From NCBI RefSeq assembly GCF_014199395.1, contig NZ_JACIJM010000006.1, forward strand, positions 124,001 through 188,000: 64,000 bases of DNA, written 5' to 3'. The notes under the pieces were generated by a model. The model worked only from the letters and a program-made list of their open reading frames with translations, did not search any database and was not told where the DNA came from. This DNA comes from Yoonia ponticola (GTDB taxonomy: Bacteria; Pseudomonadota; Alphaproteobacteria; Rhodobacterales; Rhodobacteraceae). The position numbers and the translations under genes were made by a program. Of this stretch, positions 1 through 64,000 are shown in pieces. How positions within the stretch are numbered: position 1 is the stretch's first letter; each line of letters starts with the position of its first letter.

Positions 1-1
1 C

Positions 2-1972
2 GACCAAATCCGACTGCTGAAACAATTGATCCGTGCCGATGACATCGACGAAAAACGCTGGCCGCCGCGGATGCTGTCAGGGATCATTGATAACTGGAAA
101 AACAAGGCGCTGACGCCTGACAATATTCCGGTCAGCGATAGCGGTGTGTTCGACCACAAAGGTGTCGCGCTATACGCGGCATACCAGCAGCGGTTGAAGG
201 ACCTGAATGCCGTCGATTTTGGCGACATTCTGCTGCATATGGTCGTGATTTTTCAGCAAAATCAGGATATTCTAGATCAGTATCAACGTTGGTTCCGCTA
301 CATCCTTGTGGACGAATATCAAGATACCAACGTCGCCCAATATTTGTGGCTACGGCTGCTCGCGGGTAAGCACAAAAACATCTGTTGTGTTGGCGATGAC
401 GACCAATCGATCTATGGCTGGCGCGGTGCTGAGGTCGGCAATATCCTGCGGTTTGAAAAGGATTTTCCGGGGGCTGTCGTGGTCCGGCTTGAGCAAAATT
501 ACCGCTCGACGCCGCATATTCTGGCGGCCGCATCCGGCGTGATTTCTGGGAACAAAGGGCGGCTTGGCAAGGAGCTTTGGACCGCTGAAGAAGACGGCGA
601 AAAGGTTCGGTTGATCGGCCATTGGGACGGCGAAGAAGAGGCGCGTTGGATCGGTGAAGAGATCGAAGCGTTGCAGCGCGGCACCCGTGGCCTCGACAAA
701 ATTAGCCCTGATCATATGGCGATTTTGGTCCGTGCATCGCATCAAATGCGGGCCTTCGAGGACCGGTTCTTAACCATTGGTCTGCCGTATCGCGTCATCG
801 GCGGGCCGCGATTCTATGAACGTCTCGAAATCCGTGATGCGATGGGATATTTCCGTCTTGCCGTGTCGCAAGACGATGATCTGGCGTTCGAGCGGATCGT
901 GAATACCCCCAAGCGCGGGCTGGGTGATAAGGCTGTGCAAACGATCCAAATGGCCGCGCGTGATAATGGTGTATCGCTGTTGGAAGGCGCGCGGATTTGT
1001 TGTCAGGAAAAACGCCTTGGCGGTAAGGGGCTGAAAGAGCTGACTATTCTCGTTGATGGGTTGGATCGCTGGCACTCTCAAGTCATGAATGAATCCGACA
1101 CGCATGTTGAGCTTGCCGAGATGATTCTCGACGAATCCGGCTACACTGGATTTTGGCAAAACGACAAAACGCCCGAGGCTCCGGGGCGGTTGGAAAACCT
1201 CAAAGAACTGGTCAAGGCACTTGAGAATTTTGAGAACCTGCAAGGGTTTCTCGAACACGTCAGCCTAATTATGGATAACGAGACCGAAGAGCAGGGCGAG
1301 AAGGTCAGCATTATGACGCTTCACGCGGCTAAGGGTTTGGAATTCCCCGCTGTTTTCTTGCCCGGTTGGGAAGACGGATTGTTCCCATCGCAGCGGTCGA
1401 TGGACGAAAGTGGTGTCAAAGGCCTCGAGGAAGAGCGTCGTTTGGCGTACGTCGGCATCACACGCGCAGAGCGGATTTGCACGATTTCCTTTGCCGCGAA
1501 CCGTCGCGTTTATGGCCAATGGCAGTCCGCGATGCCGTCGCGTTTCATTGACGAATTGCCCGAAGATCATGTCGAAGTGTTAACCCCTCCCGGTCTATAT
1601 GGCGGTGGATTTGGTGCGGCTGGCATGGCGGCAAGCGCGTCACCTGCGGTTCAGGCCGAGATGGGATCGGATTTGCATGGCAAAGCGGCGAATGCCGACG
1701 TTTATAATTCCCCCGGTTGGCGTCGTTTGCAAACGCGTAGCCAGCAACGCGGCATCGCGACACCTGCCGCTGCGAAAAATATCACGATTGATCTCGACGC
1801 CATCAGCACGTTCACGACGGGCGACCGCGTGTTCCATCAGAAATTCGGTTACGGCGAGGTGATGGGGATCGAAGGCGACAAGCTTGAGATCGAATTTGAC
1901 AAGGCCGGATCGAAACATGTTGTCGCGCGGTTTGTGGTGAATGCAGAGCAGGCGGATGATATGCCGTTTTAA
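2..1972 (+). CDS. uvrD: UvrD/PcrA-type DNA helicase (5' end outside window)
   Basis: ATP-driven 3'-5' DNA helicase of superfamily 1A, acting in excision and mismatch repair and at stalled forks. The frame is open to the left edge, so the N-terminus with Walker A is missing; 656 residues are visible. Helicase motifs appear in order: VDEYQDT, GDDDQSIYGWRGA, EQNYRST, TLHAAKGLEF and RRLAYVGITRA. The C-terminus (TGDRVFHQKFGYGEV) matches the small Tudor-like, RNA-polymerase-binding domain of UvrD/PcrA. A TTG at 26 is in frame but internal. The stop overlaps the stop of the convergent LysE gene by three bases. Identity as UvrD/PcrA rather than Rep is inferred from the C-terminal domain. Confidence 0.95.
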   Translation, partial: DQIRLLKQLIRADDIDEKRWPPRMLSGIIDNWKNKALTPDNIPVSDSGVFDHKGVALYAAYQQRLKDLNAVDFGDILLHMVVIFQQNQDILDQYQRWFRYILVDEYQDTNVAQYLWLRLLAGKHKNICCVGDDDQSIYGWRGAEVGNILRFEKDFPGAVVVRLEQNYRSTPHILAAASGVISGNKGRLGKELWTAEEDGEKVRLIGHWDGEEEARWIGEEIEALQRGTRGLDKISPDHMAILVRASHQMRAFEDRFLTIGLPYRVIGGPRFYERLEIRDAMGYFRLAVSQDDDLAFERIVNTPKRGLGDKAVQTIQMAARDNGVSLLEGARICCQEKRLGGKGLKELTILVDGLDRWHSQVMNESDTHVELAEMILDESGYTGFWQNDKTPEAPGRLENLKELVKALENFENLQGFLEHVSLIMDNETEEQGEKVSIMTLHAAKGLEFPAVFLPGWEDGLFPSQRSMDESGVKGLEEERRLAYVGITRAERICTISFAANRRVYGQWQSAMPSRFIDELPEDHVEVLTPPGLYGGGFGAAGMAASASPAVQAEMGSDLHGKAANADVYNSPGWRRLQTRSQQRGIATPAAAKNITIDLDAISTFTTGDRVFHQKFGYGEVMGIEGDKLEIEFDKAGSKHVVARFVVNAEQADDMPF

Positions 1973-2568
1973 TGGGTCAATACGGGATAGAGCGACAATA
2001 TAAGAAGTGCGGCCATCGTGATGTTAAAGATTCGCAAGCTGCGCGGTGTGCTGAGGACGCGGCGCACTTGTACGCCGAGCCATGCCCAGATTGATACCGA
2101 CGGCAAATTTACCACGGCAAAAACCGCAGCAACCGTTAACGCGCCAATTAAAACGCCGTTATCCTGCGGCGCATAGTTGGTGATTGCGGTGATCGCCATG
2201 AACCACGCCTTGGGGTTAACCCATTGAAACGCGGCCGCCTGTAAAAACGTAAATGGCGTACCGGTCACTTTCTTCGCATCGGGCGGCACTGCGTTTGCAA
2301 TTTTCCATGCCAGCCACAGCATATAGACCACGCTGAGCACAGTTAGAATCGTGTTCAAGACCGGATATGTCTCGAATATCCGCAGTAAAATAACGCCAAC
2401 CAGCGTCACCATAAACGCATGGCCTAAAGAAATGCCTAACATATGCGGAATCGTGCGACGTAATCCGAAATTCGCACCAGATGCCATCAGCATCAGGTTG
2501 TTCGGGCCGGGGGTGACGGAACTTACAAATGAAAATGCGACCAGCGCGAACAGGATATCTTGGGTCAT
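1969..2568 (-). CDS. LysE/RhtB-family amino acid exporter
   Basis: Inner-membrane efflux protein of the LysE/RhtB family (199 residues, the normal family length), which exports amino acids or similar small metabolites; the substrate cannot be read from the sequence. The family signature TPGPN lies near residue 20 just after the first hydrophobic segment, and about six hydrophobic segments follow. It starts at ATG 2568. It lies about 50 bp downstream of the terminator of the sRNA array on the same strand, so it probably has its own promoter or depends on readthrough. It converges on the helicase gene with overlapping stop codons. Confidence 0.85.
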   Translation of the reverse strand: MTQDILFALVAFSFVSSVTPGPNNLMLMASGANFGLRRTIPHMLGISLGHAFMVTLVGVILLRIFETYPVLNTILTVLSVVYMLWLAWKIANAVPPDAKKVTGTPFTFLQAAAFQWVNPKAWFMAITAITNYAPQDNGVLIGALTVAAVFAVVNLPSVSIWAWLGVQVRRVLSTPRSLRIFNITMAALLILSLYPVLTH

Positions 2569-2613
2569 GCGCGCAGGTTACGCAGATATGCGCGGCGTTG
2601 ACGAGGCTTCGCA

Positions 2614-2915
2614 CATAAAAAAACCGCAGCGCCCGGGAGGAGGTGGGCACTGCGGTTCTCTATATGTGCCCACTACCACGGGAGGAGGTGTGGCGCGGGC
2701 GACGAGAGCGATTTCAACCCGGGAGGAGGTGGGTCTGATCGCTCTTTCTCGGCTCGTCGGGAGGAGGTGACGAGACCGAAACTCTTGTAGAGGTGTCCGG
2801 CGACACCCGGGAGGAGGTGGATGTCGCCGGTCCTTCTGATAACCTGGTCGTTTCTGGGAGGAAGATGACCAGGTCGATCGGATCATTCATTCTGGGAGGA
2901 GTTAAATGATCCGAA
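2614..2915 (-). ncRNA. CcsR/cuckoo-type sRNA array: seven hairpins with CCTCCTCCC loops
   Basis: Seven consecutive stem-loops on the minus strand each expose CCTCCTCCC or a close variant. Plus-strand spans of arms and loop: 2879-2913, 2841-2874, 2797-2830, 2750-2778, 2705-2745, 2668-2700 and 2622-2657. Five loops carry exactly ACCTCCTCCC; the two nearest the DUF1127 gene are degenerate. The stems differ in sequence but keep pairing (for example 9-bp arms at 2879-2887 and 2905-2913), which points to selection on structure. In Rhodobacter sphaeroides four such CcsR RNAs follow a DUF1127 gene, are cut from a common transcript and respond to stress. The same gene order here supports the assignment. 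The loops resemble the 16S anti-Shine-Dalgarno tail. Processing into separate RNAs is inferred. Confidence 0.88.
2617..2657 (-). terminator. Terminator of the sRNA array, also its last hairpin
   Basis: Arms 2622-2629 and 2650-2657 (AACCGCAG/CTGCGGTT) plus GCCC/GGGC close a loop of ACCTCCTCCC. On the minus strand they are followed by seven T residues (plus-strand A run 2617-2623). The last sRNA hairpin therefore doubles as an intrinsic terminator. Confidence 0.88.
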
Positions 2916-2920
2916 TTCTA

Positions 2921-3133
2921 TTATTTCTTTACTGCGTCCAGTGCGATTGATTTAATCATTGAACGGTGAATTCCAAGGTCTGCAAGGTCACGATTTGAAA
3001 GTGACTGCAATTCGTTGAATGTTGTGTTGTACAACTTGCGCTGTGCAATGATGCCGCTAACCTGTGCGAACAGCGCGGACGCGCGTTCTGCGAAAGAGTT
3101 TGTTGCGGTGTGGTTTGCTGTAATAAATGCCAT
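2921..3133 (-). CDS. ccaF1: DUF1127 small protein upstream of the sRNA array (CcaF1-like)
   Basis: A 70-residue DUF1127 protein with the family's C-terminal pattern LADLGIHRSMI. In Rhodobacter the DUF1127 protein encoded ahead of the CcsR RNAs (CcaF1) is an RNA-binding factor that affects sRNA maturation and turnover. The start chosen is ATG at 3133. A longer frame begins further upstream, but its N-terminal part does not look like the family and runs through the leader. The gene ends 8 bp before the first hairpin, so gene and sRNAs very probably share one transcript. The ccaF1 symbol rests on gene order and family, not on alignment. Confidence 0.82.
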   Translation of the reverse strand: MAFITANHTATNSFAERASALFAQVSGIIAQRKLYNTTFNELQSLSNRDLADLGIHRSMIKSIALDAVKK

Positions 3134-3237
3134 CGTCTTCGTCTTTCGTTTGCGTATATCGGCGGGAGGCGCCGTGTTCTGTTGTGTCCTACAATTATGG
3201 TTTTGCTGCAGTTGCACAATGCCCAATGAATCATTGC

Positions 3238-3261
3238 TGCTATGCAGAAATTGCATAAGCA
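3238..3261. repeat. Near-perfect inverted repeat upstream of the DUF1127 gene
   Basis: TGCTATGCA (3238-3246) and TGCATAAGCA (3252-3261) are inverted copies apart from one extra base, separated by 5 bp. It lies about 105 bp before the DUF1127 start and 125 bp before the mrp start, in the divergent promoter region, so it could be an operator for either side. Confidence 0.5.
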
Positions 3262-3385
3262 AAGCTGACCTATTGTCTTGATCCTGTTACAATTGTCCCT
3301 AAGGCCGCTCCGGTTGACTTGCGATTTGCCATTATTAGGTAAAAAACGCATGCAGATTGTGCAAATTGAAAAAAGAGGCAGACCA

Positions 3386-4468
3386 ATGTCAGTGACACGT
3401 GACCAAGTTTTGGGCGCACTAGAGCAGATTACCTTGCCGGGCGGTGAATCAATCGTGGCGCGTGACATGGTGCGCGCGCTTACGATTGACGGCGGTACGG
3501 TGCGTTTCGTGATCGAAGCCCCGACACCGGAAGAGGCCAGCCGCATGGGTAGTGTGCGTACCGCGGCGCAAACCGTTGTGTCGCATCTGAGTGGTGTAGA
3601 TAGTGTGTCTGTCGTTTTGACGGCGCACGGTCCTGCGACGCCCGCCGCACCAAAAGGTGAACCGCCCGCATTAAAGGTGGGGCGTCACCCGACCCCGCAA
3701 GCCGGTCCAGCCCGTGTCGCAGGTGTTGATCGGATTATTGCAGTTGGGTCTGGCAAGGGTGGCGTCGGGAAATCAACCGTCTCGTCCAACCTCGCTGTTG
3801 CACTTGCAAAGGAAGGGCGGCGCGTTGGTCTGCTGGATGCGGATATCTACGGGCCTAGCCAGCCGCGCATGATGGGCGTGAACCAACGCCCCGGTTCGCC
3901 CGATGGCAAGACTATTATACCACTCAAAGCGCACGGCGTCACAATGATGTCGATTGGTCTGATGGTTGACCCTGATAAGGCCGTGGTTTGGCGTGGCCCT
4001 ATGTTGATGGGGGCGTTGCAGCAAATGCTGGGGCAAGTCGAATGGGGCGAGCTTGATGTGTTGATCGTCGATCTGCCGCCGGGGACGGGCGATGTGCAGC
4101 TGACGCTCTGTCAGAAAACTGAACTGACGGGTGCGGTTGTTGTCAGCACACCGCAGGACGTCGCCTTGATTGATGCGCGCAAGGCGCTCGACATGTTCAA
4201 GTCGCTGAAAACGCCAGTGCTGGGCCTGATCGAGAATATGTCGACCTTCCATTGCCCAAGCTGCGGGTACGAGACGCAGATCTTTGGTCATGGCGGTGTC
4301 GCGGCTGAGGCAGAGAAGATCGGCGTGCCAATGCTGGGCAGCTTGCCGATTGATCTCGACACGCGCCTTGCTGGCGATGCGGGCACGCCGATTGCGGCGG
4401 GGGACAGCCCGATGGCCGATGCCTACCGACAGCTCGCGCGACGCTTTATCGACGGTGGCATGGCTTAA
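3386..4468 (+). CDS. mrp: Mrp/ApbC-type iron-sulfur cluster carrier ATPase
   Basis: Cytosolic P-loop ATPase that holds and transfers Fe-S clusters to apoproteins. Of 360 residues, 1-80 form the MIP18/DUF59-type domain, and the ParA/MinD-like domain follows with a deviant Walker A GKGGVGKST at about 123-131. The cluster-binding CPSC pair is at about 290-293 (HCPSCG). The ATG at 3386 is preceded by AAAGAGG. The frame extends 36 codons upstream, but that stretch lacks family character. A terminator follows at 4500. The gene is not part of the dcw operon behind it. Confidence 0.93.
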   Translation: MSVTRDQVLGALEQITLPGGESIVARDMVRALTIDGGTVRFVIEAPTPEEASRMGSVRTAAQTVVSHLSGVDSVSVVLTAHGPATPAAPKGEPPALKVGRHPTPQAGPARVAGVDRIIAVGSGKGGVGKSTVSSNLAVALAKEGRRVGLLDADIYGPSQPRMMGVNQRPGSPDGKTIIPLKAHGVTMMSIGLMVDPDKAVVWRGPMLMGALQQMLGQVEWGELDVLIVDLPPGTGDVQLTLCQKTELTGAVVVSTPQDVALIDARKALDMFKSLKTPVLGLIENMSTFHCPSCGYETQIFGHGGVAAEAEKIGVPMLGSLPIDLDTRLAGDAGTPIAAGDSPMADAYRQLARRFIDGGMA

Positions 4469-4499
4469 ACGTCACCATATTGCCACACACCCGACAGAA

Positions 4500-4523
4500 C
4501 CCTCGCCCAAAGGCGGGGGTTTT
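4500..4523 (+). terminator. Intrinsic terminator after mrp
   Basis: CCCTCGCC (4500-4507) pairs fully with GGCGGGGG (4512-4519), with one G-T wobble, around a CAAA loop and is followed by TTTT. It lies 31 bp after the mrp stop and separates mrp from the dcw leader. Confidence 0.82.
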
Positions 4524-4530
4524 GTGATTC

Positions 4531-4564
4531 TGGGAATTCATGGGGCGTCTGGGAATTTATGGAA
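4531..4564 (+). promoter_or_regulatory. MraZ-box-like direct repeats (TGGGN four times)
   Basis: TGGGA (4531), TGGGG (4541), TGGGA (4550) and TGGAA (4560) are spaced 10, 9 and 10 bp. MraZ is known to bind TGGGN repeats separated by 5-bp spacers upstream of its own operon. The location, right behind the mrp terminator, fits an autoregulatory operator, but it is about 600 bp from mraZ. Confidence 0.5.
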
Positions 4565-4702
4565 TCAAACTGAACCGTGCCCTGGAGAATCGGAATACAC
4601 ATCAAAAACAGAACAAAACTGATACAAATTGGCGAACGTGCGAAAGCGATAAGAAAGAAAAACAAAAAATGTGGGATTTTTGTGCCCCACAATATGTGCC
4701 AC

Positions 4703-4711
4703 TGTGGATAA
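4703..4711 (-). promoter_or_regulatory. Perfect DnaA box in the dcw leader
   Basis: TGTGGATAA (reverse complement TTATCCACA) is an exact consensus DnaA box, followed by the most AT-rich stretch of the leader (4711-4745). A single 9-mer can arise by chance in 64 kb, so function is only possible. Confidence 0.35.
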
Positions 4712-4815
4712 CTTTCAGACTGAATTTATTGTTTATTAACTAACAAGCCCGTGATCAGCCGTGACGAGAGGCATACCATATATAGTTCTGCGTGACTCTC
4801 TGAAACACAATGTGG

Positions 4816-4830
4816 TTCCATGAATTCCCA
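4816..4830 (-). promoter_or_regulatory. Second, inverted MraZ-box-like motif
   Basis: On the minus strand this reads TGGGAATTCATGGAA. It shares TGGGAATTCATGG with the motif at 4531-4543 and again has two TGGNN elements 10 bp apart. It lies just upstream of the likely 5' end of the leader RNA, a better place for promoter control than the distal copy. Confidence 0.45.
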
Positions 4831-4834
4831 AAAA

Positions 4835-5081
4835 GGTATTGATCGGACGGGGAACTTAAGTCACAAGAGTTACACGGTAACGACGAGAACATGACAACAA
4901 GGGGCGAAAAAGAACCCCACCGGCAAAAGCAGGTTTCATACAGGCCTCCGGTTTACCGCAACGAAGAGATCCGGCGCGCGAGCGAGCAGACATCCCCCCA
5001 GGTGGCGCGCGCAGCTGGACGAGCCCGATAAGGGCAGAAATTGGCGACTTGAGCAGTGGCAGCAGCTCAAGTCGCCATTTT
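4835..5081 (+). ncRNA. Leader RNA of the dcw operon, UpsM-like (5' end approximate)
   Basis: The stretch before mraZ has no credible gene and ends in a strong terminator at 5042-5081, only 47 bp before the mraZ start. In Rhodobacter sphaeroides the dcw cluster has an unusually long 5' leader from which the sRNA UpsM arises by partial termination just ahead of mraZ. The same arrangement is seen here. The 5' end is set just behind the second MraZ-box-like motif only for orientation; no convincing -35/-10 pair was found. The whole gap 4524-5127 holds nothing else beyond four GANTC sites (4526, 4562, 4587, 4794). Confidence 0.55.
5042..5081 (+). terminator. Strong terminator just upstream of mraZ
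   Basis: A perfect 13-bp stem, TGGCGACTTGAGC (5042-5054) with GCTCAAGTCGCCA (5065-5077), has a 10-nt loop and is followed by TTTT. Transcripts entering from upstream must partly read through it to reach mraZ, so it can act as an attenuator for the operon. Confidence 0.88.
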
Positions 5082-5127
5082 CACATCTAACAGATTTTCC
5101 GGGGGCATCAGAGAGGGCCAGAGGACA

Positions 5128-5622
5128 GTGGTCTTGAGTTTTACAGGCGAACACACCCAAAAGGTGGACAGCAAGGGACGCATGTCGATCCCGGCTGATT
5201 TTCGTCGTGTGCTTGAGGCTGGCGATCCTGAATGGAACTCTGGTCAGTCCCCCCGCATGTACCTGCTTTATGGCGATCACCTGAAAAACGAACTGCACGG
5301 CTATACCGTTGAAGAGTTCGATAAGGTCGTCGATCAAATCAACGCATTGCCACGTGGTTCTGATGCGAAAAAGCGTCTGTCGCGCCTGATTATCGGTCAG
5401 TCGATCAAGCTGGACGTTGATAAAGATGGCCGCACAGTGATGCCGATCAAACAGCGCCAGAAACTGGGCCTGAAAGACGGCGAGCTGTATTTCAGCGGCC
5501 TTGGCGATCACTTCGAGATTTGGAAGGCCGAAACCTTTACCGAGGAAGTCGGCGATAACATGGCCGATTGGCTTGAAGAGCAGGGCGATGACTTTGATCC
5601 GCTCAGCCTGTTGGACGGATAG
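5128..5622 (+). CDS. mraZ: MraZ, dcw cluster transcriptional regulator
   Basis: DNA-binding regulator of the AbrB-like MraZ family that controls its own dcw operon. The two halves of the fold are visible: HTQKVDSKGRMSIPADFRRV near the N-terminus and a second KLDVDKDGRTVMP motif in the middle. The start is uncertain: GTG at 5128 (164 residues) or TTG at 5134 (162 residues), with AGAGGA at 5120-5124 better spaced for the TTG. The frame also extends upstream into the terminator, which cannot be coding. The rsmH start follows after 6 bp. Likely targets are the TGGGN repeats at 4531 and 4816. Confidence 0.9.
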   Translation: MVLSFTGEHTQKVDSKGRMSIPADFRRVLEAGDPEWNSGQSPRMYLLYGDHLKNELHGYTVEEFDKVVDQINALPRGSDAKKRLSRLIIGQSIKLDVDKDGRTVMPIKQRQKLGLKDGELYFSGLGDHFEIWKAETFTEEVGDNMADWLEEQGDDFDPLSLLDG

Positions 5623-5628
5623 TATATT

Positions 5629-6612
5629 ATGTCAGCTGCCGCAGACCAAAATGACCCACATATTCCAGTCCTGATCCGGCCGCTGATTGCAGCGGTCGCA
5701 CCCGTTCAGGGTGTATGGCTGGATGGCACGTTTGGGGCAGGGGGCTACACACGCGAATTGCTGGCGGCGGGCGCAGATAAAGTGATCGGCGTGGACCGTG
5801 ATCCATTGGCGTTTGAAATGGCAGCACCTTGGACCAAAGATTTCGGCGACCGGATTGAGTTGGTCGAGGGCGTGTTTTCCCGTCTTGACGAATATGCGTC
5901 GGATTTGGACGGCATCGTTTTGGATTTGGGCGTCTCGTCCATGCAGCTTGATTTGGCAGAGCGCGGCTTTTCCTTCATGCGCGAAGGACCGCTAGACATG
6001 CGGATGTCGCAAGACGGACTATCTGCGGCGGACATCTGCAACGACTACGACGAAGAAGAAATCGCCAGCATCATCTATCTTTACGGTGAAGAACGGGCAT
6101 CGCGCCGCATCGCCAAGGCGATTGTTGCAGCGCGTCCATTAACCACGACGTTAGAGCTGGCAACAATCGTTGCAGGCTGCTTGCCGCGCTCAAAACCCGG
6201 CCAATCGCATCCCGCCACACGGACGTTCCAAGCACTACGCATCGCCGTGAACAACGAATACGGCGAACTCGCACAGGGTCTTATGGCCGCCGAACGTGCG
6301 CTGAAACCGGGCGGACAACTGGCCGTTGTGACCTTCCATTCCGTAGAAGACCGCATGGTTAAACGGTTCCTGCAAGCACGCGGCGGCGGCATGGCAAACG
6401 CCAACCGCTACGCCCCTGCAGCCGAAGAAGTGGCCGCGGCTTTCCGCGTCGAGAAACGCAAAGCCATCGGTCCTGACGAGCAAGAATTGTCCGAAAATCC
6501 TCGCTCACGCTCCGCGAAATTGCGCGTGGCGATCCGCACCGACGCGCCAGCAGTGGACGTCGATCCGGCTGACCTCGGGATGCCAATGAAAAAGAAAAAG
6601 GGGAAGCGGTGA
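5629..6612 (+). CDS. rsmH: 16S rRNA m4C1402 methyltransferase RsmH
   Basis: SAM-dependent methyltransferase (formerly MraW) that N4-methylates C1402 in the P-site region of 16S rRNA. Of 327 residues, HIPVL at the N-terminus and the SAM-binding [13 protein letters not shown] near residue 34 are typical, as is [14 protein letters not shown] near the C-terminus. The ATG start lies 6 bp after mraZ and the stop shares one base with the ftsL start, so it is translated as part of the operon. Confidence 0.95.
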
Positions 6613-6974
6613 TGCGCGGCCTGATGTTGTTTTTAGGGGCTATCATGGTGATGGGACTGGGTTTCTGGTCCTACCAAGAGAACTACAAAACCCGTGACGC
6701 AATCTCTGATGTGCGCAAACAACACCGCCAAATCGGCGCTGCTCACGAACGTCTGCGCATGCTGCAGGCCGAATGGGCCTACCTGAACCGTCCTGACCGT
6801 CTGCGTGATCTGGCTGAATTGAACTACGAACGTCTTGGCCTGTTGCCGCTGATGCCCGACGCCTTTGGGCAGGTCGATCACATCATCTATCCGATCCCCG
6901 AAATCCTGCCGATCACCAACCCGATCGACGTCAATAATTATGTGCCTGAAACAACCGACGAGGATCCATTATGA
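6612..6974 (+). CDS. ftsL: Cell division protein FtsL
   Basis: Short bitopic division protein (120 residues) that pairs with FtsQ and FtsB-type proteins to activate septal peptidoglycan synthesis. A single N-terminal membrane segment (about residues 3-20) precedes a heptad-rich helix with the conserved LQAEWAYLNRPDRLRDLAE stretch. The sequence is weakly conserved, so the call relies on this pattern and on its fixed place between rsmH and ftsI. ATG 6612 overlaps the rsmH stop; a GTG three bases earlier is an alternative. It overlaps ftsI by 4 bp. Confidence 0.88.
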   Translation: MRGLMLFLGAIMVMGLGFWSYQENYKTRDAISDVRKQHRQIGAAHERLRMLQAEWAYLNRPDRLRDLAELNYERLGLLPLMPDAFGQVDHIIYPIPEILPITNPIDVNNYVPETTDEDPL

Positions 6975-8755
6975 TCCGCACACCGCTGCGCCCGCTTGCC
7001 CGTATCCTTCAAGCCCGTGATCGTGGCGAAGACACCAAGGCAATCGAAAAAGAGAACATTCGTCTGCGTCACGAAGAAATGGCGGACCAAGCACGTATGC
7101 GTGCCGAAGGTCGCCTTCTCGTGCTTGGCGCTGCGTTTTTCGTCGCTTTCTTAACCATTGGAATGCGCATGGGGGCGCTTGCAGGCACCGTCGCAGAAGA
7201 GCCGCGCGCAGTTGCAAATGGCAACCCGATCATCGGTCAACGGTCGGATATCGTGGACCGTAACGGGCGGATCATGGCGACGAACCTTGATACATTCAGC
7301 CTCTATGCGCACCCGCAAGAAATGGTTGATCCGACAAATGCGGCGACGCAACTTGCGGGGATTTTCCCAGAACTCGATGCAAATGAACTGCTCGAAGACT
7401 TCACTGGTACGCGGAAATTCCTATGGATTCGCAGGCAGTTAAGCCCCGAGCAAATGCAAAAGGTTCACGACATCGGCTCGCCGGGTTTGCTGTTCGGTCC
7501 GCGTGAAATGCGGCTTTATCCAAACGGCCCCATCGCGTCACACATCCTTGGTGGCGCATCTTATGGCCGCGAAGGGGTGGCCAGCGCCGAGGTGATCGGC
7601 GTGGCTGGCGTTGAGCGTCAGTTCGACAATTTCCTGCGTGATCCGGCCAGCGAAGGCGCACCGCTCGAATTGTCCCTCGATCTGACCGTGCAAGCCGCGA
7701 CCGAAGAAGTATTATCCGGCGGCATGGCGCTGATGAATGCCAAAGGTGCGGCGTCCGTTTTGATGGACGTACACACTGGCGAAATCATCGCGATGGCGTC
7801 CTTGCCAGACTTCGATCCGAACAATCGCCCCCAAGTTTTGCTGACAGGCGACCAGTCCGACAGCCCGCTGTTCAACCGTGCGGTGCAGGGGGTCTATGAG
7901 CTGGGCTCGACCTTCAAAATCTTCGCAATCGCACAGGCGATGGAGCTCGGCTTGCTGAACGCCGACACCATGATCGACACCAAAGGGCCGCTGACATGGG
8001 GCCGTTTCCGTATCCGCGATTTCAGCAATTACGGCGATACATTGTCCGCGACTGACATCATCGTCAAATCCTCGAACATCGGCACGGCGCGGATCGCCAT
8101 GCAGATCGGTGGGGCGCGTCAACGCGACTTTCTCGGGCAGCTTGGTTTCCTCGAAGCCACGCCCGTCGAGATGATCGAAGCGCCATCTGGCGCGCCGCTT
8201 TTGCCGCGCCAGTGGTCGGAAATCTCAACAATGACAATCTCTTACGGGCACGGCATATCGACGTCACCGCTGCACCTTGCGGCTGGCTATGCATCGTTGT
8301 TGAACGGTGGCACGCGCGTCGAACCTACGCTTCTTCGTCAACACCAGCCACAAAGCGGCGAACGAATCGTCAGTGAACGGGTCTCGCGGTCATCACGTGA
8401 AATGTTGCGCGCAGTGGTCGAACGCGGCACCGCGTCTTTCGGTGAAGTGGACGGGTATAATGTCGGCGGTAAAACCGGCACCGCTGATAAACCACGTGAA
8501 AACGGCGGCGGTTATTACGACGACAAGGTGATTTCGACTTTCGCCAGCGTCTTTCCCGCCGATAACCCGCAATATGTGCTGATCGTCACGCTGGACGAAC
8601 CTTCTGAGAACTCCAGCGATAAACCGCGCCGCACTGCAGGTTGGACCGCCGTACCTGTCGCCGCTGAAATGATCCGTCGCGTCGCACCGCTGCTTGGTCT
8701 GCGGCCAGAGATTGAAACCCTTGAACCCGTTGGTGTAACACTGACCTCAAATTAG
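6971..8755 (+). CDS. ftsI: Peptidoglycan transpeptidase FtsI (PBP3)
   Basis: Septal class B penicillin-binding protein that crosslinks new peptidoglycan at the division site. Of 594 residues, one membrane anchor lies at about 48-70. The periplasmic transpeptidase domain carries STFK (313-316, catalytic serine), SSN (367-369) and KTGT (501-504). The spacing and length are normal. Its start overlaps the ftsL stop (ATGA), and murE follows after 15 bp. Confidence 0.96.
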   Translation: MIRTPLRPLARILQARDRGEDTKAIEKENIRLRHEEMADQARMRAEGRLLVLGAAFFVAFLTIGMRMGALAGTVAEEPRAVANGNPIIGQRSDIVDRNGRIMATNLDTFSLYAHPQEMVDPTNAATQLAGIFPELDANELLEDFTGTRKFLWIRRQLSPEQMQKVHDIGSPGLLFGPREMRLYPNGPIASHILGGASYGREGVASAEVIGVAGVERQFDNFLRDPASEGAPLELSLDLTVQAATEEVLSGGMALMNAKGAASVLMDVHTGEIIAMASLPDFDPNNRPQVLLTGDQSDSPLFNRAVQGVYELGSTFKIFAIAQAMELGLLNADTMIDTKGPLTWGRFRIRDFSNYGDTLSATDIIVKSSNIGTARIAMQIGGARQRDFLGQLGFLEATPVEMIEAPSGAPLLPRQWSEISTMTISYGHGISTSPLHLAAGYASLLNGGTRVEPTLLRQHQPQSGERIVSERVSRSSREMLRAVVERGTASFGEVDGYNVGGKTGTADKPRENGGGYYDDKVISTFASVFPADNPQYVLIVTLDEPSENSSDKPRRTAGWTAVPVAAEMIRRVAPLLGLRPEIETLEPVGVTLTSN

Positions 8756-8770
8756 AACTGGGGTTCAGTT

Positions 8771-10279
8771 ATGGGCAGTCAACAAGATCAGGTGTCATCG
8801 CTATCACGTTTGGGGCTGCGTGCCGCGGGCGGGCGCGAGGCCAATATCACTGGGCTTTGCGTCGATAGTCGCGATGTGTCGCAAGGCGTATTATTCGCGG
8901 CATTGCCCGGTGCAAAAATCCACGGCGGGACCTTTATCGCAAAGGCAATCGCTGACGGTGCAACTGCCATTTTGACCGATCAGCAGGGCGCTGCAATCGC
9001 CGCCGACGCGCTATCAAAATCCGATGTCGCTTTGATCGTCGCTCAAGATCCGCGCCAAACGCTGGCTCAAACCGCGTCGCTTTGGTTCGGACCGCATCCT
9101 GCGAATGTGGTGGCTGTGACGGGCACCAATGGCAAGACGTCCGTGTCCACATTCTGTCGCCAAATCTGGGAAATCATGGGCTGCGCTGCCGTGAACCTTG
9201 GCACGACTGGGGTTGAGGGCGCGTGGAACTACCCGCTGCACCACACGACCCCTGAACCGATCACATTGCACCGCGTTTTGGCCGAAGCGACGCGTCAGGG
9301 AATCACCCACACCGCGATGGAAGCATCGTCGCATGGGCTGGATCAACGTCGCTTGGACGGGGTGATGTTGTCGGCTGCGGGCTTTACCAATTTCACGCAA
9401 GACCACCTAGATTATCACGAAACATTCGAAGCTTATTTCGACGCCAAAATGGGTCTGTTCACACGGGTTCTCGGCGAAGATGGCGTGGCTGTTGTTAACC
9501 TTGATGATCCGCGTGGCGAAGAAGTGGCGAGCATCTGCCTGTCGCGCGGCCAAGAGGTGATCGGCGTCGGACGTCACGCAGACGCACAACTGCAACTGAC
9601 CGGACAACGCTTTGATTCCGTTGGACAAGACGTGTTGTTCAAGTGGCAGGGCACACGCTACCAAACCCGCCTCGATCTGATCGGCGGCTTCCAAGCCGAG
9701 AACGTTTTGCTGGCCGCTGGACTGTGCATCGCGTCGGGGTCAGAGCCCCATGACGTCATCGACGCTCTACAAGAATTAACCACGGTACGTGGCCGGATGG
9801 AACTCGCCGCGACCCGCGATAATGGTGCTGCGGTCTTCGTCGATTACGCCCATACACCCGACGCCGTAGCAACCGCGCTCAAGGCGATGCGCCCGCATGT
9901 GATGGGTCGGATCGTGGTGATCGTGGGGGCAGGCGGCGACCGCGACACGTCCAAACGTCCGCTCATGGGGGACGCCGCCGCGCAACACGCTGACGTTGTA
10001 ATCGTGACCGACGACAACCCCCGTTCCGAAGACCCCGGAAGCATCCGCGCCGCTGTCATGGCCGGTGCGTTGAACGGCATCGGAACACCGTCCGTCACCG
10101 AAATTGGCGACCGCGCCGAAGCCATCCTGCGCGGCGTTGATTCGCTTGCACCGGGGGACGCATTATTAATCGCAGGTAAAGGCCACGAAAGCGGCCAAAC
10201 CGTCGGCGACACCGTGCTGCCGTTTGATGATGTCGAACAAGCCAGCGTCGCTGTCGCCGCACTTGAGGGCCGGATATGA
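8771..10279 (+). CDS. murE: UDP-MurNAc-tripeptide ligase MurE (meso-DAP adding)
   Basis: Cytosolic ATP-dependent ligase adding the third stem-peptide residue. Of 502 residues, the Walker-type VTGTNGKTS is at about 116-124. TDDNPRSEDP contains the DNPR motif that reads meso-diaminopimelate, so the organism should have DAP-type peptidoglycan. The final four bases overlap murF (ATGA), which indicates translational coupling. Confidence 0.96.
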   Translation: MGSQQDQVSSLSRLGLRAAGGREANITGLCVDSRDVSQGVLFAALPGAKIHGGTFIAKAIADGATAILTDQQGAAIAADALSKSDVALIVAQDPRQTLAQTASLWFGPHPANVVAVTGTNGKTSVSTFCRQIWEIMGCAAVNLGTTGVEGAWNYPLHHTTPEPITLHRVLAEATRQGITHTAMEASSHGLDQRRLDGVMLSAAGFTNFTQDHLDYHETFEAYFDAKMGLFTRVLGEDGVAVVNLDDPRGEEVASICLSRGQEVIGVGRHADAQLQLTGQRFDSVGQDVLFKWQGTRYQTRLDLIGGFQAENVLLAAGLCIASGSEPHDVIDALQELTTVRGRMELAATRDNGAAVFVDYAHTPDAVATALKAMRPHVMGRIVVIVGAGGDRDTSKRPLMGDAAAQHADVVIVTDDNPRSEDPGSIRAAVMAGALNGIGTPSVTEIGDRAEAILRGVDSLAPGDALLIAGKGHESGQTVGDTVLPFDDVEQASVAVAALEGRI

Positions 10280-11697
10280 CCTTATGGACCTCTGCCGACG
10301 CGGTCGCTGCCACTAACGGTAAAACCACCTGCGATTGGGTGGTCACGGGCGTCTCAATTGACACCCGCACGATCCAAGTTGGCGACCTTTTTGTGGCGCT
10401 GACCGATGTGCGCGACGGGCATGATTTCGTGGCAATGGCGCTGGAAAAAGGCGCCGCCGCGGCGCTTGTGTCGCGCAGACCTGAGGGTTTGCCAGAAGAC
10501 GCGCCGCTATTGATCGTGCCAGATGTTCTGGTCGCCTTGGAACAGCTCGGCGCCGCTGCGCGTGCCAGAACCAACGCTCGTGTGATTGGCATCACCGGCT
10601 CTGTCGGGAAAACATCAACCAAAGAAATGATGCGTAGCGTGTTGGAAATGCAGGGAAAAACCCATGCGTCCATCGCATCTTACAACAACCATTGGGGCGT
10701 GCCGTTAACCTTGGCACGGATGCCTGCTGACACCGAATATGCGATCATTGAGATCGGGATGAGCAATCCTGGCGAAATTGCACCGCTCGCCAAACTCGCC
10801 AAACCGCACGTCGCAATGATCACGACCGTCGCACCCGCGCATCTCGAAGCATTCAACGACCTTGCCGGCATCACAGCCGAAAAAGCGTCGATCATGGACG
10901 GCTTGGAAACTGGCGGCATTGCGGTGCTGAACGGCGACATAGATACCGCCTCTGTCTTGCGCGACCACTTGGGCGATACCACGCCGATCTGGTTTGGACA
11001 CGCCGACGGAAATGACTGGAAAATCAAAGACGTGCGCATCACGCCTGACGCGACTGTCATCCAAACGCACGGCGCGGGCGAAGACTACCTATTCAAGCTC
11101 GCCGTTCCGGGACGCCATTTTGCGATGAATGCCGTGGGCGTGTTGGCAGCTGTTCAGGCGTTGGGCGCTGACCCCGTGCGTGCAGCGCTTGATATCTTCC
11201 AGTGGTTGCCGCCAGCGGGGCGCGGAACACGCGAAGTGCTTGTGATTGATGGCGGCATTGACGACGGCACAATCGATTTGATCGACGATGCATTTAATGC
11301 AAATCCGACGTCCATGGCCGCCTCGTTAGAGGTGTTATCCGCCGTGCAACCCATTGATGATATTGGACGAATTGGCAAGGGGCGGCGCGTCGCGGTGCTG
11401 GGGGATATGCTGGAATTGGGAGCTGACGAGGTGGCCACGCACCGTGATCTCAGCCGCAATGAACATCTGCAAAAAGTAGACGTCGTGCACTGCGCTGGTC
11501 CGCGCATGAAACACCTTTGGGACGCGCTGCCCGACAATCAACGCGGCATGTGGCGCGAGACCGCCGAAGAGCTTGCGGCCCTTGCAAACAAGATGATTGA
11601 CGCAGGCGATGTGGTGCTTGTGAAGGGCTCAAAAGGCAGCAAGGTCAGCCTAGTCGTTGACGCGATACGCAAACTGGGGCATCGGCATGCTCTCTAG
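10276..11697 (+). CDS. murF: UDP-MurNAc-pentapeptide synthetase MurF
   Basis: Adds D-Ala-D-Ala to the UDP-MurNAc tripeptide, the last cytosolic step of precursor synthesis. The 473-residue protein shows the P-loop GITGSVGKTSTKEMM at about 105-119 and the Mur-ligase pattern NDAFNANPTSM further on (here DDAFNANPTSM). It starts within the murE stop (4-bp overlap); mraY follows after 27 bp. Confidence 0.96.
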   Translation: MTLWTSADAVAATNGKTTCDWVVTGVSIDTRTIQVGDLFVALTDVRDGHDFVAMALEKGAAAALVSRRPEGLPEDAPLLIVPDVLVALEQLGAAARARTNARVIGITGSVGKTSTKEMMRSVLEMQGKTHASIASYNNHWGVPLTLARMPADTEYAIIEIGMSNPGEIAPLAKLAKPHVAMITTVAPAHLEAFNDLAGITAEKASIMDGLETGGIAVLNGDIDTASVLRDHLGDTTPIWFGHADGNDWKIKDVRITPDATVIQTHGAGEDYLFKLAVPGRHFAMNAVGVLAAVQALGADPVRAALDIFQWLPPAGRGTREVLVIDGGIDDGTIDLIDDAFNANPTSMAASLEVLSAVQPIDDIGRIGKGRRVAVLGDMLELGADEVATHRDLSRNEHLQKVDVVHCAGPRMKHLWDALPDNQRGMWRETAEELAALANKMIDAGDVVLVKGSKGSKVSLVVDAIRKLGHRHAL

Positions 11698-11724
11698 GAA
11701 ACCGGTCACAAAGGACTTGTGTAC

Positions 11725-12807
11725 ATGTTATATTGGCTAACGGCGCTGTCCGATGGTGGCGACTTTTTCAACCTGTTTCGCTACATCACTTTCCGCGCTG
11801 GCGGTGCGTTTCTGACGGCGCTGACCTTTGGTTTCCTGTTTGGTTTGCCACTGATCAACGTGCTGCGCAGACGGCAAGGCAAAGGACAACCTATCCGCGA
11901 AGACGGGCCTGAAGGACATTTTGCCAAAGCGGGCACACCGACGATGGGCGGACTGCTGATCGTGGGCGCGCTTACCACGTCCACGTTGCTCTGGGCGCGG
12001 TTGGATAACCCCTACGTCTGGATGGTCCTGTTCGTGACGTTGTCCTATGCGGCGATTGGTTTCGCAGACGATTACGCCAAAGTGTCCAAGCAGAACACTG
12101 CAGGCGTTTCTGGTCGTGTGCGGTTAGGGCTTGGCTTTATTATTGCAGCAATGGCAGGGCTTTGGGCCGCGTATTTCCATCCTGCGGATCTGACAAATCA
12201 ACTCGCGGTTCCGATTTTCAAAGACGTTTTGTTCAACCTGTCGTTCATGTTTGTGCCATTCTCGGTGATCGTGATCGTGGGTGCAGCAAACGCTGTGAAC
12301 CTGACAGACGGGCTGGACGGCTTGGCGATTATGCCGGTTATGATCGCGGCTGGTACGTTCGGTATTATCGCCTATTTCGTCGGTCGCGTCGATTTCTCGG
12401 AAAGCTTAGGGTTGCATTATGTGCCTGACTCTGGCGAGATTTTGATCTTTGCGGCGGGGCTTATTGGCGGCGGTTTGGGCTTCCTTTGGTACAACGCGCC
12501 ACCTGCTGCCGTGTTCATGGGCGACACCGGATCGCTGGCGCTTGGTGGCGCATTGGGCGCGATTGCTGTGGCGACGAAACACGAGATCGTTTTGGCGATT
12601 GTCGGCGGCTTGTTTGTCGTCGAGGCGCTGTCGGTGATCATTCAGGTGTTCTACTTTAAGGCGACAGGCAAGCGCGTGTTCCTGATGGCACCGATCCACC
12701 ACCACTACGAGAAAAAAGGCTGGGCAGAATCAACAATTGTGATCCGGTTCTGGATCATTTCATTGATCCTCGCGATGATTGGTCTTGCGACGTTGAAGGT
12801 CCGCTAA
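11725..12807 (+). CDS. mraY: Phospho-MurNAc-pentapeptide transferase MraY
   Basis: Integral membrane enzyme that moves phospho-MurNAc-pentapeptide onto undecaprenyl phosphate to form lipid I. The 360-residue protein has about ten hydrophobic segments and the conserved acidic loops FADDYAKV and [10 protein letters not shown], plus [13 protein letters not shown] near the end. ATG 11725 is preferred over GTG 11719 because AAGGAC at 11711-11716 is well spaced and [10 protein letters not shown] is the typical start. The next gene in the pathway is 182 bp away behind a hairpin and a repeat block. Confidence 0.95.
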
Positions 12808-12820
12808 AGACTGCAAAAGC

Positions 12821-12846
12821 GTTAACGCGGGATAAGCCGCGTTAAC
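12821..12846. repeat. Perfect 10-bp inverted repeat after mraY
   Basis: GTTAACGCGG (12821-12830) and CCGCGTTAAC (12837-12846) flank a 6-nt loop 14 bp after the mraY stop. No T run follows (CTTTGGG), so it is not a classical terminator; it could still pause polymerase or protect the mRNA end. Confidence 0.6.
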
Positions 12847-12886
12847 CTTTGGGCGGAATTTTACCCATTTTCGAAAGTCACAAGCC

Positions 12887-12936
12887 GTGCACAAGGCGTG
12901 CACAACCCGTGCACAACCCGTGCACCGCCCTTGCAC
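12887..12936. repeat. Five GTGCAC-type hexamers at an exact 11-bp period
   Basis: GTGCAC starts at 12887, 12898, 12909 and 12920, and TTGCAC at 12931. The spacer is AAGGC, AACCC, AACCC and CGCCC. The hexamer is itself a palindrome and the period is about one helical turn, so all copies face the same side of the helix. It sits 53-103 bp before the murD start, where a promoter or operator would be expected. Confidence 0.7.
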
Positions 12937-12989
12937 CTCGTGGCCGTTTGGTGGCACGACGTTCAGACAACAAGATTTAGGGGTGCAAC

Positions 12990-14393
12990 ATGATTCCAGT
13001 ACAAGGGTTTCGCGGCCAAAAGGTCGCTGTTTTGGGCCTTGGTCGATCCGGAAAAACCGCCGCATTGGCGTTGCGCGCCGGTGGCGCAGAACCGATCGTT
13101 TGGGATGACGGCCAGCCAGCACGTGACGCCGCCCATGACGAAGGTTTCGATGTCGTTGACTTGACTAAATCGGTCGCGTTTGACGGTGTCTCGGCCTTGA
13201 TCGTCAGCCCCGGCATTCCGCATTTGTACCCGAAACCACACCCCGTGATTTCCGCCGCATGGGACGCTGGCGTGCCTGTGGACAATGATATCGGCTTGTT
13301 TTTTCGGTCATTCGCGACCTCTGAGTGGGACGGTTTTGACACTGCGCCGCGCGTGATCGCGATTACCGGATCGAACGGAAAATCGACGACGTCTGCTTTG
13401 GTTCACCATATTTTGGTCGAAAACGGGCGGTCTGCGCAGCTTGCCGGGAATATCGGGCGGGGCGTTTTGGACATTGATCCGCCGTCCGATGGTGACATTG
13501 TCGTGCTGGAATTGTCGTCATACCAGACCGATTTGGCGCGTGCGTTGACGCCGGATATCGCGGTATTAACCAACCTTAGCCCTGACCATCTGGACCGTCA
13601 TGCGGGGCCGGGCGGGTATTTTGCTGCCAAACGTCGACTGTTCGCAGAAGGTGGACCGGACCGTGCGGTGATCGGCGTGGACGAGGACGAAGGGCGCTAT
13701 TTGGCGAACCAATTGGCGGACCATTTGGCTGATGATCGGGTGATCCGCGTGTCGTCTGGTCAGAAATTGGACCAAGGCGGTTGGACCGTTTTCGCGAAAA
13801 AAGGGTTCTTGTCAGAGTATCGCAAGGGCCGTCAGGTGGCCTCTGTCGATCTACGTGAGGTTGCAGGATTACCGGGCGCGCATAACCATCAGAATGCCTG
13901 CGCGGCCTACGCCGCTTGCCGGACATTGGGGTTAAGTCCAAAGGGGATCGAGGCCGCGATGCGGACTTATCCGGGGTTGCCGCATCGCAGCCAAGTGATC
14001 GCACAGGTCGGCGGCGTGACCTATGTGAACGATAGTAAAGCGACCAATGTTGATAGCGCTGCCAAAGCGTTAGCCGCGTTCCCGAAGGTGCGTTGGATTT
14101 GCGGGGGCTTGCAAAAAGAAGGCGGCTTGGCCGGATTGCATGCGTCGTTGGATCATGTGGTTCGCGCCTATGTTATCGGCCGCGAGGCGGATGCATTTGC
14201 GCGTGATTTGCCAGGTGTTGATGCCGCAATTTGCACAACGATGCAGGCCGCAGTTGCAGCGGCCGTCGCGGATGCGTTGCCCGGTGAAGTTGTGCTGTTG
14301 GCGCCTGCTGCCGCGTCGTTTGATCAATACGATAACTTCGAGCAGCGTGGCGATGATTTCACCGCGCAGGTCAAGACCGCTTTAGCGGTTTAA
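12990..14393 (+). CDS. murD: UDP-MurNAc-L-alanine:D-glutamate ligase MurD
   Basis: Cytosolic Mur ligase that adds D-glutamate. The 467-residue protein begins with the Rossmann-like [14 protein letters not shown] and has the P-loop ITGSNGKST at about 125-133, then HNHQNACAA and [17 protein letters not shown] before the ATG is a good ribosome site. The gene is separated from mraY by 182 bp and is the last plus-strand gene before a pair of opposite-strand genes; its 3' end overlaps the first of them by 12 bp, tail to tail. Confidence 0.96.
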
Positions 14394-15038
14394 TAGGGTT
14401 GTGAAGCTGCCGCTTGAGACGGCTTGCGGATGGACCACGCCGATGACGCAGGTGATTTGCGGGATGTCGGCGAGTTGTGCGATGGCTAGGCGGTGAAACC
14501 CTTGGTTGCCGAATAGCGGTGCGCCGTTGCGGTCGATGTGCACGAGGATACCTGTGCGGGCGTTTGCCGTTTCGGACAGCGGCGCGGGCAGGGCGCCTGC
14601 CGATTTGGTTTTGTCCCACAGATCGTCGAGGCGGGCGTAGCGGGCGACGAGATCCGCTTTGGTCCGGCAGGCGTCGTATTTACCCTGTGATGCGATTTTT
14701 TCAAACCCGTAGGTCATGGCTCGGGTTTGGTCCCAAGGGGTGCCGTCGTGAAAATGCTTCAAACAAGATTGAAATTTTAAGGATGATCGGAACGGGCGGG
14801 TCGCAAGGTCCCAATCGCCGTCTAGGATTTGGCCGGTTTGCCAGTGTCCGATCCGCATGTTGTCGTTTTTCGCGCGGTGGTAACGGTTCGTTAACTCCGA
14901 GGGTGTAAATGTGATGCGCGTGTTGGGCCGTGGCGCGTCGGGGCCGTGGCGTAGACGATTTGCAACACTGCGGACGCCGGAATGAACCAGCGCTGTGTGC
15001 CATGCGCGTGTGATCAGGTCCGACGCGGCGTGGCTCAT
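14382..15038 (-). CDS. Uncharacterised protein, possible ParB/Srx-like fold
   Basis: No function recognised. The 218-residue protein has no membrane segments or signal peptide. Its C-terminal third ([18 protein letters not shown], then [17 protein letters not shown]) resembles the pattern of ParB-N/sulfiredoxin-like domains, in which an I-x-R-x-G strand is followed by a GxHRLAIA helix; this is a visual resemblance only. A central [15 protein letters not shown] segment looks conserved in style. It starts within the stop of the upstream oxidoreductase gene (ATGA overlap), so the two form an operon inserted against the direction of the dcw cluster. Confidence 0.75.
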
Positions 15039-16222
15039 TTATGCGCGGCCTTGATTGCTTGCCCCGCTGCCCAGCCGGATGACCATGCCCATTGGAAATT
15101 GTAACCGCCGAGCCAGCCCGTGACGTCGACCGCCTCGCCGATGAAATAAAGACCGGGCACGGATTTTACGCCCATGGTTTTGGAGGAAAGCGCGTCTGTA
15201 TTGACGCCGCCAAGCGTGACTTCGGCGGTGCGATACCCTTCGGAACCGGAGGGCAGCAGATCCCACGACGCGAGGTCGGCACAAATGGCTTGCAGGCGTA
15301 CATCGCTGTGGTCGGCGATGTTGCCGTGCAGCGCGAATTCGTCTTTGATATAGTCGATCAAACGCGCGGGCAGGTGCTGTGACATGATAGTCGTCAGCGC
15401 CTTTTTCGGGGATGTCGTGCGGGCGCTGCGCAGTTTGTCGTAAAGGTCAGCGGTGGGGATCAGGTTGACGGTGATCGCATCGCCTTCGGTCCAGTAACTA
15501 GAGGCTTGCAGGATCGCAGGGCCGGACAATCCACGGTGGGTGAACAGCAGCGCCTCTGAAAATGTTGTATCGTTTGTCGTGACATTTGAAGGGGTTGCGA
15601 CGCCCGCCAGCAGTTTGAACCTGTCGTCGCTAAAGGTCAGCGGCACCAGACCGGGGCGCGGCGTGATCACATCGACGTCGAATTGCGCAGCGATTTGATA
15701 GGCGAGGCCAGTTGCCCCCATTTTCGGGATGGATTTGCCGCCAGTCGCCACAATTAGGTTCGTCGCGGTCACGGCGGTCTCTGTGCCGTCGCGGGTCAGG
15801 GTCGCGATGAAATGTGTGCCATCATGTGCGATATCACTGATGGATGTGTTCAGCATCAGCTGTGCGCCAGCCTTGTCCATTTCGGCGCGCAGCATGGCGA
15901 CGACGTCTTTGGCGGTATCGTCGCAAAACAATTGGCCCAGCGTTTTCTCGTGCCATGCGATTTTGTAATCCGATACCAGATTGATGAAATCCCACTGCGT
16001 GTACCGCTTGAGCGCGGATTTCGCGAAATGTCGGTTCTGGCTGATAAATTGTGCGGGTGTGGTGCCGATATTGGTGAAATTACAGCGCCCACCGCCGGAA
16101 ATACGAATTTTTTCGCCAGCAGCTTTAGCGTGGTCGATAATGACAACGCCGGGACCGGAATGAGCGGCAGCCATCATGCCAGCGGCACCTGCGCCAAGGA
16201 TAAGTGTTTGGATATGCATCAT
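15035..16222 (-). CDS. BaiN/HI0933-type FAD-dependent oxidoreductase
   Basis: Flavoprotein of the HI0933/YhiN family with unknown physiological substrate. The ADP-binding LGAGAAGMMAA is at residues 8-18, AAGEKIRISGGGRCNFTN is the family signature, and YNFQWAWSSGWAAGQA closes the protein. ATG 16222 or 16219 is preferred; the frame continues 63 codons further but without family-like sequence. The protein is about 395 residues. It is divergent from ftsW, sharing a 187-bp intergenic region. Confidence 0.85.
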   Translation of the reverse strand: MMHIQTLILGAGAAGMMAAAHSGPGVVIIDHAKAAGEKIRISGGGRCNFTNIGTTPAQFISQNRHFAKSALKRYTQWDFINLVSDYKIAWHEKTLGQLFCDDTAKDVVAMLRAEMDKAGAQLMLNTSISDIAHDGTHFIATLTRDGTETAVTATNLIVATGGKSIPKMGATGLAYQIAAQFDVDVITPRPGLVPLTFSDDRFKLLAGVATPSNVTTNDTTFSEALLFTHRGLSGPAILQASSYWTEGDAITVNLIPTADLYDKLRSARTTSPKKALTTIMSQHLPARLIDYIKDEFALHGNIADHSDVRLQAICADLASWDLLPSGSEGYRTAEVTLGGVNTDALSSKTMGVKSVPGLYFIGEAVDVTGWLGGYNFQWAWSSGWAAGQAIKAAHK

Positions 16223-16409
16223 CAGTGGGTGGCCTGAAACGGGCGGCAGTTCAAGAGGCAGCGGGCGTATGAGTTGTTTTGGCGAAATGAAGTTGGGGGG
16301 CGTGGCCAAAAAGGGCGTTATTTTTAGTGGCATGATGTGTCTGATCGGGTTATGGTCGCAAAATATAGACCCGCAAAAGCGGGCGCAGAGGCAGTAAGAG
16401 CGGTGATCC

Positions 16410-17576
16410 ATGACGGAAATGGTCTATGGCACGGTCCCGGTTCGCACCGGAGACCCTATTCTTCCACGTTGGTGGCGCACGATCGATCGGTGGACGATGT
16501 CGTGTATTTTGATCCTGTTCGGGATTGGATTGATGCTAGGGCTGGCGTCTTCGCCGCCTTTGGCAGCCAAAAACGGGCTTGATCCGTTCCATTATGTGTC
16601 GCGTCAGGCAGTCTTTGGCGGCATGGCGATGTTTGTGATGGTGGGCGTCTCGATGATGCCGCCGCAACTGGTACGTCGCTGGGCCGTTGTTGGTTTCGCG
16701 CTGTCCTTTGTGGCCTTGGCGTTGCTGCCCGTGCTGGGAACCGACTTTGGTAAAGGTGCTGTGCGCTGGTATTCCTTGGGGTTCGCATCCGTGCAGCCGT
16801 CCGAATTTTTGAAGCCCGGCTTTGTCGTTGTTGCCGCATGGATGCTGGCCGCAGGACAGGCGGTTGGTGGCCCACCGGGCAAGATGTATTCGTTCGGATT
16901 GACTGTGATTATCTGCACATTCCTCGCGTTGCAGCCTGACTTTGGCCAAGCGTGTCTGGTTTTGTTCTCATGGGGTGTCATGTATTTTGTCGGCGGCGCG
17001 CCGATGTTTTTGCTGCTGGGCCTCGCCGGAATTGTCGTTGCTGCGGGCACATTTGCGTATGCAAATTCAGAGCACTTTGCCCGTCGGATTGATGGTTTTC
17101 TGTCGCCTGACGTGGACCCGACAACCCAGCTTGGCTATGCCACGAATGCTATCCGTGAAGGTGGTTTCTTTGGCGTAGGTGTGGGCGAAGGTCAGGTGAA
17201 ATGGTCGCTGCCCGATGCGCATACCGACTTTATTATTGCTGTGGCCGCCGAGGAATACGGGCTGATTTGCGTCGCTGTGATCCTAGCACTTTATGCGACA
17301 ATCGTTGTCCGGTCGTTGACCCGTTTGATGAAAGAACGTGATCCGTTTATTCGTCTTGCTGGGACCGGTTTGGCGTGTGCCTTTGGCGTGCAGGCGATGA
17401 TTAACATGGGTGTGGCCGTGCGTCTGTTGCCTGCTAAGGGCATGACGTTGCCGTTTGTATCTTACGGCGGCTCTTCCTTGATTGCGGGGGGCATTGCTGT
17501 GGGCATGTTGCTTGCATTTACGCGGTCACGTCCGCAGGGCGAATTGGCTGATATGTTGGGCCGGAGGCAAGGTTAA
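16410..17576 (+). CDS. ftsW: Septal peptidoglycan glycosyltransferase FtsW
   Basis: SEDS-family membrane polymerase that works with FtsI to polymerise lipid II at the septum. The 388-residue protein has about ten membrane segments; conserved stretches include [17 protein letters not shown] (catalytic aspartate of the SEDS motif) and [11 protein letters not shown]. The ATG at 16410 is used; ATG 16419 is an alternative. The stop overlaps the murG start by one base (TAATG). Confidence 0.95.
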
Positions 17577-18673
17577 TGGCGGCACCATTACTGATTATCG
17601 CGGCAGGCGGGACGGGCGGACATATGTTCCCTGCCCAAGCTTTGGCCGAAGCTATGTTGGCGAATGGCTGGCGTGTGCGCTTGTCCACGGACGCCCGTGG
17701 CGCACGGTATACGGCTGGTTTTCCTGACGCGGTTGATGTGTCTGTTGTCGGCTCTGCGACGTTTGCGCGGGGCGGTATTGGCGCGAAACTGGCGGTGCCG
17801 TTCCGGATCATTGTCGGCGCAGTTTCCGCAATTGGCCGCATGATTAAGGATCGGCCCGTCGTGGTTGTGGGCTTTGGCGGCTACCCCGCGATCCCTGCAA
17901 TGACGGCTGCTTGGGTGTTGCGGGTGCCGCGGATGATCCACGAACAAAATGGTGTTTTGGGGCGTGTGAACCAGCTCTTTGCAAAGCGTGTGGACAAGAT
18001 TGCGTGCGGCACGTGGCCGACCGAATTGCCTGCGGGTGTTGAGGGTATTCATACCGGAAACCCCGTGCGTGCCGCGATTTTAGACCGTGCGGCTGCCCCT
18101 TATATCCCGCCCGGCGATTACCCGATGTCGATTGTCGTGATGGGTGGGTCGCAAGGCGCGCGCATCCTGTCGGACGTGGTGCCGCCTGCGATTGCGAACC
18201 TGCCAATGGCGATGCGCAAGAATATCCGTGTGGCGCAACAAGCCCGCGAAGAGGATTTAGACCGCGTCGCTGATTTTTACGCGGCTGAAGGCATCAAGGC
18301 CGATGTGCAGACGTTTTTCACGGATGTGCCGGAACGTCTCGCGGATGCGCAACTGGTGATTGCCCGCTCTGGCGCGTCCACGGTTGCAGACGTCAGCGTG
18401 ATCGGCCGCCCTGCGATTTGGGTGCCGCTTGCGTCTGCGATCCGCAACGAACAGGCCGCAAATGCCCGCGAATTGGTCGAAGCGGGCGCTGCCGTGATGA
18501 TGGAAGAAACGGTGTTTGAGGTGGACGCATTGTCGGCCCAGATCGCCGCGATATTAAGCGATACAGACGGGGCGATGCGGATGTCACATGCGGCGGTGCG
18601 ATGCGCCGTGCCTGATGCGACCGACCGCCTACAAGCTCTTGTTGAAACGCTGGCCAATGGGTCAGAAACCTAA
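17576..18673 (+). CDS. murG: Lipid II synthase MurG
   Basis: Peripheral inner-membrane glycosyltransferase that adds GlcNAc to lipid I. The 365-residue protein has the N-terminal [14 protein letters not shown] loop, [13 protein letters not shown], and the donor-site [12 protein letters not shown]. The C-terminal UDP-GlcNAc site includes [10 protein letters not shown]. It is translationally coupled to ftsW and followed by murC after 21 bp. Confidence 0.96.
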
Positions 18674-18694
18674 GTTATGAGAAAGCCTAAGACG

Positions 18695-20095
18695 ATGAAA
18701 TCTGCGACAAAACTGCCTCTTGATATCGGTCCGATCCACTTTGTTGGGATTGGCGGTATTGGTATGTCGGGGATCGCAGAAGTCCTGCTGGAACACGGCT
18801 ATACCGTGCAAGGATCGGACCTGAAGGCGTCGAAAATTACCGACCGTCTGGTCACGCTGGGAGCCAAGGTTTTTGTCGGCCAAGCTGCTGAAAATCTGGA
18901 AGGCGCTGAGGTCATTGTGATCTCAAGTGCGATCAAAACGGGCAATCCGGAACTGGATACTGCCCGCGCCCAAGGGCTGCCCGTTGTGCGCCGTGCTGAA
19001 ATGCTGGCCGAGTTGATGCGGCTCAAGTCGAATATCGCCGTCGCAGGCACCCACGGCAAGACGACGACCACCACGATGGTTGCCGCGTTGCTGGACGAAG
19101 GCGGGATTGATCCGACGGTGATTAACGGCGGGATTATTCACGCTTACGACTCGAATGCCCGTATGGGGCAGGGCGAGTGGATGGTGGTCGAAGCCGACGA
19201 ATCTGACGGGACTTTCAACCGCTTACCAGCCACGATTGCGATTGTGACGAACATTGATCCAGAGCACATGGATCACTGGGGCACGATTGAAAACCTGCGC
19301 CAAGGCTTCATCGATTTTACATCAAATATTCCGTTTTACGGGCTTGCTGTTTGCTGCACGGATCATCCCGAGGTCCAGTCGCTTGTCGGCAAAATCCGTG
19401 ACCGCCGCGTGACGACATTCGGGTTCAACGCCCAAGCGGACGTGCGGGCGATAAATCTGACCTACAAAGCGGGCGTCGCGCATTTCGACATCGCGTTGCA
19501 GGCCGAAGATATCGTGATCGAAGGCTGCGAATTGCCGATGCCGGGCGATCATAACGTGTCGAACGCCTTGTCCGCTGTCGCCGTGGCGCGGCATTTGGGC
19601 ATGTCAGCGGACGCGATTAAATCAGCACTTAAAGGCTTCGGCGGGGTGAACCGCCGCTTTACCAAGGTTGGCGAAGTGGACGGTGTGACGATCATCGACG
19701 ACTACGGCCACCATCCCGTTGAAATCGCCGCCGTGCTGAAAGCCGCACGCCAAGCCACAGAGGGCCGCGTGATCGCCGTGCATCAGCCGCACCGCTTTTC
19801 ACGGCTTCACCATCACTTTGCCGAATTCTGTGCCTGTTTCAACGACGCCGATGTAGTTGGTATTGCTGATATTTTTGCCGCTGGCGAAGATCCTATTCCC
19901 GGTGCAGGCCGCGACGATCTGGTGCAAGGTCTGATCGCCCACGGCCACCGCCACGTGCGCGCTGTGGAAAGCGAAGACGACCTGATGCGTCTGGTCAAAG
20001 AACAAGCGCGACCGGGCGATATGGTTGTCTGCCTCGGGGCTGGTACGATTTCAGCTTGGGCGAACGCGCTGCCCGCACGGCTAAAGGGTGCGTGA
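18695..20095 (+). CDS. murC: UDP-MurNAc:L-alanine ligase MurC
   Basis: First Mur ligase, joining L-alanine to UDP-MurNAc. It carries the dinucleotide-like [16 protein letters not shown] near the N-terminus, the P-loop GTHGKTTTT at about 118-126, and [10 protein letters not shown] later. ATG 18695 (466 residues) is preferred over ATG 18677 because GAGAAAG lies at a suitable distance and the upstream codons look unrelated; both remain possible. The stop overlaps the start of a 34-codon frame. Confidence 0.94.
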
Positions 20096-20199
20096 TGTCC
20101 GGTGCGGGCATCGGTTGGTTTGACACCGTGAAAATCGGATTTGGGTTGGCTGGATTTACGCGGCCACATGTCACGAGAATAAAGGTCGAAAGATCATGA
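20095..20199 (+). CDS. Possible 34-residue coupled small ORF after murC
   Basis: An ATG sharing one base with the murC stop (TGATG) opens a 34-codon frame whose stop overlaps the start of the next gene (ATGA). The frame therefore fills the gap exactly, with coupling signals at both ends. The product ([20 protein letters not shown] then FTRPHVTRIKVERS) has no recognised domain. It could be a real microprotein or only a ribosome bridge that couples translation. Confidence 0.35.
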   Translation: MSGAGIGWFDTVKIGFGLAGFTRPHVTRIKVERS

Positions 20200-20450
20200 A
20201 TATGGCCGCGTTTGCCGCCTGCATTTGGGTGATTGCCTCTGCGATCGTCGCGTTTTTACCGATGAGACGGCAGTATTTTCCGGGCATTCTGCTGTTGATC
20301 GCGGCACCCGTGATTATTGTCTGGCTCGGCTACGCTTATGGTTGGTTGATTGCTGTCGTGGGGTTGTTTGGGTTTGTATCGATGTTCCGTAATCCGTTAA
20401 TTTATATTTACCGTCGCTTGCGCGGCGAAACCCCGGAGGTGCCGAAATGA
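20196..20450 (+). CDS. DUF2484 small membrane protein
   Basis: 84-residue protein with two or three hydrophobic segments and a positively charged end (YRRLRGETPEVPK). It is recognised as DUF2484, a Rhodobacterales family found between murC and murB; function unknown. ATG 20196 is used, with ATG 20202 an alternative. It overlaps the next DUF2484 gene by 4 bp. Location implies a link to envelope synthesis, but nothing in the sequence shows it. Confidence 0.8.
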   Translation: MNMAAFAACIWVIASAIVAFLPMRRQYFPGILLLIAAPVIIVWLGYAYGWLIAVVGLFGFVSMFRNPLIYIYRRLRGETPEVPK

Positions 20451-20698
20451 CTTGGTCTTTGACGTGTGCGTTGCTGTGGTTGGTCGCTGCAAATGTGATG
20501 GCTTTGATGCCGTCAAAAGATAACCACTGGCGTCGCGCATATGTGTTGATCGCGATTGGCGTTCCATTGCTGGGCTGGGTGACGGCGCAGCATGGCCCTT
20601 GGGTCGCGTTGGTGTTTCTTGCCGCTGGCATGTCCGTGTTGCGCTGGCCTGTGATATACTTGTCCCGTTGGGTGCGCTCGACCATGGTAAAGGACTAA
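20447..20698 (+). CDS. Second DUF2484 small membrane protein
   Basis: 83 residues with the same plan as its neighbour: hydrophobic N-terminus (MTWSLTCALLWLVAANV), a short basic loop, two more hydrophobic segments and a basic tail. The pair probably arose by an old tandem duplication, although identity is low by eye. It starts within the stop of the first copy. Function unknown. Confidence 0.8.
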   Translation: MTWSLTCALLWLVAANVMALMPSKDNHWRRAYVLIAIGVPLLGWVTAQHGPWVALVFLAAGMSVLRWPVIYLSRWVRSTMVKD

Positions 20699-20701
20699 AT
20701 A

Positions 20702-20998
20702 GTGGCTAATTTTCTGGTGCTTGTGGTGATGTCTGCAGCGGGTTTGATCCCATGCATAACCGCCGCTGTGTGGATGAAGGCCGGAAAAGTCGGCTGGACG
20801 TTAACTTTGTTTGCGATATTGGGCGCGTGTTTGGCGTTGTCGGTCCAAGCATCGACCCGTTTGATGGGCGTGGACCCGATCAAAGCGATTGCCGCCGCGT
20901 CATTGGTGTTTTTGCCCGCGACGATTGGATGTGCGGTTGGCGCATTGCTGGGCTGGATGATAGAGCGGCAGCGCGTGAAGAAGTTTCAAGGAAAATAA
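20702..20998 (+). CDS. Small hypothetical membrane protein upstream of murB
   Basis: 98-residue protein with three hydrophobic segments (about 3-25, 29-50, 62-87) and a basic C-terminus ([11 protein letters not shown]). It starts at GTG 20702, 3 bp after the DUF2484 gene, and ends 2 bp before murB. No family is recognised. It forms a block of three to four tiny membrane genes inside the dcw operon. Confidence 0.7.
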
Positions 20999-21000
20999 CC

Positions 21001-21930
21001 ATGTTTGATCTGCCAGACGTTCGCGGCACCCTGACCAAGGACCGTGCCTTGGATAGTTTGACGTGGATGCGGGTTGGTGGACCAGCCGACGTGCTGTTCC
21101 AGCCTGCGGATGTGGATGATCTGGCTGCGTTTTTGGCTGCACTTGACCCAAGCGTACCTGTGTTTGTGATGGGCGTCGGGTCGAACCTGATCGTGCGTGA
21201 CGGCGGTATTCGCGGCGTTGTGATCCGCATGGGGCGCGGGTTTAACGGCATCGAGATTGGCGAACAGGTTGTCGCGGGTGCGGCTGCATTGGACGCCCAT
21301 GTGGCGCGTAAAGCGGCGGCGGAGGGGCTAGATCTGACGTTCCTGCGCACCATCCCCGGCACCATTGGCGGTGCTGTTCGGATGAACGCGGGCTGTTATG
21401 GCACCTATGTCGCGGATGTTTTGCAAAGTGTGGATGTTGTTTACCGTGATGGGTCGCGCGGCACGATTGCTGCGGCTGATCTGGATTTACAATATCGGCA
21501 AAGCACATTGGCCGAAGGTGCCGTCATCGTCAGTGCCACGTTGAACGCCCCCAAGGGCGACGCGGACCTGCTGGAACAACGCATGGCGGATCAGCTCGCC
21601 AAACGCGACGAAACCCAACCCACAAAGGACCGCACGGCTGGGTCCACGTTCCGCAATCCCGCTGGTTTTTCATCAACGGGGCAGGCCGATGACAGCCACG
21701 AATTGAAAGCGTGGAAGGTTATCGACGACGCTGGCATGCGTGGTGCGACCGTCGGCGGGGCCGTGATGAACGTGATGCATTCCAACTTTTTGACCAATGC
21801 GGGGGGGGCTACGGCGGCGGACCTCGAAGAATTGGGCGAACAGGTGCGAAAAAAGGTTTACGCCGACTCAGGCATCACGTTACAATGGGAAATCAAGCGG
21901 GTCGGCAACCCCAAGGTTTCAGACACGTAA
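21001..21930 (+). CDS. murB: UDP-N-acetylenolpyruvoylglucosamine reductase MurB
   Basis: FAD enzyme that reduces UDP-GlcNAc-enolpyruvate to UDP-MurNAc. The 309-residue protein shows the FAD-binding [37 protein letters not shown], and AGSTFRNP holding the catalytic serine. ATG 21001 starts [10 protein letters not shown] longer frame upstream overlaps the preceding gene in another frame and is not real. Confidence 0.95.
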
Positions 21931-21998
21931 GATAAGGTCCAACAACGGACCAAATGGCGAACGACGGGGCGCAAAGTCCCGCGAATAAGGCGGTGGGT

Positions 21999-22925
21999 AT
22001 GTCGAGCAGGGCAAACCCGAAAGTTGTTGTTTTGATGGGCGGACCATCGGCAGAGCGTGATGTATCGCTCTCTACCGGTCGTGAATGTGCAGCAGCTTTG
22101 CGGGTATCGGGATGTGACGTGATTGAAGTAGACGCAGGTGAAGTCACCAGCGCCGCTTTGGCCGTTCAACTACAAGATATAGCGCCGGATGCGGTTTTCA
22201 ATGCCTTGCACGGTCGGTGGGGTGAAGACGGCTGTATTCAGGGTATGCTGGAATGGTTACGCATTCCTTACACGCACTCGGGTGTGTTGGCGTCGGCTAT
22301 TACGATGGACAAGCAACGCACCAAAGAAATTTACGCCGCAAATGACTTGCCGTTCATGCATTCCGTCATCGCAAAACGCGCTGATGTTGAGGCAGCACAT
22401 GTCTTGAAGCCACCGTATGTGGTGAAGCCTTTTAACGAAGGCTCGTCAGTTGGCATATATATAGTAGACGAAATGGCGAATAGCCCGCCCAAACTGGCGG
22501 ACGACATGCCTGATCTGGTGATGGTAGAGACCTATGCACCGGGCCGCGAATTAACCACGGCAGTGATGGGCGACCGCGCCTTGACCGTCACAGATATCGT
22601 GACGGACGGCTGGTACGATTACGCCGCAAAGTACGAAGCAGGCGGGTCGCGCCACGTGATCCCCGCAGAGTTGCCGCAAGAGATTTTTGATGCCTGTATG
22701 GCGTACGCCTTGCGCGCCCATCAGGTTCTGGGGTGTCGCGGTCTGTCGCGCACTGATTTCCGCTGGGACGAAAGCCGCGGGTTGGACGGGCTGATCTTGC
22801 TCGAAACAAACACCCAACCGGGGATGACGCCGACATCGCTGGCCCCAGAGCAAGCCGACAAGATGGGCGTCTCGTTCCCTGATCTGTGCCGCTGGTTAGT
22901 CGAGGATGCATCATGCGATCGTTAA
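21999..22925 (+). CDS. ddl: D-alanine--D-alanine ligase
   Basis: ATP-grasp ligase making D-Ala-D-Ala for MurF. The 308-residue protein contains LMGGPSAERDVSLSTGRE, HGRWGEDG, VVKPFNEGSSVGI and ETNTQPGMTPTSL. ATG 21999 with AAGGCGG before it is preferred over the ATG at 21954. The last 13 bp overlap ftsQ, so ddl and ftsQ are coupled. Confidence 0.95.
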   Translation: MSSRANPKVVVLMGGPSAERDVSLSTGRECAAALRVSGCDVIEVDAGEVTSAALAVQLQDIAPDAVFNALHGRWGEDGCIQGMLEWLRIPYTHSGVLASAITMDKQRTKEIYAANDLPFMHSVIAKRADVEAAHVLKPPYVVKPFNEGSSVGIYIVDEMANSPPKLADDMPDLVMVETYAPGRELTTAVMGDRALTVTDIVTDGWYDYAAKYEAGGSRHVIPAELPQEIFDACMAYALRAHQVLGCRGLSRTDFRWDESRGLDGLILLETNTQPGMTPTSLAPEQADKMGVSFPDLCRWLVEDASCDR

Positions 22926-23824
22926 TCCGCAGACACCCGTTAGAACGCAAAGCCGCCGCGCAGTCGAAAAACCTGCGTGCGCCGCGTGATCCTGCACCGT
23001 CAAAATGGCATTACCGCTACCAACGCTGGATGTTGACGCCGGGTGTGCGTACCGCCGTGCGTGTTGGATCGCCCGTTGCTGTGATCGCGATCATCGCGTC
23101 CTTGTGGCTGTCGAGCGATAACAACCGCGCGCTGATTGGCGAAAAATATGCGTCTGTTAAGGCAAGCCTGCAGCAGCGCCCCGAATTTATCATGACCGAG
23201 TTCAACATCATCGGCGCTGACCCACAGACGACCGCTGACATTGCTGGCATTCTTCCTGTCGAGTTTCCTGTGTCGTCGTTTGATCTGGATATGGAAGAGC
23301 TGCGCGAGACGGTTGAACAACTGTACGCGATTAAATCCGCTCGTGTCCGTGTTGGCGAGAACGGCATGCTGGACGTTGACGTGACGCCGCGCATTGCAGT
23401 CGCTGTCTGGCGGGACCGCAATACGCTGCGCTTGATTGATGCCGACGGGATTATCGCGGGCATTATCGAGGAACGCGCAGAGCGCCGCGATTTGCCGTTG
23501 ATTGCGGGTGATGGCGCATTTGAGAATATCGACGAGGCATTAACCCTGTTCCAGACGGCTGAGCCGCTTCGTGAACGGGTGCGGGGCCTTGTGCGGATGG
23601 GTGATCGGCGTTGGGATTTGGTATTGGATCGGGGGCAACGTCTGTTGTTGCCAGCTGACAATCCGATCACGGCACTTGATCGGATGATTGTATTAAACGA
23701 CGCGCAAGACATGCTCGACCGGGACGTGGCGGTGGTCGATATGCGTAATCCAAAAAGAGCTGTTCTAAGAATGACAGCCGAGGCAGCAAATGCTTACCGC
23801 AGAGTAAGCGACACAGGGAACTAA
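22913..23824 (+). CDS. ftsQ: Cell division protein FtsQ
   Basis: Bitopic divisome protein (303 residues) linking early and late division proteins through FtsL/FtsB. A basic cytoplasmic tail of about 50 residues precedes one membrane segment near residues 50-65, then the POTRA domain (FIMTEFNIIGADPQTTADI) and the FtsQ domain. Start ATG 22913 lies inside the ddl 3' end; ftsA follows after 3 bp. Confidence 0.93.
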   Translation: MRSLIRRHPLERKAAAQSKNLRAPRDPAPSKWHYRYQRWMLTPGVRTAVRVGSPVAVIAIIASLWLSSDNNRALIGEKYASVKASLQQRPEFIMTEFNIIGADPQTTADIAGILPVEFPVSSFDLDMEELRETVEQLYAIKSARVRVGENGMLDVDVTPRIAVAVWRDRNTLRLIDADGIIAGIIEERAERRDLPLIAGDGAFENIDEALTLFQTAEPLRERVRGLVRMGDRRWDLVLDRGQRLLLPADNPITALDRMIVLNDAQDMLDRDVAVVDMRNPKRAVLRMTAEAANAYRRVSDTGN

Positions 23825-23827
23825 CGA

Positions 23828-25159
23828 ATGCGGGACTTATATGAGAGCCAACGCGCGATGCGCAACATGCGCAAAGCGGCGATGCAACGCGGTGTGGTGG
23901 CGATTTTGGACGTGGGCACATCCAAGATTGCATGCCTCGTGCTGCGCTTTGACGAGGCAAAACCGCTGGACGCCGAAGGTGTCGGGTCGATGGCCGGGCA
24001 ATCGTCGTTCCGCGTGATTGGTGCGGCGACCACCCGTTCGCGCGGTGTGCGCTTTGGTGAAGTTGACGCGATGCAAGAAACCGAACGTGCCATTCGCACG
24101 GCGGTCAATGCGGCGCAAAAGATGGCGCAGGTCCGTGTGGATCACGTGATTGCCTGTCTGTCCGGTGCGCGGCCACGGTCATACGGCCTTGATGGTGCGC
24201 TTGATCTCGAAGGCGGCATGGTCACGGAACAAGACATCGCACAGGTCATGGCGTCTTGTGATGTGCCTGATTACGGCGAAGATCGCGAAGTGCTGCACGC
24301 GCAGCCTGTGAACTTTGCTTTGGATAATCGGTCAGGAATGGCCGATCCGCGTGGTCTTGTTGGTAATATGTTAACCACTGACATGCATATGTTGACCGTA
24401 GATGCGGTGGCTGTGCAGAATATTTTCTTCTGTATCAAACGCTGCGATCTGGAATTGGCGGGCCTTGCGTCCTCTGCTTATGTGTCGGGAATGTCGTCGC
24501 TGGTCGAGGATGAACAAGAACTTGGTGCGGCCTGCATTGATATGGGGGGCGGTGCGACGGGGATTTCGGTCTTCATGCGCAAACACATGATCTACACCGA
24601 CGCTGTCCGTATGGGCGGCGACCACATCACGTCTGATATTTCGATGGGCCTGCAGGTTCCATTGGCAACGGCAGAGCGGATCAAGACATTTTACGGCGGC
24701 GTCATGGCCACCGGCATGGATGACCGCGAAATGATCGAGATCGGCGGTAACACCGGCGATTGGGAACACGACCGCCGGACTGTATCGCGTGCCGAGTTGA
24801 TTGGCATCATGCGTCCACGTGTCGAAGAAATTCTGGAAGAGGTGCGGGCGCGTTTGGATGCGGCCGGATTTGAGCATCTGCCGTCACAAAAGATCGTGTT
24901 GACAGGCGGCGCCAGCCAAATTCCAGGGCTAGATGGATTGGCCACCAAGATACTTGGCCAGCAGGTGCGCCTTGGGCGTCCGCTACGTGTGCAGGGCTTG
25001 CCTCAGGCAGCAACGGGTCCGGCATTTGCAGCGGCTGTGGGCATGACTTTGTTCGCGGCGAATCCACAAGACGAATGGTGGGACTTTGAAATCCCCGCAG
25101 ATCGTAATGCGTCAAGGTCGTTCAGGCGGGCCGTAAAGTGGTTCAAAGACAACTGGTAG
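23828..25159 (+). CDS. ftsA: Cell division protein FtsA
   Basis: Actin-like ATPase that tethers FtsZ to the membrane. The 443-residue protein has the phosphate-1 motif VAILDVGTSKIACLV near residue 24 and the phosphate-2 CIDMGGGATGISVF. The C-terminal RSFRRAVKWFKDNW is the amphipathic membrane-targeting helix. The N-terminus carries an extra basic stretch of about 20 residues. Confidence 0.95.
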   Translation: MRDLYESQRAMRNMRKAAMQRGVVAILDVGTSKIACLVLRFDEAKPLDAEGVGSMAGQSSFRVIGAATTRSRGVRFGEVDAMQETERAIRTAVNAAQKMAQVRVDHVIACLSGARPRSYGLDGALDLEGGMVTEQDIAQVMASCDVPDYGEDREVLHAQPVNFALDNRSGMADPRGLVGNMLTTDMHMLTVDAVAVQNIFFCIKRCDLELAGLASSAYVSGMSSLVEDEQELGAACIDMGGGATGISVFMRKHMIYTDAVRMGGDHITSDISMGLQVPLATAERIKTFYGGVMATGMDDREMIEIGGNTGDWEHDRRTVSRAELIGIMRPRVEEILEEVRARLDAAGFEHLPSQKIVLTGGASQIPGLDGLATKILGQQVRLGRPLRVQGLPQAATGPAFAAAVGMTLFAANPQDEWWDFEIPADRNASRSFRRAVKWFKDNW

Positions 25160-25246
25160 TACGCAAGATTTCGCCGGTTACGCTAGATCGGGGTTAAATG
25201 CTGCTAAAATCGGCCATATTTTGTGGCCATTGCGCGTTTTTTCCGT

Positions 25247-25267
25247 GACCTCAGAGCTTCTGAGGTC
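25247..25267. repeat. Perfect hairpin in the ftsA-ftsZ gap
   Basis: GACCTCAGA (25247-25255) and TCTGAGGTC (25259-25267) form a 9-bp stem with a 3-nt loop, 69 bp before the ftsZ start. A shorter repeat GGCCA/TGGCC lies at 25212-25228, followed by a T run at 25237-25242. It may shape the ftsZ leader or be an operator. Confidence 0.6.
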
Positions 25268-25336
25268 TAAGATCGGCGTAATTATTTGACGACTGCCCGG
25301 TGGGACGGGCCCAGCAAACACAGGCGGACAGGACAC

Positions 25337-26902
25337 ATGACATTGAATCTCTCGATTCCCGGACAAGACGAATTGAAGCCACGCATCACCGTATTTGGTG
25401 TAGGTGGGGCAGGCGGTAACGCCGTCAACAACATGATCGAGCAACAGCTTGAGGGTGTTGAATTCGTTGTGGCCAACACTGATGCGCAAGCTTTGCAGCA
25501 GTCTAAGTCGCCTGCGAAAATCCAGATGGGCATTAAAGTCACCGAAGGTCTGGGTGCTGGTGCACGCGCGACTGTTGGTGCTGCCGCCGCTGAAGAAAGC
25601 ATCGAACAGATCGTGGATCACCTTGCTGGTGCGCACATGTGTTTCATCACGGCCGGTATGGGCGGGGGCACTGGTACTGGTGCCGCGCCGATCATTGCAC
25701 AGGCTGCCCGCGAAATGGGTGTTCTGACTGTTGGCGTTGTGACAAAGCCGTTCCAGTTCGAAGGCGCCAAGCGCATGAAACAAGCCGATGACGGCATCGA
25801 AGCTTTGCAAAAAGTTGTCGACACGCTGATCATCATCCCGAACCAGAACCTGTTCCGTCTGGCCAATGAAAACACCACATTTACCGAAGCATTCGCACTT
25901 GCAGACGACGTTCTGTACCAAGGTGTGAAAGGCGTGACCGACCTGATGGTCCGTCCGGGCCTGATCAACCTCGACTTTGCTGACGTTCGCGCCGTAATGG
26001 ACGAAATGGGCAAGGCGATGATGGGCACAGGCGAAGCAGAGGGTGAAAACCGCGCTGTTGAAGCCGCTGAAAAAGCCATCGCAAACCCACTGCTCGACGA
26101 GATTTCTCTCGAAGGTGCGAAGGGCGTTTTGATCAACATCACAGGGTCTTACGACCTGACATTGTTCGAACTCGACGAAGCGGCGAACAAAATTCGCGAA
26201 AAAGTCGATCCAGAAGCAAACATCATTGTTGGGTCCACGCTGGACACAGCCATGGAAGGCAAAATGCGCGTGTCCGTTGTGGCCACAGGCATCGACGCCG
26301 TTGCGCGTCACATGGAAGCGCCCGTCCCACGGCGTTCCATGTCACAGCCGTTGACGCAAACACCTGCGGTTGAAGAAGCAGCTGCCGCACCTGCGCCAGT
26401 TGCAGCACCAGTCGCTGCGGTTGCAGCAGCACCAGTGGCCGCGCCAGAACAGCGCACGATGTTTGAACAGCCTGCACGCGCTGCAGAGCCAACATTCGCA
26501 CCGCGCCGTGATGAAGTGACGGACGATCTGCCGCCGCCTGCTTACCAGCCTGCGCCAGAGCCAACTTTGGAAGCGCCAGAAGAATTCGTCGCACCACGCG
26601 CCGCTGGCACACCAACACCAGAAGCGATGGCACGTTTGCAAGCCGCTGTTGGCCGCGCGCCAGGTGGTCAAGTGGCGCGTCCTGCAGCCGCTGGTCCAGC
26701 ACCAGTGTCCGCAGATGCAGCAGAAGAAAAACGCGGCTTCGGGATCAATTCTTTGATCAACCGCATGACTGGGTCCGGCGCAGAGCCACAACAATCTGCA
26801 CGTCGCGCACCAGAAGTGACTGCGATTCACGATGAAGCAGACGTTGATCCAGACCAAGAACGCATCGAAATTCCAGCGTTCCTGCGTCGCCAAGCGAACT
26901 GA
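25337..26902 (+). CDS. ftsZ: Cell division GTPase FtsZ
   Basis: Tubulin homologue forming the Z-ring. The 521-residue protein has [13 protein letters not shown] near residue 21 and the tubulin signature [10 protein letters not shown] at about 109-118. A long Ala/Pro-rich linker (about residues 340-480) is followed by the conserved C-terminal peptide ([10 protein letters not shown]) that binds FtsA. The ATG at 25337 is preferred; 17 upstream codons are in frame but atypical. It is separated from ftsA by 177 bp with hairpins, so separate transcription is likely. A strong terminator follows. Confidence 0.97.
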
Positions 26903-26957
26903 AACTGTCATAAATCTGTGACGTGGGCGTTATGACGCCCCGTCACGATCACGAATG

Positions 26958-26982
26958 AAAGCCACCTTCGGGTGGCTTTTTT
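26958..26982 (+). terminator. Intrinsic terminator after ftsZ
   Basis: AAAGCCACC-TTCG-GGTGGCTTT (26958-26979) is a 9-bp stem with a UUCG tetraloop followed by TTTCGTTTT. It marks the end of the main dcw transcript; lpxC begins 150 bp later. Confidence 0.93.
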
Positions 26983-27132
26983 CGTTTTGGGACAGGTGTT
27001 TGTCGGATTTTACTGCTGATTGCTGCATCGCAGCGTGAACATGTTTCAGTCCGTCGCAATTGGTGAATTGAGCCGTAGGCCCACTGGCATTAAGTTAACA
27101 TCACAATAAGAAACAATCGTGGTAGAGGCCCG

Positions 27133-28053
27133 GTGCAAGCAACGTTGAAATCATCTGTGACCTTCAAAGGGGTTGGCCTGCACGCAGGACAGCCTGCAAC
27201 CATGGTCGTGCGTCCGGCATTGCCCGGCAGCGGTATCGTTTTCCGCCGCATGGACATCTTGGGCGAAGCAGGGCGTTTGCCCGCACGCTGGGACACGGTT
27301 GAAGTCTCGCCGTTGAACACCCGCCTGCGCAATGCCGCTGGCGTCACACTTTCGACGATTGAACATGTGATGGCCGCGCTTTCAGGCTGCGGTATTCACA
27401 ACGCCTATATCGAACTTGATGGCCCAGAAATTCCGATCATGGACGGATCATCTGCTGCATTCGTGCGTGAATTTGTGTCTGCTGGTTTGGCGCAACTCGA
27501 CGCACCCATGCGTGCGATCAAGATTTTGGACACCGTGACAGTCACCGAAGGCGACGCCACGGCAACGCTTTCGCCTGCGACGTCACTGCAAATCGCATTC
27601 GACATTGATTTTGCGGATGCTGCGATTGGTACGCAACAAAAAACATTGAACATGGCAAATGGTGCATTCGTGCGTGAACTCTGCGATAGCCGCACATTCT
27701 GCCGCGCGGTGGACGTGGACACGATGCGGGCCAACGGCTTGGCGCTTGGTGGAACCATGGAAAACGCGGTTGTCGTTGATGGGGACAAGGTTCTTAGCCC
27801 CGGTGGTTTGCGCCATTCCGACGAGGCCGTGCGCCATAAAATGCTTGACGCATTGGGCGATCTTTATACTGCCGGCGCGCCGATTTTGGGCCGCTACACA
27901 GGTCACAAAGCTGGCCATGCGCTGACGAATAAGCTGCTGCGTGCGCTTTTTGCACAGCCGAAAGCATGGCGCTGGGTCGATGTGGATCACAGCATCGCCG
28001 CCCGTTTGCCCGGTGTTGGGGTTTCCCCCGCTGATCTGGACGCTGTTGCCTAG
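27133..28053 (+). CDS. lpxC: UDP-3-O-acyl-GlcNAc deacetylase LpxC
   Basis: Zinc enzyme for the committed step of lipid A synthesis. The 306-residue protein begins at GTG 27133 (MQATLKSSVTFKGVGLHAGQ). The zinc and catalytic histidines are visible in STIEHVMAALSG and in HKAGHALTNKLL, and the substrate site in MDGSSAAFV. It sits behind the ftsZ terminator, and a REP-like element follows its stop directly. Confidence 0.95.
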   Translation: MQATLKSSVTFKGVGLHAGQPATMVVRPALPGSGIVFRRMDILGEAGRLPARWDTVEVSPLNTRLRNAAGVTLSTIEHVMAALSGCGIHNAYIELDGPEIPIMDGSSAAFVREFVSAGLAQLDAPMRAIKILDTVTVTEGDATATLSPATSLQIAFDIDFADAAIGTQQKTLNMANGAFVRELCDSRTFCRAVDVDTMRANGLALGGTMENAVVVDGDKVLSPGGLRHSDEAVRHKMLDALGDLYTAGAPILGRYTGHKAGHALTNKLLRALFAQPKAWRWVDVDHSIAARLPGVGVSPADLDAVA

Positions 28054-28105
28054 TTTCTTTGGTCTTTTTGGATTACGGGGGCGTGGGTGCTGGCCCCGAA
28101 ATCAC
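28054..28105 (+). repeat. REP-like intergenic repeat, diverged copy A
   Basis: Begins right after the lpxC stop: TTTCTTTGGTCTTTTTGGAT, then a GC-rich hairpin around GGGGGCGTGGG...GGCCCC. It aligns with the copy at 34836 across both the T-rich part and the hairpin. Confidence 0.5.
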
Positions 28106-28241
28106 CTTAAACACGTGTCTTATGCGCGGAAGTGATCACCATGCTTGGAAAAGGCATTTTGCACCCCAAACTTTTCTGCTAGACCCTTCTACAAATGGGG
28201 CATAACCCCCTGAGCAGAATTTGCGTTGCACGAGGACATCT

Positions 28242-29096
28242 ATGTCAGGCATTTCCAGTCAATCCGGCCGTGTGGCCCGCCGTTTGGGGCCCGTGCTGGC
28301 GCTGTATCTTTTGGCAAGCTGCGGCGTGTTCGCCACAGAGCCGCCAGTTGATCTTGAAACACTGTCCGCCCAACAGATTTTCGCAATGGGCGAAATGGAG
28401 TTGGAGCAGGGCAAGGCCGACGAGGCCGCGATCACCTTTGGTGAGATCGAACGCTTGTATCCGTATTCGGGTTTTGCCCAACGTGCGTTGATTATGCAGG
28501 CGTTTTCGTATCACAAAAACGAAGACTATCCGAACAGTCGTGCCAGCGCGCAGCGCTACATCGATTTCTACCCTGTGGAAGAAGATGCCGCCTACGCACA
28601 CTACTTGCTCGCGCTGTCTTACTACGACCAAATCGACGATATTGGCCGCGACCAAGGGTTAACGTTTCAAGCGTTGCAGGCCCTGCGCATCGTGATTGAA
28701 AAGTATCCAGGTACTGAATACGCAAGCGCTGCGATTCCTAAATTTGACCTTGCGTTCAGCCACTTGGCTGCCAAGGAAATGGAAATTGGCCGTTATTATC
28801 TGAAACGCAACAACTATGCGGCTGCGGTTAACCGTTTCCGTATCGTGGTCGAGGATTTCCAAACGACGCCACACACCGCAGAGGCTTTGCACCGTTTGGT
28901 GGAAAGCTACCTGTCGCTTGGTTTGACTGCCGAAGCACAGACCGCTGGCGCGATTTTGGGCCACAATTATCAGTCCACGGAATGGTATCAGGACAGCTAC
29001 GCGCTGCTGACCGGACAGGGGCTGGAAATGCGCTCGGAGGGGGACAACTGGTTGTCCTCGATTTACCGTCAGGTGTTGCTGGGCGAATGGCTCTGA
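28242..29096 (+). CDS. bamD: Outer membrane assembly lipoprotein BamD
   Basis: Essential lipoprotein of the BAM complex (older name ComL). The signal peptide ends in LALYLLASCG, with the lipobox cysteine near residue 27, followed by TPR-type helices (YPNSRASAQRYIDFYP and others). ATG 28242 with AGGA upstream is chosen; a TTG at 28221 is an alternative. The protein is about 284 residues. It is followed by recN after 23 bp, a common alphaproteobacterial order. Confidence 0.93.
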   Translation: MSGISSQSGRVARRLGPVLALYLLASCGVFATEPPVDLETLSAQQIFAMGEMELEQGKADEAAITFGEIERLYPYSGFAQRALIMQAFSYHKNEDYPNSRASAQRYIDFYPVEEDAAYAHYLLALSYYDQIDDIGRDQGLTFQALQALRIVIEKYPGTEYASAAIPKFDLAFSHLAAKEMEIGRYYLKRNNYAAAVNRFRIVVEDFQTTPHTAEALHRLVESYLSLGLTAEAQTAGAILGHNYQSTEWYQDSYALLTGQGLEMRSEGDNWLSSIYRQVLLGEWL

Positions 29097-29119
29097 CAGC
29101 TTTGGAAAGGCGCGTTTAG

Positions 29120-30781
29120 ATGCTGCGCGGCTTAGACATACGCGACATGTTAATCATTGACCGGTTGGAGCTTTCGTTTCAGCCGGGGTTGAATGTGCTG
29201 ACGGGTGAAACCGGTGCGGGCAAGTCTATCCTTTTGGATTCATTGGGTTTTGTTCTTGGCTGGCGAGGACGTGCCGAACTCGTGCGAGCAGGGGCCGAGC
29301 AAGGTGAAGTCACCGCCGCATTTGATCTGCCCATCGATCACGCGGGCCGCGCGGTGCTTGCTGATGCTGGGATCGAGGTCGAAGACGGCGAAGTTATTTT
29401 GCGCCGGATCAACACCCGTGACGGTCGCAAAACTGCATGGATTAATGACCGTCGCGTGAGCGGTGAAGTGCTGCGCAAGCTTTCAGAAACGCTCGTGGAA
29501 TTGCATGGTCAACATGATGATCGCGGCCTGTTAAACCCGCGTGGACATCGGTTGATGTTGGACGAATACGCTGATTTGGACGCTGATATCGCAAAGGCGC
29601 GGTCGTCGTGGAAGGCGTTGTCAGAGGCCCAGAAGCGACTGGATGAAACACACGCCAAAATTGCAGAAGCCAAGGCCGAAGAAGAATATTTGCGCCATGC
29701 GGTTGCTGAACTCGACGCGCTTGATCCGCAGGCTGGCGAAGAGGCGACGCTGGATACCCAGCGCCGCACGATGCAAGCTGCCGAGAAAATTCGGGCTGAT
29801 ATTGCCAAGGCTGGTGATGCGATTGGTTTGTCCGGTGCTGAAGGCATGGTCAATGATGCGAACCGTTGGTTGATCAATGCGGCCGACAAAGCAGACGGAC
29901 GTTTGGACGAGCCACTGTTGGCATTGGAACGCGCAGCATTGGCTTTGGATCAGGCGCAACAAGGCGTGGCAAGCTGTCTTGATGCGCTGACATTTAATCC
30001 GTCAGAGCTTGAAGACGCCGAGGAACGGCTGTTCGCGATCCGTGGATTGGCACGCAAACACAATGTCTTGGCGGATGATCTGGGACCATTTGCGGACGAC
30101 TTGCGCACACGGCTTGCTGTGCTCGACGGTGGGGCAAAAGACCTTGCCACGTGCGAAGCCGATTTGATGACGGCACAGGCCGCATATAACGCCGCAGCAG
30201 ATCGGTTAACCACGAAACGGACCAAAGCAGCCAAGGTGTTGGACAAGGCGATGGCGGCTGAACTCGCTCCGCTGAAAATGGAACGCGCGGTTTTTGTGAC
30301 CATGGTGACGCCAGTCGACGCGGGCCCCGAGGGCCGCGATAGTGTTGCATTCACGGTTGCTACAAACCCCGGCGCGCCTGCTGGACCGCTCAATAAAATT
30401 GCCTCGGGCGGCGAATTATCGCGGTTCTTGCTCGCGCTAAAGGTGTGTTTGACCCAAGCGGGGGCCGGTGGCCTGACGATCATTTTCGACGAAATCGACC
30501 GTGGGGTTGGCGGTGCGACGGCTGATGCGGTGGGCAGACGTCTGTCGGAATTAGCCCGCGACGGTCAGGTGCTCGTGGTCACGCATTCGCCGCAGGTTGC
30601 GGCCCTCGGTCAGCATCATTGGCGCGTTGAAAAACGCCAGACCAAAAACGAGACCACATCAACCGTGGTCCCGTTGCTGAACGACGACCGCATCGACGAG
30701 ATCGCACGCATGTTGTCGGGCGATACTGTGACCGATGCGGCACGCGCCGCCGCCGAAGCATTGATGTCGCCGACCGTATAG
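29120..30781 (+). CDS. recN: DNA repair ATPase RecN
   Basis: SMC-like ATPase for double-strand-break repair. The 553-residue protein has the Walker A GETGAGKSILLDSLGFVLG near residue 33, a long coiled-coil middle (about 160-380), the ABC signature ASGGELSRFLLALK and Walker B IIFDEIDRGVGG. It ends the gene series that starts at mraZ. Confidence 0.95.
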   Translation: MLRGLDIRDMLIIDRLELSFQPGLNVLTGETGAGKSILLDSLGFVLGWRGRAELVRAGAEQGEVTAAFDLPIDHAGRAVLADAGIEVEDGEVILRRINTRDGRKTAWINDRRVSGEVLRKLSETLVELHGQHDDRGLLNPRGHRLMLDEYADLDADIAKARSSWKALSEAQKRLDETHAKIAEAKAEEEYLRHAVAELDALDPQAGEEATLDTQRRTMQAAEKIRADIAKAGDAIGLSGAEGMVNDANRWLINAADKADGRLDEPLLALERAALALDQAQQGVASCLDALTFNPSELEDAEERLFAIRGLARKHNVLADDLGPFADDLRTRLAVLDGGAKDLATCEADLMTAQAAYNAAADRLTTKRTKAAKVLDKAMAAELAPLKMERAVFVTMVTPVDAGPEGRDSVAFTVATNPGAPAGPLNKIASGGELSRFLLALKVCLTQAGAGGLTIIFDEIDRGVGGATADAVGRRLSELARDGQVLVVTHSPQVAALGQHHWRVEKRQTKNETTSTVVPLLNDDRIDEIARMLSGDTVTDAARAAAEALMSPTV

Positions 30782-30859
30782 CTGCCCGCACTTGGACAGT
30801 TGGGCCTAATCGCCTAGGGTCTTGGCAACGCTGACACTTTGGCCTTGAAAGTCCCGACC

Positions 30860-32548
30860 ATGGCTTCGCCCGTCTCACAGTTTCTGTCCGAAAGCTGGAC
30901 CAAAGGGTGCGGCATGACATCGCGTGGTTTGCTGACGATCAAGCAAAAAGGCCCGTCGCAGGTTCAGTTCTGGTTCATCGCCCTTTTCATCGGTATCGCG
31001 GCGGGGTTCGCCGCACTTGGGTTCCGGTTGGGCGTCGATTGGTTGCAATCGGCGTTGTATCAGGCCGAAGACGTCAGCCGATTACACACGCTCGCGACAC
31101 GGTTAAGCTGGTATCACATCGTATTGATCCCGACATTTGGCGGGTTGTTGGTGGGCCTGATTTTGCATTTCTTCACCGAAGATAATCGCGCGCGATCAGT
31201 GGCAGACGTGATCGAAGGGGCCGCATTGAAAGAAGGTCGCGTGCAGGTCCGGCGCGGTTTGGCGTCAACTGCGGCCAGCTTTGTGACCTTGTCTTCGGGC
31301 GGGTCGACGGGGCGTGAGGGGCCGGTTGTGCATTTGGCCTCAGTGCTATCAACCATGGTTTGCCGCGTCATTCGGGCGGACGGGATAACAGGCCGCGACC
31401 TGCTGGGCTGTGCTGTTGCGGCGGCGGTTTCGGCCAGCTTTAACACGCCAATTGCGGGGGCATTATTTGCGCTTGAAATCGTGCTGCGCCACTTTGCTGT
31501 GCATGCTTTCGCACCGATCGTGATTGCCTCTGTCGCGGGAACGGTGATTAACCGCATGGCCTTTGGCGATGTGACCGAATTTGTCTTACCGACCCAAAAT
31601 GCGCTGAATTTCTATGTTGAATTGCCAGCGTTCCTGCTGCTGGGCCTGTTGTGCGGTGTGATCGCCGTCGTCCTGATGCGGGCGATTTTCTGGACCGAAG
31701 ACCTTGCCAATCATTTACAAAAACAAACCGGATTACCTGGATATTTACGCCCCGCCATCGCTGGCGTTTTGCTCGGCCTCTTAGCTGTTAAATTCCCGCA
31801 AATCATCGGCGTAGGCTACGAGACAACGACCGAAGCGCTATCCGGTAACCTGACCTTCACAGCGGCGGTGATGATCGCTGTGGTCAAGGTGGTGGCGGTT
31901 GCAATTACGATGGGTGGGCGCATGGGCGGCGGTGTCTTTTCGCCTGCTTTGATGGTGGGGGCCTTGGCTGGCCTCGCGTTTGGGATCATCGCCACCAGCA
32001 TTTTCCCTGACGTGTCTGGGGAAGGATCGCTCTACGCGCTCGCGGGCATGGGGGCGGTCGCGGCCGCTGTGCTTGGCGCACCGATCTCTACATCGTTGAT
32101 TGTGTTTGAGCTAACAGGCGACTGGCAAACCGGTTTGGCCGTGATGGTCGCCGTGTCAATGTCTACGGCGATTGCCTCGAAAATGGTCGATCGGTCGTTC
32201 TTCCTGACGCAATTGGAACGCCGGAATGTCCACCTTGCCGCAGGCCCGCAGACGTATTTGCTCGCCACTTTCCGCGTGGCGAGTGTGATGCGCAAAGCCG
32301 ACACACCGGGCAGCGCAGATATTGAGAACTGCTGGGAATTGATCCGCGACGGTATCTACATCGACGGCAATGCGACGCTCGAACAGGCGATGCCAATCTT
32401 TGAAGCGGGCAATCAGGTCTTCATCCCTGTGGTCACAATCGCAGACGAAGATGCCCCGCCAGAATTGTGGGGGGCATTATTTCAGGTGGATGCGCTCAAG
32501 GCGATGAACAAGGCGCTTGCGGCAACAGCGGCCGAAGAACACTCGTAA
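30860..32548 (+). CDS. ClC-family chloride channel/transporter
   Basis: Membrane protein (about 562 residues) of the ClC family. The selectivity-filter motifs are visible: SSGGSTGREGPVVHL, whose glutamate in GREGP is the gating/proton glutamate, and GGRMGGGVFSPALMVGA. About ten to twelve hydrophobic segments are followed by a C-terminal soluble region (from about residue 465) that looks like a weak CBS pair. Start ATG 30860 is chosen among TTG 30839, ATG 30860 and ATG 30914. The glutamate suggests a Cl-/H+ exchanger, but this is inference. Confidence 0.9.
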   Translation: MASPVSQFLSESWTKGCGMTSRGLLTIKQKGPSQVQFWFIALFIGIAAGFAALGFRLGVDWLQSALYQAEDVSRLHTLATRLSWYHIVLIPTFGGLLVGLILHFFTEDNRARSVADVIEGAALKEGRVQVRRGLASTAASFVTLSSGGSTGREGPVVHLASVLSTMVCRVIRADGITGRDLLGCAVAAAVSASFNTPIAGALFALEIVLRHFAVHAFAPIVIASVAGTVINRMAFGDVTEFVLPTQNALNFYVELPAFLLLGLLCGVIAVVLMRAIFWTEDLANHLQKQTGLPGYLRPAIAGVLLGLLAVKFPQIIGVGYETTTEALSGNLTFTAAVMIAVVKVVAVAITMGGRMGGGVFSPALMVGALAGLAFGIIATSIFPDVSGEGSLYALAGMGAVAAAVLGAPISTSLIVFELTGDWQTGLAVMVAVSMSTAIASKMVDRSFFLTQLERRNVHLAAGPQTYLLATFRVASVMRKADTPGSADIENCWELIRDGIYIDGNATLEQAMPIFEAGNQVFIPVVTIADEDAPPELWGALFQVDALKAMNKALAATAAEEHS

Positions 32549-32567
32549 GAGTTCCACGCGGCGCCTT

Positions 32568-32623
32568 GCTTCTTTGACTTTCTTCAAATCCTCGCCGAAG
32601 GCTTGGGATCTGCAAGATCCCAA
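32568..32623 (+). repeat. REP-like intergenic repeat, copy B
   Basis: GCTTCTTTGACTT (32568-32580) begins a 35-bp unit similar to the copy at 44192. It is followed by a perfect inverted repeat TTGGGATCT-GCA-AGATCCCAA (32603-32623). It lies 19 bp after the ClC gene stop and may also terminate transcription from both converging genes. Confidence 0.6.
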
Positions 32624-32628
32624 TTCAG

Positions 32629-32970
32629 CTAAACTTGCTCAATCGCTACTTTTTCGCCGTAGAACGCCAGATATCCTGCGATGTCTTTGGCCACATCATT
32701 GGGTGTCTCGTAGGTCCAAACCGCGTCGGTCAACGTGCCGCTTTTCGCTTCGATCGAGAAATAAGTCGCAGTGCCTTTGTGCGGACAGGTCGTCGTCGTG
32801 TCGGTTGGTTCCAGAAAAGCCATCGCAATGTCAGAGCGTGGGAAATAGATCACCTCTGGATTGTCGCCTTCTTTCACAGCCAAGGCTTGCGTGGTTTCGC
32901 CCAATACGGCGCCCGCCACGCGAACAACCCAAGTCCCCTCGGCGGGGGAAACGGTGATTTGTGGTGCCAT
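32629..32970 (-). CDS. DUF427 domain protein
   Basis: 113-residue soluble protein of the DUF427 family, function unknown. The family's core pattern is present as TTTCPHKGTATYFS, followed by WTYETPNDVAKDIAGYLAFY. The ATG at 32970 is preceded by AAAGGAC. It stands alone between the ClC gene and the peptidase. Confidence 0.85.
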   Translation of the reverse strand: MAPQITVSPAEGTWVVRVAGAVLGETTQALAVKEGDNPEVIYFPRSDIAMAFLEPTDTTTTCPHKGTATYFSIEAKSGTLTDAVWTYETPNDVAKDIAGYLAFYGEKVAIEQV

Positions 32971-33036
32971 GACATAGTCCTTTCAAAACAATCATAAGGT
33001 GCCCCAAACGGGCGCCAATAGTCGATTGCAGTCTGC

Positions 33037-34821
33037 TTATAATGGGGCGCAGGCCGCGATCAGCCAGTCTTTGGTCGTACTGTCGATACGGTCCGCCAGC
33101 AGGCGCAATGTATCAGCATGGTATTGATCAATCCAGTCTCGTTCGGCGTCCGATAGTTCATCCGCAATGATGAGGCGGCGATCAAGCGGGACGTGTGTTA
33201 AGGTCTCGAAATCCAGCATATCGCGGGCATCCGCGCCGGGCAGCGGGCTGGCCTGTTTCACAACAATCAGGTTCTCGATGCGAATCCCGAATGCGCCTTC
33301 GCGATAATAACCCGGCTCGTTCGATAGGATCATACCCGCCTCAAGCGGTGTGGTTGCGCGGCGGGAAATGCCTTGCGGACCTTCATGCACACTCAAATAA
33401 CTGCCAACACCGTGGCCGGTGCCGTGGTCGTAATCCTGCCCAGCTTGCCAAAGTGGGGTACGCGCCAGCGCGTCCAGATGCGATCCTGCAACGCCTTTGG
33501 GGAACCGCGCCATCGACACGGCGATCATCCCGCGCAACACGCGGGTGTAGCAGACGCGGTGCTCGTCGCTTGGTTCACCCACGATCATGGTGCGGGTGAT
33601 GTCGGTGGTGCCGTCTTGATACTGACCACCCGAATCAACCAACAACAGCTCGCCGGTCTTCACCTCACGGTTGCTGTCTTCGCTCACACGGTAATGCACA
33701 ATCGCGCCATTTGGACCCGCGCCGGAAATTGTCTCGAACGAGATATCGCGCAGGGCGTTGGTGTCGCGGCGAAAGCCTTCTAGCGATTTGACCACGTCGA
33801 TTTCAGTCAGATTGCCGCTAGGGGCCTCTGCATCGACCCACGCCAAAAACCGCACCATCGCGACAGCATCGCGGATATGGGCGTCACGCGAGCCTTGGAT
33901 TTCAACAGGGTTTTTACACGCCTTGGGCAAGGAACACGGATCGGCAGCCTCAATCAGCTTTGCATTCGTGATCAGTGGTTTAATGGCGTAAGGGCATGAT
34001 TTCGGATCAATCTGAACCGATCCTTTCAACGCCGCGACATAGCCGTCAAACGCATCCCAGCCATGCACCTGTACGTCAGCGCCAAGATGCTCTGCAATCG
34101 CATCGGCCTTACCAGCGCGGGCAAACAATGCGACGCGACCAGACTTTTCCAAGATTGCAAAAGCGTGCGGCACCGGATTACGTTTAATGTCCGTACCACG
34201 GATGTTCAACAGCCATGCGATGCTGTCAGGCAGGGTCAGGATACACGCATCAGCTTTCAAATCCTTGGCGAGGCGCGCACGTTTGCGCGCATGTTCTTCG
34301 CCTGATAGTTGCAGGGGATGCGCCGTAAACGGGGCCATCGGGGCAGGGGGCTGATCGGTCCAGATCTGGTCAACGGCATTGGCGATAGGGGCCAGCGTGA
34401 TCTGTGTGTCTGACAGGGCCTCGCGATGGGCGTCGATGTCAGCGACGGTATGCAACCAAGGATCAAACCCGATCACAGCCTTGGCCGCGGCATTTTCACG
34501 CAACCAGTCACCCAGTTGCACCTCTGGCCAATGCACGGGCGTAAACACATCGGCAACTTGGCTACGCACCTGAAGCCGATACCGCCCGTCAATGAACATG
34601 CCCGCAACATCCGGCAAAACCGCACAAAAGCCAGCCGAGCCGGAAAACCCTGTTAACCATTCCAGCCGCGCATCACGTGGGGCCACATATTCGCCCTGAT
34701 GCACATCGGCACGCGGCACCAGAAATCCGTCCACTCCGATATCCTTCAACTCAGGGCGCAATGCGCTGAGCCGCGCAGGGCCCTGTTCAGGTGTCGATGA
34801 TACGTCAAACGTCTGAAACAT
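33037..34821 (-). CDS. pepP: Aminopeptidase P family metallopeptidase (M24)
   Basis: Xaa-Pro aminopeptidase-type enzyme, 594 residues, the length of the three-domain form. Two creatinase-like N-terminal domains precede the pita-bread domain. Metal ligands are visible in LLLVDSGGQYQDGTTDITRT (two aspartates), DYDHGTGHGVGSYLSVHEGP (histidine) and SNEPGYYREGAFGIRIEN (glutamates). AAGGAC lies before the ATG. The large form is not identical to E. coli PepP, so the symbol is approximate. Confidence 0.88.
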   Translation of the reverse strand: MFQTFDVSSTPEQGPARLSALRPELKDIGVDGFLVPRADVHQGEYVAPRDARLEWLTGFSGSAGFCAVLPDVAGMFIDGRYRLQVRSQVADVFTPVHWPEVQLGDWLRENAAAKAVIGFDPWLHTVADIDAHREALSDTQITLAPIANAVDQIWTDQPPAPMAPFTAHPLQLSGEEHARKRARLAKDLKADACILTLPDSIAWLLNIRGTDIKRNPVPHAFAILEKSGRVALFARAGKADAIAEHLGADVQVHGWDAFDGYVAALKGSVQIDPKSCPYAIKPLITNAKLIEAADPCSLPKACKNPVEIQGSRDAHIRDAVAMVRFLAWVDAEAPSGNLTEIDVVKSLEGFRRDTNALRDISFETISGAGPNGAIVHYRVSEDSNREVKTGELLLVDSGGQYQDGTTDITRTMIVGEPSDEHRVCYTRVLRGMIAVSMARFPKGVAGSHLDALARTPLWQAGQDYDHGTGHGVGSYLSVHEGPQGISRRATTPLEAGMILSNEPGYYREGAFGIRIENLIVVKQASPLPGADARDMLDFETLTHVPLDRRLIIADELSDAERDWIDQYHADTLRLLADRIDSTTKDWLIAACAPL

Positions 34822-34835
34822 TTTGCAAGTCCTTA

Positions 34836-34885
34836 GCTTCTTTGACTTCTTTTATATCCCGGGGGATTGGGGGCTGGCCCCCAAC
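34836..34885 (+). repeat. REP-like intergenic repeat, copy C
   Basis: GCTTCTTTGACTTCTTTTAT followed by the hairpin GGGGGCTGGCCCCC (34870-34883). It lies 15 bp before the aminopeptidase start and after cobT, in reverse orientation to both genes. Confidence 0.6.
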
Positions 34886-34887
34886 AC

Positions 34888-34928
34888 CGATTTTTCTAGA
34901 AAAATCGTATGAATTTTCGCGAAAATTC
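34888..34928. terminator. Two perfect palindromes at the cobT 3' end
   Basis: A perfect 20-bp palindrome (34888-34907, CGATTTTT-CTAG-AAAAATCG) and an 18-bp one (34911-34928, GAATTTTCG-CGAAAATTC) lie 3 bp apart and abut the cobT stop. The first gives a stem with a T run inside its own arms on both strands. A role in termination or mRNA 3'-end protection is likely but not of the classical form. Confidence 0.5.
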
Positions 34929-34929
34929 G

Positions 34930-36810
34930 TCACCCGGATTTGCGCATACCCATCACACGGGCGCGTTTGCGCGGGTCGCTGTCGAAGAGGCTGGCAAGCT
35001 GTTCTGTCATCGCACCAGCCAGTTGTTCCACGTCCGTGATCGTGACCGCGCGTTCATAATAGCGCGTCACGTCATGGCCGATCCCGACGGCGATCAGTTC
35101 AACTTCTTTGCGTTTTTCGACCATCGCGATCACGTCGCGCAGGTGCTTTTCAAGGTAATTCGCTGGGTTCACCGACAAGGTACTGTCGTCCACAGGTGCA
35201 CCGTCTGAGATCACCATCAAGATTTTGCGCTGCTCGTGCCGTGCTTGCATCCGGCGGTAGGCCCATTCGAGCGCCTCGCCGTCGATATTCTCTTTCAGCA
35301 GCCCTTCTTTCATCATCAGCCCAAGGTTTGGCCGCGCGCGCCGCCATGGCGCATCGGCCCCTTTGTAGATAATGTGGCGCAGGTCATTCAGACGACCCGG
35401 CGTGGCAGGACGTCCGTCGTTTAGCCATTTTTCACGGGCGAGTCCGCCCTTCCAAGCTTTTGTTGTAAAACCTAAAATCTCGACTTTAACCTGACAGCGT
35501 TCCAATGTCCGTGCCATCACATCCGCACAAATCGCGGCGATTGAGATCGGACGCCCGCGCATCGATCCAGAATTATCTAGCAGCAGGGTCACGCAGGTAT
35601 CGCGGAATTCGGTGTCTTTTTCCTGCTTGAACGACAAGGGCGTGGTCGGGTTGGCCACGACACGCGCAAGGCGGCCCGCATCCAATGTGCCTTCTTCAAG
35701 GTCGAATTCCCAAGACCGGTTTTGCTGCGCTTGCAGGCGGCGTTGCAATTTGTTCGCCAGCCGCGACACAGCGCCTTTCAGCGGATCAAGCTGCTGATCC
35801 AGATAGGCCCGCAGACGTTCCAACTCGATCGGTTCGGCCAAATCTTCGGCACGGATTTCTTCGTCGTCGGCGTCGGAATACACGCGATAATCGGGGTCGG
35901 CGGCGGACACAGACTGCGGCGGCGGTGGATCAAGCGGTGCCTCCCCGTCGGGCATTTCGGTTTCTTCGCCCATTTCAGGATCAGCCTGATCATCCATCGA
36001 GACTTCGGCTTGCGATGCGTCTTGCTGGTCGTCTTGGGTCTGCTCTGGCGATGCTTCGGCCTCTTCGCCTTCGCTTTCATCGTCGCCGGTGCTGTCTGGC
36101 TCGTCCTGATTGTCGTCGCTGCCCTCTTCAGCCTCATCGTCTTGATCATCGTCAAGGCTGTCGGGATCTTCGCCAAGCTGATCGGCATAGCCCAAATCGG
36201 CAATCATCTGCCGCGCGAATTTTGCAAAGGCCTGCTGATCTTCAAGCATATCGGTCAGGTGCTCAAGCGTGCCGCCCGCCTGTTCCTCGATAAAGCCGCG
36301 CCAGTGGTTCATCACGTTGTCCGCCCCTTCGGGCAGATCGCGGCCAGTGGCGAGGTGACGGATCAAGTAGCCAGCCGCGACCGCAAGCGGCGCGTTTGCA
36401 CTGTCTTTGACCTGATCGTAGCCTTTGCGCATGGCTTCATTGGCGATTTTCGCGTCGATGTTACCAGCCGTGCCAGGCATGTGTTGTGCGCCGACGGCTT
36501 CGATCCGTGAGGTTTCCATCGCCTCATAGAGGTCACGCGCCATCTGGCCTTGCGGCATGTAGCGCGCGGATGTTTTCGGATTGTGGAATTTGTGGCGCAA
36601 CGCAAATGCGTCGGCGGTGCCACGCGCCAGCAAGACTTCGTCGCGTGTCATACGGCGCGAAACCTGCGGCAATCGGATCGTTTCAGCCGTTTGGCCCGCC
36701 GGATCAACCGAATAGGTCACAGACAATTCAGCGTCGCCAGCGATGACTTTTGTAGCCTCAGCGAGCGCCTTTTTGAACGGATCAGCAGGGTTGTCGTTTG
36801 GTTTACTCAT
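34930..36810 (-). CDS. cobT: Cobaltochelatase subunit CobT
   Basis: Subunit of the aerobic cobaltochelatase CobNST, which inserts cobalt into hydrogenobyrinate diamide for vitamin B12. The 626-residue protein has a very acidic middle (about 210-320, rich in D, E and Q) and a C-terminal von Willebrand A domain with the MIDAS motif [12 protein letters not shown], ending in a basic tail. The length fits the family. A separate 120-codon gene lies between it and cobS; no cobN is in the window. Confidence 0.94.
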
Positions 36811-36829
36811 GGCAGCGGCTCGTCCGAAT

Positions 36830-36843
36830 TTAGGTTAACCTAA
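36830..36843. repeat. Perfect 14-bp palindrome before cobT
   Basis: TTAGGTTAACCTAA is fully self-complementary and lies 20-33 bp upstream of the cobT start, in the 66-bp gap behind the hypothetical gene. It contains GGTTAACC, a hexamer pair recurring across the window and resembling CtrA half-sites. Confidence 0.5.
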
Positions 36844-36876
36844 GGATATCGGAAATAGTCGCCGGATGCTATGGGG

Positions 36877-37239
36877 TCATTCGTCGAAGTCGGGTTCTTC
36901 AAAGGTGATTTTCGCCTCTGGAGCCAGATTAAATGGCTCGGATGCGAGATCGTGCATCGTGGTTAATTCAGCGACGCCGGGCAGGGTGTTGCCCGCTTCG
37001 TCCACAAACGCCAAACGGGGGCGGTAGGTTTTGCCGCCCATCTCAATCGCGCCGTCATCAAACAGATACGCAAGCTCGGTGACGATGCCTTCGACGTTCG
37101 CTTTTGCAGCGTCTTCGGGCATGTTTTCGGTGAAGAGGGGCAGTAATGCGTGGGCCATCAGGCTGGCTGATGTCGCGGCCAAATCGTTATGACCGGGTGC
37201 GTAACCGTCGGGTAATTCAGCGCCGATAATCATTTTCAT
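36877..37239 (-). CDS. Hypothetical protein between cobS and cobT
   Basis: 120-residue acidic soluble protein with no recognised domain (MKMIIGAELPDGYAPGHNDL at the start, EEPDFDE at the end). It is preceded by GAGGCA. The cobS terminator separates it from cobS upstream, and a 66-bp gap with a palindrome separates it from cobT. A role in cobalamin synthesis is suggested only by position. Confidence 0.75.
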   Translation of the reverse strand: MKMIIGAELPDGYAPGHNDLAATSASLMAHALLPLFTENMPEDAAKANVEGIVTELAYLFDDGAIEMGGKTYRPRLAFVDEAGNTLPGVAELTTMHDLASEPFNLAPEAKITFEEPDFDE

Positions 37240-37326
37240 TTTATGTGCCTCATTAGATCGTCTGCTTTTGTTGCGGACAGCCTATCGGCAAAAAGGGACA
37301 ATTTTATGGAAATAGAAGGGCGAATG

Positions 37327-37355
37327 AAAAAAGGCGAGGCTGGTGCCTCGCCTTT
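37327..37355 (-). terminator. Terminator after cobS
   Basis: AAAGGCGAGGC-TGGT-GCCTCGCCTTT (37330-37355) is an 11-bp perfect stem. On the minus strand six T residues follow (plus-strand A run 37327-37332). It isolates cobS from the downstream gene and cobT. Confidence 0.92.
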
Positions 37356-37375
37356 GATCGATAAACTTCGGAAAC

Positions 37376-38362
37376 TTAGCCCAGTGACAGGCTTGCCGCT
37401 GATTCAGGCAGTTCTTCGTCAAAGCAGCGCTGGTAGAATTCAGCGACTGTTTGGCGTTCCAGCTCGTCGCATTTGTTGAGGAATGACAGGCGGAAGGCAT
37501 AGCCCACGTCTTGGAAAATCCGTGCGTTTTCGGCCCATGCCAGCACGGTCCGTGGCGACATCACCGTGGACAGATCGCCGTTCATGAAGGCAGTCCGCGT
37601 CAGATCCGCAACAGTCACCATCTGGGAAATCGTCTTGCGACCAGCAGCGGTGTTAAAGTGCGGCGATTTGGACAGAACGATTGCTGTTTCGGCGTCGTGC
37701 GACAGATAGTTCAGGGTCGCGACGAGCGACCAGCGGTCCATCTGCGCTTGGTTAATCTGCTGGGTGCCGTGGTACAGGCCAGTGGTGTCGCCCAAACCAA
37801 CAGTGTTGGCTGTCGCGAACAGGCGGAACGACGGGTGCGGTGTGATGATTTTGTTCTGATCCATCAGCGTCAGTTTGCCGTCAGTTTCCAACACACGTTG
37901 GATCACAAACATCACGTCAGCGCGGCCCGCGTCATATTCATCAAACACAATCGCAACCGGATTGCGCAGCGCCCATGGCAGGATGCCTTCGTGGAATTCA
38001 GTGACCTGAACGCCGTCGCGCAGTTTGATCGCGTCTTTGCCGATCAGGTCGATCCGGCTGATGTGGCTATCAAGGTTAACACGCACGGCAGGCCAGTTCA
38101 GACGGGCCGCAACCTGTTCGATGTGCGTTGATTTACCTGTACCGTGATACCCTTGGATCATCACGCGGCGGTTGTAGCCGAAACCCGCGAGAATCGCCAA
38201 AGTCGTGTCAGGATCGAATTTGTAAGTGCTGTCGATTTCAGGCACGCGGTCAGTCTTCTCGGCAAAGCCTTTGACCTTCATGTCAGAATCAATGCCAAAC
38301 ACCTCGCGAACAGAAATATCTTCGGTTGGTTTTGCTGGGATATCCAAGTTGTCGTCGGCCAT
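37376..38362 (-). CDS. cobS: Cobaltochelatase subunit CobS
   Basis: AAA+ ATPase subunit of the aerobic cobaltochelatase. The 328-residue protein has the Walker [14 protein letters not shown] near residue 71 and Walker [11 protein letters not shown], then [12 protein letters not shown] (sensor 1 region). CobS and CobT form a MoxR-like chaperone ring that drives CobN. The strong terminator behind it means cobT needs another promoter. Confidence 0.95.
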
Positions 38363-38570
38363 AGACTTCTGCTTTCCAAAATCGCGCTTTTATCCGTGTT
38401 TGGATGCAACATTCCGCGCACGGCTGCAAGGGGAACGGTCCCGACTTTGATCCAGTAAAAAATGCTGACCATTCTCGATAAATGCGATGGGTGCTGGTTT
38501 AGCGCATAGTTTTGCCACGATTAAGTCGCATTTGTGGGGTCTGAGGCAGTGACAGCCTTGGAGGATCCGA

Positions 38571-39056
38571 TTGGCCCGTCAGTCCATATTCCCCCAGATT
38601 AGTCGTGGGGAACGCAGTTTCATATGCGCGATGCTTGGCACCTCTGTTTTGGGGGCCATGCTCGCATGCGTGGCGGTCCTTAGCCTGTCTAACCGGACGG
38701 GCGGCACATCAATGGTGATCACTTATTGGACGTTGTTTTCAGGATGTATCGGCGGCGCTGCTGGGCTTTGGACCAGTTGCGAGCGCTGGTTTGGTCATGC
38801 AGGCGTTGGCGGTTGGTTGTCGGCGCTGTGCGGCACGCTGGTCGCAACTGGCGTTGGATCGGTGATCGGGGGCACGCTGATTTTGCCATTCTACGGCACG
38901 ATGTTTGCCCCGTTCCAGCTGGTGCTGATTATCGTTCAGGACCCGATTTTGGGGTTTATCTGGCTGGGAATGCTGCTGTGCTCGCATGTTTTGCTGAAGC
39001 AATGGCGCATCGAGCGTGACAGCATTTTTGCGACGGGCAGTTCCGCCGCATATTGA
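38571..39056 (+). CDS. Hypothetical integral membrane protein
   Basis: 161-residue protein with four hydrophobic segments (about 20-40, 49-66, 80-105, 113-138) and a charged C-terminal end; no family recognised. The start is a TTG at 38571 supported by a strong GGAGG 6-7 bp before it. It converges with the DnaJ-like gene, sharing the terminator region at 39091-39115. Confidence 0.75.
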   Translation: MARQSIFPQISRGERSFICAMLGTSVLGAMLACVAVLSLSNRTGGTSMVITYWTLFSGCIGGAAGLWTSCERWFGHAGVGGWLSALCGTLVATGVGSVIGGTLILPFYGTMFAPFQLVLIIVQDPILGFIWLGMLLCSHVLLKQWRIERDSIFATGSSAAY

Positions 39057-39090
39057 TCCGCAACGGTTTCACGCAAAACGCATTTCCTAC

Positions 39091-39115
39091 AAAAAAGGGC
39101 CGCATAACGCGGCCC
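39091..39115 (-). terminator. Terminator after the DnaJ-like gene
   Basis: GGGCCGC (39097-39103) pairs with GCGGCCC (39109-39115); on the minus strand six T residues follow. It lies 7 bp beyond the minus-strand gene's stop. Confidence 0.9.
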
Positions 39116-39121
39116 CATTGA

Positions 39122-39763
39122 TTAGTCTTTTTCGCGGAAGTGTTTGCTGGCCTTGATCTGATCCCAGGCCCACACAACTTCGGACAATTGTTCTTCTTGG
39201 CTGCGGTCCCCACCGTTCATGTCGGGGTGCAGAACCTTGATCAACACTTTGTATTGCTTGCGAATCTGCGGCTTGGACATCGTATCCTTCGCCTCAAGAA
39301 TCTCGATTGCACGACGTTCGGTCGGGGGCAAGCGGCGCGTATTGCCGGCCTTGGCGTTACGGCCGGGGTTCTGGGTGGCATTCTGGCCCAAGACCTGATG
39401 CGGATCATCAACGCCCAAGCGCGCCCAAGCCCGTTCTTCCTCGGACCGTTTGAACGGCTTTGTCGGACGTTCCCAGACCTTGTCTTTGGCTTGCTGCGCC
39501 ATCAGTTCGGCTTCTGATGTACCGTCAAAGAAATTCCACTTGAGGTTGTATTCACGCACGTGTGCCTGACAGAACCACAAATAATCATCCATCGTATCCG
39601 GCGATTTCGGCGCACGGAATTTTGCTTCTTCTTGGCAGCCATCATGCTCGCACACGCGTTGCGAGGTCTCTGATGCGCCTGACATGCCCCGTCGGCCGCG
39701 CGGATTTTTCTTCTTCGCGCTGGAGACGGACATATCAAAACCAAAGGGATCGTCTTTTTTCAC
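39122..39763 (-). CDS. DnaJ-domain protein
   Basis: 213-residue soluble protein with a C-terminal J-like domain (ILEAKDTMSKPQIRKQYKVL, then HPDMNGGD). The HPD motif that stimulates DnaK is present. The N-terminal half has a cysteine/histidine cluster (CEHDGCQEEA and WFCQAHVREYN) that may bind a metal. The start chosen is GTG 39763 because AAGGAG lies 10 bp before it and VKKDDPFGFDMS is a plausible N-terminus; the frame continues upstream without family character. The client is unknown. Confidence 0.88.
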   Translation of the reverse strand: MKKDDPFGFDMSVSSAKKKNPRGRRGMSGASETSQRVCEHDGCQEEAKFRAPKSPDTMDDYLWFCQAHVREYNLKWNFFDGTSEAELMAQQAKDKVWERPTKPFKRSEEERAWARLGVDDPHQVLGQNATQNPGRNAKAGNTRRLPPTERRAIEILEAKDTMSKPQIRKQYKVLIKVLHPDMNGGDRSQEEQLSEVVWAWDQIKASKHFREKD

Positions 39764-39841
39764 GTCACAGGACTCCTTGTCGACTCGAGGTGCAGACAAT
39801 AGACCTTTGAGTTCAAGATAGAAGAGGTTGAAGGTAAAATA

Positions 39842-40096
39842 ATGGGGCTTGAAGTCGAAATAGTTGAGGCGATCAAAACGAAACTCAAACCAGTTGATTT
39901 TCAGGTAATCAACGAAAGCCACCTGCACGCAGGGCATTCCGGCGATGACGGGTCCGGTGAAAGCCACTGGAAGATCGTGCTGGATGCCCCTGATTTAGCA
40001 GACAAATCACGGCTAGCGCGGCACCGCGCAGTGCACGCAGCATTAGGGCCCGACATCATCGGGCGTCTACACGCACTGGCGATAACGTTTCGTTAA
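39842..40096 (+). CDS. bolA: BolA-family protein
   Basis: 84-residue BolA-type protein; in other bacteria BolA works with monothiol glutaredoxins in Fe-S cluster handling and affects morphology. The core NESHLHAGHSG (with histidines that can coordinate a cluster) and the ending HALAITFR are typical. It is divergent from the DnaJ-like gene, with 78 bp between the starts. Confidence 0.9.
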   Translation: MGLEVEIVEAIKTKLKPVDFQVINESHLHAGHSGDDGSGESHWKIVLDAPDLADKSRLARHRAVHAALGPDIIGRLHALAITFR

Positions 40097-40101
40097 TCAG
40101 T

Positions 40102-40551
40102 CTACTTTAATGTAGGCTCTGTCCGGCCATGTGGTGAGGGTGTGTTCACCCGCATCATGTGATCGGGCTTTGGCATTGGTGCTGCAGGCGGTGGTGCGAC
40201 GGGTGCAACAGCGGGGGCGTGTGCGGCCACAGGCATTGGTGCGACGGGCGTCGGTGCAATCGGCGTTTCCATGACTGGGGCGGCGGTTGTATGCTCTGGC
40301 GCGGCGACAGGCGATGTTGTCACGACCTGTTTGCGGAACACCATCATGTTCTGGAACACGGTTGTGCGTCCGGTAAATCCGGTGCGTTCCTCTGAAGGCA
40401 GTGTGTCGGTGCGAACATATTCCCAGCCGTCAGCGCCATATTCGTTCATGATGCTTTGCAGCGCATGGGCAAAACGGTCTTCGGCGGTTTTCACCCCCTT
40501 CGCCTTGATCCCTTTTTTTGGTGCAGGCACCACAGCGTATTCATATGACAT
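40102..40551 (-). CDS. DUF4177-type protein with Ala/Pro-rich tail
   Basis: 149 residues. Positions 1-75 (MSYEYAVVPAPKKGIK, YGADGWEYV, VFQNMMVFRK) match the DUF4177 style of small beta-rich proteins. The rest is a low-complexity Ala/Pro/Val tail of about 70 residues. Function unknown. The stop lies 5 bp from the convergent bolA stop. Confidence 0.75.
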   Translation of the reverse strand: MSYEYAVVPAPKKGIKAKGVKTAEDRFAHALQSIMNEYGADGWEYVRTDTLPSEERTGFTGRTTVFQNMMVFRKQVVTTSPVAAPEHTTAAPVMETPIAPTPVAPMPVAAHAPAVAPVAPPPAAPMPKPDHMMRVNTPSPHGRTEPTLK

Positions 40552-40664
40552 TAACCGACCTCTGATGTGTTTGTGGCCCTATAGCAGTGGCGATGCGAAC
40601 CGCCAAGGGGACCGCAGGGCATCGGCGCCATCGTGCCCCAGATGCCGTGACGGAAGATCGCGTT

Positions 40665-40985
40665 TTAGGTAAATATACGGATAATCGCCGAGCCAAGCAG
40701 CAGAAAATAGCCAATGCGCAGGCAAATGTCGTCAATCAGACGCCAGTTCGAGACGCGGGTTTCAGCATTTTGCCGCAGTTCTTTGGCAATATCGCTCAGC
40801 GCGCTTTGCCGACCGTCGTGCGATTGGCGCTGCGTGATGCCTTCGATCCGCGACAGGGTTTTCTTGCGCAGATTCATTGAAAACGTCGGGACTGCCAGAA
40901 TGGCGATTCCGAGGGTCGATGCGATATTCAGGCATCGCGCGAGTGTGAAAAAGGTGTCGGCGGTCTCGTTCAAATCAAGACGCAA
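40665..40985 (-). CDS. Hypothetical protein with one or two membrane segments
   Basis: 106-residue protein from TTG 40985 with hydrophobic segments at about 13-33 and 86-104 around a charged, helical middle (RKKTLSRIEGITQRQSHDGR). Its start overlaps the end of the HTH gene by 16 bp, so it is the third gene of a small cassette. No family recognised; the start is uncertain. Confidence 0.6.
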   Translation of the reverse strand: MRLDLNETADTFFTLARCLNIASTLGIAILAVPTFSMNLRKKTLSRIEGITQRQSHDGRQSALSDIAKELRQNAETRVSNWRLIDDICLRIGYFLLLGSAIIRIFT

Positions 40986-41281
40986 AGTTCGTCGTCAGGC
41001 CGATCTGCTGCGTCGTAAGGGGTGATTTTCACCCGTTTGCCGCAAGCATGAAAGTACCGTGACCAGGATTCGACCTCTGGCAATGCGCCTGTTGCCGCTT
41101 CCATTTTCGAGATGTGGGATTGCGATAATCCCGACCGCGCAGCCAGTTCGATCTGGGTTAATCCGGCCTGTTTGCGCAGTGACCGGAACAATAACGCGAG
41201 TTCACGTTTGGTGTCGTTCCGGCTGTAAGACGTTGCCAGATCAGGGTTTTCTGCGAGAAGAATGTCTTTGAGGACGGTCAT
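40970..41281 (-). CDS. XRE-family HTH regulator (antitoxin-like)
   Basis: 103-residue protein with a Cro/C1-type helix-turn-helix (RKQAGLTQIELAARSGLSQS then HISKMEAATG, about residues 36-64). The N-terminal extension and compact size resemble HigA-type antitoxins and other autoregulators. ATG 41281 is chosen; the frame runs upstream over the neighbouring gene. It starts one base after the end of the upstream gene, so the two are coupled. Confidence 0.8.
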   Translation of the reverse strand: MTVLKDILLAENPDLATSYSRNDTKRELALLFRSLRKQAGLTQIELAARSGLSQSHISKMEAATGALPEVESWSRYFHACGKRVKITPYDAADRPDDELCVLI

Positions 41282-41282
41282 G

Positions 41283-41660
41283 TCATGTCTCCCGAGTTGG
41301 ATTAACAAGCTTGCGGTGACGGATCGTGAGGCGCATCGCATTGTTGCATTTACCGGTGGTCGTAATCGCCCCATGCAGCATCACAGGGGGCGGGGTGGCA
41401 GATTTCAGGTCGCTGGACACCACCAGCGCGAAACCCCGACAGGACGGGATCGTAATCGCGAAAACTTCATATCTGTCGGCCACAAGACCGCACCGTTCGC
41501 TAAGGTAGGGGTCATTGAAACCCAACTCCTCTTCCAGCATCAGAACGTTCTCTTTACAGGTGTCAGAGAGCCGCCGGATACTATCTATTAACTCAGTTTC
41601 AAAACCCGGTGGGGCGATGACGAGTCTGTCCTTATGCTTTCGATATATATCTGGGTGCAT
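41283..41660 (-). CDS. Uncharacterised partner of the HTH regulator
   Basis: No family recognised. The full frame gives 125 residues from ATG 41660, but a promoter-like TTGACT-17 bp-TATATC spans 41642-41670, which would place transcription start inside this frame. The start could then be ATG 41540 (85 residues, MLEEELGFNDPYLSERCG). It ends one base before the HTH gene. The position is that of a toxin in a HigBA-like pair, but no RelE/HigB signature is visible. Confidence 0.5.
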   Translation of the reverse strand: MHPDIYRKHKDRLVIAPPGFETELIDSIRRLSDTCKENVLMLEEELGFNDPYLSERCGLVADRYEVFAITIPSCRGFALVVSSDLKSATPPPVMLHGAITTTGKCNNAMRLTIRHRKLVNPTRET

Positions 41661-41670
41661 ATGAAGTCAA
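41642..41670 (-). promoter_or_regulatory. Promoter candidate for the HTH cassette
   Basis: On the minus strand TTGACT (41665-41670) and TATATC (41642-41647) are separated by exactly 17 bp. AT-rich ATATAT tracts flank both elements and could serve as the regulator's operator. Confidence 0.5.
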
Positions 41671-41707
41671 GTATATATTGCGGGCCGGCTGGCGGGCACG
41701 AGGCCCG

Positions 41708-43219
41708 TCACAGCCCCAATTTCGCGGCAACCAGCTTGTTCACTGCCGCCGGATTCGCCTTGCCGCCCGTCGCTTTCATAACCTGTCCCACGAAGAAACC
41801 GATCAGTTTCGGGTTCACCTTGGCCTTTTCGACCTGCGCGGGGTTGGCGGCGATGATCTCGTCCACCGCGGCCTCGATGGCACCTGTGTCGGTGACCTGC
41901 TCCATGCCTTCGGTCGCGACAATTTCCTCGGGATCGCGGTCTGAGGTGTAGGCGATTTCAAAGACATCCTTGGCAATCTTGCCGCTGATTTTGTCGGATT
42001 TGATCAAGCCGACGATCTGGCCCAAACGCGCCGCTGAAATCGGGCTATCAGTCACGTCTTTGTCGTCTTTCTTAAGACGTCCGAACAATTCGTTAATAAC
42101 CCAGTTCGCGGCCAATTTACCGTCGCGGCCTTCGGCCACAGCCTCAAAGAACGCGGCATTATCGACGTCAGCAGTCAGCACAGAGGCGTCATATTCGGAC
42201 AGGCCAAAGTCAGCCATGAAACGGGTCTTCTTGGCGTCTGGCAGTTCTGGCAATTTCGAGGCTAGATCATCCACCCAATCCTGTTCAATCACCAACGGCA
42301 GCAAGTCTGGATCAGGGAAGTAACGGTAATCATGCGCTTCTTCCTTCGACCGCATCGACCGCGTTTCGTTCTTGTCCGGATCGTACAGACGTGTTTCCTG
42401 AACAACCTCTTTGCCGTCCTCGACCAGCGCAATCTGACGCCGCGCTTCGACGTCAATCGCAGCTTGGATGAACCGCATCGAGTTCATGTTCTTGATCTCG
42501 CAACGGGTGCCGAGATGGGAAAAGTCCTGTGTTTCCTGATACTTCTCGTATTGACCCGGGCGACAGATCGACACGTTCACGTCAGCCCGCAGGTTGCCGT
42601 TTTGCATGTTGCCGTCGCATGTGCCGAGGTAGCGCAGGATTTGACGCAGCTTAGACACATAGGCGGCGGCCTCTTCGGGGCCACGAATATCGGGGCGCGA
42701 TACGATTTCCATCAGCGCCACACCAGTGCGGTTCAGGTCCACAAAGGACATGTTCGGGTCCATGTCATGGACGGACTTCCCAGCGTCTTGTTCAAGGTGA
42801 ATACGCTCGATCCGCACGTTACGGGCAACACCATTGCCAAGCTCGACCAGCACCTCGCCTTCGCCGACAATCGGGTGGTAAAGTTGCGAGATCTGATAAC
42901 CCTGCGGCAAGTCAGGGTAGAAATAGTTTTTGCGGTCAAATGCAGAGAACAAATTGATCTCGGCCTTCAGCCCCAGACCCGTGCGGACCGCCTGTGCGAC
43001 GCATTCTTCGTTAATGACCGGTAGCATGCCGGGCATGCCCGCATCCACAAACGCCACGTTGCTGTTTGGCTCTGCACCGAACAAGGTCGAGGCGCCTGAA
43101 AACAGCTTGGCCTTGGTCGCGACCTGCGCGTGGACCTCTAACCCGATGACAAGTTCCCAGTCATGTTTCGCACCAGCGATCACTTTGGGGGCAGGGGTCG
43201 TATAAGTCAGGTCCAACAT
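41708..43219 (-). CDS. gatB: Asp-tRNA(Asn)/Glu-tRNA(Gln) amidotransferase subunit B
   Basis: Subunit of GatCAB, which converts misacylated Glu-tRNA(Gln) or Asp-tRNA(Asn) to the amidated form. The 503-residue protein has the kinase-like cradle motifs [42 protein letters not shown] and YRYFPDPDL, and the C-terminal YqeY-like tail. Length and motifs are normal. gatA and gatC are not in the window. Confidence 0.96.
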
Positions 43220-43349
43220 GGGGTCTCTCCGTCAGGGTCTATGCGCGTTCTAAGTCAGGGGGCAGTCAGGGACAAGAGCGGGCGCACATTCGCGTAGCTT
43301 TGTAAAAGGCACTTGCCAAGATACGGCTTGGCGGGGCAAATTTTGGCGC

Positions 43350-44177
43350 ATGATGAAAGCCACGACAATTCTGGGGGGAATTCTGGCGATATGTGTGGGG
43401 GCCGCTGCGGTGGCCGAAACGCCTGTCAGGCCGACTTCCCGCGACGATGTAGCCACAATGCAGGCAGAGGCCGCGACTATGCGCCTCGCCGGGTTTCGTG
43501 TCCGCGAGCGCCCCGACTACATGATCCGGTATCCGGCTCTAGTGGAATCGGGTGATCCGTCTGTGCGTCCCGTGGCGCGTTCGCGATTTTTACCAAACAC
43601 CCGTTGGGACCACAAAGCAGGATCCGATCTATGGACACGTGCGGCGATGACAGCCGTGAGCGGTCATGGCGAAGGCCTCGATTCGCTTGTGCCGCGTGAC
43701 ATCGACAAGTGGTGTCCCGCCTACGAAGACAACGGCCCCGCAAAAAGACAGGCGTTCTGGGTTGGCGTCATGTCCGCACTCGCCAAACACGAAAGCACCT
43801 ATAATCCGCGTGCGGTCGGCGGCGGTGATCGGTGGTACGGTTTGCTGCAAATTTACCCAGACACGGCGCGGCGCTACGGCTGTTTTGCGCGGACTGGCGA
43901 AGCACTTAAAGACCCCGAAGACAACCTGTCCTGTGCCGCCCGGATCATGAACGTGACAGTCGCCCGCGATAATGCAATCGCATTGCGCGACGGACGGTGG
44001 CGTGGGATCGCAGCCGATTGGGGGCCGATGTCGAACCGTGCCAAAACGTCAGAAATGATCGCATGGATCAACCGCCAAAGCTATTGCCAGCCAACGGTTA
44101 ACATCCGCCCGCAATCCCGTCCCGAAACAAATTTGCTGGCCACGGTGTCAACAATGACGGTCCCAACGGCAGATTGA
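43350..44177 (+). CDS. Lytic transglycosylase (SLT family)
   Basis: Exported muramidase-type enzyme that cleaves peptidoglycan with anhydro-product formation. The 275-residue protein has a signal peptide (residues 1-22, ending AAAVAE). The catalytic glutamate E148 lies in ALAKHESTYNPRAV, followed by WYGLLQIYPDTARRYGC and the AARIMNVTVARD helix. It is divergent from gatB and followed by a REP-like repeat. Confidence 0.88.
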   Translation: MMKATTILGGILAICVGAAAVAETPVRPTSRDDVATMQAEAATMRLAGFRVRERPDYMIRYPALVESGDPSVRPVARSRFLPNTRWDHKAGSDLWTRAAMTAVSGHGEGLDSLVPRDIDKWCPAYEDNGPAKRQAFWVGVMSALAKHESTYNPRAVGGGDRWYGLLQIYPDTARRYGCFARTGEALKDPEDNLSCAARIMNVTVARDNAIALRDGRWRGIAADWGPMSNRAKTSEMIAWINRQSYCQPTVNIRPQSRPETNLLATVSTMTVPTAD

Positions 44178-44191
44178 ATCGCAACACTCGG

Positions 44192-44226
44192 GCTTCTTTG
44201 ACTTCTTCCAAATCCCCGCCGGAGGC
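44192..44226 (+). repeat. REP-like intergenic repeat, copy D
   Basis: GCTTCTTTGACTTCTTCCAA then ATCCCCGCCGGAGGC; about 30 of 35 positions match copy B at 32568. It lies 14 bp after the transglycosylase stop. Confidence 0.6.
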
Positions 44227-44257
44227 TCCCGCACTCTCACTGCACGCGACGGTGATG

Positions 44258-45121
44258 TTATCCCAGCCGTGGCAAAAGTGGCCGTGATACCGCCCGCATA
44301 TCAATCTCGGGCCTTTGCGTTTCACCTAGTAACAGCGTCGCCTCGCGCAAAATCACGATCCCGTCTTCTGCTGACTTCGGCAGATCGCGCCCTGCAATAT
44401 GAGGTCCGACGGTGATTTGAAACGGCTGTCGATCTTTGTTCAGGGTCTCGTGGAACAGTGTGATGTCGCGTAGCGTCGGGTGAATCTTATCGAAAAGATA
44501 AAACAGGGCAGAGTTCCGCGCACGGATATTAACCGGAATTACCGGTAGATCGAATTTACGGGCAAGCATTGCGGCGGACGCCATCCAAGGCCGTTCCCAC
44601 AACCGCAAGCCACGACGTTTCGCCAATCTACCAGAGGGGAAAATGACGCCCAAGCGGCCCTCGTCCGTCGCTTTGCGCACAAATTGCATGGTCTCGCGCG
44701 CCGACTCTCGGCTGCGCTTTTCAGGCCGCCATTCCACGGGGCAAATCATATCTGACATCTGCGGCAAAATCCGTAGAATGTCTTTGTCTGCAAAGAAGTA
44801 GGCGTCCGGACGCCGCTGCGCTATCACGTGGTTCAGGATAATTCCGTCCGCGATCCCTGTCGGGTGGTTTGCGACGATCAAGGCGGGATCGTCGGTTGGC
44901 AGGTGCCCTAGGCCTGCGACCTCGACATGCTGTGCAAGGCGTCGGCCCATTGCCGTCATGATCTCGCGCGAGGTCGCATGCTGCATCGTTTCGGCCAGTG
45001 CCACCGTCTTTTCGTAGCTCAAAGCGTGGTCGAGGGTGCGTTGCGCAACGCGCGTCAGGGCCGTCTGGTTGGTTAACCATGGCGCGCGTTCATGAATCAG
45101 CGGATCAATACGGTGTCTCAT
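44258..45121 (-). CDS. PlsC-type glycerophospholipid acyltransferase
   Basis: Membrane-associated acyltransferase of the lysophospholipid family (287 residues). The catalytic HX4D box is present as ANHPTGIADG, and the acyl-acceptor region as VIFPSGRLAKRRG. ATG 45121 is chosen; TTG 45142 is an alternative, and neither has a good ribosome site. The acceptor (lysophosphatidate or a lyso-ornithine lipid) cannot be decided. It lies next to pepN without an obvious link. Confidence 0.82.
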   Translation of the reverse strand: MRHRIDPLIHERAPWLTNQTALTRVAQRTLDHALSYEKTVALAETMQHATSREIMTAMGRRLAQHVEVAGLGHLPTDDPALIVANHPTGIADGIILNHVIAQRRPDAYFFADKDILRILPQMSDMICPVEWRPEKRSRESARETMQFVRKATDEGRLGVIFPSGRLAKRRGLRLWERPWMASAAMLARKFDLPVIPVNIRARNSALFYLFDKIHPTLRDITLFHETLNKDRQPFQITVGPHIAGRDLPKSAEDGIVILREATLLLGETQRPEIDMRAVSRPLLPRLG

Positions 45122-45180
45122 GTCATTATAGATGTGATGCAACCGTAACGTTTAAATGACATCACGCGATTTGATGGCGA

Positions 45181-47738
45181 TTATCCGCTGGCCAAGATGC
45201 GCGTCACCATTTCCATCGTATCGCGTGACAAGTTCGGCGTCGCAGCGATCCGATCCAACGCGGCCCGCATTTTGGCTTGGCGGTCCGTGTCGTAGCGGCG
45301 GAAGCTGTCGAATGCCGTCACAACACGCGCGGTTGTTTGCGGGTTGATCGGGTCCAGCTTGATCAGCCAATCCGCTAGCAATTCATAGCCGCTGCCGTCC
45401 GCGCGGTGGAAGCCTGCGGCATGGCGCGAGAATGCGCCGAACACGGCCCTGAAACGGTTCGGGTTCTTGAGGTTGAAATCGGGATGTTGGCTTAGCTTTT
45501 TCACAATCGCGACTGTGTTTTCTGGCGCGCTCAACGCCACTTGAAGGCCGAACCATTTGTCCATCACCAAGCGATCATCGCGCCATTGCGCTGCGAAATC
45601 CGCTGATGCCTTTTCACCGTGACCATTCCAAAGCAGGGCAGACAGAGCGCCTATTTGTTGGGTCATGTTGTCCGCAGTTTCAAACAAAGCTGTCGCTTGT
45701 TTACCCGCATCAACGCGCGTCAGTAGTCCCAAAATCGCATTCGCGAGGCTGCGTTTTCCTGCGGATATTGCGTCCGGCGAATACGGCCCAGACACGGACA
45801 TTGCGGCATAAAGACTGGCAAGGTGATCTTGCAAATGCAGCGCCAGCGCATGTTTCAACGTCTGATGCGCCAAGTGGATCGCATCGGGATCAGGCACATG
45901 ACCTGCGCTGTGTAGCGATTGCGCCGTTTCGCCTTGCGACGGGAACGACAGCAAAAACGCGCGAAAGGCGGGGTCCAGTGTGTTGTCGCGCACCGCTGTT
46001 AACATCGCGTCCAGATATGCTGTGTCCGGTGGGGTGCCGTCCGTCACCATGCGGCACAATAATTCCGACACCAAAACGCGGCCCGCGTCCCAGCGGTTAA
46101 ACGGGTCACTGTCGTGTCCCAGCAAAATCGCCCGATCCGCATTGGATAAGGGCTGGGTCAGGATGATTGGCGCAGTAAAGCCGCGGTTGATCGACAGGAT
46201 TGGGCGATCAGCCAATCCCGTGACGGTGATCGACGCGCCGGAGGCATCAAGCACGAACAGTTGTTCCGCCTGCACCTTACAGCCATCACGACCAATCAAA
46301 GCATAGCGCAGCGGGATCACACGCGCAGGCCAATCATCACGGCCAGCAGCGCGGATCGTTTGGGCGAGGTGTATCGTCAGCGTACCATTGTCGTTCCAAT
46401 CCTCTGTTACAGTCACATGTGGCGTACCTGGATCAGTCCACCAGCGGGCGAACTGGGTCAGGTCCGTGTCCATCACAGCCTCAAAACACGCACGGAAATT
46501 CTCGATCGTGGCCGCATCCCCATCATGGCGGTCGAAATACAGATCTAGCGCTGCCTTATATACCGCATCACCCGCGAGGGTGTGCAGCATGCCGATGATC
46601 TCGGCTCCTTTTTCATATACCGTAGAGGTGTAGAAATTGTTAATCTCGGAAAAACTTGACGGACGCGGCGGATGGGCCAAGGGGCCAGCGTCTTCGCGGA
46701 ATTGCGCGGCGCGCAGGGTAATCGCGTCGTCGATCCGTTTGACGGGGGCAGATCGCATGTCGGATGTGAACTGCTGATCACGGTAAACGGTCAGCCCTTC
46801 TTTCAGGCATAGCTGGAACCAATCACGGCAGGTAATCCGGTTGCCTGTCCAGTTATGAAAATACTCGTGGGCAATGATCGCCTCGATGCGTTCAAAGTCC
46901 GCATCGGTCGATGTCTCGGGTGACGCCAAAACGCAGCTTGAGTTGAAAATGTTCAAGCCTTTGTTCTCCATCGCGCCCATATTAAAGTCATCGACAGCGA
47001 CGATGTTGAAAATGTCCAAGTCGTATTCGCGCCCGTAGGTCTGTTCGTCCCACGTCATAGACCGCTGCAACGCGCCCATGCCAAAGGCGCATTTCGTCTC
47101 GTAGGACCGGGGCGGACATAGATGTTCAGGTCCACTTGGCGGCCTGACATTGTGGTAAACGAACCGGGGTGCGCGACCAGATTTCCGGCGACTAGCGCGA
47201 ACAAATACGCGGGCTTTGGCCATGGGTCGTGCCATTCCGCCCAGCCGTCGCCTGATGCTTGCGGATTACCGTTGGACAATAGCACGGGGTAGTCGCCCTC
47301 AACACGCACGGTGAAGACGGCCATCACGTCGGGGCGGTCGGGGTAATAAGTGATCTTGCGAAACCCTTCGGCCTCGCATTGGGTGCAGAACATGCCGCCG
47401 GACATGTATAACCCTTCGAGTGCGGTGTTGGTTTGCGGCGAAATCACCACTTCGGCTTCCCAAATAAACGGCGCGTCAGGGACGGGGCAGGTCAAGCCAT
47501 CGTCCGTGAGGGTCGGCGTCACGCTGGTCCCGTCGATTTTCGCCGCGATCAATGTCAATTCAGCGCCGTGTAAAAAGAACGTCTTGTCCTGCGCATCAGG
47601 GTTCGGTCGAAACGCAATCCGGCTGATGACGCGCGTCTCGGTCGGGTGCAGGTGGAACGTGAGATGCACATCGTCGATCAGATACGCAGGAGGCGTGTAA
47701 TCCGCGAGATAGATCGTTTGCGGGGCGGAATGTGTCAT
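45181..47738 (-). pseudogene. pepN: Aminopeptidase N with one frameshift
   Basis: M1-family zinc aminopeptidase gene split between two frames. The first part (47738 down to about 47101) gives the N-terminal beta domain to LNIYVRPGP. The second (from about 47100) resumes at ETKCAFGMGALQRSMTWDE and holds GAMENKG and HEYFHNW (GAMEN and HExxH motifs), then the C-terminal repeats. Between CCT (47105-47103) and GAG (47100) only two bases remain, so one base is missing. Outside this point the gene looks intact (about 850 codons), which suggests a recent mutation or a sequencing error. ATG 47738 has AAAGG upstream. Confidence 0.9.
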
Positions 47739-47817
47739 CACGTAGCCTTTTATTGAACCAATGGCGGTGCCAAACGTTGATTAACCAATCGTCGTGTTGA
47801 AAACGAAAGGAAATCCC

Positions 47818-48069
47818 ATGTCTGCACCTGAAACCAATATCGAGAAGCAAGCCAAAAAGCACAAGGGACCACTGGCCGGAATGGCGGGTGTACTGGTGTT
47901 CGTTGGGGTGCTTTTGGCGGCCTTCGTTATCTGGACCGTGTATAACGCCGACACACCAGAAGGCGCTGAAACGCAGATCGACAGTCGTACCGGAACCGAA
48001 GTCGAAGTGGATGACGGCCCCGAGATCGAGACCGGTCTCGAAGGTATCGTCGCGCCGGTCGAGCAATAA
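47818..48069 (+). CDS. Small single-pass hypothetical membrane protein
   Basis: 83-residue protein with a lysine-rich cytoplasmic start (IEKQAKKHKG), one membrane segment (about 25-45) and a strongly acidic tail (EVEVDDGPEIETGLEG). ATG 47818 has AAAGGAAA upstream. It stands alone, divergent from pepN. Function unknown. Confidence 0.7.
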   Translation: MSAPETNIEKQAKKHKGPLAGMAGVLVFVGVLLAAFVIWTVYNADTPEGAETQIDSRTGTEVEVDDGPEIETGLEGIVAPVEQ

Positions 48070-48235
48070 TAACTGTCATAAAACGGTGGTACGGCGAAAG
48101 TGCAGGGCGGGAATTGCTGCCCTCAACATTGGTCAATAGATTTGACCGCTCTTGTTGCCTATAGGAAACTTTTGCCGTACCCGTGTCCTAACGTATTGCT
48201 ACGGCGTCGCGCCGCATACAAAGAAGGGACCACAC

Positions 48236-50368
48236 ATGACTGCTTATATTGACCGTGATGGATTGCAGGTAGACCCTGTACTCGCTGATTTCATTGAACA
48301 AAAAGCGTTGCCTGATACAGGCATTGCGCCGGATGTGTTTTGGGCGGGCCTGTCTGAATTGATCCATGACCTCGGGCCGAAAAACCGTGCGCTGTTGGAA
48401 AAGCGTGAAGCGCTGCAAGAGCAAATTGACGGTTGGCACGTCGCAAATCGTGGTCAAGATCATGATCCTGTCGCTTATAAGGCTTTCTTAACGGATATCG
48501 GATATCTGGTTCCTGAAGGGCCTGCTTTCGCGATTGAAACCAAAGACGTTGACCCTGAAATTGCCGCGATTCCCGGCCCGCAACTTGTTGTGCCGATCAT
48601 GAATGCGCGGTTCGCTCTGAACGCGGCAAATGCCCGTTGGGGTAGCCTGTACGATGCGCTTTACGGCACCGATGCGCTGGGCAGCACGGCGCCAAAGGGT
48701 GGCTACGACGCGGAACACGGCGCTAAAGCGATTGCTTGGGGCCGTAAACATTTGGACGACGTCGCGCCGCTGACCGACGGGTCTTGGGCTGACATCACGG
48801 ACCTGTCTGTTGAAGACGGCGTTTTGGTGCCTGCGTTGAAAGATCCAAAGCAGTTCGTTGGCGGCAATGCTGACGAGGCTGGCCTGACTGACGTCTTCTT
48901 GCGGGCAAATGGCTTGCTGATAGGTGTCATTATCGATCCGACTTCCGACATCGGTAAAACCGACAAGGCTGGCATCGCGGATATCATGCTGGAAAGCGCG
49001 ATCTCGGTGATTATGGACTGCGAAGATTCCGTCGCCGCCGTTGATGGCGAAGACAAGGTTATCGCCTATACTAACTGGCTGGGGCTGATGAACGGCACGC
49101 TGTCCGAAACTGTGACCAAGGGCGGTGAAACCTTCGAGCGCGTGTTGAACGACGATATCGGTTTCACGGGCACAAAAGGCCATGAAATCCGTTACAAAGG
49201 CCGCGCGCTGATGTTGATCCGGAACGTTGGCCACCTGATGACAAATCCGGCAATTCTGGACCGCGACGGCAACGAAGCGGGCGAGGGGCTGATGGACGCG
49301 ATGATCACCACAATGATCGCGATCCACGACCTGAAACGTCAAGGCGGCAACACCGTCACTGGCTCTGTTTACGTCGTGAAACCTAAAATGCACGGCCCAG
49401 AAGAAGTCGCCTTCGCAGACGAGATTTTCACAGCCGTCGAAAAAGCGCTAAGCCTGCCACAGAACACCGTAAAGCTCGGCATCATGGACGAGGAGCGCCG
49501 CACGTCCGCGAACCTCAAGGAATGTATCCGCGCTGCAAAATCGCGGGTCGCTTTCATCAACACAGGCTTCCTTGACCGGACGGGTGATGAAATTCACACA
49601 TCCATGGAAGCTGGCGCAATGGTGCCAAAAGGTGAAATGAAATCATCGGCTTGGATCACGTCTTACGAAGATCGTAACGTTGATATCGGTCTTGCGTGCG
49701 GGCTTCAGGGCAAGGCGCAGATCGGTAAGGGCATGTGGGCGATGCCGGATCGCATGGCTGAAATGCTCGAAGCTAAGGTCGGTCATCCGCTGTCCGGTGC
49801 AAACTGCGCGTGGGTGCCGTCGCCGACTGCCGCGACATTGCACGCGACGCATTACCACAAAATCGACGTTTTGGCGAAGCAACGCGAGCTAAAGGCTGGC
49901 GGCCCGCGTGGTACGCTGGACGATCTTCTGACGATCCCTGTAGCACGTGGCGCGAATTGGTCCGAAGACGAAATTACCCGCGAAATCGAGAACAACGCCC
50001 AAGGGATCCTTGGTTACGTTGTGCGCTGGATTGATGCGGGCGTCGGCTGTTCCAAGGTGCCTGACATCAACGATGTAGGCCTGATGGAAGACCGCGCGAC
50101 GTGCCGGATTTCGTCGCAAGCTTTGGCAAATTGGCTGCATCACGACGTAATCACCCAAGAGCAGGTGATGGCAGGCATGCAGAAAATGGCCGCTGTTGTT
50201 GACCGCCAAAACGCCAGTGATGCGACCTACATTCCTATGGCGCCGAACTTTGACACAGTGGCCTTCCAAGCTGCCTGTGATCTGGTGTTCCAAGGCCGCG
50301 TGCAGCCATCCGGCTACACCGAACCTGTCCTGCACCGCCGCCGTCAGGAATTCAAAGCACAATCTTAA
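48236..50368 (+). CDS. glcB: Malate synthase G
   Basis: Condenses glyoxylate with acetyl-CoA to malate for growth on C2 compounds. The 710-residue protein is of the large G isoform. The catalytic core is recognisable by [44 protein letters not shown] and [21 protein letters not shown] 48236 ([14 protein letters not shown]) follows AAGAAGGGA. A GlcG-like gene follows 26 bp later, as in glycolate-utilisation operons. Confidence 0.96.
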
Positions 50369-50394
50369 TGTGATACATAAAGAGGAGGCCGCAA

Positions 50395-50823
50395 GTGGCT
50401 GAAATTACTATTGATAACGCCCGCACGATCATCGCATCGACCATCGCCAAAGGACAGGAAATGGGGCTCAAGCCTTTGTCCGTTGTGGTGCTTGATGCGG
50501 GTGGTCATGTCAAAGCGTTTGAACGCGAAGATGGTGCCGCACCGGGACGTTTCGCGATTGCCCACGGCAAGGCCTATGGCTGCGTGATGCTGGGTATGAC
50601 CGGCACTGCGCAAATGGCGCGTGCCGAGCAGCAAGCGTATTTTATGAACGCGGTGAACGGCGCGTTTGGCGGCCAAGTTGTGCCAGTGCCAGGTGGCGTG
50701 ATTGTGCGTGACAACGATGGAGCCGTGATCGGCGCTGTTGGCGTGACGGGCGACACCAGCGACAACGATCTCGAAGCCGCACTGGCTGGGATCGCGGCAG
50801 CTGGGCTTAAAGGCGACGGATAA
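50395..50823 (+). CDS. glcG: GlcG/HbpS-family protein
   Basis: 142-residue cytosolic protein of the GlcG/HbpS family, often next to glycolate or glyoxylate genes; exact role unknown, some members bind haem. Conserved features are VVVLDAGGHVKAFEREDGA and GAVGVTGDTSDNDLEAA. It starts at GTG 50395 with GAGGAGG upstream, so it is well translated from the glcB message. Confidence 0.85.
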   Translation: MAEITIDNARTIIASTIAKGQEMGLKPLSVVVLDAGGHVKAFEREDGAAPGRFAIAHGKAYGCVMLGMTGTAQMARAEQQAYFMNAVNGAFGGQVVPVPGGVIVRDNDGAVIGAVGVTGDTSDNDLEAALAGIAAAGLKGDG

Positions 50824-50880
50824 CGCATAACATTACCCTCGTCCGTTTATAGTGGGCGGGGGGCACCGAGAGCGTCCAAC

Positions 50881-51018
50881 ATGATGCTCAAGATACGGGT
50901 TAAAACGCGAGTTGATCGCGACACTGTAAAGGCCCAGTTCGTGGCCTGCTTAATCAATGATCTTAACGCCTATCTTTTGCAGTTGTGCGATTTTGACATC
51001 GGCACTGTGTATCCGTGA
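50881..51018 (+). CDS. Possible small protein of 45 residues
   Basis: ATG 50881 opens a 45-codon frame (MMLKIRVKTRVDRDTVKAQF then VACLINDLNAYLLQLCDFDI) with protein-like composition and a weak GAGAG ribosome site. It fills the 259-bp gap between glcG and the amidotransferase gene. No domain recognised. Confidence 0.35.
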   Translation: MMLKIRVKTRVDRDTVKAQFVACLINDLNAYLLQLCDFDIGTVYP

Positions 51019-51082
51019 GGGTTTTCAAGGATCGTGGCCACGCTATACTTGGCGCGACCCCGAAATTACTTGAAAGCCTATC

Positions 51083-51859
51083 ATGTCTCGCCCCGTTATC
51101 GGCATCATTGCCAACGCACATACCATTAACGAAGATTACCACGTGCAAGCAGCGGGCGACTTAAACCTCCAAGCAGTCTGCGAAGCCGCTGGTGGCATCC
51201 CGATGATTGTCCCCGCGAACCCTGACTTGTTCGAGGTCCAAGAGCTGCAAGCGTGCTGTGCGGGCTTTGTGTTCACAGGGGGCCGCCCAAACGTGCATCC
51301 CGAAGAATACGGCGAAGTCGAAACCGCCGCTCACGGTACATTTGATCGCCAGCGCGACCGTCTTGTGTTGCCGCTGATCCGCGCTTGCGTTGATGCGGGC
51401 CAGCCGATTATGGGGATCTGTCGTGGTTTCCAAGAAGTGAACGTCGCTTTTGGTGGCTCGCTTTATCCCGAAATCCGCGATTTGCCGGGCCGTGATAACC
51501 ACCGGATGCCCCCTGACGGGACCATCGAGGAAAAGTTCGCGCTGCGCCACGAAATCACATTTGGCGAGAACGGTCCGTTCCACAAATTGATGGGCGCGCA
51601 AAAAGTCATGACCAATTCGCTGCACGGGCAGGGAATCAAGCGGGCAGGTGATCGCATTGTGGTTGATGGCTACGCTCCAGACGGCACGCCAGAGGCGATT
51701 TTTGTCAAAGACGCGCCCGGATTTACCTATTCTGTGCAGTGGCATCCTGAATGGCGGGCGTCTGATGATCCTGTTTCGCGACCCCTGTTTTCGGCTTTTG
51801 GCGACGCATGTCGCGCTTGGGTTGCGGGTCGTCAGGAATTTCTTTTGAAATCAGCCTAG
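51083..51859 (+). CDS. Class I glutamine amidotransferase, PuuD-like hydrolase
   Basis: 258-residue member of the gamma-glutamyl-GABA hydrolase family (peptidase C26). The nucleophile C113 sits in GICRGFQEVNVAFGG, and H221/E223 of the triad in YSVQWHPEW. Family members hydrolyse gamma-glutamyl amides in polyamine (putrescine) breakdown; no other put genes are present, so the substrate is open. It is followed by a 359-bp gap with structured elements. Confidence 0.88.
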   Translation: MSRPVIGIIANAHTINEDYHVQAAGDLNLQAVCEAAGGIPMIVPANPDLFEVQELQACCAGFVFTGGRPNVHPEEYGEVETAAHGTFDRQRDRLVLPLIRACVDAGQPIMGICRGFQEVNVAFGGSLYPEIRDLPGRDNHRMPPDGTIEEKFALRHEITFGENGPFHKLMGAQKVMTNSLHGQGIKRAGDRIVVDGYAPDGTPEAIFVKDAPGFTYSVQWHPEWRASDDPVSRPLFSAFGDACRAWVAGRQEFLLKSA

Positions 51860-51934
51860 AGTTGCGAGCAGGTGCTGCGAAAAAATCATTTTTCCCCCTA
51901 GTTAGACTTTAGTCATAGTGTTCAAATAGTATCA

Positions 51935-52075
51935 GCGCTCCCTTCCTATGTGTATGTTATTGAGTGAATTGTTGGGGGAGCGCGTAACCTGTTGAGTAAT
52001 TTTTAGCGTGTATGCGCTGAAACTTCGGACAGGTGTGCATCAGTTGGCGGTCCCTAACACCAACAGCTGATGCAC
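51935..52075. repeat. Structured intergenic region with two inverted repeats
   Basis: GCGCTCCC (51935-51942) and GGGAGCGC (51976-51983) are perfect inverted arms with a 33-nt loop. GTGCATCAGTTGG (52035-52047) pairs with CCAA and CTGATGCAC (52060-52075). Neither has a T run. They fill the gap ahead of the riboswitch; no gene is apparent in 51860-52150. Confidence 0.5.
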
Positions 52076-52151
52076 GCTTGGATCTGACACCAAATGGTTT
52101 GCCCCAATTCCCCGTCTTGATCATCACCTGCGCCCACGTTACTTGGGGTTT

Positions 52152-52194
52152 GCGGGACGACCTGCGCTTTCCTTTTTATTCCGGGACGACCCGG
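52152..52194 (+). promoter_or_regulatory. Guanidine-II (mini-ykkC) riboswitch
   Basis: Two small hairpins with identical ACGA loops: GCGGG-ACGA-CCTGC (52152-52165) and CCGGG-ACGA-CCCGG (52181-52194), joined by a 15-nt U-rich linker. This is the defining architecture of the guanidine-II riboswitch, in which the two loops dimerise and bind two guanidinium ions. The Shine-Dalgarno AAGGAGG (52204-52210) follows 9 nt later, so ligand binding probably frees it. The downstream gene is the expected guanidinium exporter. Confidence 0.95.
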
Positions 52195-52218
52195 ACGTGA
52201 GCTAAGGAGGTCTAAGCC

Positions 52219-52542
52219 ATGGCTTGGATCCAACTCGTTATCGCCGGATTTTTGGAAATCGTCTGGGCGTACTTCATGAAGAAATCCGCAGGCTTCACGT
52301 TGCTGGTGCCGAGTACCATCACGATGATCACGATGGCTGCCAGTTTTGTATTACTGTCGCTTGCGATGCGGTCGTTGCCGTTGGGCACGGCCTACACGAT
52401 CTGGACGGGTATCGGGGCTGTTGGAGCGTTCGTCGTTGGCGTCGTACTGCTGGGCGAATCCGCATCGCCGCTGCGTATTCTTGCGGCCCTGTTGATCATC
52501 GCGGGCATCGTGTTGATGAAAGTTTCCAGCCCATCCGCCTAA
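52219..52542 (+). CDS. gdx: Guanidinium exporter Gdx (SugE-type SMR protein)
   Basis: Small multidrug resistance-family antiporter (107 residues, four membrane helices) that exports guanidinium in exchange for protons as an antiparallel dimer. E13 in the first helix (IAGFLEIVWAYFMKKS) is the ion-binding glutamate, and YTIWTGIGAVGAF is typical of the Gdx rather than the drug-exporting branch. The riboswitch in its leader makes this assignment firm. A terminator follows. Confidence 0.95.
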   Translation: MAWIQLVIAGFLEIVWAYFMKKSAGFTLLVPSTITMITMAASFVLLSLAMRSLPLGTAYTIWTGIGAVGAFVVGVVLLGESASPLRILAALLIIAGIVLMKVSSPSA

Positions 52543-52557
52543 ATCATCTGCATCCAT

Positions 52558-52592
52558 AAAAAAGGCCGCCCCCGAGCAGAAGGGCGGCCTTT
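52558..52592. terminator. Bidirectional terminator between gdx and the RTX gene
   Basis: AAAGGCCGCCC (52561-52571) pairs with GGGCGGCCTTT (52582-52592) around a 10-nt loop. On the minus strand six T residues follow; on the plus strand only three. It serves both converging genes. Confidence 0.9.
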
Positions 52593-52613
52593 GATTTGCG
52601 AATGCAGGGACGT

Positions 52614-55600
52614 TTATTTCGTCCGCAGCATCTGCGATTCATGTTTCTTCAGCGAACGGCGCGCCGTGCGGCCATAGCCGTTTGGTGCGCTGCGCAATGC
52701 TGGGAACAACGTGAACAACTCTTCGCGGGCAACGTCTGTCACACCGTTGAGACCTAACTCGCCCGGGTGGAAACTTTCCGATGCCGCACCTTCCGCATAG
52801 ATCACTTCGTGTTCGTCGAACATCATGTGAATGTATGTGACCATGCCGCCTTCTTCACGTGTGACCATTTTGTCATCGATCAGGTGGATCGCTGGCATCA
52901 GGACTTCGCTTTCGCCGAACAACAGTTCCGCACGGTAGCCTTGGAACAGCATGCGGTGCTGTGGGGATACCAACAGATCGCGTTCCAGACCCGTCACAAC
53001 ACCCGGACGCAAGCGCACTGGCGCAAAGCGGTCGGTCGCAGGTACGGTGCGTTCCTGAATCCAGCGGATCGGCTGCATGCCGTGGTCGCGCGTCAGAACC
53101 ATGTCGCCAATGCCAAGGGTCTCGATCGGGCGTGACCCTTGCGGTGTGGCGATGTTGGTGCCCGGGGTGAAACAGATGACCTGCTCGATACCCGAAAAGT
53201 TCAGGATTGTGCCGTCGTCCAGTGTCACCGAGCCAGAAAACGTTTCGTTGCCGCTGGCGTTGATGCCGTCGGACACTTTGACCAGTGAGGACAGATCAGC
53301 CTGATCGCCCATGCGGAGAATGTCGCCGCCAGTACCAGCAGCACCGTTCACGGGCGTTTCATCGTCGTCGCCGCCGACGATGGTGATTACACCATTTGTC
53401 GTCTCGCCAAGGTCGATGAACGAAAAGATATCGTCGCCCGCGCCGCCGTCCACACTATCGCCTTCAGCGAAATAGATGGTGTCATTGCCCGCACCTGCGT
53501 CAATCGTATCAGCACCGTCGTTGCCAAAGATGAAGTCGTTGCCAGCGCCCGTCGACACAGAATCGTCACCTACGCCGCCAAAGATCACGTCGTCACCAGC
53601 GCCTGTGATGATTTCTTCGACGCCTGTGAACGACAGGGTGTCCGCACCTTGTGCGATGGTGCCAGCCTCGTCGCCCGAGAACACCACAGTCACATCATCG
53701 GTCAGACCAGAGCCGTCGAGGATGTCCGTATCGGCGCCGCCAGTATCTTCGCCCGCGTCGATGGTGTCGTTTCCGAAACCGTCGTTCAGGATGATTGTAT
53801 CGTCGTCTTGACCCGCGTTGATCACGTCGTCGCCAGCGCCGCTAGTGATCACGTCTTTGCCAGCGCCTGAATTCACGGTGATGCCAGCAGAATCGCCGGA
53901 CAGGTCAATCGCGTCCGCTTTATCAGTGCCGACCACGGCTTCGATTTCGCTGAACGTGCCGTCAGAGCCGGCAGTGCCAACCTGATACGTTGCCGCTTCG
54001 TCGCCTGTGAACGTCACGTTGACGCCAGTTGCCGAGACACCACCGCCAAGCACAGCCGAACTGAAGTCAACGGTGTCAGTGTCGCCATTGCCCGTGTCTT
54101 CGCCGCCGATGATTGTGTCGGTGCCGTCAGCTTGGCCGATTGTGAAGACGTCGTCGCCTGCTTCGCCATAAAGCGTGTCGTCGCCGCTGCCACCGTTGAT
54201 GGTGTCATTGCCTGTGCCGCCGTAGACAACATCGTCCCCGTCTGCTGCAAAGATATTATCATTGCCGCCGTGCGCTTCGATCAAGTCGTCATTGCCAGTG
54301 TCACCAGCTAAAATAGCGTCGTCGTTGTCAACGATATCGCCGTCTGGGTCGCCAGTGTAAGCGCCGTTGATCAGGTCGTCGCCTGCGGTGCCGGACACCG
54401 TGCCATCGGGCAGGGGGATGCCGAGGGCTTGCAGGTAGAACGGATCGTTCGCGGCGGATGCGGAAATCCCGTCCAGCGTGATGCTTTCGCCATTCGGGAA
54501 CGTCAGAACCGCGTTACCGTTACCATCGGCGGACACAACCACGTCGTTTGTGTTCACGGGCGTGCGTGTCGCGTCGCCTTCTGGCGCGTCGTATAAGTCA
54601 GTCACGTCCAGCGTGTCGCCGCTTGTGTACGTGCCGTCAGAGTTCAGCGTCGGCGCGTCAAAGTTTTTGACGATGTCGTCGCCAAAGTCGTCCTGCAGGA
54701 CAACAACGTCGTCAAAGCCGTCAGGATTGCCCGCGCTGTTGCTACCAAGGTCGATCTGGTCGTTACCAGCGCCCGCGTTGATCGTATCGGCACCAGTGCC
54801 CAAGTCAACGATATCGTCGCCGCTAGAGCCCGTGACGCTATCCGCGCCCGCACCCAGAACGAACTCTTCGATCTCGCTAAAGGTCGCGGTGTCGGTGCCG
54901 TTGGAAATCGTACCGGATTCCGGTGTGGACAGGTTCAACGTCACGTCCTGCGTCATCTGCGATGCGTCCAGCACGTCAACGTCTGCGTTGCCTGTGTCCG
55001 CGCCACCGTTGATGGTGTCGTCGCCAAAGTTGTTGTTCAGACCTATGGTGTCATTGCCAGTACCCGCATCGATGGTGTCATCGCCGCTGCCGCCGATGAT
55101 CACGTCATTGCCCGCGCCTGTGTTCACAGACACGCCAGCGGTATCGAGCGTTGCGTCGATCTTGTCCGCATTTGCGGTGCCGACGATGGCCTCGATCTCG
55201 TTGAATTTGCCGTTCGATCCGGTTGAACCGACTTGGTAAGTCGCAGCCTCGTCGCCAGAATACGTGACAGTGACGCCGCTACTGCCAGACACGCCCGCGA
55301 AGTCCACCGTATCAAAGTCAGTGCCGCCTTCGCCGCCGGAAATGCGATCGGTGCCATCAGAATCGCCAACAAAGAATGTGTCTTTGTCATCGCCGCCATA
55401 AAGCGCGTCATCGCCTTGGCCTGCAAAAATAGTATCAGCGCCCGCACCACCGTAAACGGTGTCGTCGCCCGCGTCGCCGTAAAGCGTATCAACACCTGCA
55501 TCACCGTACAAAGTGTCATTGCCTGTGCCGCCGAACAACGTGTCGCGGCCATTGCCACCGTATACTTCGTCATGTCCGTCGCCGGCATAGACAGTGTCAG

Positions 55601-56279
55601 AGCCACCGTTTGCTTCGATCAAGTCATCGTTGGCACTGTCGCCGGTCAGGAATGCGTCATCGTTGTCAACGTAGTCGCCATTCGGATCGCCTTCGTAATC
55701 GCTATCGATCAGATCACCGCCATTGGTGCCGGAAACCGTGCCGTCACGCGCGATCACATCGCCGAAGGACATGTTATCAATGCCGATGATGCCGTTGTTG
55801 TTTGTCGTATTCGATCCGTCTTCGTAATAGATTTTGAACGAGCCGACAGGACCCGCAATCTTTACAAAAATAGAGGACTGGTTATCGCCGTTAGTATTGT
55901 TGTTGCTTGCCTCGATAACAAGAACACCATTCGATCCATTGCTTTCTACGACATGGCCGCGGCTTGTGGTCGTATATGTAATCGCAATTGGATTGCCCGC
56001 CGGATCAAACGCTTCGACGCGAATTTGGTCGTCCCAATTGCCAGAGGCTTGGTCGATGTCGAATAGGGTAAACGCCACATCTTCGACGGAGTTGGAAAAT
56101 TCAACTTCAAGCGCGGATTCGCCGAACGGATCAAAGTCGCTACCTTTAAGGCCCACGCCATCGCGGCCCCATGATGAGGCCCCCAATGAATTTGCGGTAA
56201 ACGTCGCTTGAGTTTGGACGCCGTTGTCGCCTGTTAACGTTTGGGTGGTAGAGCTTCGTGGGATTGTAATATTTGTCAT
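52614..56279 (-). CDS. Large RTX calcium-binding protein with C-terminal Hint domain
   Basis: 1221-residue protein, probably exported by a type I system: no Sec signal is seen, and many GGxGxDxLx nonapeptides are present (about 225-300, 385-410, 685-710, 895-950). Residues 1-175 form a beta-rich domain of unknown role (FTLFDIDQASGNWDDQIRVE). Two large modules repeat: DGTVSGT at about 179 and again at 625, each leading to RTX repeats and a DEAATYQVG segment. From about 1034 a Hint-2 domain begins with VICFTPGTNIATPQGSRPIE; C1036 would be its nucleophile. No secretion ABC genes are adjacent. Confidence 0.92.
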   Translation of the reverse strand: MTNITIPRSSTTQTLTGDNGVQTQATFTANSLGASSWGRDGVGLKGSDFDPFGESALEVEFSNSVEDVAFTLFDIDQASGNWDDQIRVEAFDPAGNPIAITYTTTSRGHVVESNGSNGVLVIEASNNNTNGDNQSSIFVKIAGPVGSFKIYYEDGSNTTNNNGIIGIDNMSFGDVIARDGTVSGTNGGDLIDSDYEGDPNGDYVDNDDAFLTGDSANDDLIEANGGSDTVYAGDGHDEVYGGNGRDTLFGGTGNDTLYGDAGVDTLYGDAGDDTVYGGAGADTIFAGQGDDALYGGDDKDTFFVGDSDGTDRISGGEGGTDFDTVDFAGVSGSSGVTVTYSGDEAATYQVGSTGSNGKFNEIEAIVGTANADKIDATLDTAGVSVNTGAGNDVIIGGSGDDTIDAGTGNDTIGLNNNFGDDTINGGADTGNADVDVLDASQMTQDVTLNLSTPESGTISNGTDTATFSEIEEFVLGAGADSVTGSSGDDIVDLGTGADTINAGAGNDQIDLGSNSAGNPDGFDDVVVLQDDFGDDIVKNFDAPTLNSDGTYTSGDTLDVTDLYDAPEGDATRTPVNTNDVVVSADGNGNAVLTFPNGESITLDGISASAANDPFYLQALGIPLPDGTVSGTAGDDLINGAYTGDPDGDIVDNDDAILAGDTGNDDLIEAHGGNDNIFAADGDDVVYGGTGNDTINGGSGDDTLYGEAGDDVFTIGQADGTDTIIGGEDTGNGDTDTVDFSSAVLGGGVSATGVNVTFTGDEAATYQVGTAGSDGTFSEIEAVVGTDKADAIDLSGDSAGITVNSGAGKDVITSGAGDDVINAGQDDDTIILNDGFGNDTIDAGEDTGGADTDILDGSGLTDDVTVVFSGDEAGTIAQGADTLSFTGVEEIITGAGDDVIFGGVGDDSVSTGAGNDFIFGNDGADTIDAGAGNDTIYFAEGDSVDGGAGDDIFSFIDLGETTNGVITIVGGDDDETPVNGAAGTGGDILRMGDQADLSSLVKVSDGINASGNETFSGSVTLDDGTILNFSGIEQVICFTPGTNIATPQGSRPIETLGIGDMVLTRDHGMQPIRWIQERTVPATDRFAPVRLRPGVVTGLERDLLVSPQHRMLFQGYRAELLFGESEVLMPAIHLIDDKMVTREEGGMVTYIHMMFDEHEVIYAEGAASESFHPGELGLNGVTDVAREELFTLFPALRSAPNGYGRTARRSLKKHESQMLRTK

Positions 56280-56349
56280 GGTTTAATCTCTAGGTCTGAA
56301 TGCATTGGCGCTATGCCGGCGGGGGGCTGAAAATGGCTATGCGGTAATC

Positions 56350-56577
56350 CTAGAACGCTCCCTTTGTGAGATCGCGGCGTGCGCTGACGAAATCAACGAC
56401 GTTGTTTTTCAAAAATTGGCTATTCAAATGTGGGGAAACTAAGGTGCGGTCGGCTGACGCATCGGAAACTGGTTCGTCGAGATTAACTGCGTCGCGGCGG
56501 ACGTGTTGTGCGCTAACAGACAAAACGGTCGCACCCCAAAAAGTACCACCTAACCCTTTATAAACACTGTCTAACAT
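56350..56577 (-). CDS. Possible small hypothetical protein
   Basis: 75-residue frame from ATG 56577 with a good CTGGAG ribosome site 8 bp before it. The product (MLDSVYKGLGGTFWGATVLS at the start) has one weakly hydrophobic N-terminal stretch, then a polar part; no family recognised. It lies 70 bp upstream of the RTX gene on the same strand, so cotranscription is possible. Confidence 0.45.
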   Translation of the reverse strand: MLDSVYKGLGGTFWGATVLSVSAQHVRRDAVNLDEPVSDASADRTLVSPHLNSQFLKNNVVDFVSARRDLTKGAF

Positions 56578-56700
56578 TGAAACACTCCAGCCGCATAAAA
56601 TCGGACAATTGTCCTTGTGCCGGACCCGATAATAATTCGGATTTCGACTTCGTTGAAGTTTAGTAACCACAACGCATGGCAAAACTGAGTGTGAACAGCG

Positions 56701-56751
56701 GCGTAAATAAGAAAGACTTAGACAACTTTGTGTCAAATTTCTTATTTACGC
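56701..56751. repeat. Perfect 14-bp inverted repeat beyond iorB
   Basis: GCGTAAATAAGAAA (56701-56714) and TTTCTTATTTACGC (56738-56751) flank a 23-nt loop that can pair further (GACA/TGTC). It lies 40 bp past the molybdenum-hydroxylase stop and lacks a clean T run. Terminator, operator or remnant of a small inverted-repeat element are all possible. Confidence 0.65.
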
Positions 56752-56790
56752 GCTTTGTCAGGTCGTCGGTGAAGACGACGGGTCGCGACG

Positions 56791-59025
56791 TTACAAGATC
56801 AGGTTAAAAGTCTTGATCAGGGGCAGGGATGTGGCACGTGTGCCGGTCAGGTCGAACAAGGCGTTGCCCAAGGCTGGCATTGATGGTGGCGTGCCCGGTT
56901 CGCCCGCGCCGCCAATCGCGTGACCCGTTTCCAAAATCGCGACTTCGAAGTCAGGCGTGTTGTGCATCCGCAGCGCGTCGTAGTCAGGGAAATTCCACTG
57001 ATCCGCCGCCCCATCCACAAAACTGATCTCGCCCTGTGCCGCCGCTGACATGCCGTAAATCGCGCCAGAAATCATCTGCGCCTCGATGATGCTTGGGTCT
57101 AACGCCGTGCCGACATCGCAAGCGATCCAGCATTTGTTAATCCGGATAGCGCCGTCTTCGTCCACTACTTCGACGATTTCCGCGACAGGCGTGCCGAATG
57201 AATAGGTGAACCCGATACCGCGCCCGACACCGTCCGGCGTTTGTCCGGTCCAGTTCGCCATTTCACCGACTTTGGCGATCACAGCGGCCGAGGCTGCATG
57301 TTCTTTCGCCGCCAAATTCAGGCGGAATTTCAACGGGTCAGCACCCGCAGCATTTGCCATTTCGTCAATGAAGGTATCGAAAAAGAACCCGTTGAATGAC
57401 GCGCTCACGGACCGCCAGAAGCCGATCGGCACGTCCAGATCAGTCAAATGTCCGGTCAGGCGAAAGTTTTCGATTCCGTAAGGTTGGTCTGCCGCCCCTT
57501 CAACATGCGCGCGATCAGGGCCGGGGGGGACTTGGCCGACCATGCGGAATGTGGATTGATGCGTGACCGACGGGGCTGCGATTTTGCCGTGCAGGAGAAC
57601 CGCTTCGCCATCTTTGACCACGCCACGAAAAGACGCCGCCGCTGCGGGGCGGTAAAAGTCGTGGCGCATGTCTTCTTCGCGGGTCCACGTCAGTTTTATC
57701 GGGGTGTCGGGGTATTGCTTTGCGATTTGGGCGGCTTGCACGGCGGCATCCGATTCAGTGCGTCTGCCAAAACCGCCGCCCATATACATGGTGTTCACCG
57801 TGACTTGCTCCGGCGTCAGACCGACAACAGCCGCGCATTTTTCCTGCATCAAGATCGGCGCTTGAGCGCCCGACCAGATGGTTAACGCGTCATTTGCATA
57901 GAGGGCTGTCGTGGTCATCGGCTCCATCGTGGCGTGGGCCAGCCATGGCACGCTATAGCCTGCGGTGATTTCTGTGCCGTCGATTGCGGCATCCACATCG
58001 CCGTCATCGCGGGTCGTGCTATTGGGTTCAGACGAGAGTGACGCGGTGATCGCATCGCGCATTGCGTCAGATGTCGCGGGGTAGCTCGCTGCTTCCCACG
58101 CGATCTCGACCATCTCGGCGGCTTGAAACGCCAGCCAAGTATTCGACGCCACAACTGCGATCCCGTCACCGAGGTCAAGCACGTTATCCACGCCGTCCAT
58201 CTCTAACGCGGCGGATGCGTCAAACGACACCATACCGCTGCGGGCAGGGTTAAACCGGACCGTCGCGAATTTCGCGCCTTCCAGTGGCACGTCGGTCGCA
58301 TAGGTCGCGGTGCCTGTGGATTTCGCAACCATGTCGGTGCGCGGCATCGGGGTGCCTAGTTTGGTCCATTCAGACTTTGCGCGCAGGTCAACGCTGGGCG
58401 GATCAATCTGTGCGGCATCAGCGGCCAAATCAATATAAGACAGTTTTTCACCATCTGCGGCGATCACATGTCCGTTTTCCGTCGTCAACGTGCTGACATC
58501 AACATCCCAACGTTTCGCCGCCGCGAGTTTGAGCGTCTCACGCGCAGTCGCACCCGCTTCGCGCATGCGTGTGTACCCATCACGCGATGACGACGAGCCG
58601 CCGGTGACTTGTAGGTTCAGCAATTTGCCAACCTGACCAAGGTTATCGCGCACGCCTGTCATGAATTCAGAATCGGCGTAAATATGGTAGGGCAGGGCAA
58701 CACCCAGAAGCGCACTGTTATAATACGCCTGCGCAGGTGGACCGTGCATCACGCGCACATCGTCCCAATTCAGATCCATTTCTTCGGCGACCAATGCGGC
58801 CAGCGTCGTTTGAATCCCCTGACCCATTTCAGCGCGGGGCGTGATGATCGTGACACCGTCAGCGTTAATCAAGATGAACGGGTTGAGCGTGCTTTCGCCG
58901 TTCGCTGTGACCAGCGGATTGGGGGCGTCTTGTTTCACTTTATAAACACCAAAGGCCACGCCACCAACAAGGGCAGCAGAGCCAATCAGGAACGTGCGAC
59001 GGGCGATTTTACCAATGCTTGCCAT
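56791..59025 (-). CDS. Molybdopterin-binding hydroxylase large subunit (IorB-like)
   Basis: 744-residue large subunit of the xanthine dehydrogenase superfamily, aldehyde/isoquinoline oxidoreductase branch. A Tat-like signal (ARRTFLIGSAAL at about 8-19) suggests export to the periplasm, as in IorB-type enzymes. Molybdenum-cofactor regions are visible in TPRAEMGQGIQTTLAALVAE, TMYMGGGFGRRTESDAAV and the C-terminal GGAGEPGTPPSMPALGNA. It starts 3 bp after the small subunit. The substrate is unknown; no maturation or XdhC gene is adjacent. Confidence 0.9.
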   Translation of the reverse strand: MASIGKIARRTFLIGSAALVGGVAFGVYKVKQDAPNPLVTANGESTLNPFILINADGVTIITPRAEMGQGIQTTLAALVAEEMDLNWDDVRVMHGPPAQAYYNSALLGVALPYHIYADSEFMTGVRDNLGQVGKLLNLQVTGGSSSSRDGYTRMREAGATARETLKLAAAKRWDVDVSTLTTENGHVIAADGEKLSYIDLAADAAQIDPPSVDLRAKSEWTKLGTPMPRTDMVAKSTGTATYATDVPLEGAKFATVRFNPARSGMVSFDASAALEMDGVDNVLDLGDGIAVVASNTWLAFQAAEMVEIAWEAASYPATSDAMRDAITASLSSEPNSTTRDDGDVDAAIDGTEITAGYSVPWLAHATMEPMTTTALYANDALTIWSGAQAPILMQEKCAAVVGLTPEQVTVNTMYMGGGFGRRTESDAAVQAAQIAKQYPDTPIKLTWTREEDMRHDFYRPAAAASFRGVVKDGEAVLLHGKIAAPSVTHQSTFRMVGQVPPGPDRAHVEGAADQPYGIENFRLTGHLTDLDVPIGFWRSVSASFNGFFFDTFIDEMANAAGADPLKFRLNLAAKEHAASAAVIAKVGEMANWTGQTPDGVGRGIGFTYSFGTPVAEIVEVVDEDGAIRINKCWIACDVGTALDPSIIEAQMISGAIYGMSAAAQGEISFVDGAADQWNFPDYDALRMHNTPDFEVAILETGHAIGGAGEPGTPPSMPALGNALFDLTGTRATSLPLIKTFNLIL

Positions 59026-59028
59026 GAC

Positions 59029-59493
59029 TTATACCTTTTTCATCTTATCAGCAGCGTCGTGAATAGCGGCCCGAATACGGGGGTAGGTGCCACAGCGGCA
59101 CAGGTTGCCTTGCATCGCATCGTCAATATCTTGGTCAGTAGGGGCCGGATTATTGCTGAGCAAATCAGCGGCCTGCATGATCTGGCCCGATTGGCAGTAA
59201 CCACATTGTGCGACTTGGTTATCGACCCATGCCTGTTGGATAATCGCCATATCGCCCGGCTTTCCAAGACCTTCAATCGTGGTCACATCGCCCCACACGT
59301 CGCCCAACGCAATCTGACAAGACCGCACCGCTTCGCCGTCGATATGCACCGTGCAAGCCCCGCACGCCGCGACACCGCAGCCGAATTTGGTCCCGGTCAG
59401 GCCGACTTCATCGCGTAACACCCACAACAGCGGCACATTCTCCGGCAAATCGACATCATAAGAAGTCTCGTTGATTTTCAGCGTTGTCGACAT
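59029..59493 (-). CDS. [2Fe-2S] small subunit of the hydroxylase (IorA-like)
   Basis: 154-residue ferredoxin-like subunit passing electrons from the Mo site. The plant-type cluster ligands are in [16 protein letters not shown] and the second cluster in [11 protein letters not shown] and [12 protein letters not shown]. The pair with IorB but no FAD subunit indicates a two-subunit enzyme that hands electrons to another carrier, probably a cytochrome. Confidence 0.93.
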
Positions 59494-59639
59494 GGGGAAC
59501 CCTCGTTTGCACGTATTTAATCTGCTTTAGATAAGCGCTTAAACCACATTACAAGTAGTCGGGCGCAAATGAGGCCATTCAGATCGACGCCCATCGTCAT
59601 CACGCTTTGCATCAAATCGGGTCACATCAAAGACCTGCC

Positions 59640-59667
59640 CTTGAAGCCCCTGTCTGGCACCACTAAG
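59640..59667 (+). promoter_or_regulatory. Possible RpoH-type promoter before clpP
   Basis: CTTGAA (59640-59645) and CCACTAAG (59660-59667) are 14 bp apart, loosely resembling a heat-shock sigma-factor promoter, 64 bp before the clpP start. clpP is a heat-shock gene in many bacteria. The -10 match is weak. Confidence 0.25.
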
Positions 59668-59730
59668 ACTCTGTCAGGAATTTTGAAGTAATGATGGTGA
59701 CGTAACCATCCCGGAAGTGAGGCACAGCCG

Positions 59731-60360
59731 ATGCAAGATCCAGTAGAAACCTATATGAACCTCGTGCCTATGGTCGTCGAACAGACGGCGCGCGGCGAAC
59801 GCGCTTACGATATTTTCTCGCGTTTGTTGAAAGAGCGGATCATCTTTTTGAGCGGCCCCGTGCATGACGGCATGTCACAACTGGTTGTGGCGCAGCTTTT
59901 GCACCTCGAAGCTGAGAACCCGAAAAAAGAAATCTCGATGTATATCAACAGCCCAGGTGGCGTTGTGACGTCTGGCCTGTCGATCTACGACACCATGCAG
60001 TACATCAAACCAAAGGTTTCGACGCTTGTCATCGGGCAGGCGGCGTCTATGGGGTCGTTGCTGTTGACTGCTGGCGAAAAAGGCATGCGGTTCTCGCTGC
60101 CGAACAGCCGCGTTATGGTGCACCAACCATCGGGTGGCTATCAGGGTCAGGCAACTGACATCATGATCCACGCGCAAGAGACCCAAAAGCTGAAAGATCG
60201 CTTGAACCAGATCTACGTCACACACACTGGCCAGACTTTGAAAAAAGTCGAAGCAGCGCTTGAGCGTGACAACTTCATGTCGCCGGAAGAGGCGAAAGAC
60301 TGGGGTTTGATCGACGAAATCGTTGCAAACCGTGCCAAAGACGACGACAGCGCGGCATAA
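59731..60360 (+). CDS. clpP: ATP-dependent Clp protease proteolytic subunit ClpP
   Basis: Serine peptidase forming the 14-mer chamber used by ClpX and ClpA. The 209-residue protein has the triad S106 (GQAASMGS), H131 (MVHQPSGG) and D180 (LERDNFM), with normal spacing. ATG 59731 begins [18 protein letters not shown], where the N-terminal residues are usually processed off. clpX follows after 148 bp holding a large hairpin. Confidence 0.97.
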
Positions 60361-60367
60361 TCTACCG

Positions 60368-60410
60368 TCGCACGGTGGATTGTTAACGCGTCGTTAACGC
60401 CACCGTGCGA
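60368..60410. repeat. Large two-step hairpin between clpP and clpX
   Basis: TCGCACGGTGG (60368-60378) pairs with CCACCGTGCGA (60400-60410), and inside GTTAACG (60382-60388) pairs with CGTTAAC (60392-60398). Together they give an 18-bp interrupted stem 8 bp after the clpP stop. Only TTTT (60417-60420) lies further on, so it may attenuate rather than end transcription. Confidence 0.75.
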
Positions 60411-60508
60411 TGGGCATTTTGACATTGTGGACCGGTGCGTGCTGCCTTAGACTTGGCAAAACACGCAGTTCACGGCAGCAGTATGGCCAATTGGCCAAGG
60501 GGAAGATC

Positions 60509-61780
60509 ATGGCGAATTCGTCCAACAGCGACAGCAAAAACACCCTCTATTGTAGCTTCTGTGGCAAGAGCCAACACGAAGTACGCAAACTGATCGCGGG
60601 CCCAACCGTCTTCATTTGTGATGAATGCGTTGAGCTATGCATGGACATTATCCGTGAAGAAACCAAATCCGCTGGCCTGAAAGCCGGTGAAGGCGTGCCG
60701 ACGCCCTCCGAGATTTGTGGCGTTCTGGATGACTATGTGATCGGCCAAATGCACGCCAAACGCGTGCTGTCTGTGGCGGTGCATAACCACTACAAACGTC
60801 TGAACCATGCAGATAAATCCGACATCGAATTGTCGAAATCCAACATCATGCTGATCGGACCAACCGGTTGCGGTAAAACACTGCTCGCGCAGACACTTGC
60901 CCGTATTCTGGACGTGCCATTCACCATGGCGGATGCGACGACACTGACCGAAGCAGGTTATGTCGGCGAAGACGTCGAAAACATCATTCTCAAACTGTTG
61001 CAGGCGTCCGAATATAACGTCGAACGTGCGCAGCGCGGTATCGTTTACATCGACGAAGTAGATAAAATCACACGTAAATCTGATAACCCGTCCATCACGC
61101 GCGACGTGTCGGGCGAGGGCGTGCAGCAGGCGTTGCTGAAAATCATGGAAGGCACCGTGGCTTCTGTGCCGCCGCAAGGTGGGCGTAAGCATCCGCAGCA
61201 GGAATTCCTGCAAGTGGACACGACTAACATCCTGTTCATCTGTGGTGGCGCATTCGCGGGTCTCGACAAGATTATCTCACAACGTGGTAAAGGGTCCTCG
61301 ATGGGCTTTGGCGCGGAAGTAAAAGACGTTGATGAACGCGGTGTGGGCGAGGTGTTTACCGATCTCGAACCAGAAGATCTGCTGAAATTCGGCCTGATCC
61401 CTGAATTTGTCGGTCGTTTGCCTGTGATCGCAACGCTGACTGATCTGGACGAGGATGCGCTGATCATCATCCTGACCAAACCGAAAAACGCGCTGGTCAA
61501 GCAGTACCAACGTCTGTTTGAGCTTGAAAACACCAAGCTGACGTTCACCGATGACGCGCTGACCGCAATTGCGAAACGTGCGATCGAACGGAAAACAGGT
61601 GCGCGTGGGCTGCGGTCCATCATGGAAGACATCTTGCTCGACACGATGTTTGACCTGCCAGGCATGGACACAGTGACTGAAGTAGTCGTGAACGAAGAGG
61701 CCGTTGGCCCCGACGCCTCACCATTGATGATCCACGACGACGCAAAATCATCGAAAAAAGAATCCGCAACTGCGAGCTAA
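60509..61780 (+). CDS. clpX: ATP-dependent Clp unfoldase ClpX
   Basis: AAA+ unfoldase that feeds ClpP; in alphaproteobacteria it degrades cell-cycle regulators such as CtrA. The 423-residue protein has the N-terminal zinc site C15, C18, C37, C40 ([14 protein letters not shown]), the Walker A GPTGCGKT at about 117-124, Walker [11 protein letters not shown] and the pore loop [11 protein letters not shown] 60509 has AAGGGGAAG upstream; earlier in-frame codons are not family-like. Confidence 0.97.
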
Positions 61781-61783
61781 TCG

Positions 61784-62155
61784 ATGAAACGCATAGCTTC
61801 AGGCGGCATATTCGAAGATAAAATCGGATATTGCCGCGCTGTTGTTGCGGGTGGTTTTGTCCACGTGTCCGGCTGCACATATCCGGGCGCGGATGTCCCC
61901 ACAGACGTCGTTGCACAATGTGCAGGTGCGCTGGACGTCATCGGACAAGCGCTTGAAAAAGCGGGCGTTTCATTCGCTGATGTGATACGCGTGACCTACA
62001 TGTTGCCTGATCCCGAAGACTTTGCACCATGCTGGCTGTTGCTACGCGAAACCTTTGGTGACAACCCACCGGCGGCCACAATGGTCAGCTGCGGCCTGAT
62101 CGACCCAAAATACAAAATCGAAATTGAAGTCATGGCATTGGCCCCCGCCGCATAG
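61784..62155 (+). CDS. ridA: RidA-family protein
   Basis: 123-residue member of the RidA/YjgF family; canonical members hydrolyse reactive enamine/imine intermediates. The family pattern is visible in FVHVSGCTYPGADV, KAGVSFADVIRVTYML, NPPAATMVSCGLIDPKYKIE and the ending IEVMALAP. A canonical arginine-containing RVEIEAIA end is altered to IEIEVMALAP, so it may belong to a Rid subfamily with a different activity. It lies 3 bp behind clpX. Confidence 0.82.
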   Translation: MKRIASGGIFEDKIGYCRAVVAGGFVHVSGCTYPGADVPTDVVAQCAGALDVIGQALEKAGVSFADVIRVTYMLPDPEDFAPCWLLLRETFGDNPPAATMVSCGLIDPKYKIEIEVMALAPAA

Positions 62156-62280
62156 TCTTTGCCCGTTCTCGAAAGCGTGCGACAAAGATTTTTCGGCTCA
62201 CACCCGCCAGACCACATTGGACGGACTAGACGTTGCGCCGCATTTGGGGCATGACAAGACTGACGAATTGGAGACGCGCA

Positions 62281-62664
62281 ATGGGCATCGGCTACACAAT
62301 CAAACGGATTTTCACGTGGTGGGACGGTCAGTCCTTCGGCACGCAGTTTTGGACGTGGCGGAACGGCAAAAAAGTTGGCGAAGACGGCCAAGGTAACATT
62401 TTTTACCGCAACGCAGACGACAGCCGTCGCTGGGTCATCTTCAACGGTGCCATCGAAGCATCGCGCATCGACCCTGACTGGCACGGCTGGCTGCACCGGA
62501 CATGGGACGAGCCGCCAACAGACAAACCATTGATCCACAAACCGTGGGAGCAGCCGCATCAGGTCAACCTGACAGGCACCGTTGACGCCTACGCGCCCGC
62601 GGGTTCTTTGCGTGCAGCAACGCCAAAATCCCGCAGCGATTACGAGGCATGGAGCCCCGAATAA
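62281..62664 (+). CDS. NDUFA12-family complex I accessory protein
   Basis: 127-residue homologue of the eukaryotic complex I subunit NDUFA12 (B17.2), an accessory subunit found in alphaproteobacteria. Typical features are KRIFTWWDGQSFGTQFWTWR, the GNIFYRNADDSRRWVIFNG stretch and HGWLHRTWDEPPTDKP. ATG 62281 is preceded by GGAG; upstream in-frame codons are ignored. It is encoded far from any nuo operon visible here. Confidence 0.93.
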   Translation: MGIGYTIKRIFTWWDGQSFGTQFWTWRNGKKVGEDGQGNIFYRNADDSRRWVIFNGAIEASRIDPDWHGWLHRTWDEPPTDKPLIHKPWEQPHQVNLTGTVDAYAPAGSLRAATPKSRSDYEAWSPE

Positions 62665-62688
62665 TCGGGCGCACCAGTGGAATTCATC

Positions 62689-63141
62689 ATGCGCGAGAAC
62701 CGCACAGAAACGCTTGTCGGTGCCGTGGTTTTAGCGGCAGCCCTTGGCTTTGGCATCTATGCGGCACAGGCTGCGGGCTTTGGATCAAATGCGCAAGGCT
62801 ATGATTTAACAGCCAGTTTCCGCTCTGTCGAAGGCATCACATCTGGTACGGACATCCGGCTAGCTGGCGTGAAAATCGGCCAAATCAGCGATCTGACCTT
62901 GAACCCTGACACTTTTCGGGCCGACGTGACCTTGTCCTTTGCTGGCGGCGTCGCAATCCCGAATGACAGTGCCGTAGCCATCGCGTCAGAAGGTGTGCTT
63001 GGCGGTAGTTTCGTAGAAATCGTGCCCGGCGGGTCGCTGGATAACTTCGCACCGGGCGAAGAAATCGAAGACACCCAAGGCGCGATCAGCCTCATTTCGC
63101 TATTGTTGAAATTCGTCACCGGAGACAGTGATTCACAATGA
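62689..63141 (+). CDS. mlaD: MlaD-type lipid transport protein
   Basis: 150-residue MCE-domain protein anchored by one N-terminal helix (about 10-30). MlaD forms the periplasmic ring of the MlaFEDB phospholipid importer that maintains outer-membrane asymmetry. The MCE core is visible as DLTASFRSVEGITSGTDIRL, AGVKIGQISDL and EGVLGGSFVEIVPGG. ATG 62689 is chosen over GTG 62677. It overlaps the DUF2155 gene by 4 bp. No mlaE or mlaF is in the window. Confidence 0.9.
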   Translation: MRENRTETLVGAVVLAAALGFGIYAAQAAGFGSNAQGYDLTASFRSVEGITSGTDIRLAGVKIGQISDLTLNPDTFRADVTLSFAGGVAIPNDSAVAIASEGVLGGSFVEIVPGGSLDNFAPGEEIEDTQGAISLISLLLKFVTGDSDSQ

Positions 63142-63497
63142 AACACCTCGTTTTTGTCGCAGCACTCGCGCTATTTCCCTGCGTCGCAAGCGCCCAACAA
63201 GCGCAAACAGCCCAAGGCGGCGAATTGCGTGTGCTGGACAAACTGAACGGGACCGTCACCGACGTATCCCTATCAACCGGCGAATCCACACAGATCGGAC
63301 ACCTCAGCGTCACGCTCACCGAATGCCGCTACCCGCGCGACAACCCGTCAGGCGACGCTTATGCGAACCTGCTCGTGACCTACCGCGACCAAGTCGAACC
63401 CGCATTTGAAGGGTGGCTCATAGCGTCGGCACCCGCGCTCAACGCGATGGAACATCCGCGCTACGACGTCTGGGTATTGCGCTGTATCAGGTCCTGA
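63138..63497 (+). CDS. DUF2155 exported protein
   Basis: 119-residue protein with a signal peptide (residues 1-19, ending SAQQ) and the DUF2155 core (VLDKLNGTVTDVSLSTGEST, LSVTLTECRYPRDNPSGDAY), followed by FEGWLIASAPALNAMEHPRY. Function unknown; linkage to mlaD suggests an envelope role. Its 3' end overlaps aat by 37 bp, tail to tail. Confidence 0.88.
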   Translation: MKHLVFVAALALFPCVASAQQAQTAQGGELRVLDKLNGTVTDVSLSTGESTQIGHLSVTLTECRYPRDNPSGDAYANLLVTYRDQVEPAFEGWLIASAPALNAMEHPRYDVWVLRCIRS

Positions 63498-64000
63498 GCG
63501 GCGGGAATGGCGGCGTCCGCAGGGAATGTCGCATTAACCTTTAACGCATCGCGCAATAGGGCATGATAGGCCGCACGCTTGATCTCTATCCCGCCAAGTG
63601 ATGCCAAATGATCCGTGATGAACTGCGTATCAAACAGGGTAAATCCACCCAACCGCAACCGATCCGTCAAATACGCCAGCGCAACTTTTGATGCATCAGT
63701 CGCCGTGCTGAACATGCTTTCACCGAAAAACGCGCCGCCAATCGTCACGCCATACACGCCACCAACGAGCGTTTGATCGCGCCAAACCTCGCAGCAGGCG
63801 GCGTCTCCTTGGTCAAACAGGCCCGCATATAGATCAAAGATAGTGTCGTTGATCCACGTCTCGTCACGATCAGCGCAACCGCGCACAACGTCCTGAAAAC
63901 ACGTATTAAAGCTGATCCGGTATTCAGCCTTAATCAGCCGTTTCCGCAGGGATCGCGAGATGTGAAAACCATCTAACGGAAGCACGCCGCGAAACTTGGG
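63461..64000 (-). CDS. aat: Leucyl/phenylalanyl-tRNA--protein transferase (N-terminus outside window)
   Basis: Adds Leu or Phe to proteins with N-terminal Lys or Arg, making them ClpS/ClpAP substrates. The frame is open to the right edge: codons upstream of GTG 63985 read PKFRG and continue the family sequence (VLPLDGFHISRSLRKRL). Further motifs are FNTCFQDVVRGCADR, DETWIND, GGVYGVTIGGAFFGESMFS and FTLFDTQFITDHLASLGG. Only the first few dozen residues are missing. Confidence 0.93.
   Translation of the reverse strand, partial: PKFRGVLPLDGFHISRSLRKRLIKAEYRISFNTCFQDVVRGCADRDETWINDTIFDLYAGLFDQGDAACCEVWRDQTLVGGVYGVTIGGAFFGESMFSTATDASKVALAYLTDRLRLGGFTLFDTQFITDHLASLGGIEIKRAAYHALLRDALKVNATFPADAAIPAAQDLIQRNTQTS

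Follow-up and report, generated by a model that had tools for sequence, protein, structure and literature searches.

Positions 2614–3133 of a 64,000-nucleotide stretch of DNA from Yoonia ponticola (the window) comprise a DUF1127 gene and an RNA hairpin array, and this array is of a known kind, namely a cuckoo/CcsR-type anti-Shine-Dalgarno (anti-SD) array. The gene, the seven conserved anti-SD hairpins, the U-run at their end, and a conserved promoter block are all established from the sequence. Our explanation for the locus as a whole, to which we assign a probability of roughly 80%, is that it is a cuckoo/CcsR-type DUF1127–sRNA operon that is activated by a LysR-type regulator and processed to RNAs whose loops pair with Shine-Dalgarno (SD) sequences.

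According to this model, a single transcript would start about 50 nt before the gene, and its synthesis would be under the control of a LysR-type activator orthologous to VtlR/LsrB. An alternative sigma factor is perhaps involved, by analogy with RpoHI/HII in Rhodobacter sphaeroides. RNase E, with the help of the DUF1127 protein, would cut the transcript into stable RNAs that each comprise one hairpin or several, and the UCCUCCC loops of these RNAs would pair with GGGAGGA-type SD sites and block the translation of many mRNAs under stress. The presence of several loops would provide more copies of one binding site rather than different specificities. The precedent comes from R. sphaeroides, for which co-transcription, maturation by RNase E and CcaF1, and an RpoHI/HII promoter are described (PMC10253847; PMC8625941).

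Seven hairpins with a common loop behind a DUF1127 gene

The DUF1127 gene resides at positions 2921–3133 on the minus strand and encodes a small protein of 70 amino acids that matches PF06568 with 40.7 bits (cut-off 23.3). Judging by this domain and by the array behind the gene, the protein is probably CcaF1-like. A DUF1127 protein match was found in 34 of the 35 other same-genus genomes searched (35 of 36 when the own genome is counted). The match is absent from genome G007, and TCCTCCC is likewise absent from the two DUF1127 loci fetched from that genome. The array is located 3′ of the gene on the same strand, and its downstream neighbor, outside the array, is a LysE-type translocator gene (1969–2568, minus strand; PF01810, 53.1 bits).

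By folding the RNA with the motif held unpaired, we obtained seven minus-strand hairpins that span positions 2914–2618, have 12–17 pairs each, and carry UCCUCCC (TCCTCCC in the DNA) in every loop. Numbered from the gene outward, and all on the minus strand, these are hairpin 1 (2878–2914, loop AACUCCUCCCAG), hairpin 2 (2841–2875, loop CUUCCUCCC), hairpins 3 (2789–2837), 4 (2747–2781), 5 (2705–2745), and 6 (2666–2703), each with loop CACCUCCUCCC, and hairpin 7 with its U-run (2617–2661, the hairpin itself at 2661–2618). The loop letters read CACCUCCUCCC in five hairpins, ACUCCUCCC in hairpin 1, and CUUCCUCCC in hairpin 2, and the stem sequences differ. The initial annotation of this DNA had proposed that anti-SD hairpins of the CcsR/cuckoo type follow a DUF1127 gene here, and the seven UCCUCCC loops together with the PF06568 gene in front of them bear this out.

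When positions 2614–2918 were folded freely, the predicted energy was −141.1 kcal/mol versus a shuffle mean of −87.25 (SD 5; z = −10.77), and 0 of 100 shuffles were as low. The sequence CTCCTCCC occurs six times in the 64-kb window, and all six copies reside within the array (shuffle mean 1.08, with 0 of 100 shuffles reaching six); the array's seventh motif copy reads TTCCTCCC. A search with another motif, CTYCCTCCC, yielded one match and was dropped. The hairpins are placed 38–50 nt apart with no alternation in their spacing. Linkers were also checked for likely RNase E sites in the 26 of 34 genus loci that were usable under the pair-span limit, and the linkers proved short (medians of 2.5–8 nt) and revealed no clear break.

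Directly after the last anti-SD hairpin comes a run of seven U residues (2623–2617), and hairpin 7 with this U-run is likely an intrinsic terminator, as the initial annotation had also read it. Note that a terminator scan missed hairpin 7 because the loop limit of 8 used for the scan is smaller than its loop of 10.

Rfam models reported the array at scores below their thresholds. CcsR1 (RF02791), whose model comprises two stem-loops, gave 33.1, 27.5, and 23.4 bits against a gathering threshold of 65.3, and ar14 (RF02344) gave 56.6 and 56.0 bits against 58.8. Among ten loci scanned with these models (eight from relatives and two own-genome stretches), two reach the CcsR1 threshold (L107, 77.0; L072, 67.2) and one reaches that of ar14 (L101, 60.1). 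No Rfam family attained its gathering threshold within the array, and a scan of the whole window at this threshold returned a guanidine-II riboswitch only. This mini-ykkC element (52151–52194, plus strand, 39.2 bits) is positioned just before a 107-amino-acid ORF (52219–52542) that looks like a small multidrug-resistance-type exporter.

Conservation in the genus and hairpin number in the family

The seven-slot layout behind the gene is present in 34 of the 36 same-genus genomes examined, with the own genome included; the locus of genome G001, which is 83% complete, has two hairpins. UCCUCCC occupies all seven slots in 26 of the 34 loci and has been lost from 10 of the 238 slots, with 2, 5, 2, 1, 0, 0, and 0 losses for hairpins 1 through 7. 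Losses in the genus are confined to hairpins 1–4, and in the nearest genome (G025) it is hairpin 1 that has lost the motif. Because of this shared layout and these per-slot counts, we conclude that seven hairpins are the genus norm and that motif loss favors the 5′ end of the array. The two hairpins nearest the gene had initially been called degenerate, which is true only mildly in the window, where both keep UCCUCCC, although 7 of the 10 losses in the genus do fall on them. Similarly, of the ongoing birth and decay of copies suggested at the outset, decay is observed in the lost slots, hairpin 1 of G025 among them, but birth is not seen in the genus.

Stem conservation was assessed with an alignment of the 34 seven-slot loci, from which G001 was left out. 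The consensus fold of this alignment has 59 pairs, 35 of which show changes on both sides. We counted 48 pairs from hairpins 1, 3, 4, 5, and 7, and 97.8% of their cells are paired versus a shuffled mean of 87.8%, a comparison biased in favor of these pairs, which were selected on that consensus fold; with partners slid by 1–3 columns, pairing falls to 26–40%. Changes on both sides are found in 32 of the 48 pairs and 159 cells (shuffled means 16.0 and 38.9), distributed as 9 of 11 pairs in hairpin 1, 8 of 13 in hairpin 3, 3 of 5 counted pairs in hairpin 4, 6 of 7 counted pairs in hairpin 5, and 6 of 12 in hairpin 7. Hairpins 2 and 6, which align poorly, were kept outside this count; they were folded singly with the motif held open and without a shuffled control, and form with at least 10 enclosing pairs in every motif-bearing locus (29 of 29 for hairpin 2, whose slot holds the motif in 29 of 34 loci, and 34 of 34 for hairpin 6). 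The stems are kept by compensatory change, as predicted by the proposal that they differ in sequence but stay paired; stems lacking such changes among relatives had been named as grounds for rejecting it. Because hairpin number is steady in the genus and the stems covary, the data argue that the whole row is under selection.

A wider comparison covered 156 distinct loci, of which 80 were named records and 76 were the distinct members of 90 loci taken from the best-scoring matches in a family search of 296 genomes. These loci hold 0 hairpins in 2 cases, 2–6 in 50, 7 in 25, 8 in 28, 9–17 in 49, 20 in 1, and 26 in 1, a distribution limited by the choice of loci by protein score, the many Yoonia records, a lenient hairpin criterion (six enclosing pairs), and truncation at 1200 nt. 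By this count, Rhodobacter capsulatus (L142) has eight hairpins. Short and long spacings alternate in 66 of the 137 loci with at least four hairpins, and 64 of these start with the short one, as two-hairpin units would; 71 show no alternation, the window's genus among them. The largest array, with 26 hairpins, belongs to genome G205 (L188, G205:C1:331000–336900, minus strand) and is built largely from repeated three-hairpin units with spacings of 42, 47, and 51, which is a clear case of tandem growth in another genus.

Hairpin number in the family is variable, and the window's seven are not an excess. The initial contrast between four RNAs known from R. sphaeroides and seven here set RNAs against hairpins. 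Two stem-loops make up the R. sphaeroides RNA RS0680a and also the Rfam CcsR1 model, and RNAs of this type in relatives are described with two, three, or four hairpins each (PMC3927594). Because four RNAs of two stem-loops amount to about eight hairpins, seven is no excess over R. sphaeroides.

Proposed loop pairing, candidate targets, and competing explanations

The sequence GGATCACCTCCTTTCT occurs once in the 3.73-Mb genome, where a full-length small subunit rRNA match carries it at the 3′ end, and five of the seven loops share eight letters, CACCUCCU, with this 16S end. The predicted likeness of the loop to the 16S anti-SD end was therefore confirmed. By base-pairing rules, GGGAGGA should be matched better by the loops than by the 16S end UCCUUUC. 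For NfeR1 of Sinorhizobium meliloti, repression of an ntrB reporter is reported, and this repression is lost in a variant with changes in all three anti-SD motifs (PMC10746234). In the own genome, GGGAGG-N3-10-ATG is found 110 times versus 23 in a reversed control, with 3 of the 110 on the strand opposite the array. Because GGGAGG is common before ATG, many mRNAs could be bound.

It is rather unlikely, in our judgment, that the hairpins work mainly in cis, by protecting the 3′ end of the DUF1127 mRNA and ending transcription, and that the loop, instead of seeding pairing with mRNAs, is a signal bound by the DUF1127 protein or by some other RNA-binding protein. Such a role would suit an array that follows the gene in 154 of 156 loci, although the loci themselves were chosen by their DUF1127 gene, and it would suit CcaF1, which is described as an RNA-binding protein taking part in CcsR maturation (PMC10253847). 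However, the match of the loop letters to the 16S anti-SD and the silencing of a target by the same motif in NfeR1 (PMC10746234) speak for pairing with mRNA, and a stabilizer has no obvious need for up to 26 copies of one loop.

The common CACCUCCU would also be expected if the RNAs were decoys that mimic the 16S 3′ end, bind a partner of the anti-SD such as a ribosomal protein or ribosome-binding factor, and tune ribosomes globally. We regard this explanation as distinctly unlikely, given that the best-kept part of the loop is UCCUCCC, whose last CC differs from the 16S UCCUUUC and gives the better fit to GGGAGGA by pairing rules. The repeated units of G205 and the range of 0–26 copies in the family might suggest a selfish or neutral repeat, one that multiplies by tandem copying with no function to preserve it, but this is very improbable in view of the seven slots shared by 34 of 36 genus genomes and the compensatory changes in the stems.

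Candidate targets of RNAs that pair with SD sites, as favored by our model, were sought around the other copies of the motif. The genome has 24 CTCCTCCC sites, 18 of them outside the array, and all 18 were folded. By eye, those that look most like motif-bearing hairpins are two isolated ones that have CTCCTCCC within or at their loop (L047 near 639, C7:15839; L048 near 208, C7:151758), and these are possible single cuckoo-like RNAs. At 5 of the 18 outside sites, GGGAGGAG is followed after 4–13 nt by an ORF of 199 or more amino acids. One such ORF encodes a methanol/ethanol-family PQQ-dependent dehydrogenase (TIGR03075, 759.9 bits; L282, G000:C5:96004–97767), for which a close ortholog (at least 89%) exists in only 7 of the 36 genus genomes, own included. 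GGGAGGA precedes the gene in all seven close orthologs and GGGAGGAG in four of them; two 39% relatives have GGGAGGT. The dehydrogenase may be a direct target of the array, a candidate that is suggestive because CcsR RNAs are reported to modulate C1 metabolism (PMC10253847).

The upstream block, its putative regulator, and known systems

A long conserved block upstream of the DUF1127 gene is common to the genus. In the window, it contains a putative VtlR/LsrB-like operator (3232–3255, minus strand) wherein TGCAATTTCTGCAT, an exact TGCA-N6-GCAT at 3255–3242, overlaps TGCATAGCAGCAATG, a copy of the VtlR motif at 3246–3232 with 3 mismatches in 15 positions. The upstream region of the window accordingly holds a sequence of the kind described for VtlR/LsrB operators (TGCA-N6-GCAT/CAATGCAGCCATGCA). 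A −35-like TTGTGC element (3214–3219, minus strand) comes 12 nt after the operator and is followed by AACTGCAGCA.

We compared 103 distinct upstream regions, from 110 family loci (80 named records and 30 from the family search), with 100 control regions located 600–900 nt upstream. Matches to TGCATGGCTGCATTG with at most three mismatches were found in 101 of the 103 family upstreams versus 0 of 100 controls, and TGCA-N6-GCAT in 94 of 103 versus 0 of 100. Reverse-complemented, the former sequence is the motif that VtlR is reported to bind in Brucella (PMC12595884), and the latter is described as the motif for LsrB in the promoter of NfeR1 (PMC10746234). Both the operator motif and TTGTGC were found in 94 loci, and in 92 of these TTGTGC follows at a distance of 12 or 13 nt; TTGTGC-N3-5-GCAGCA is present in 95 of 103 upstreams versus 0 of 100 controls, and CNCCATNTT is present in 24 of 103 versus 1 of 100. 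A single crude RpoH-like pattern had no match in the 103 upstreams (mean of 0.9 for shuffled sequences). Because the upstreams are related sequences, these counts measure conservation and not independent events.

The same operator-like box is found upstream of arrays with 2, 7, 8, 16, and 26 hairpins. The two upstreams devoid of it (L093 and L146) both belong to two-hairpin arrays, and six of the eight arrays of that size have the box. The window's VtlR-like copy, with its three mismatches, is among the weaker ones. With at most one mismatch allowed, a looser version of the box is found at 10 genomic positions, the window's own included, and with at most two it is found at 100 versus 25 in a reversed control; because it recurs in this manner, the box alone is not specific. 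Among array-less DUF1127 genes, for which five of eight loci were examined, a three-mismatch match was found in the same orientation at two and in the other orientation at one. TGCA-N6-GCAT was also seen upstream of two of these five (L065 and L066, other genes of the genus), which are perhaps under the same regulator.

The S. meliloti record used for comparison, a 3.7-Mb sequence labelled as a plasmid, has a LysR gene beside trxB and then two ar15 (AbcR) RNAs (110.2 and 106.5 bits). We take this LysR gene to be lsrB because lsrB flanks the tandem AbcR1/AbcR2 genes in that species (PMC7143759). When its protein was searched against seven Rhodobacteraceae genomes, including the own genome and R. 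capsulatus, with three from the window's genus, one strong match was obtained in each (231–250 bits, 38–40% identity), and the next best reached at most 133 bits; the R. capsulatus match is located at G354:C6:15229–16086. The reverse search was run with the own LysR protein alone (C3:313393–314247, 39% identity); among the matches listed, its best in the S. meliloti record is the same lsrB gene, making the two proteins best matches in both directions, and in Rhizobium leguminosarum it matches a gene annotated as VtlR. At both own-genome trxB loci above the cut-off, the LysR neighbor seen in S. meliloti is absent, and the match was found elsewhere.

Six loci were scanned for a SorX/SorY-like RNA behind the LysR gene, and SorX exceeds its threshold in four of the six and SorY in none. 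The position of this RNA behind the regulator gene is the position of AbcR in S. meliloti, and TGCA-N6-GCAT occurs behind the LysR gene, on its strand, in six of seven loci, two of which are sisters. On contig C3 of the own genome, SorX scores 51.0 bits (threshold 46.6) behind the LysR gene (L351, 2573–2656), and TGCA-N6-GCAT is found before this RNA at 2498–2511.

VtlR is reported to activate AbcR2 and three DUF1127 genes in Brucella (PMC12595884), and LsrB is reported to activate NfeR1 (PMC10746234). We infer that a VtlR/LsrB-type regulator probably acts on the window's DUF1127-array operon. Furthermore, we think it reasonably probable that operons combining a DUF1127 gene with anti-SD RNAs are controlled by a LysR regulator of this type throughout Rhodobacteraceae. 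A single ancient stress circuit of Alphaproteobacteria would then unite the AbcR/NfeR1/DUF1127 regulon of Rhizobiales with the CcaF1/CcsR RNAs, and also the SorX/SorY-like RNAs, of Rhodobacterales, and the number of hairpins (2 to 26) would determine how strong its output is. In the literature searched, mostly without subscription papers, we found no link between LsrB/VtlR and CcsR/CcaF1; in the available text of PMC10746234 and PMC7143759, LsrB stands beside "cuckoo RNA" as a cited title only, and in that of PMC12501420 LsrB appears in a reference title only. The LsrB–NfeR1 link is already in print for Rhizobiales, and what would be new is the operator and regulator link for a CcsR/CcaF1-type operon. 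If the promoter result is true, a regulator can be named for the DUF1127-cuckoo operons of Rhodobacterales, and what sets hairpin number becomes testable because arrays of 2 to 26 hairpins share the operator-like box.

Among known systems, the window's locus resembles CcsR1–4/ccaF1 of R. sphaeroides (the "CIN1 locus" or cuckoo RNAs), which are described as a DUF1127 gene with same-strand CCUCCUCCC-loop hairpins and a terminator at the end (PMC10253847). Here too, several CCUCCUCCC-type loops are found behind a DUF1127 gene on its strand, with stems that are variable but paired and a conserved loop. Unlike R. sphaeroides CcsR, known here by its description and its Rfam model and composed of two-hairpin units, the window has seven hairpins without alternation. 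The array also shares CCUCCUCCC loops with ar14/NfeR1/SmelA075 of Rhizobiales, of which NfeR1 has three hairpins and an LsrB-activated promoter with TGCA-N6-GCAT, but it differs from ar14/NfeR1 as described, a three-hairpin sRNA with its own promoter (PMC10746234). Finally, although the VtlR/LsrB regulon (DUF1127 genes, AbcR, and NfeR1) is described for Rhizobiales and the window's box is an operator predicted from sequence, the locus resembles this regulon in having an operator-like box upstream and an ortholog of the regulator in the genome.
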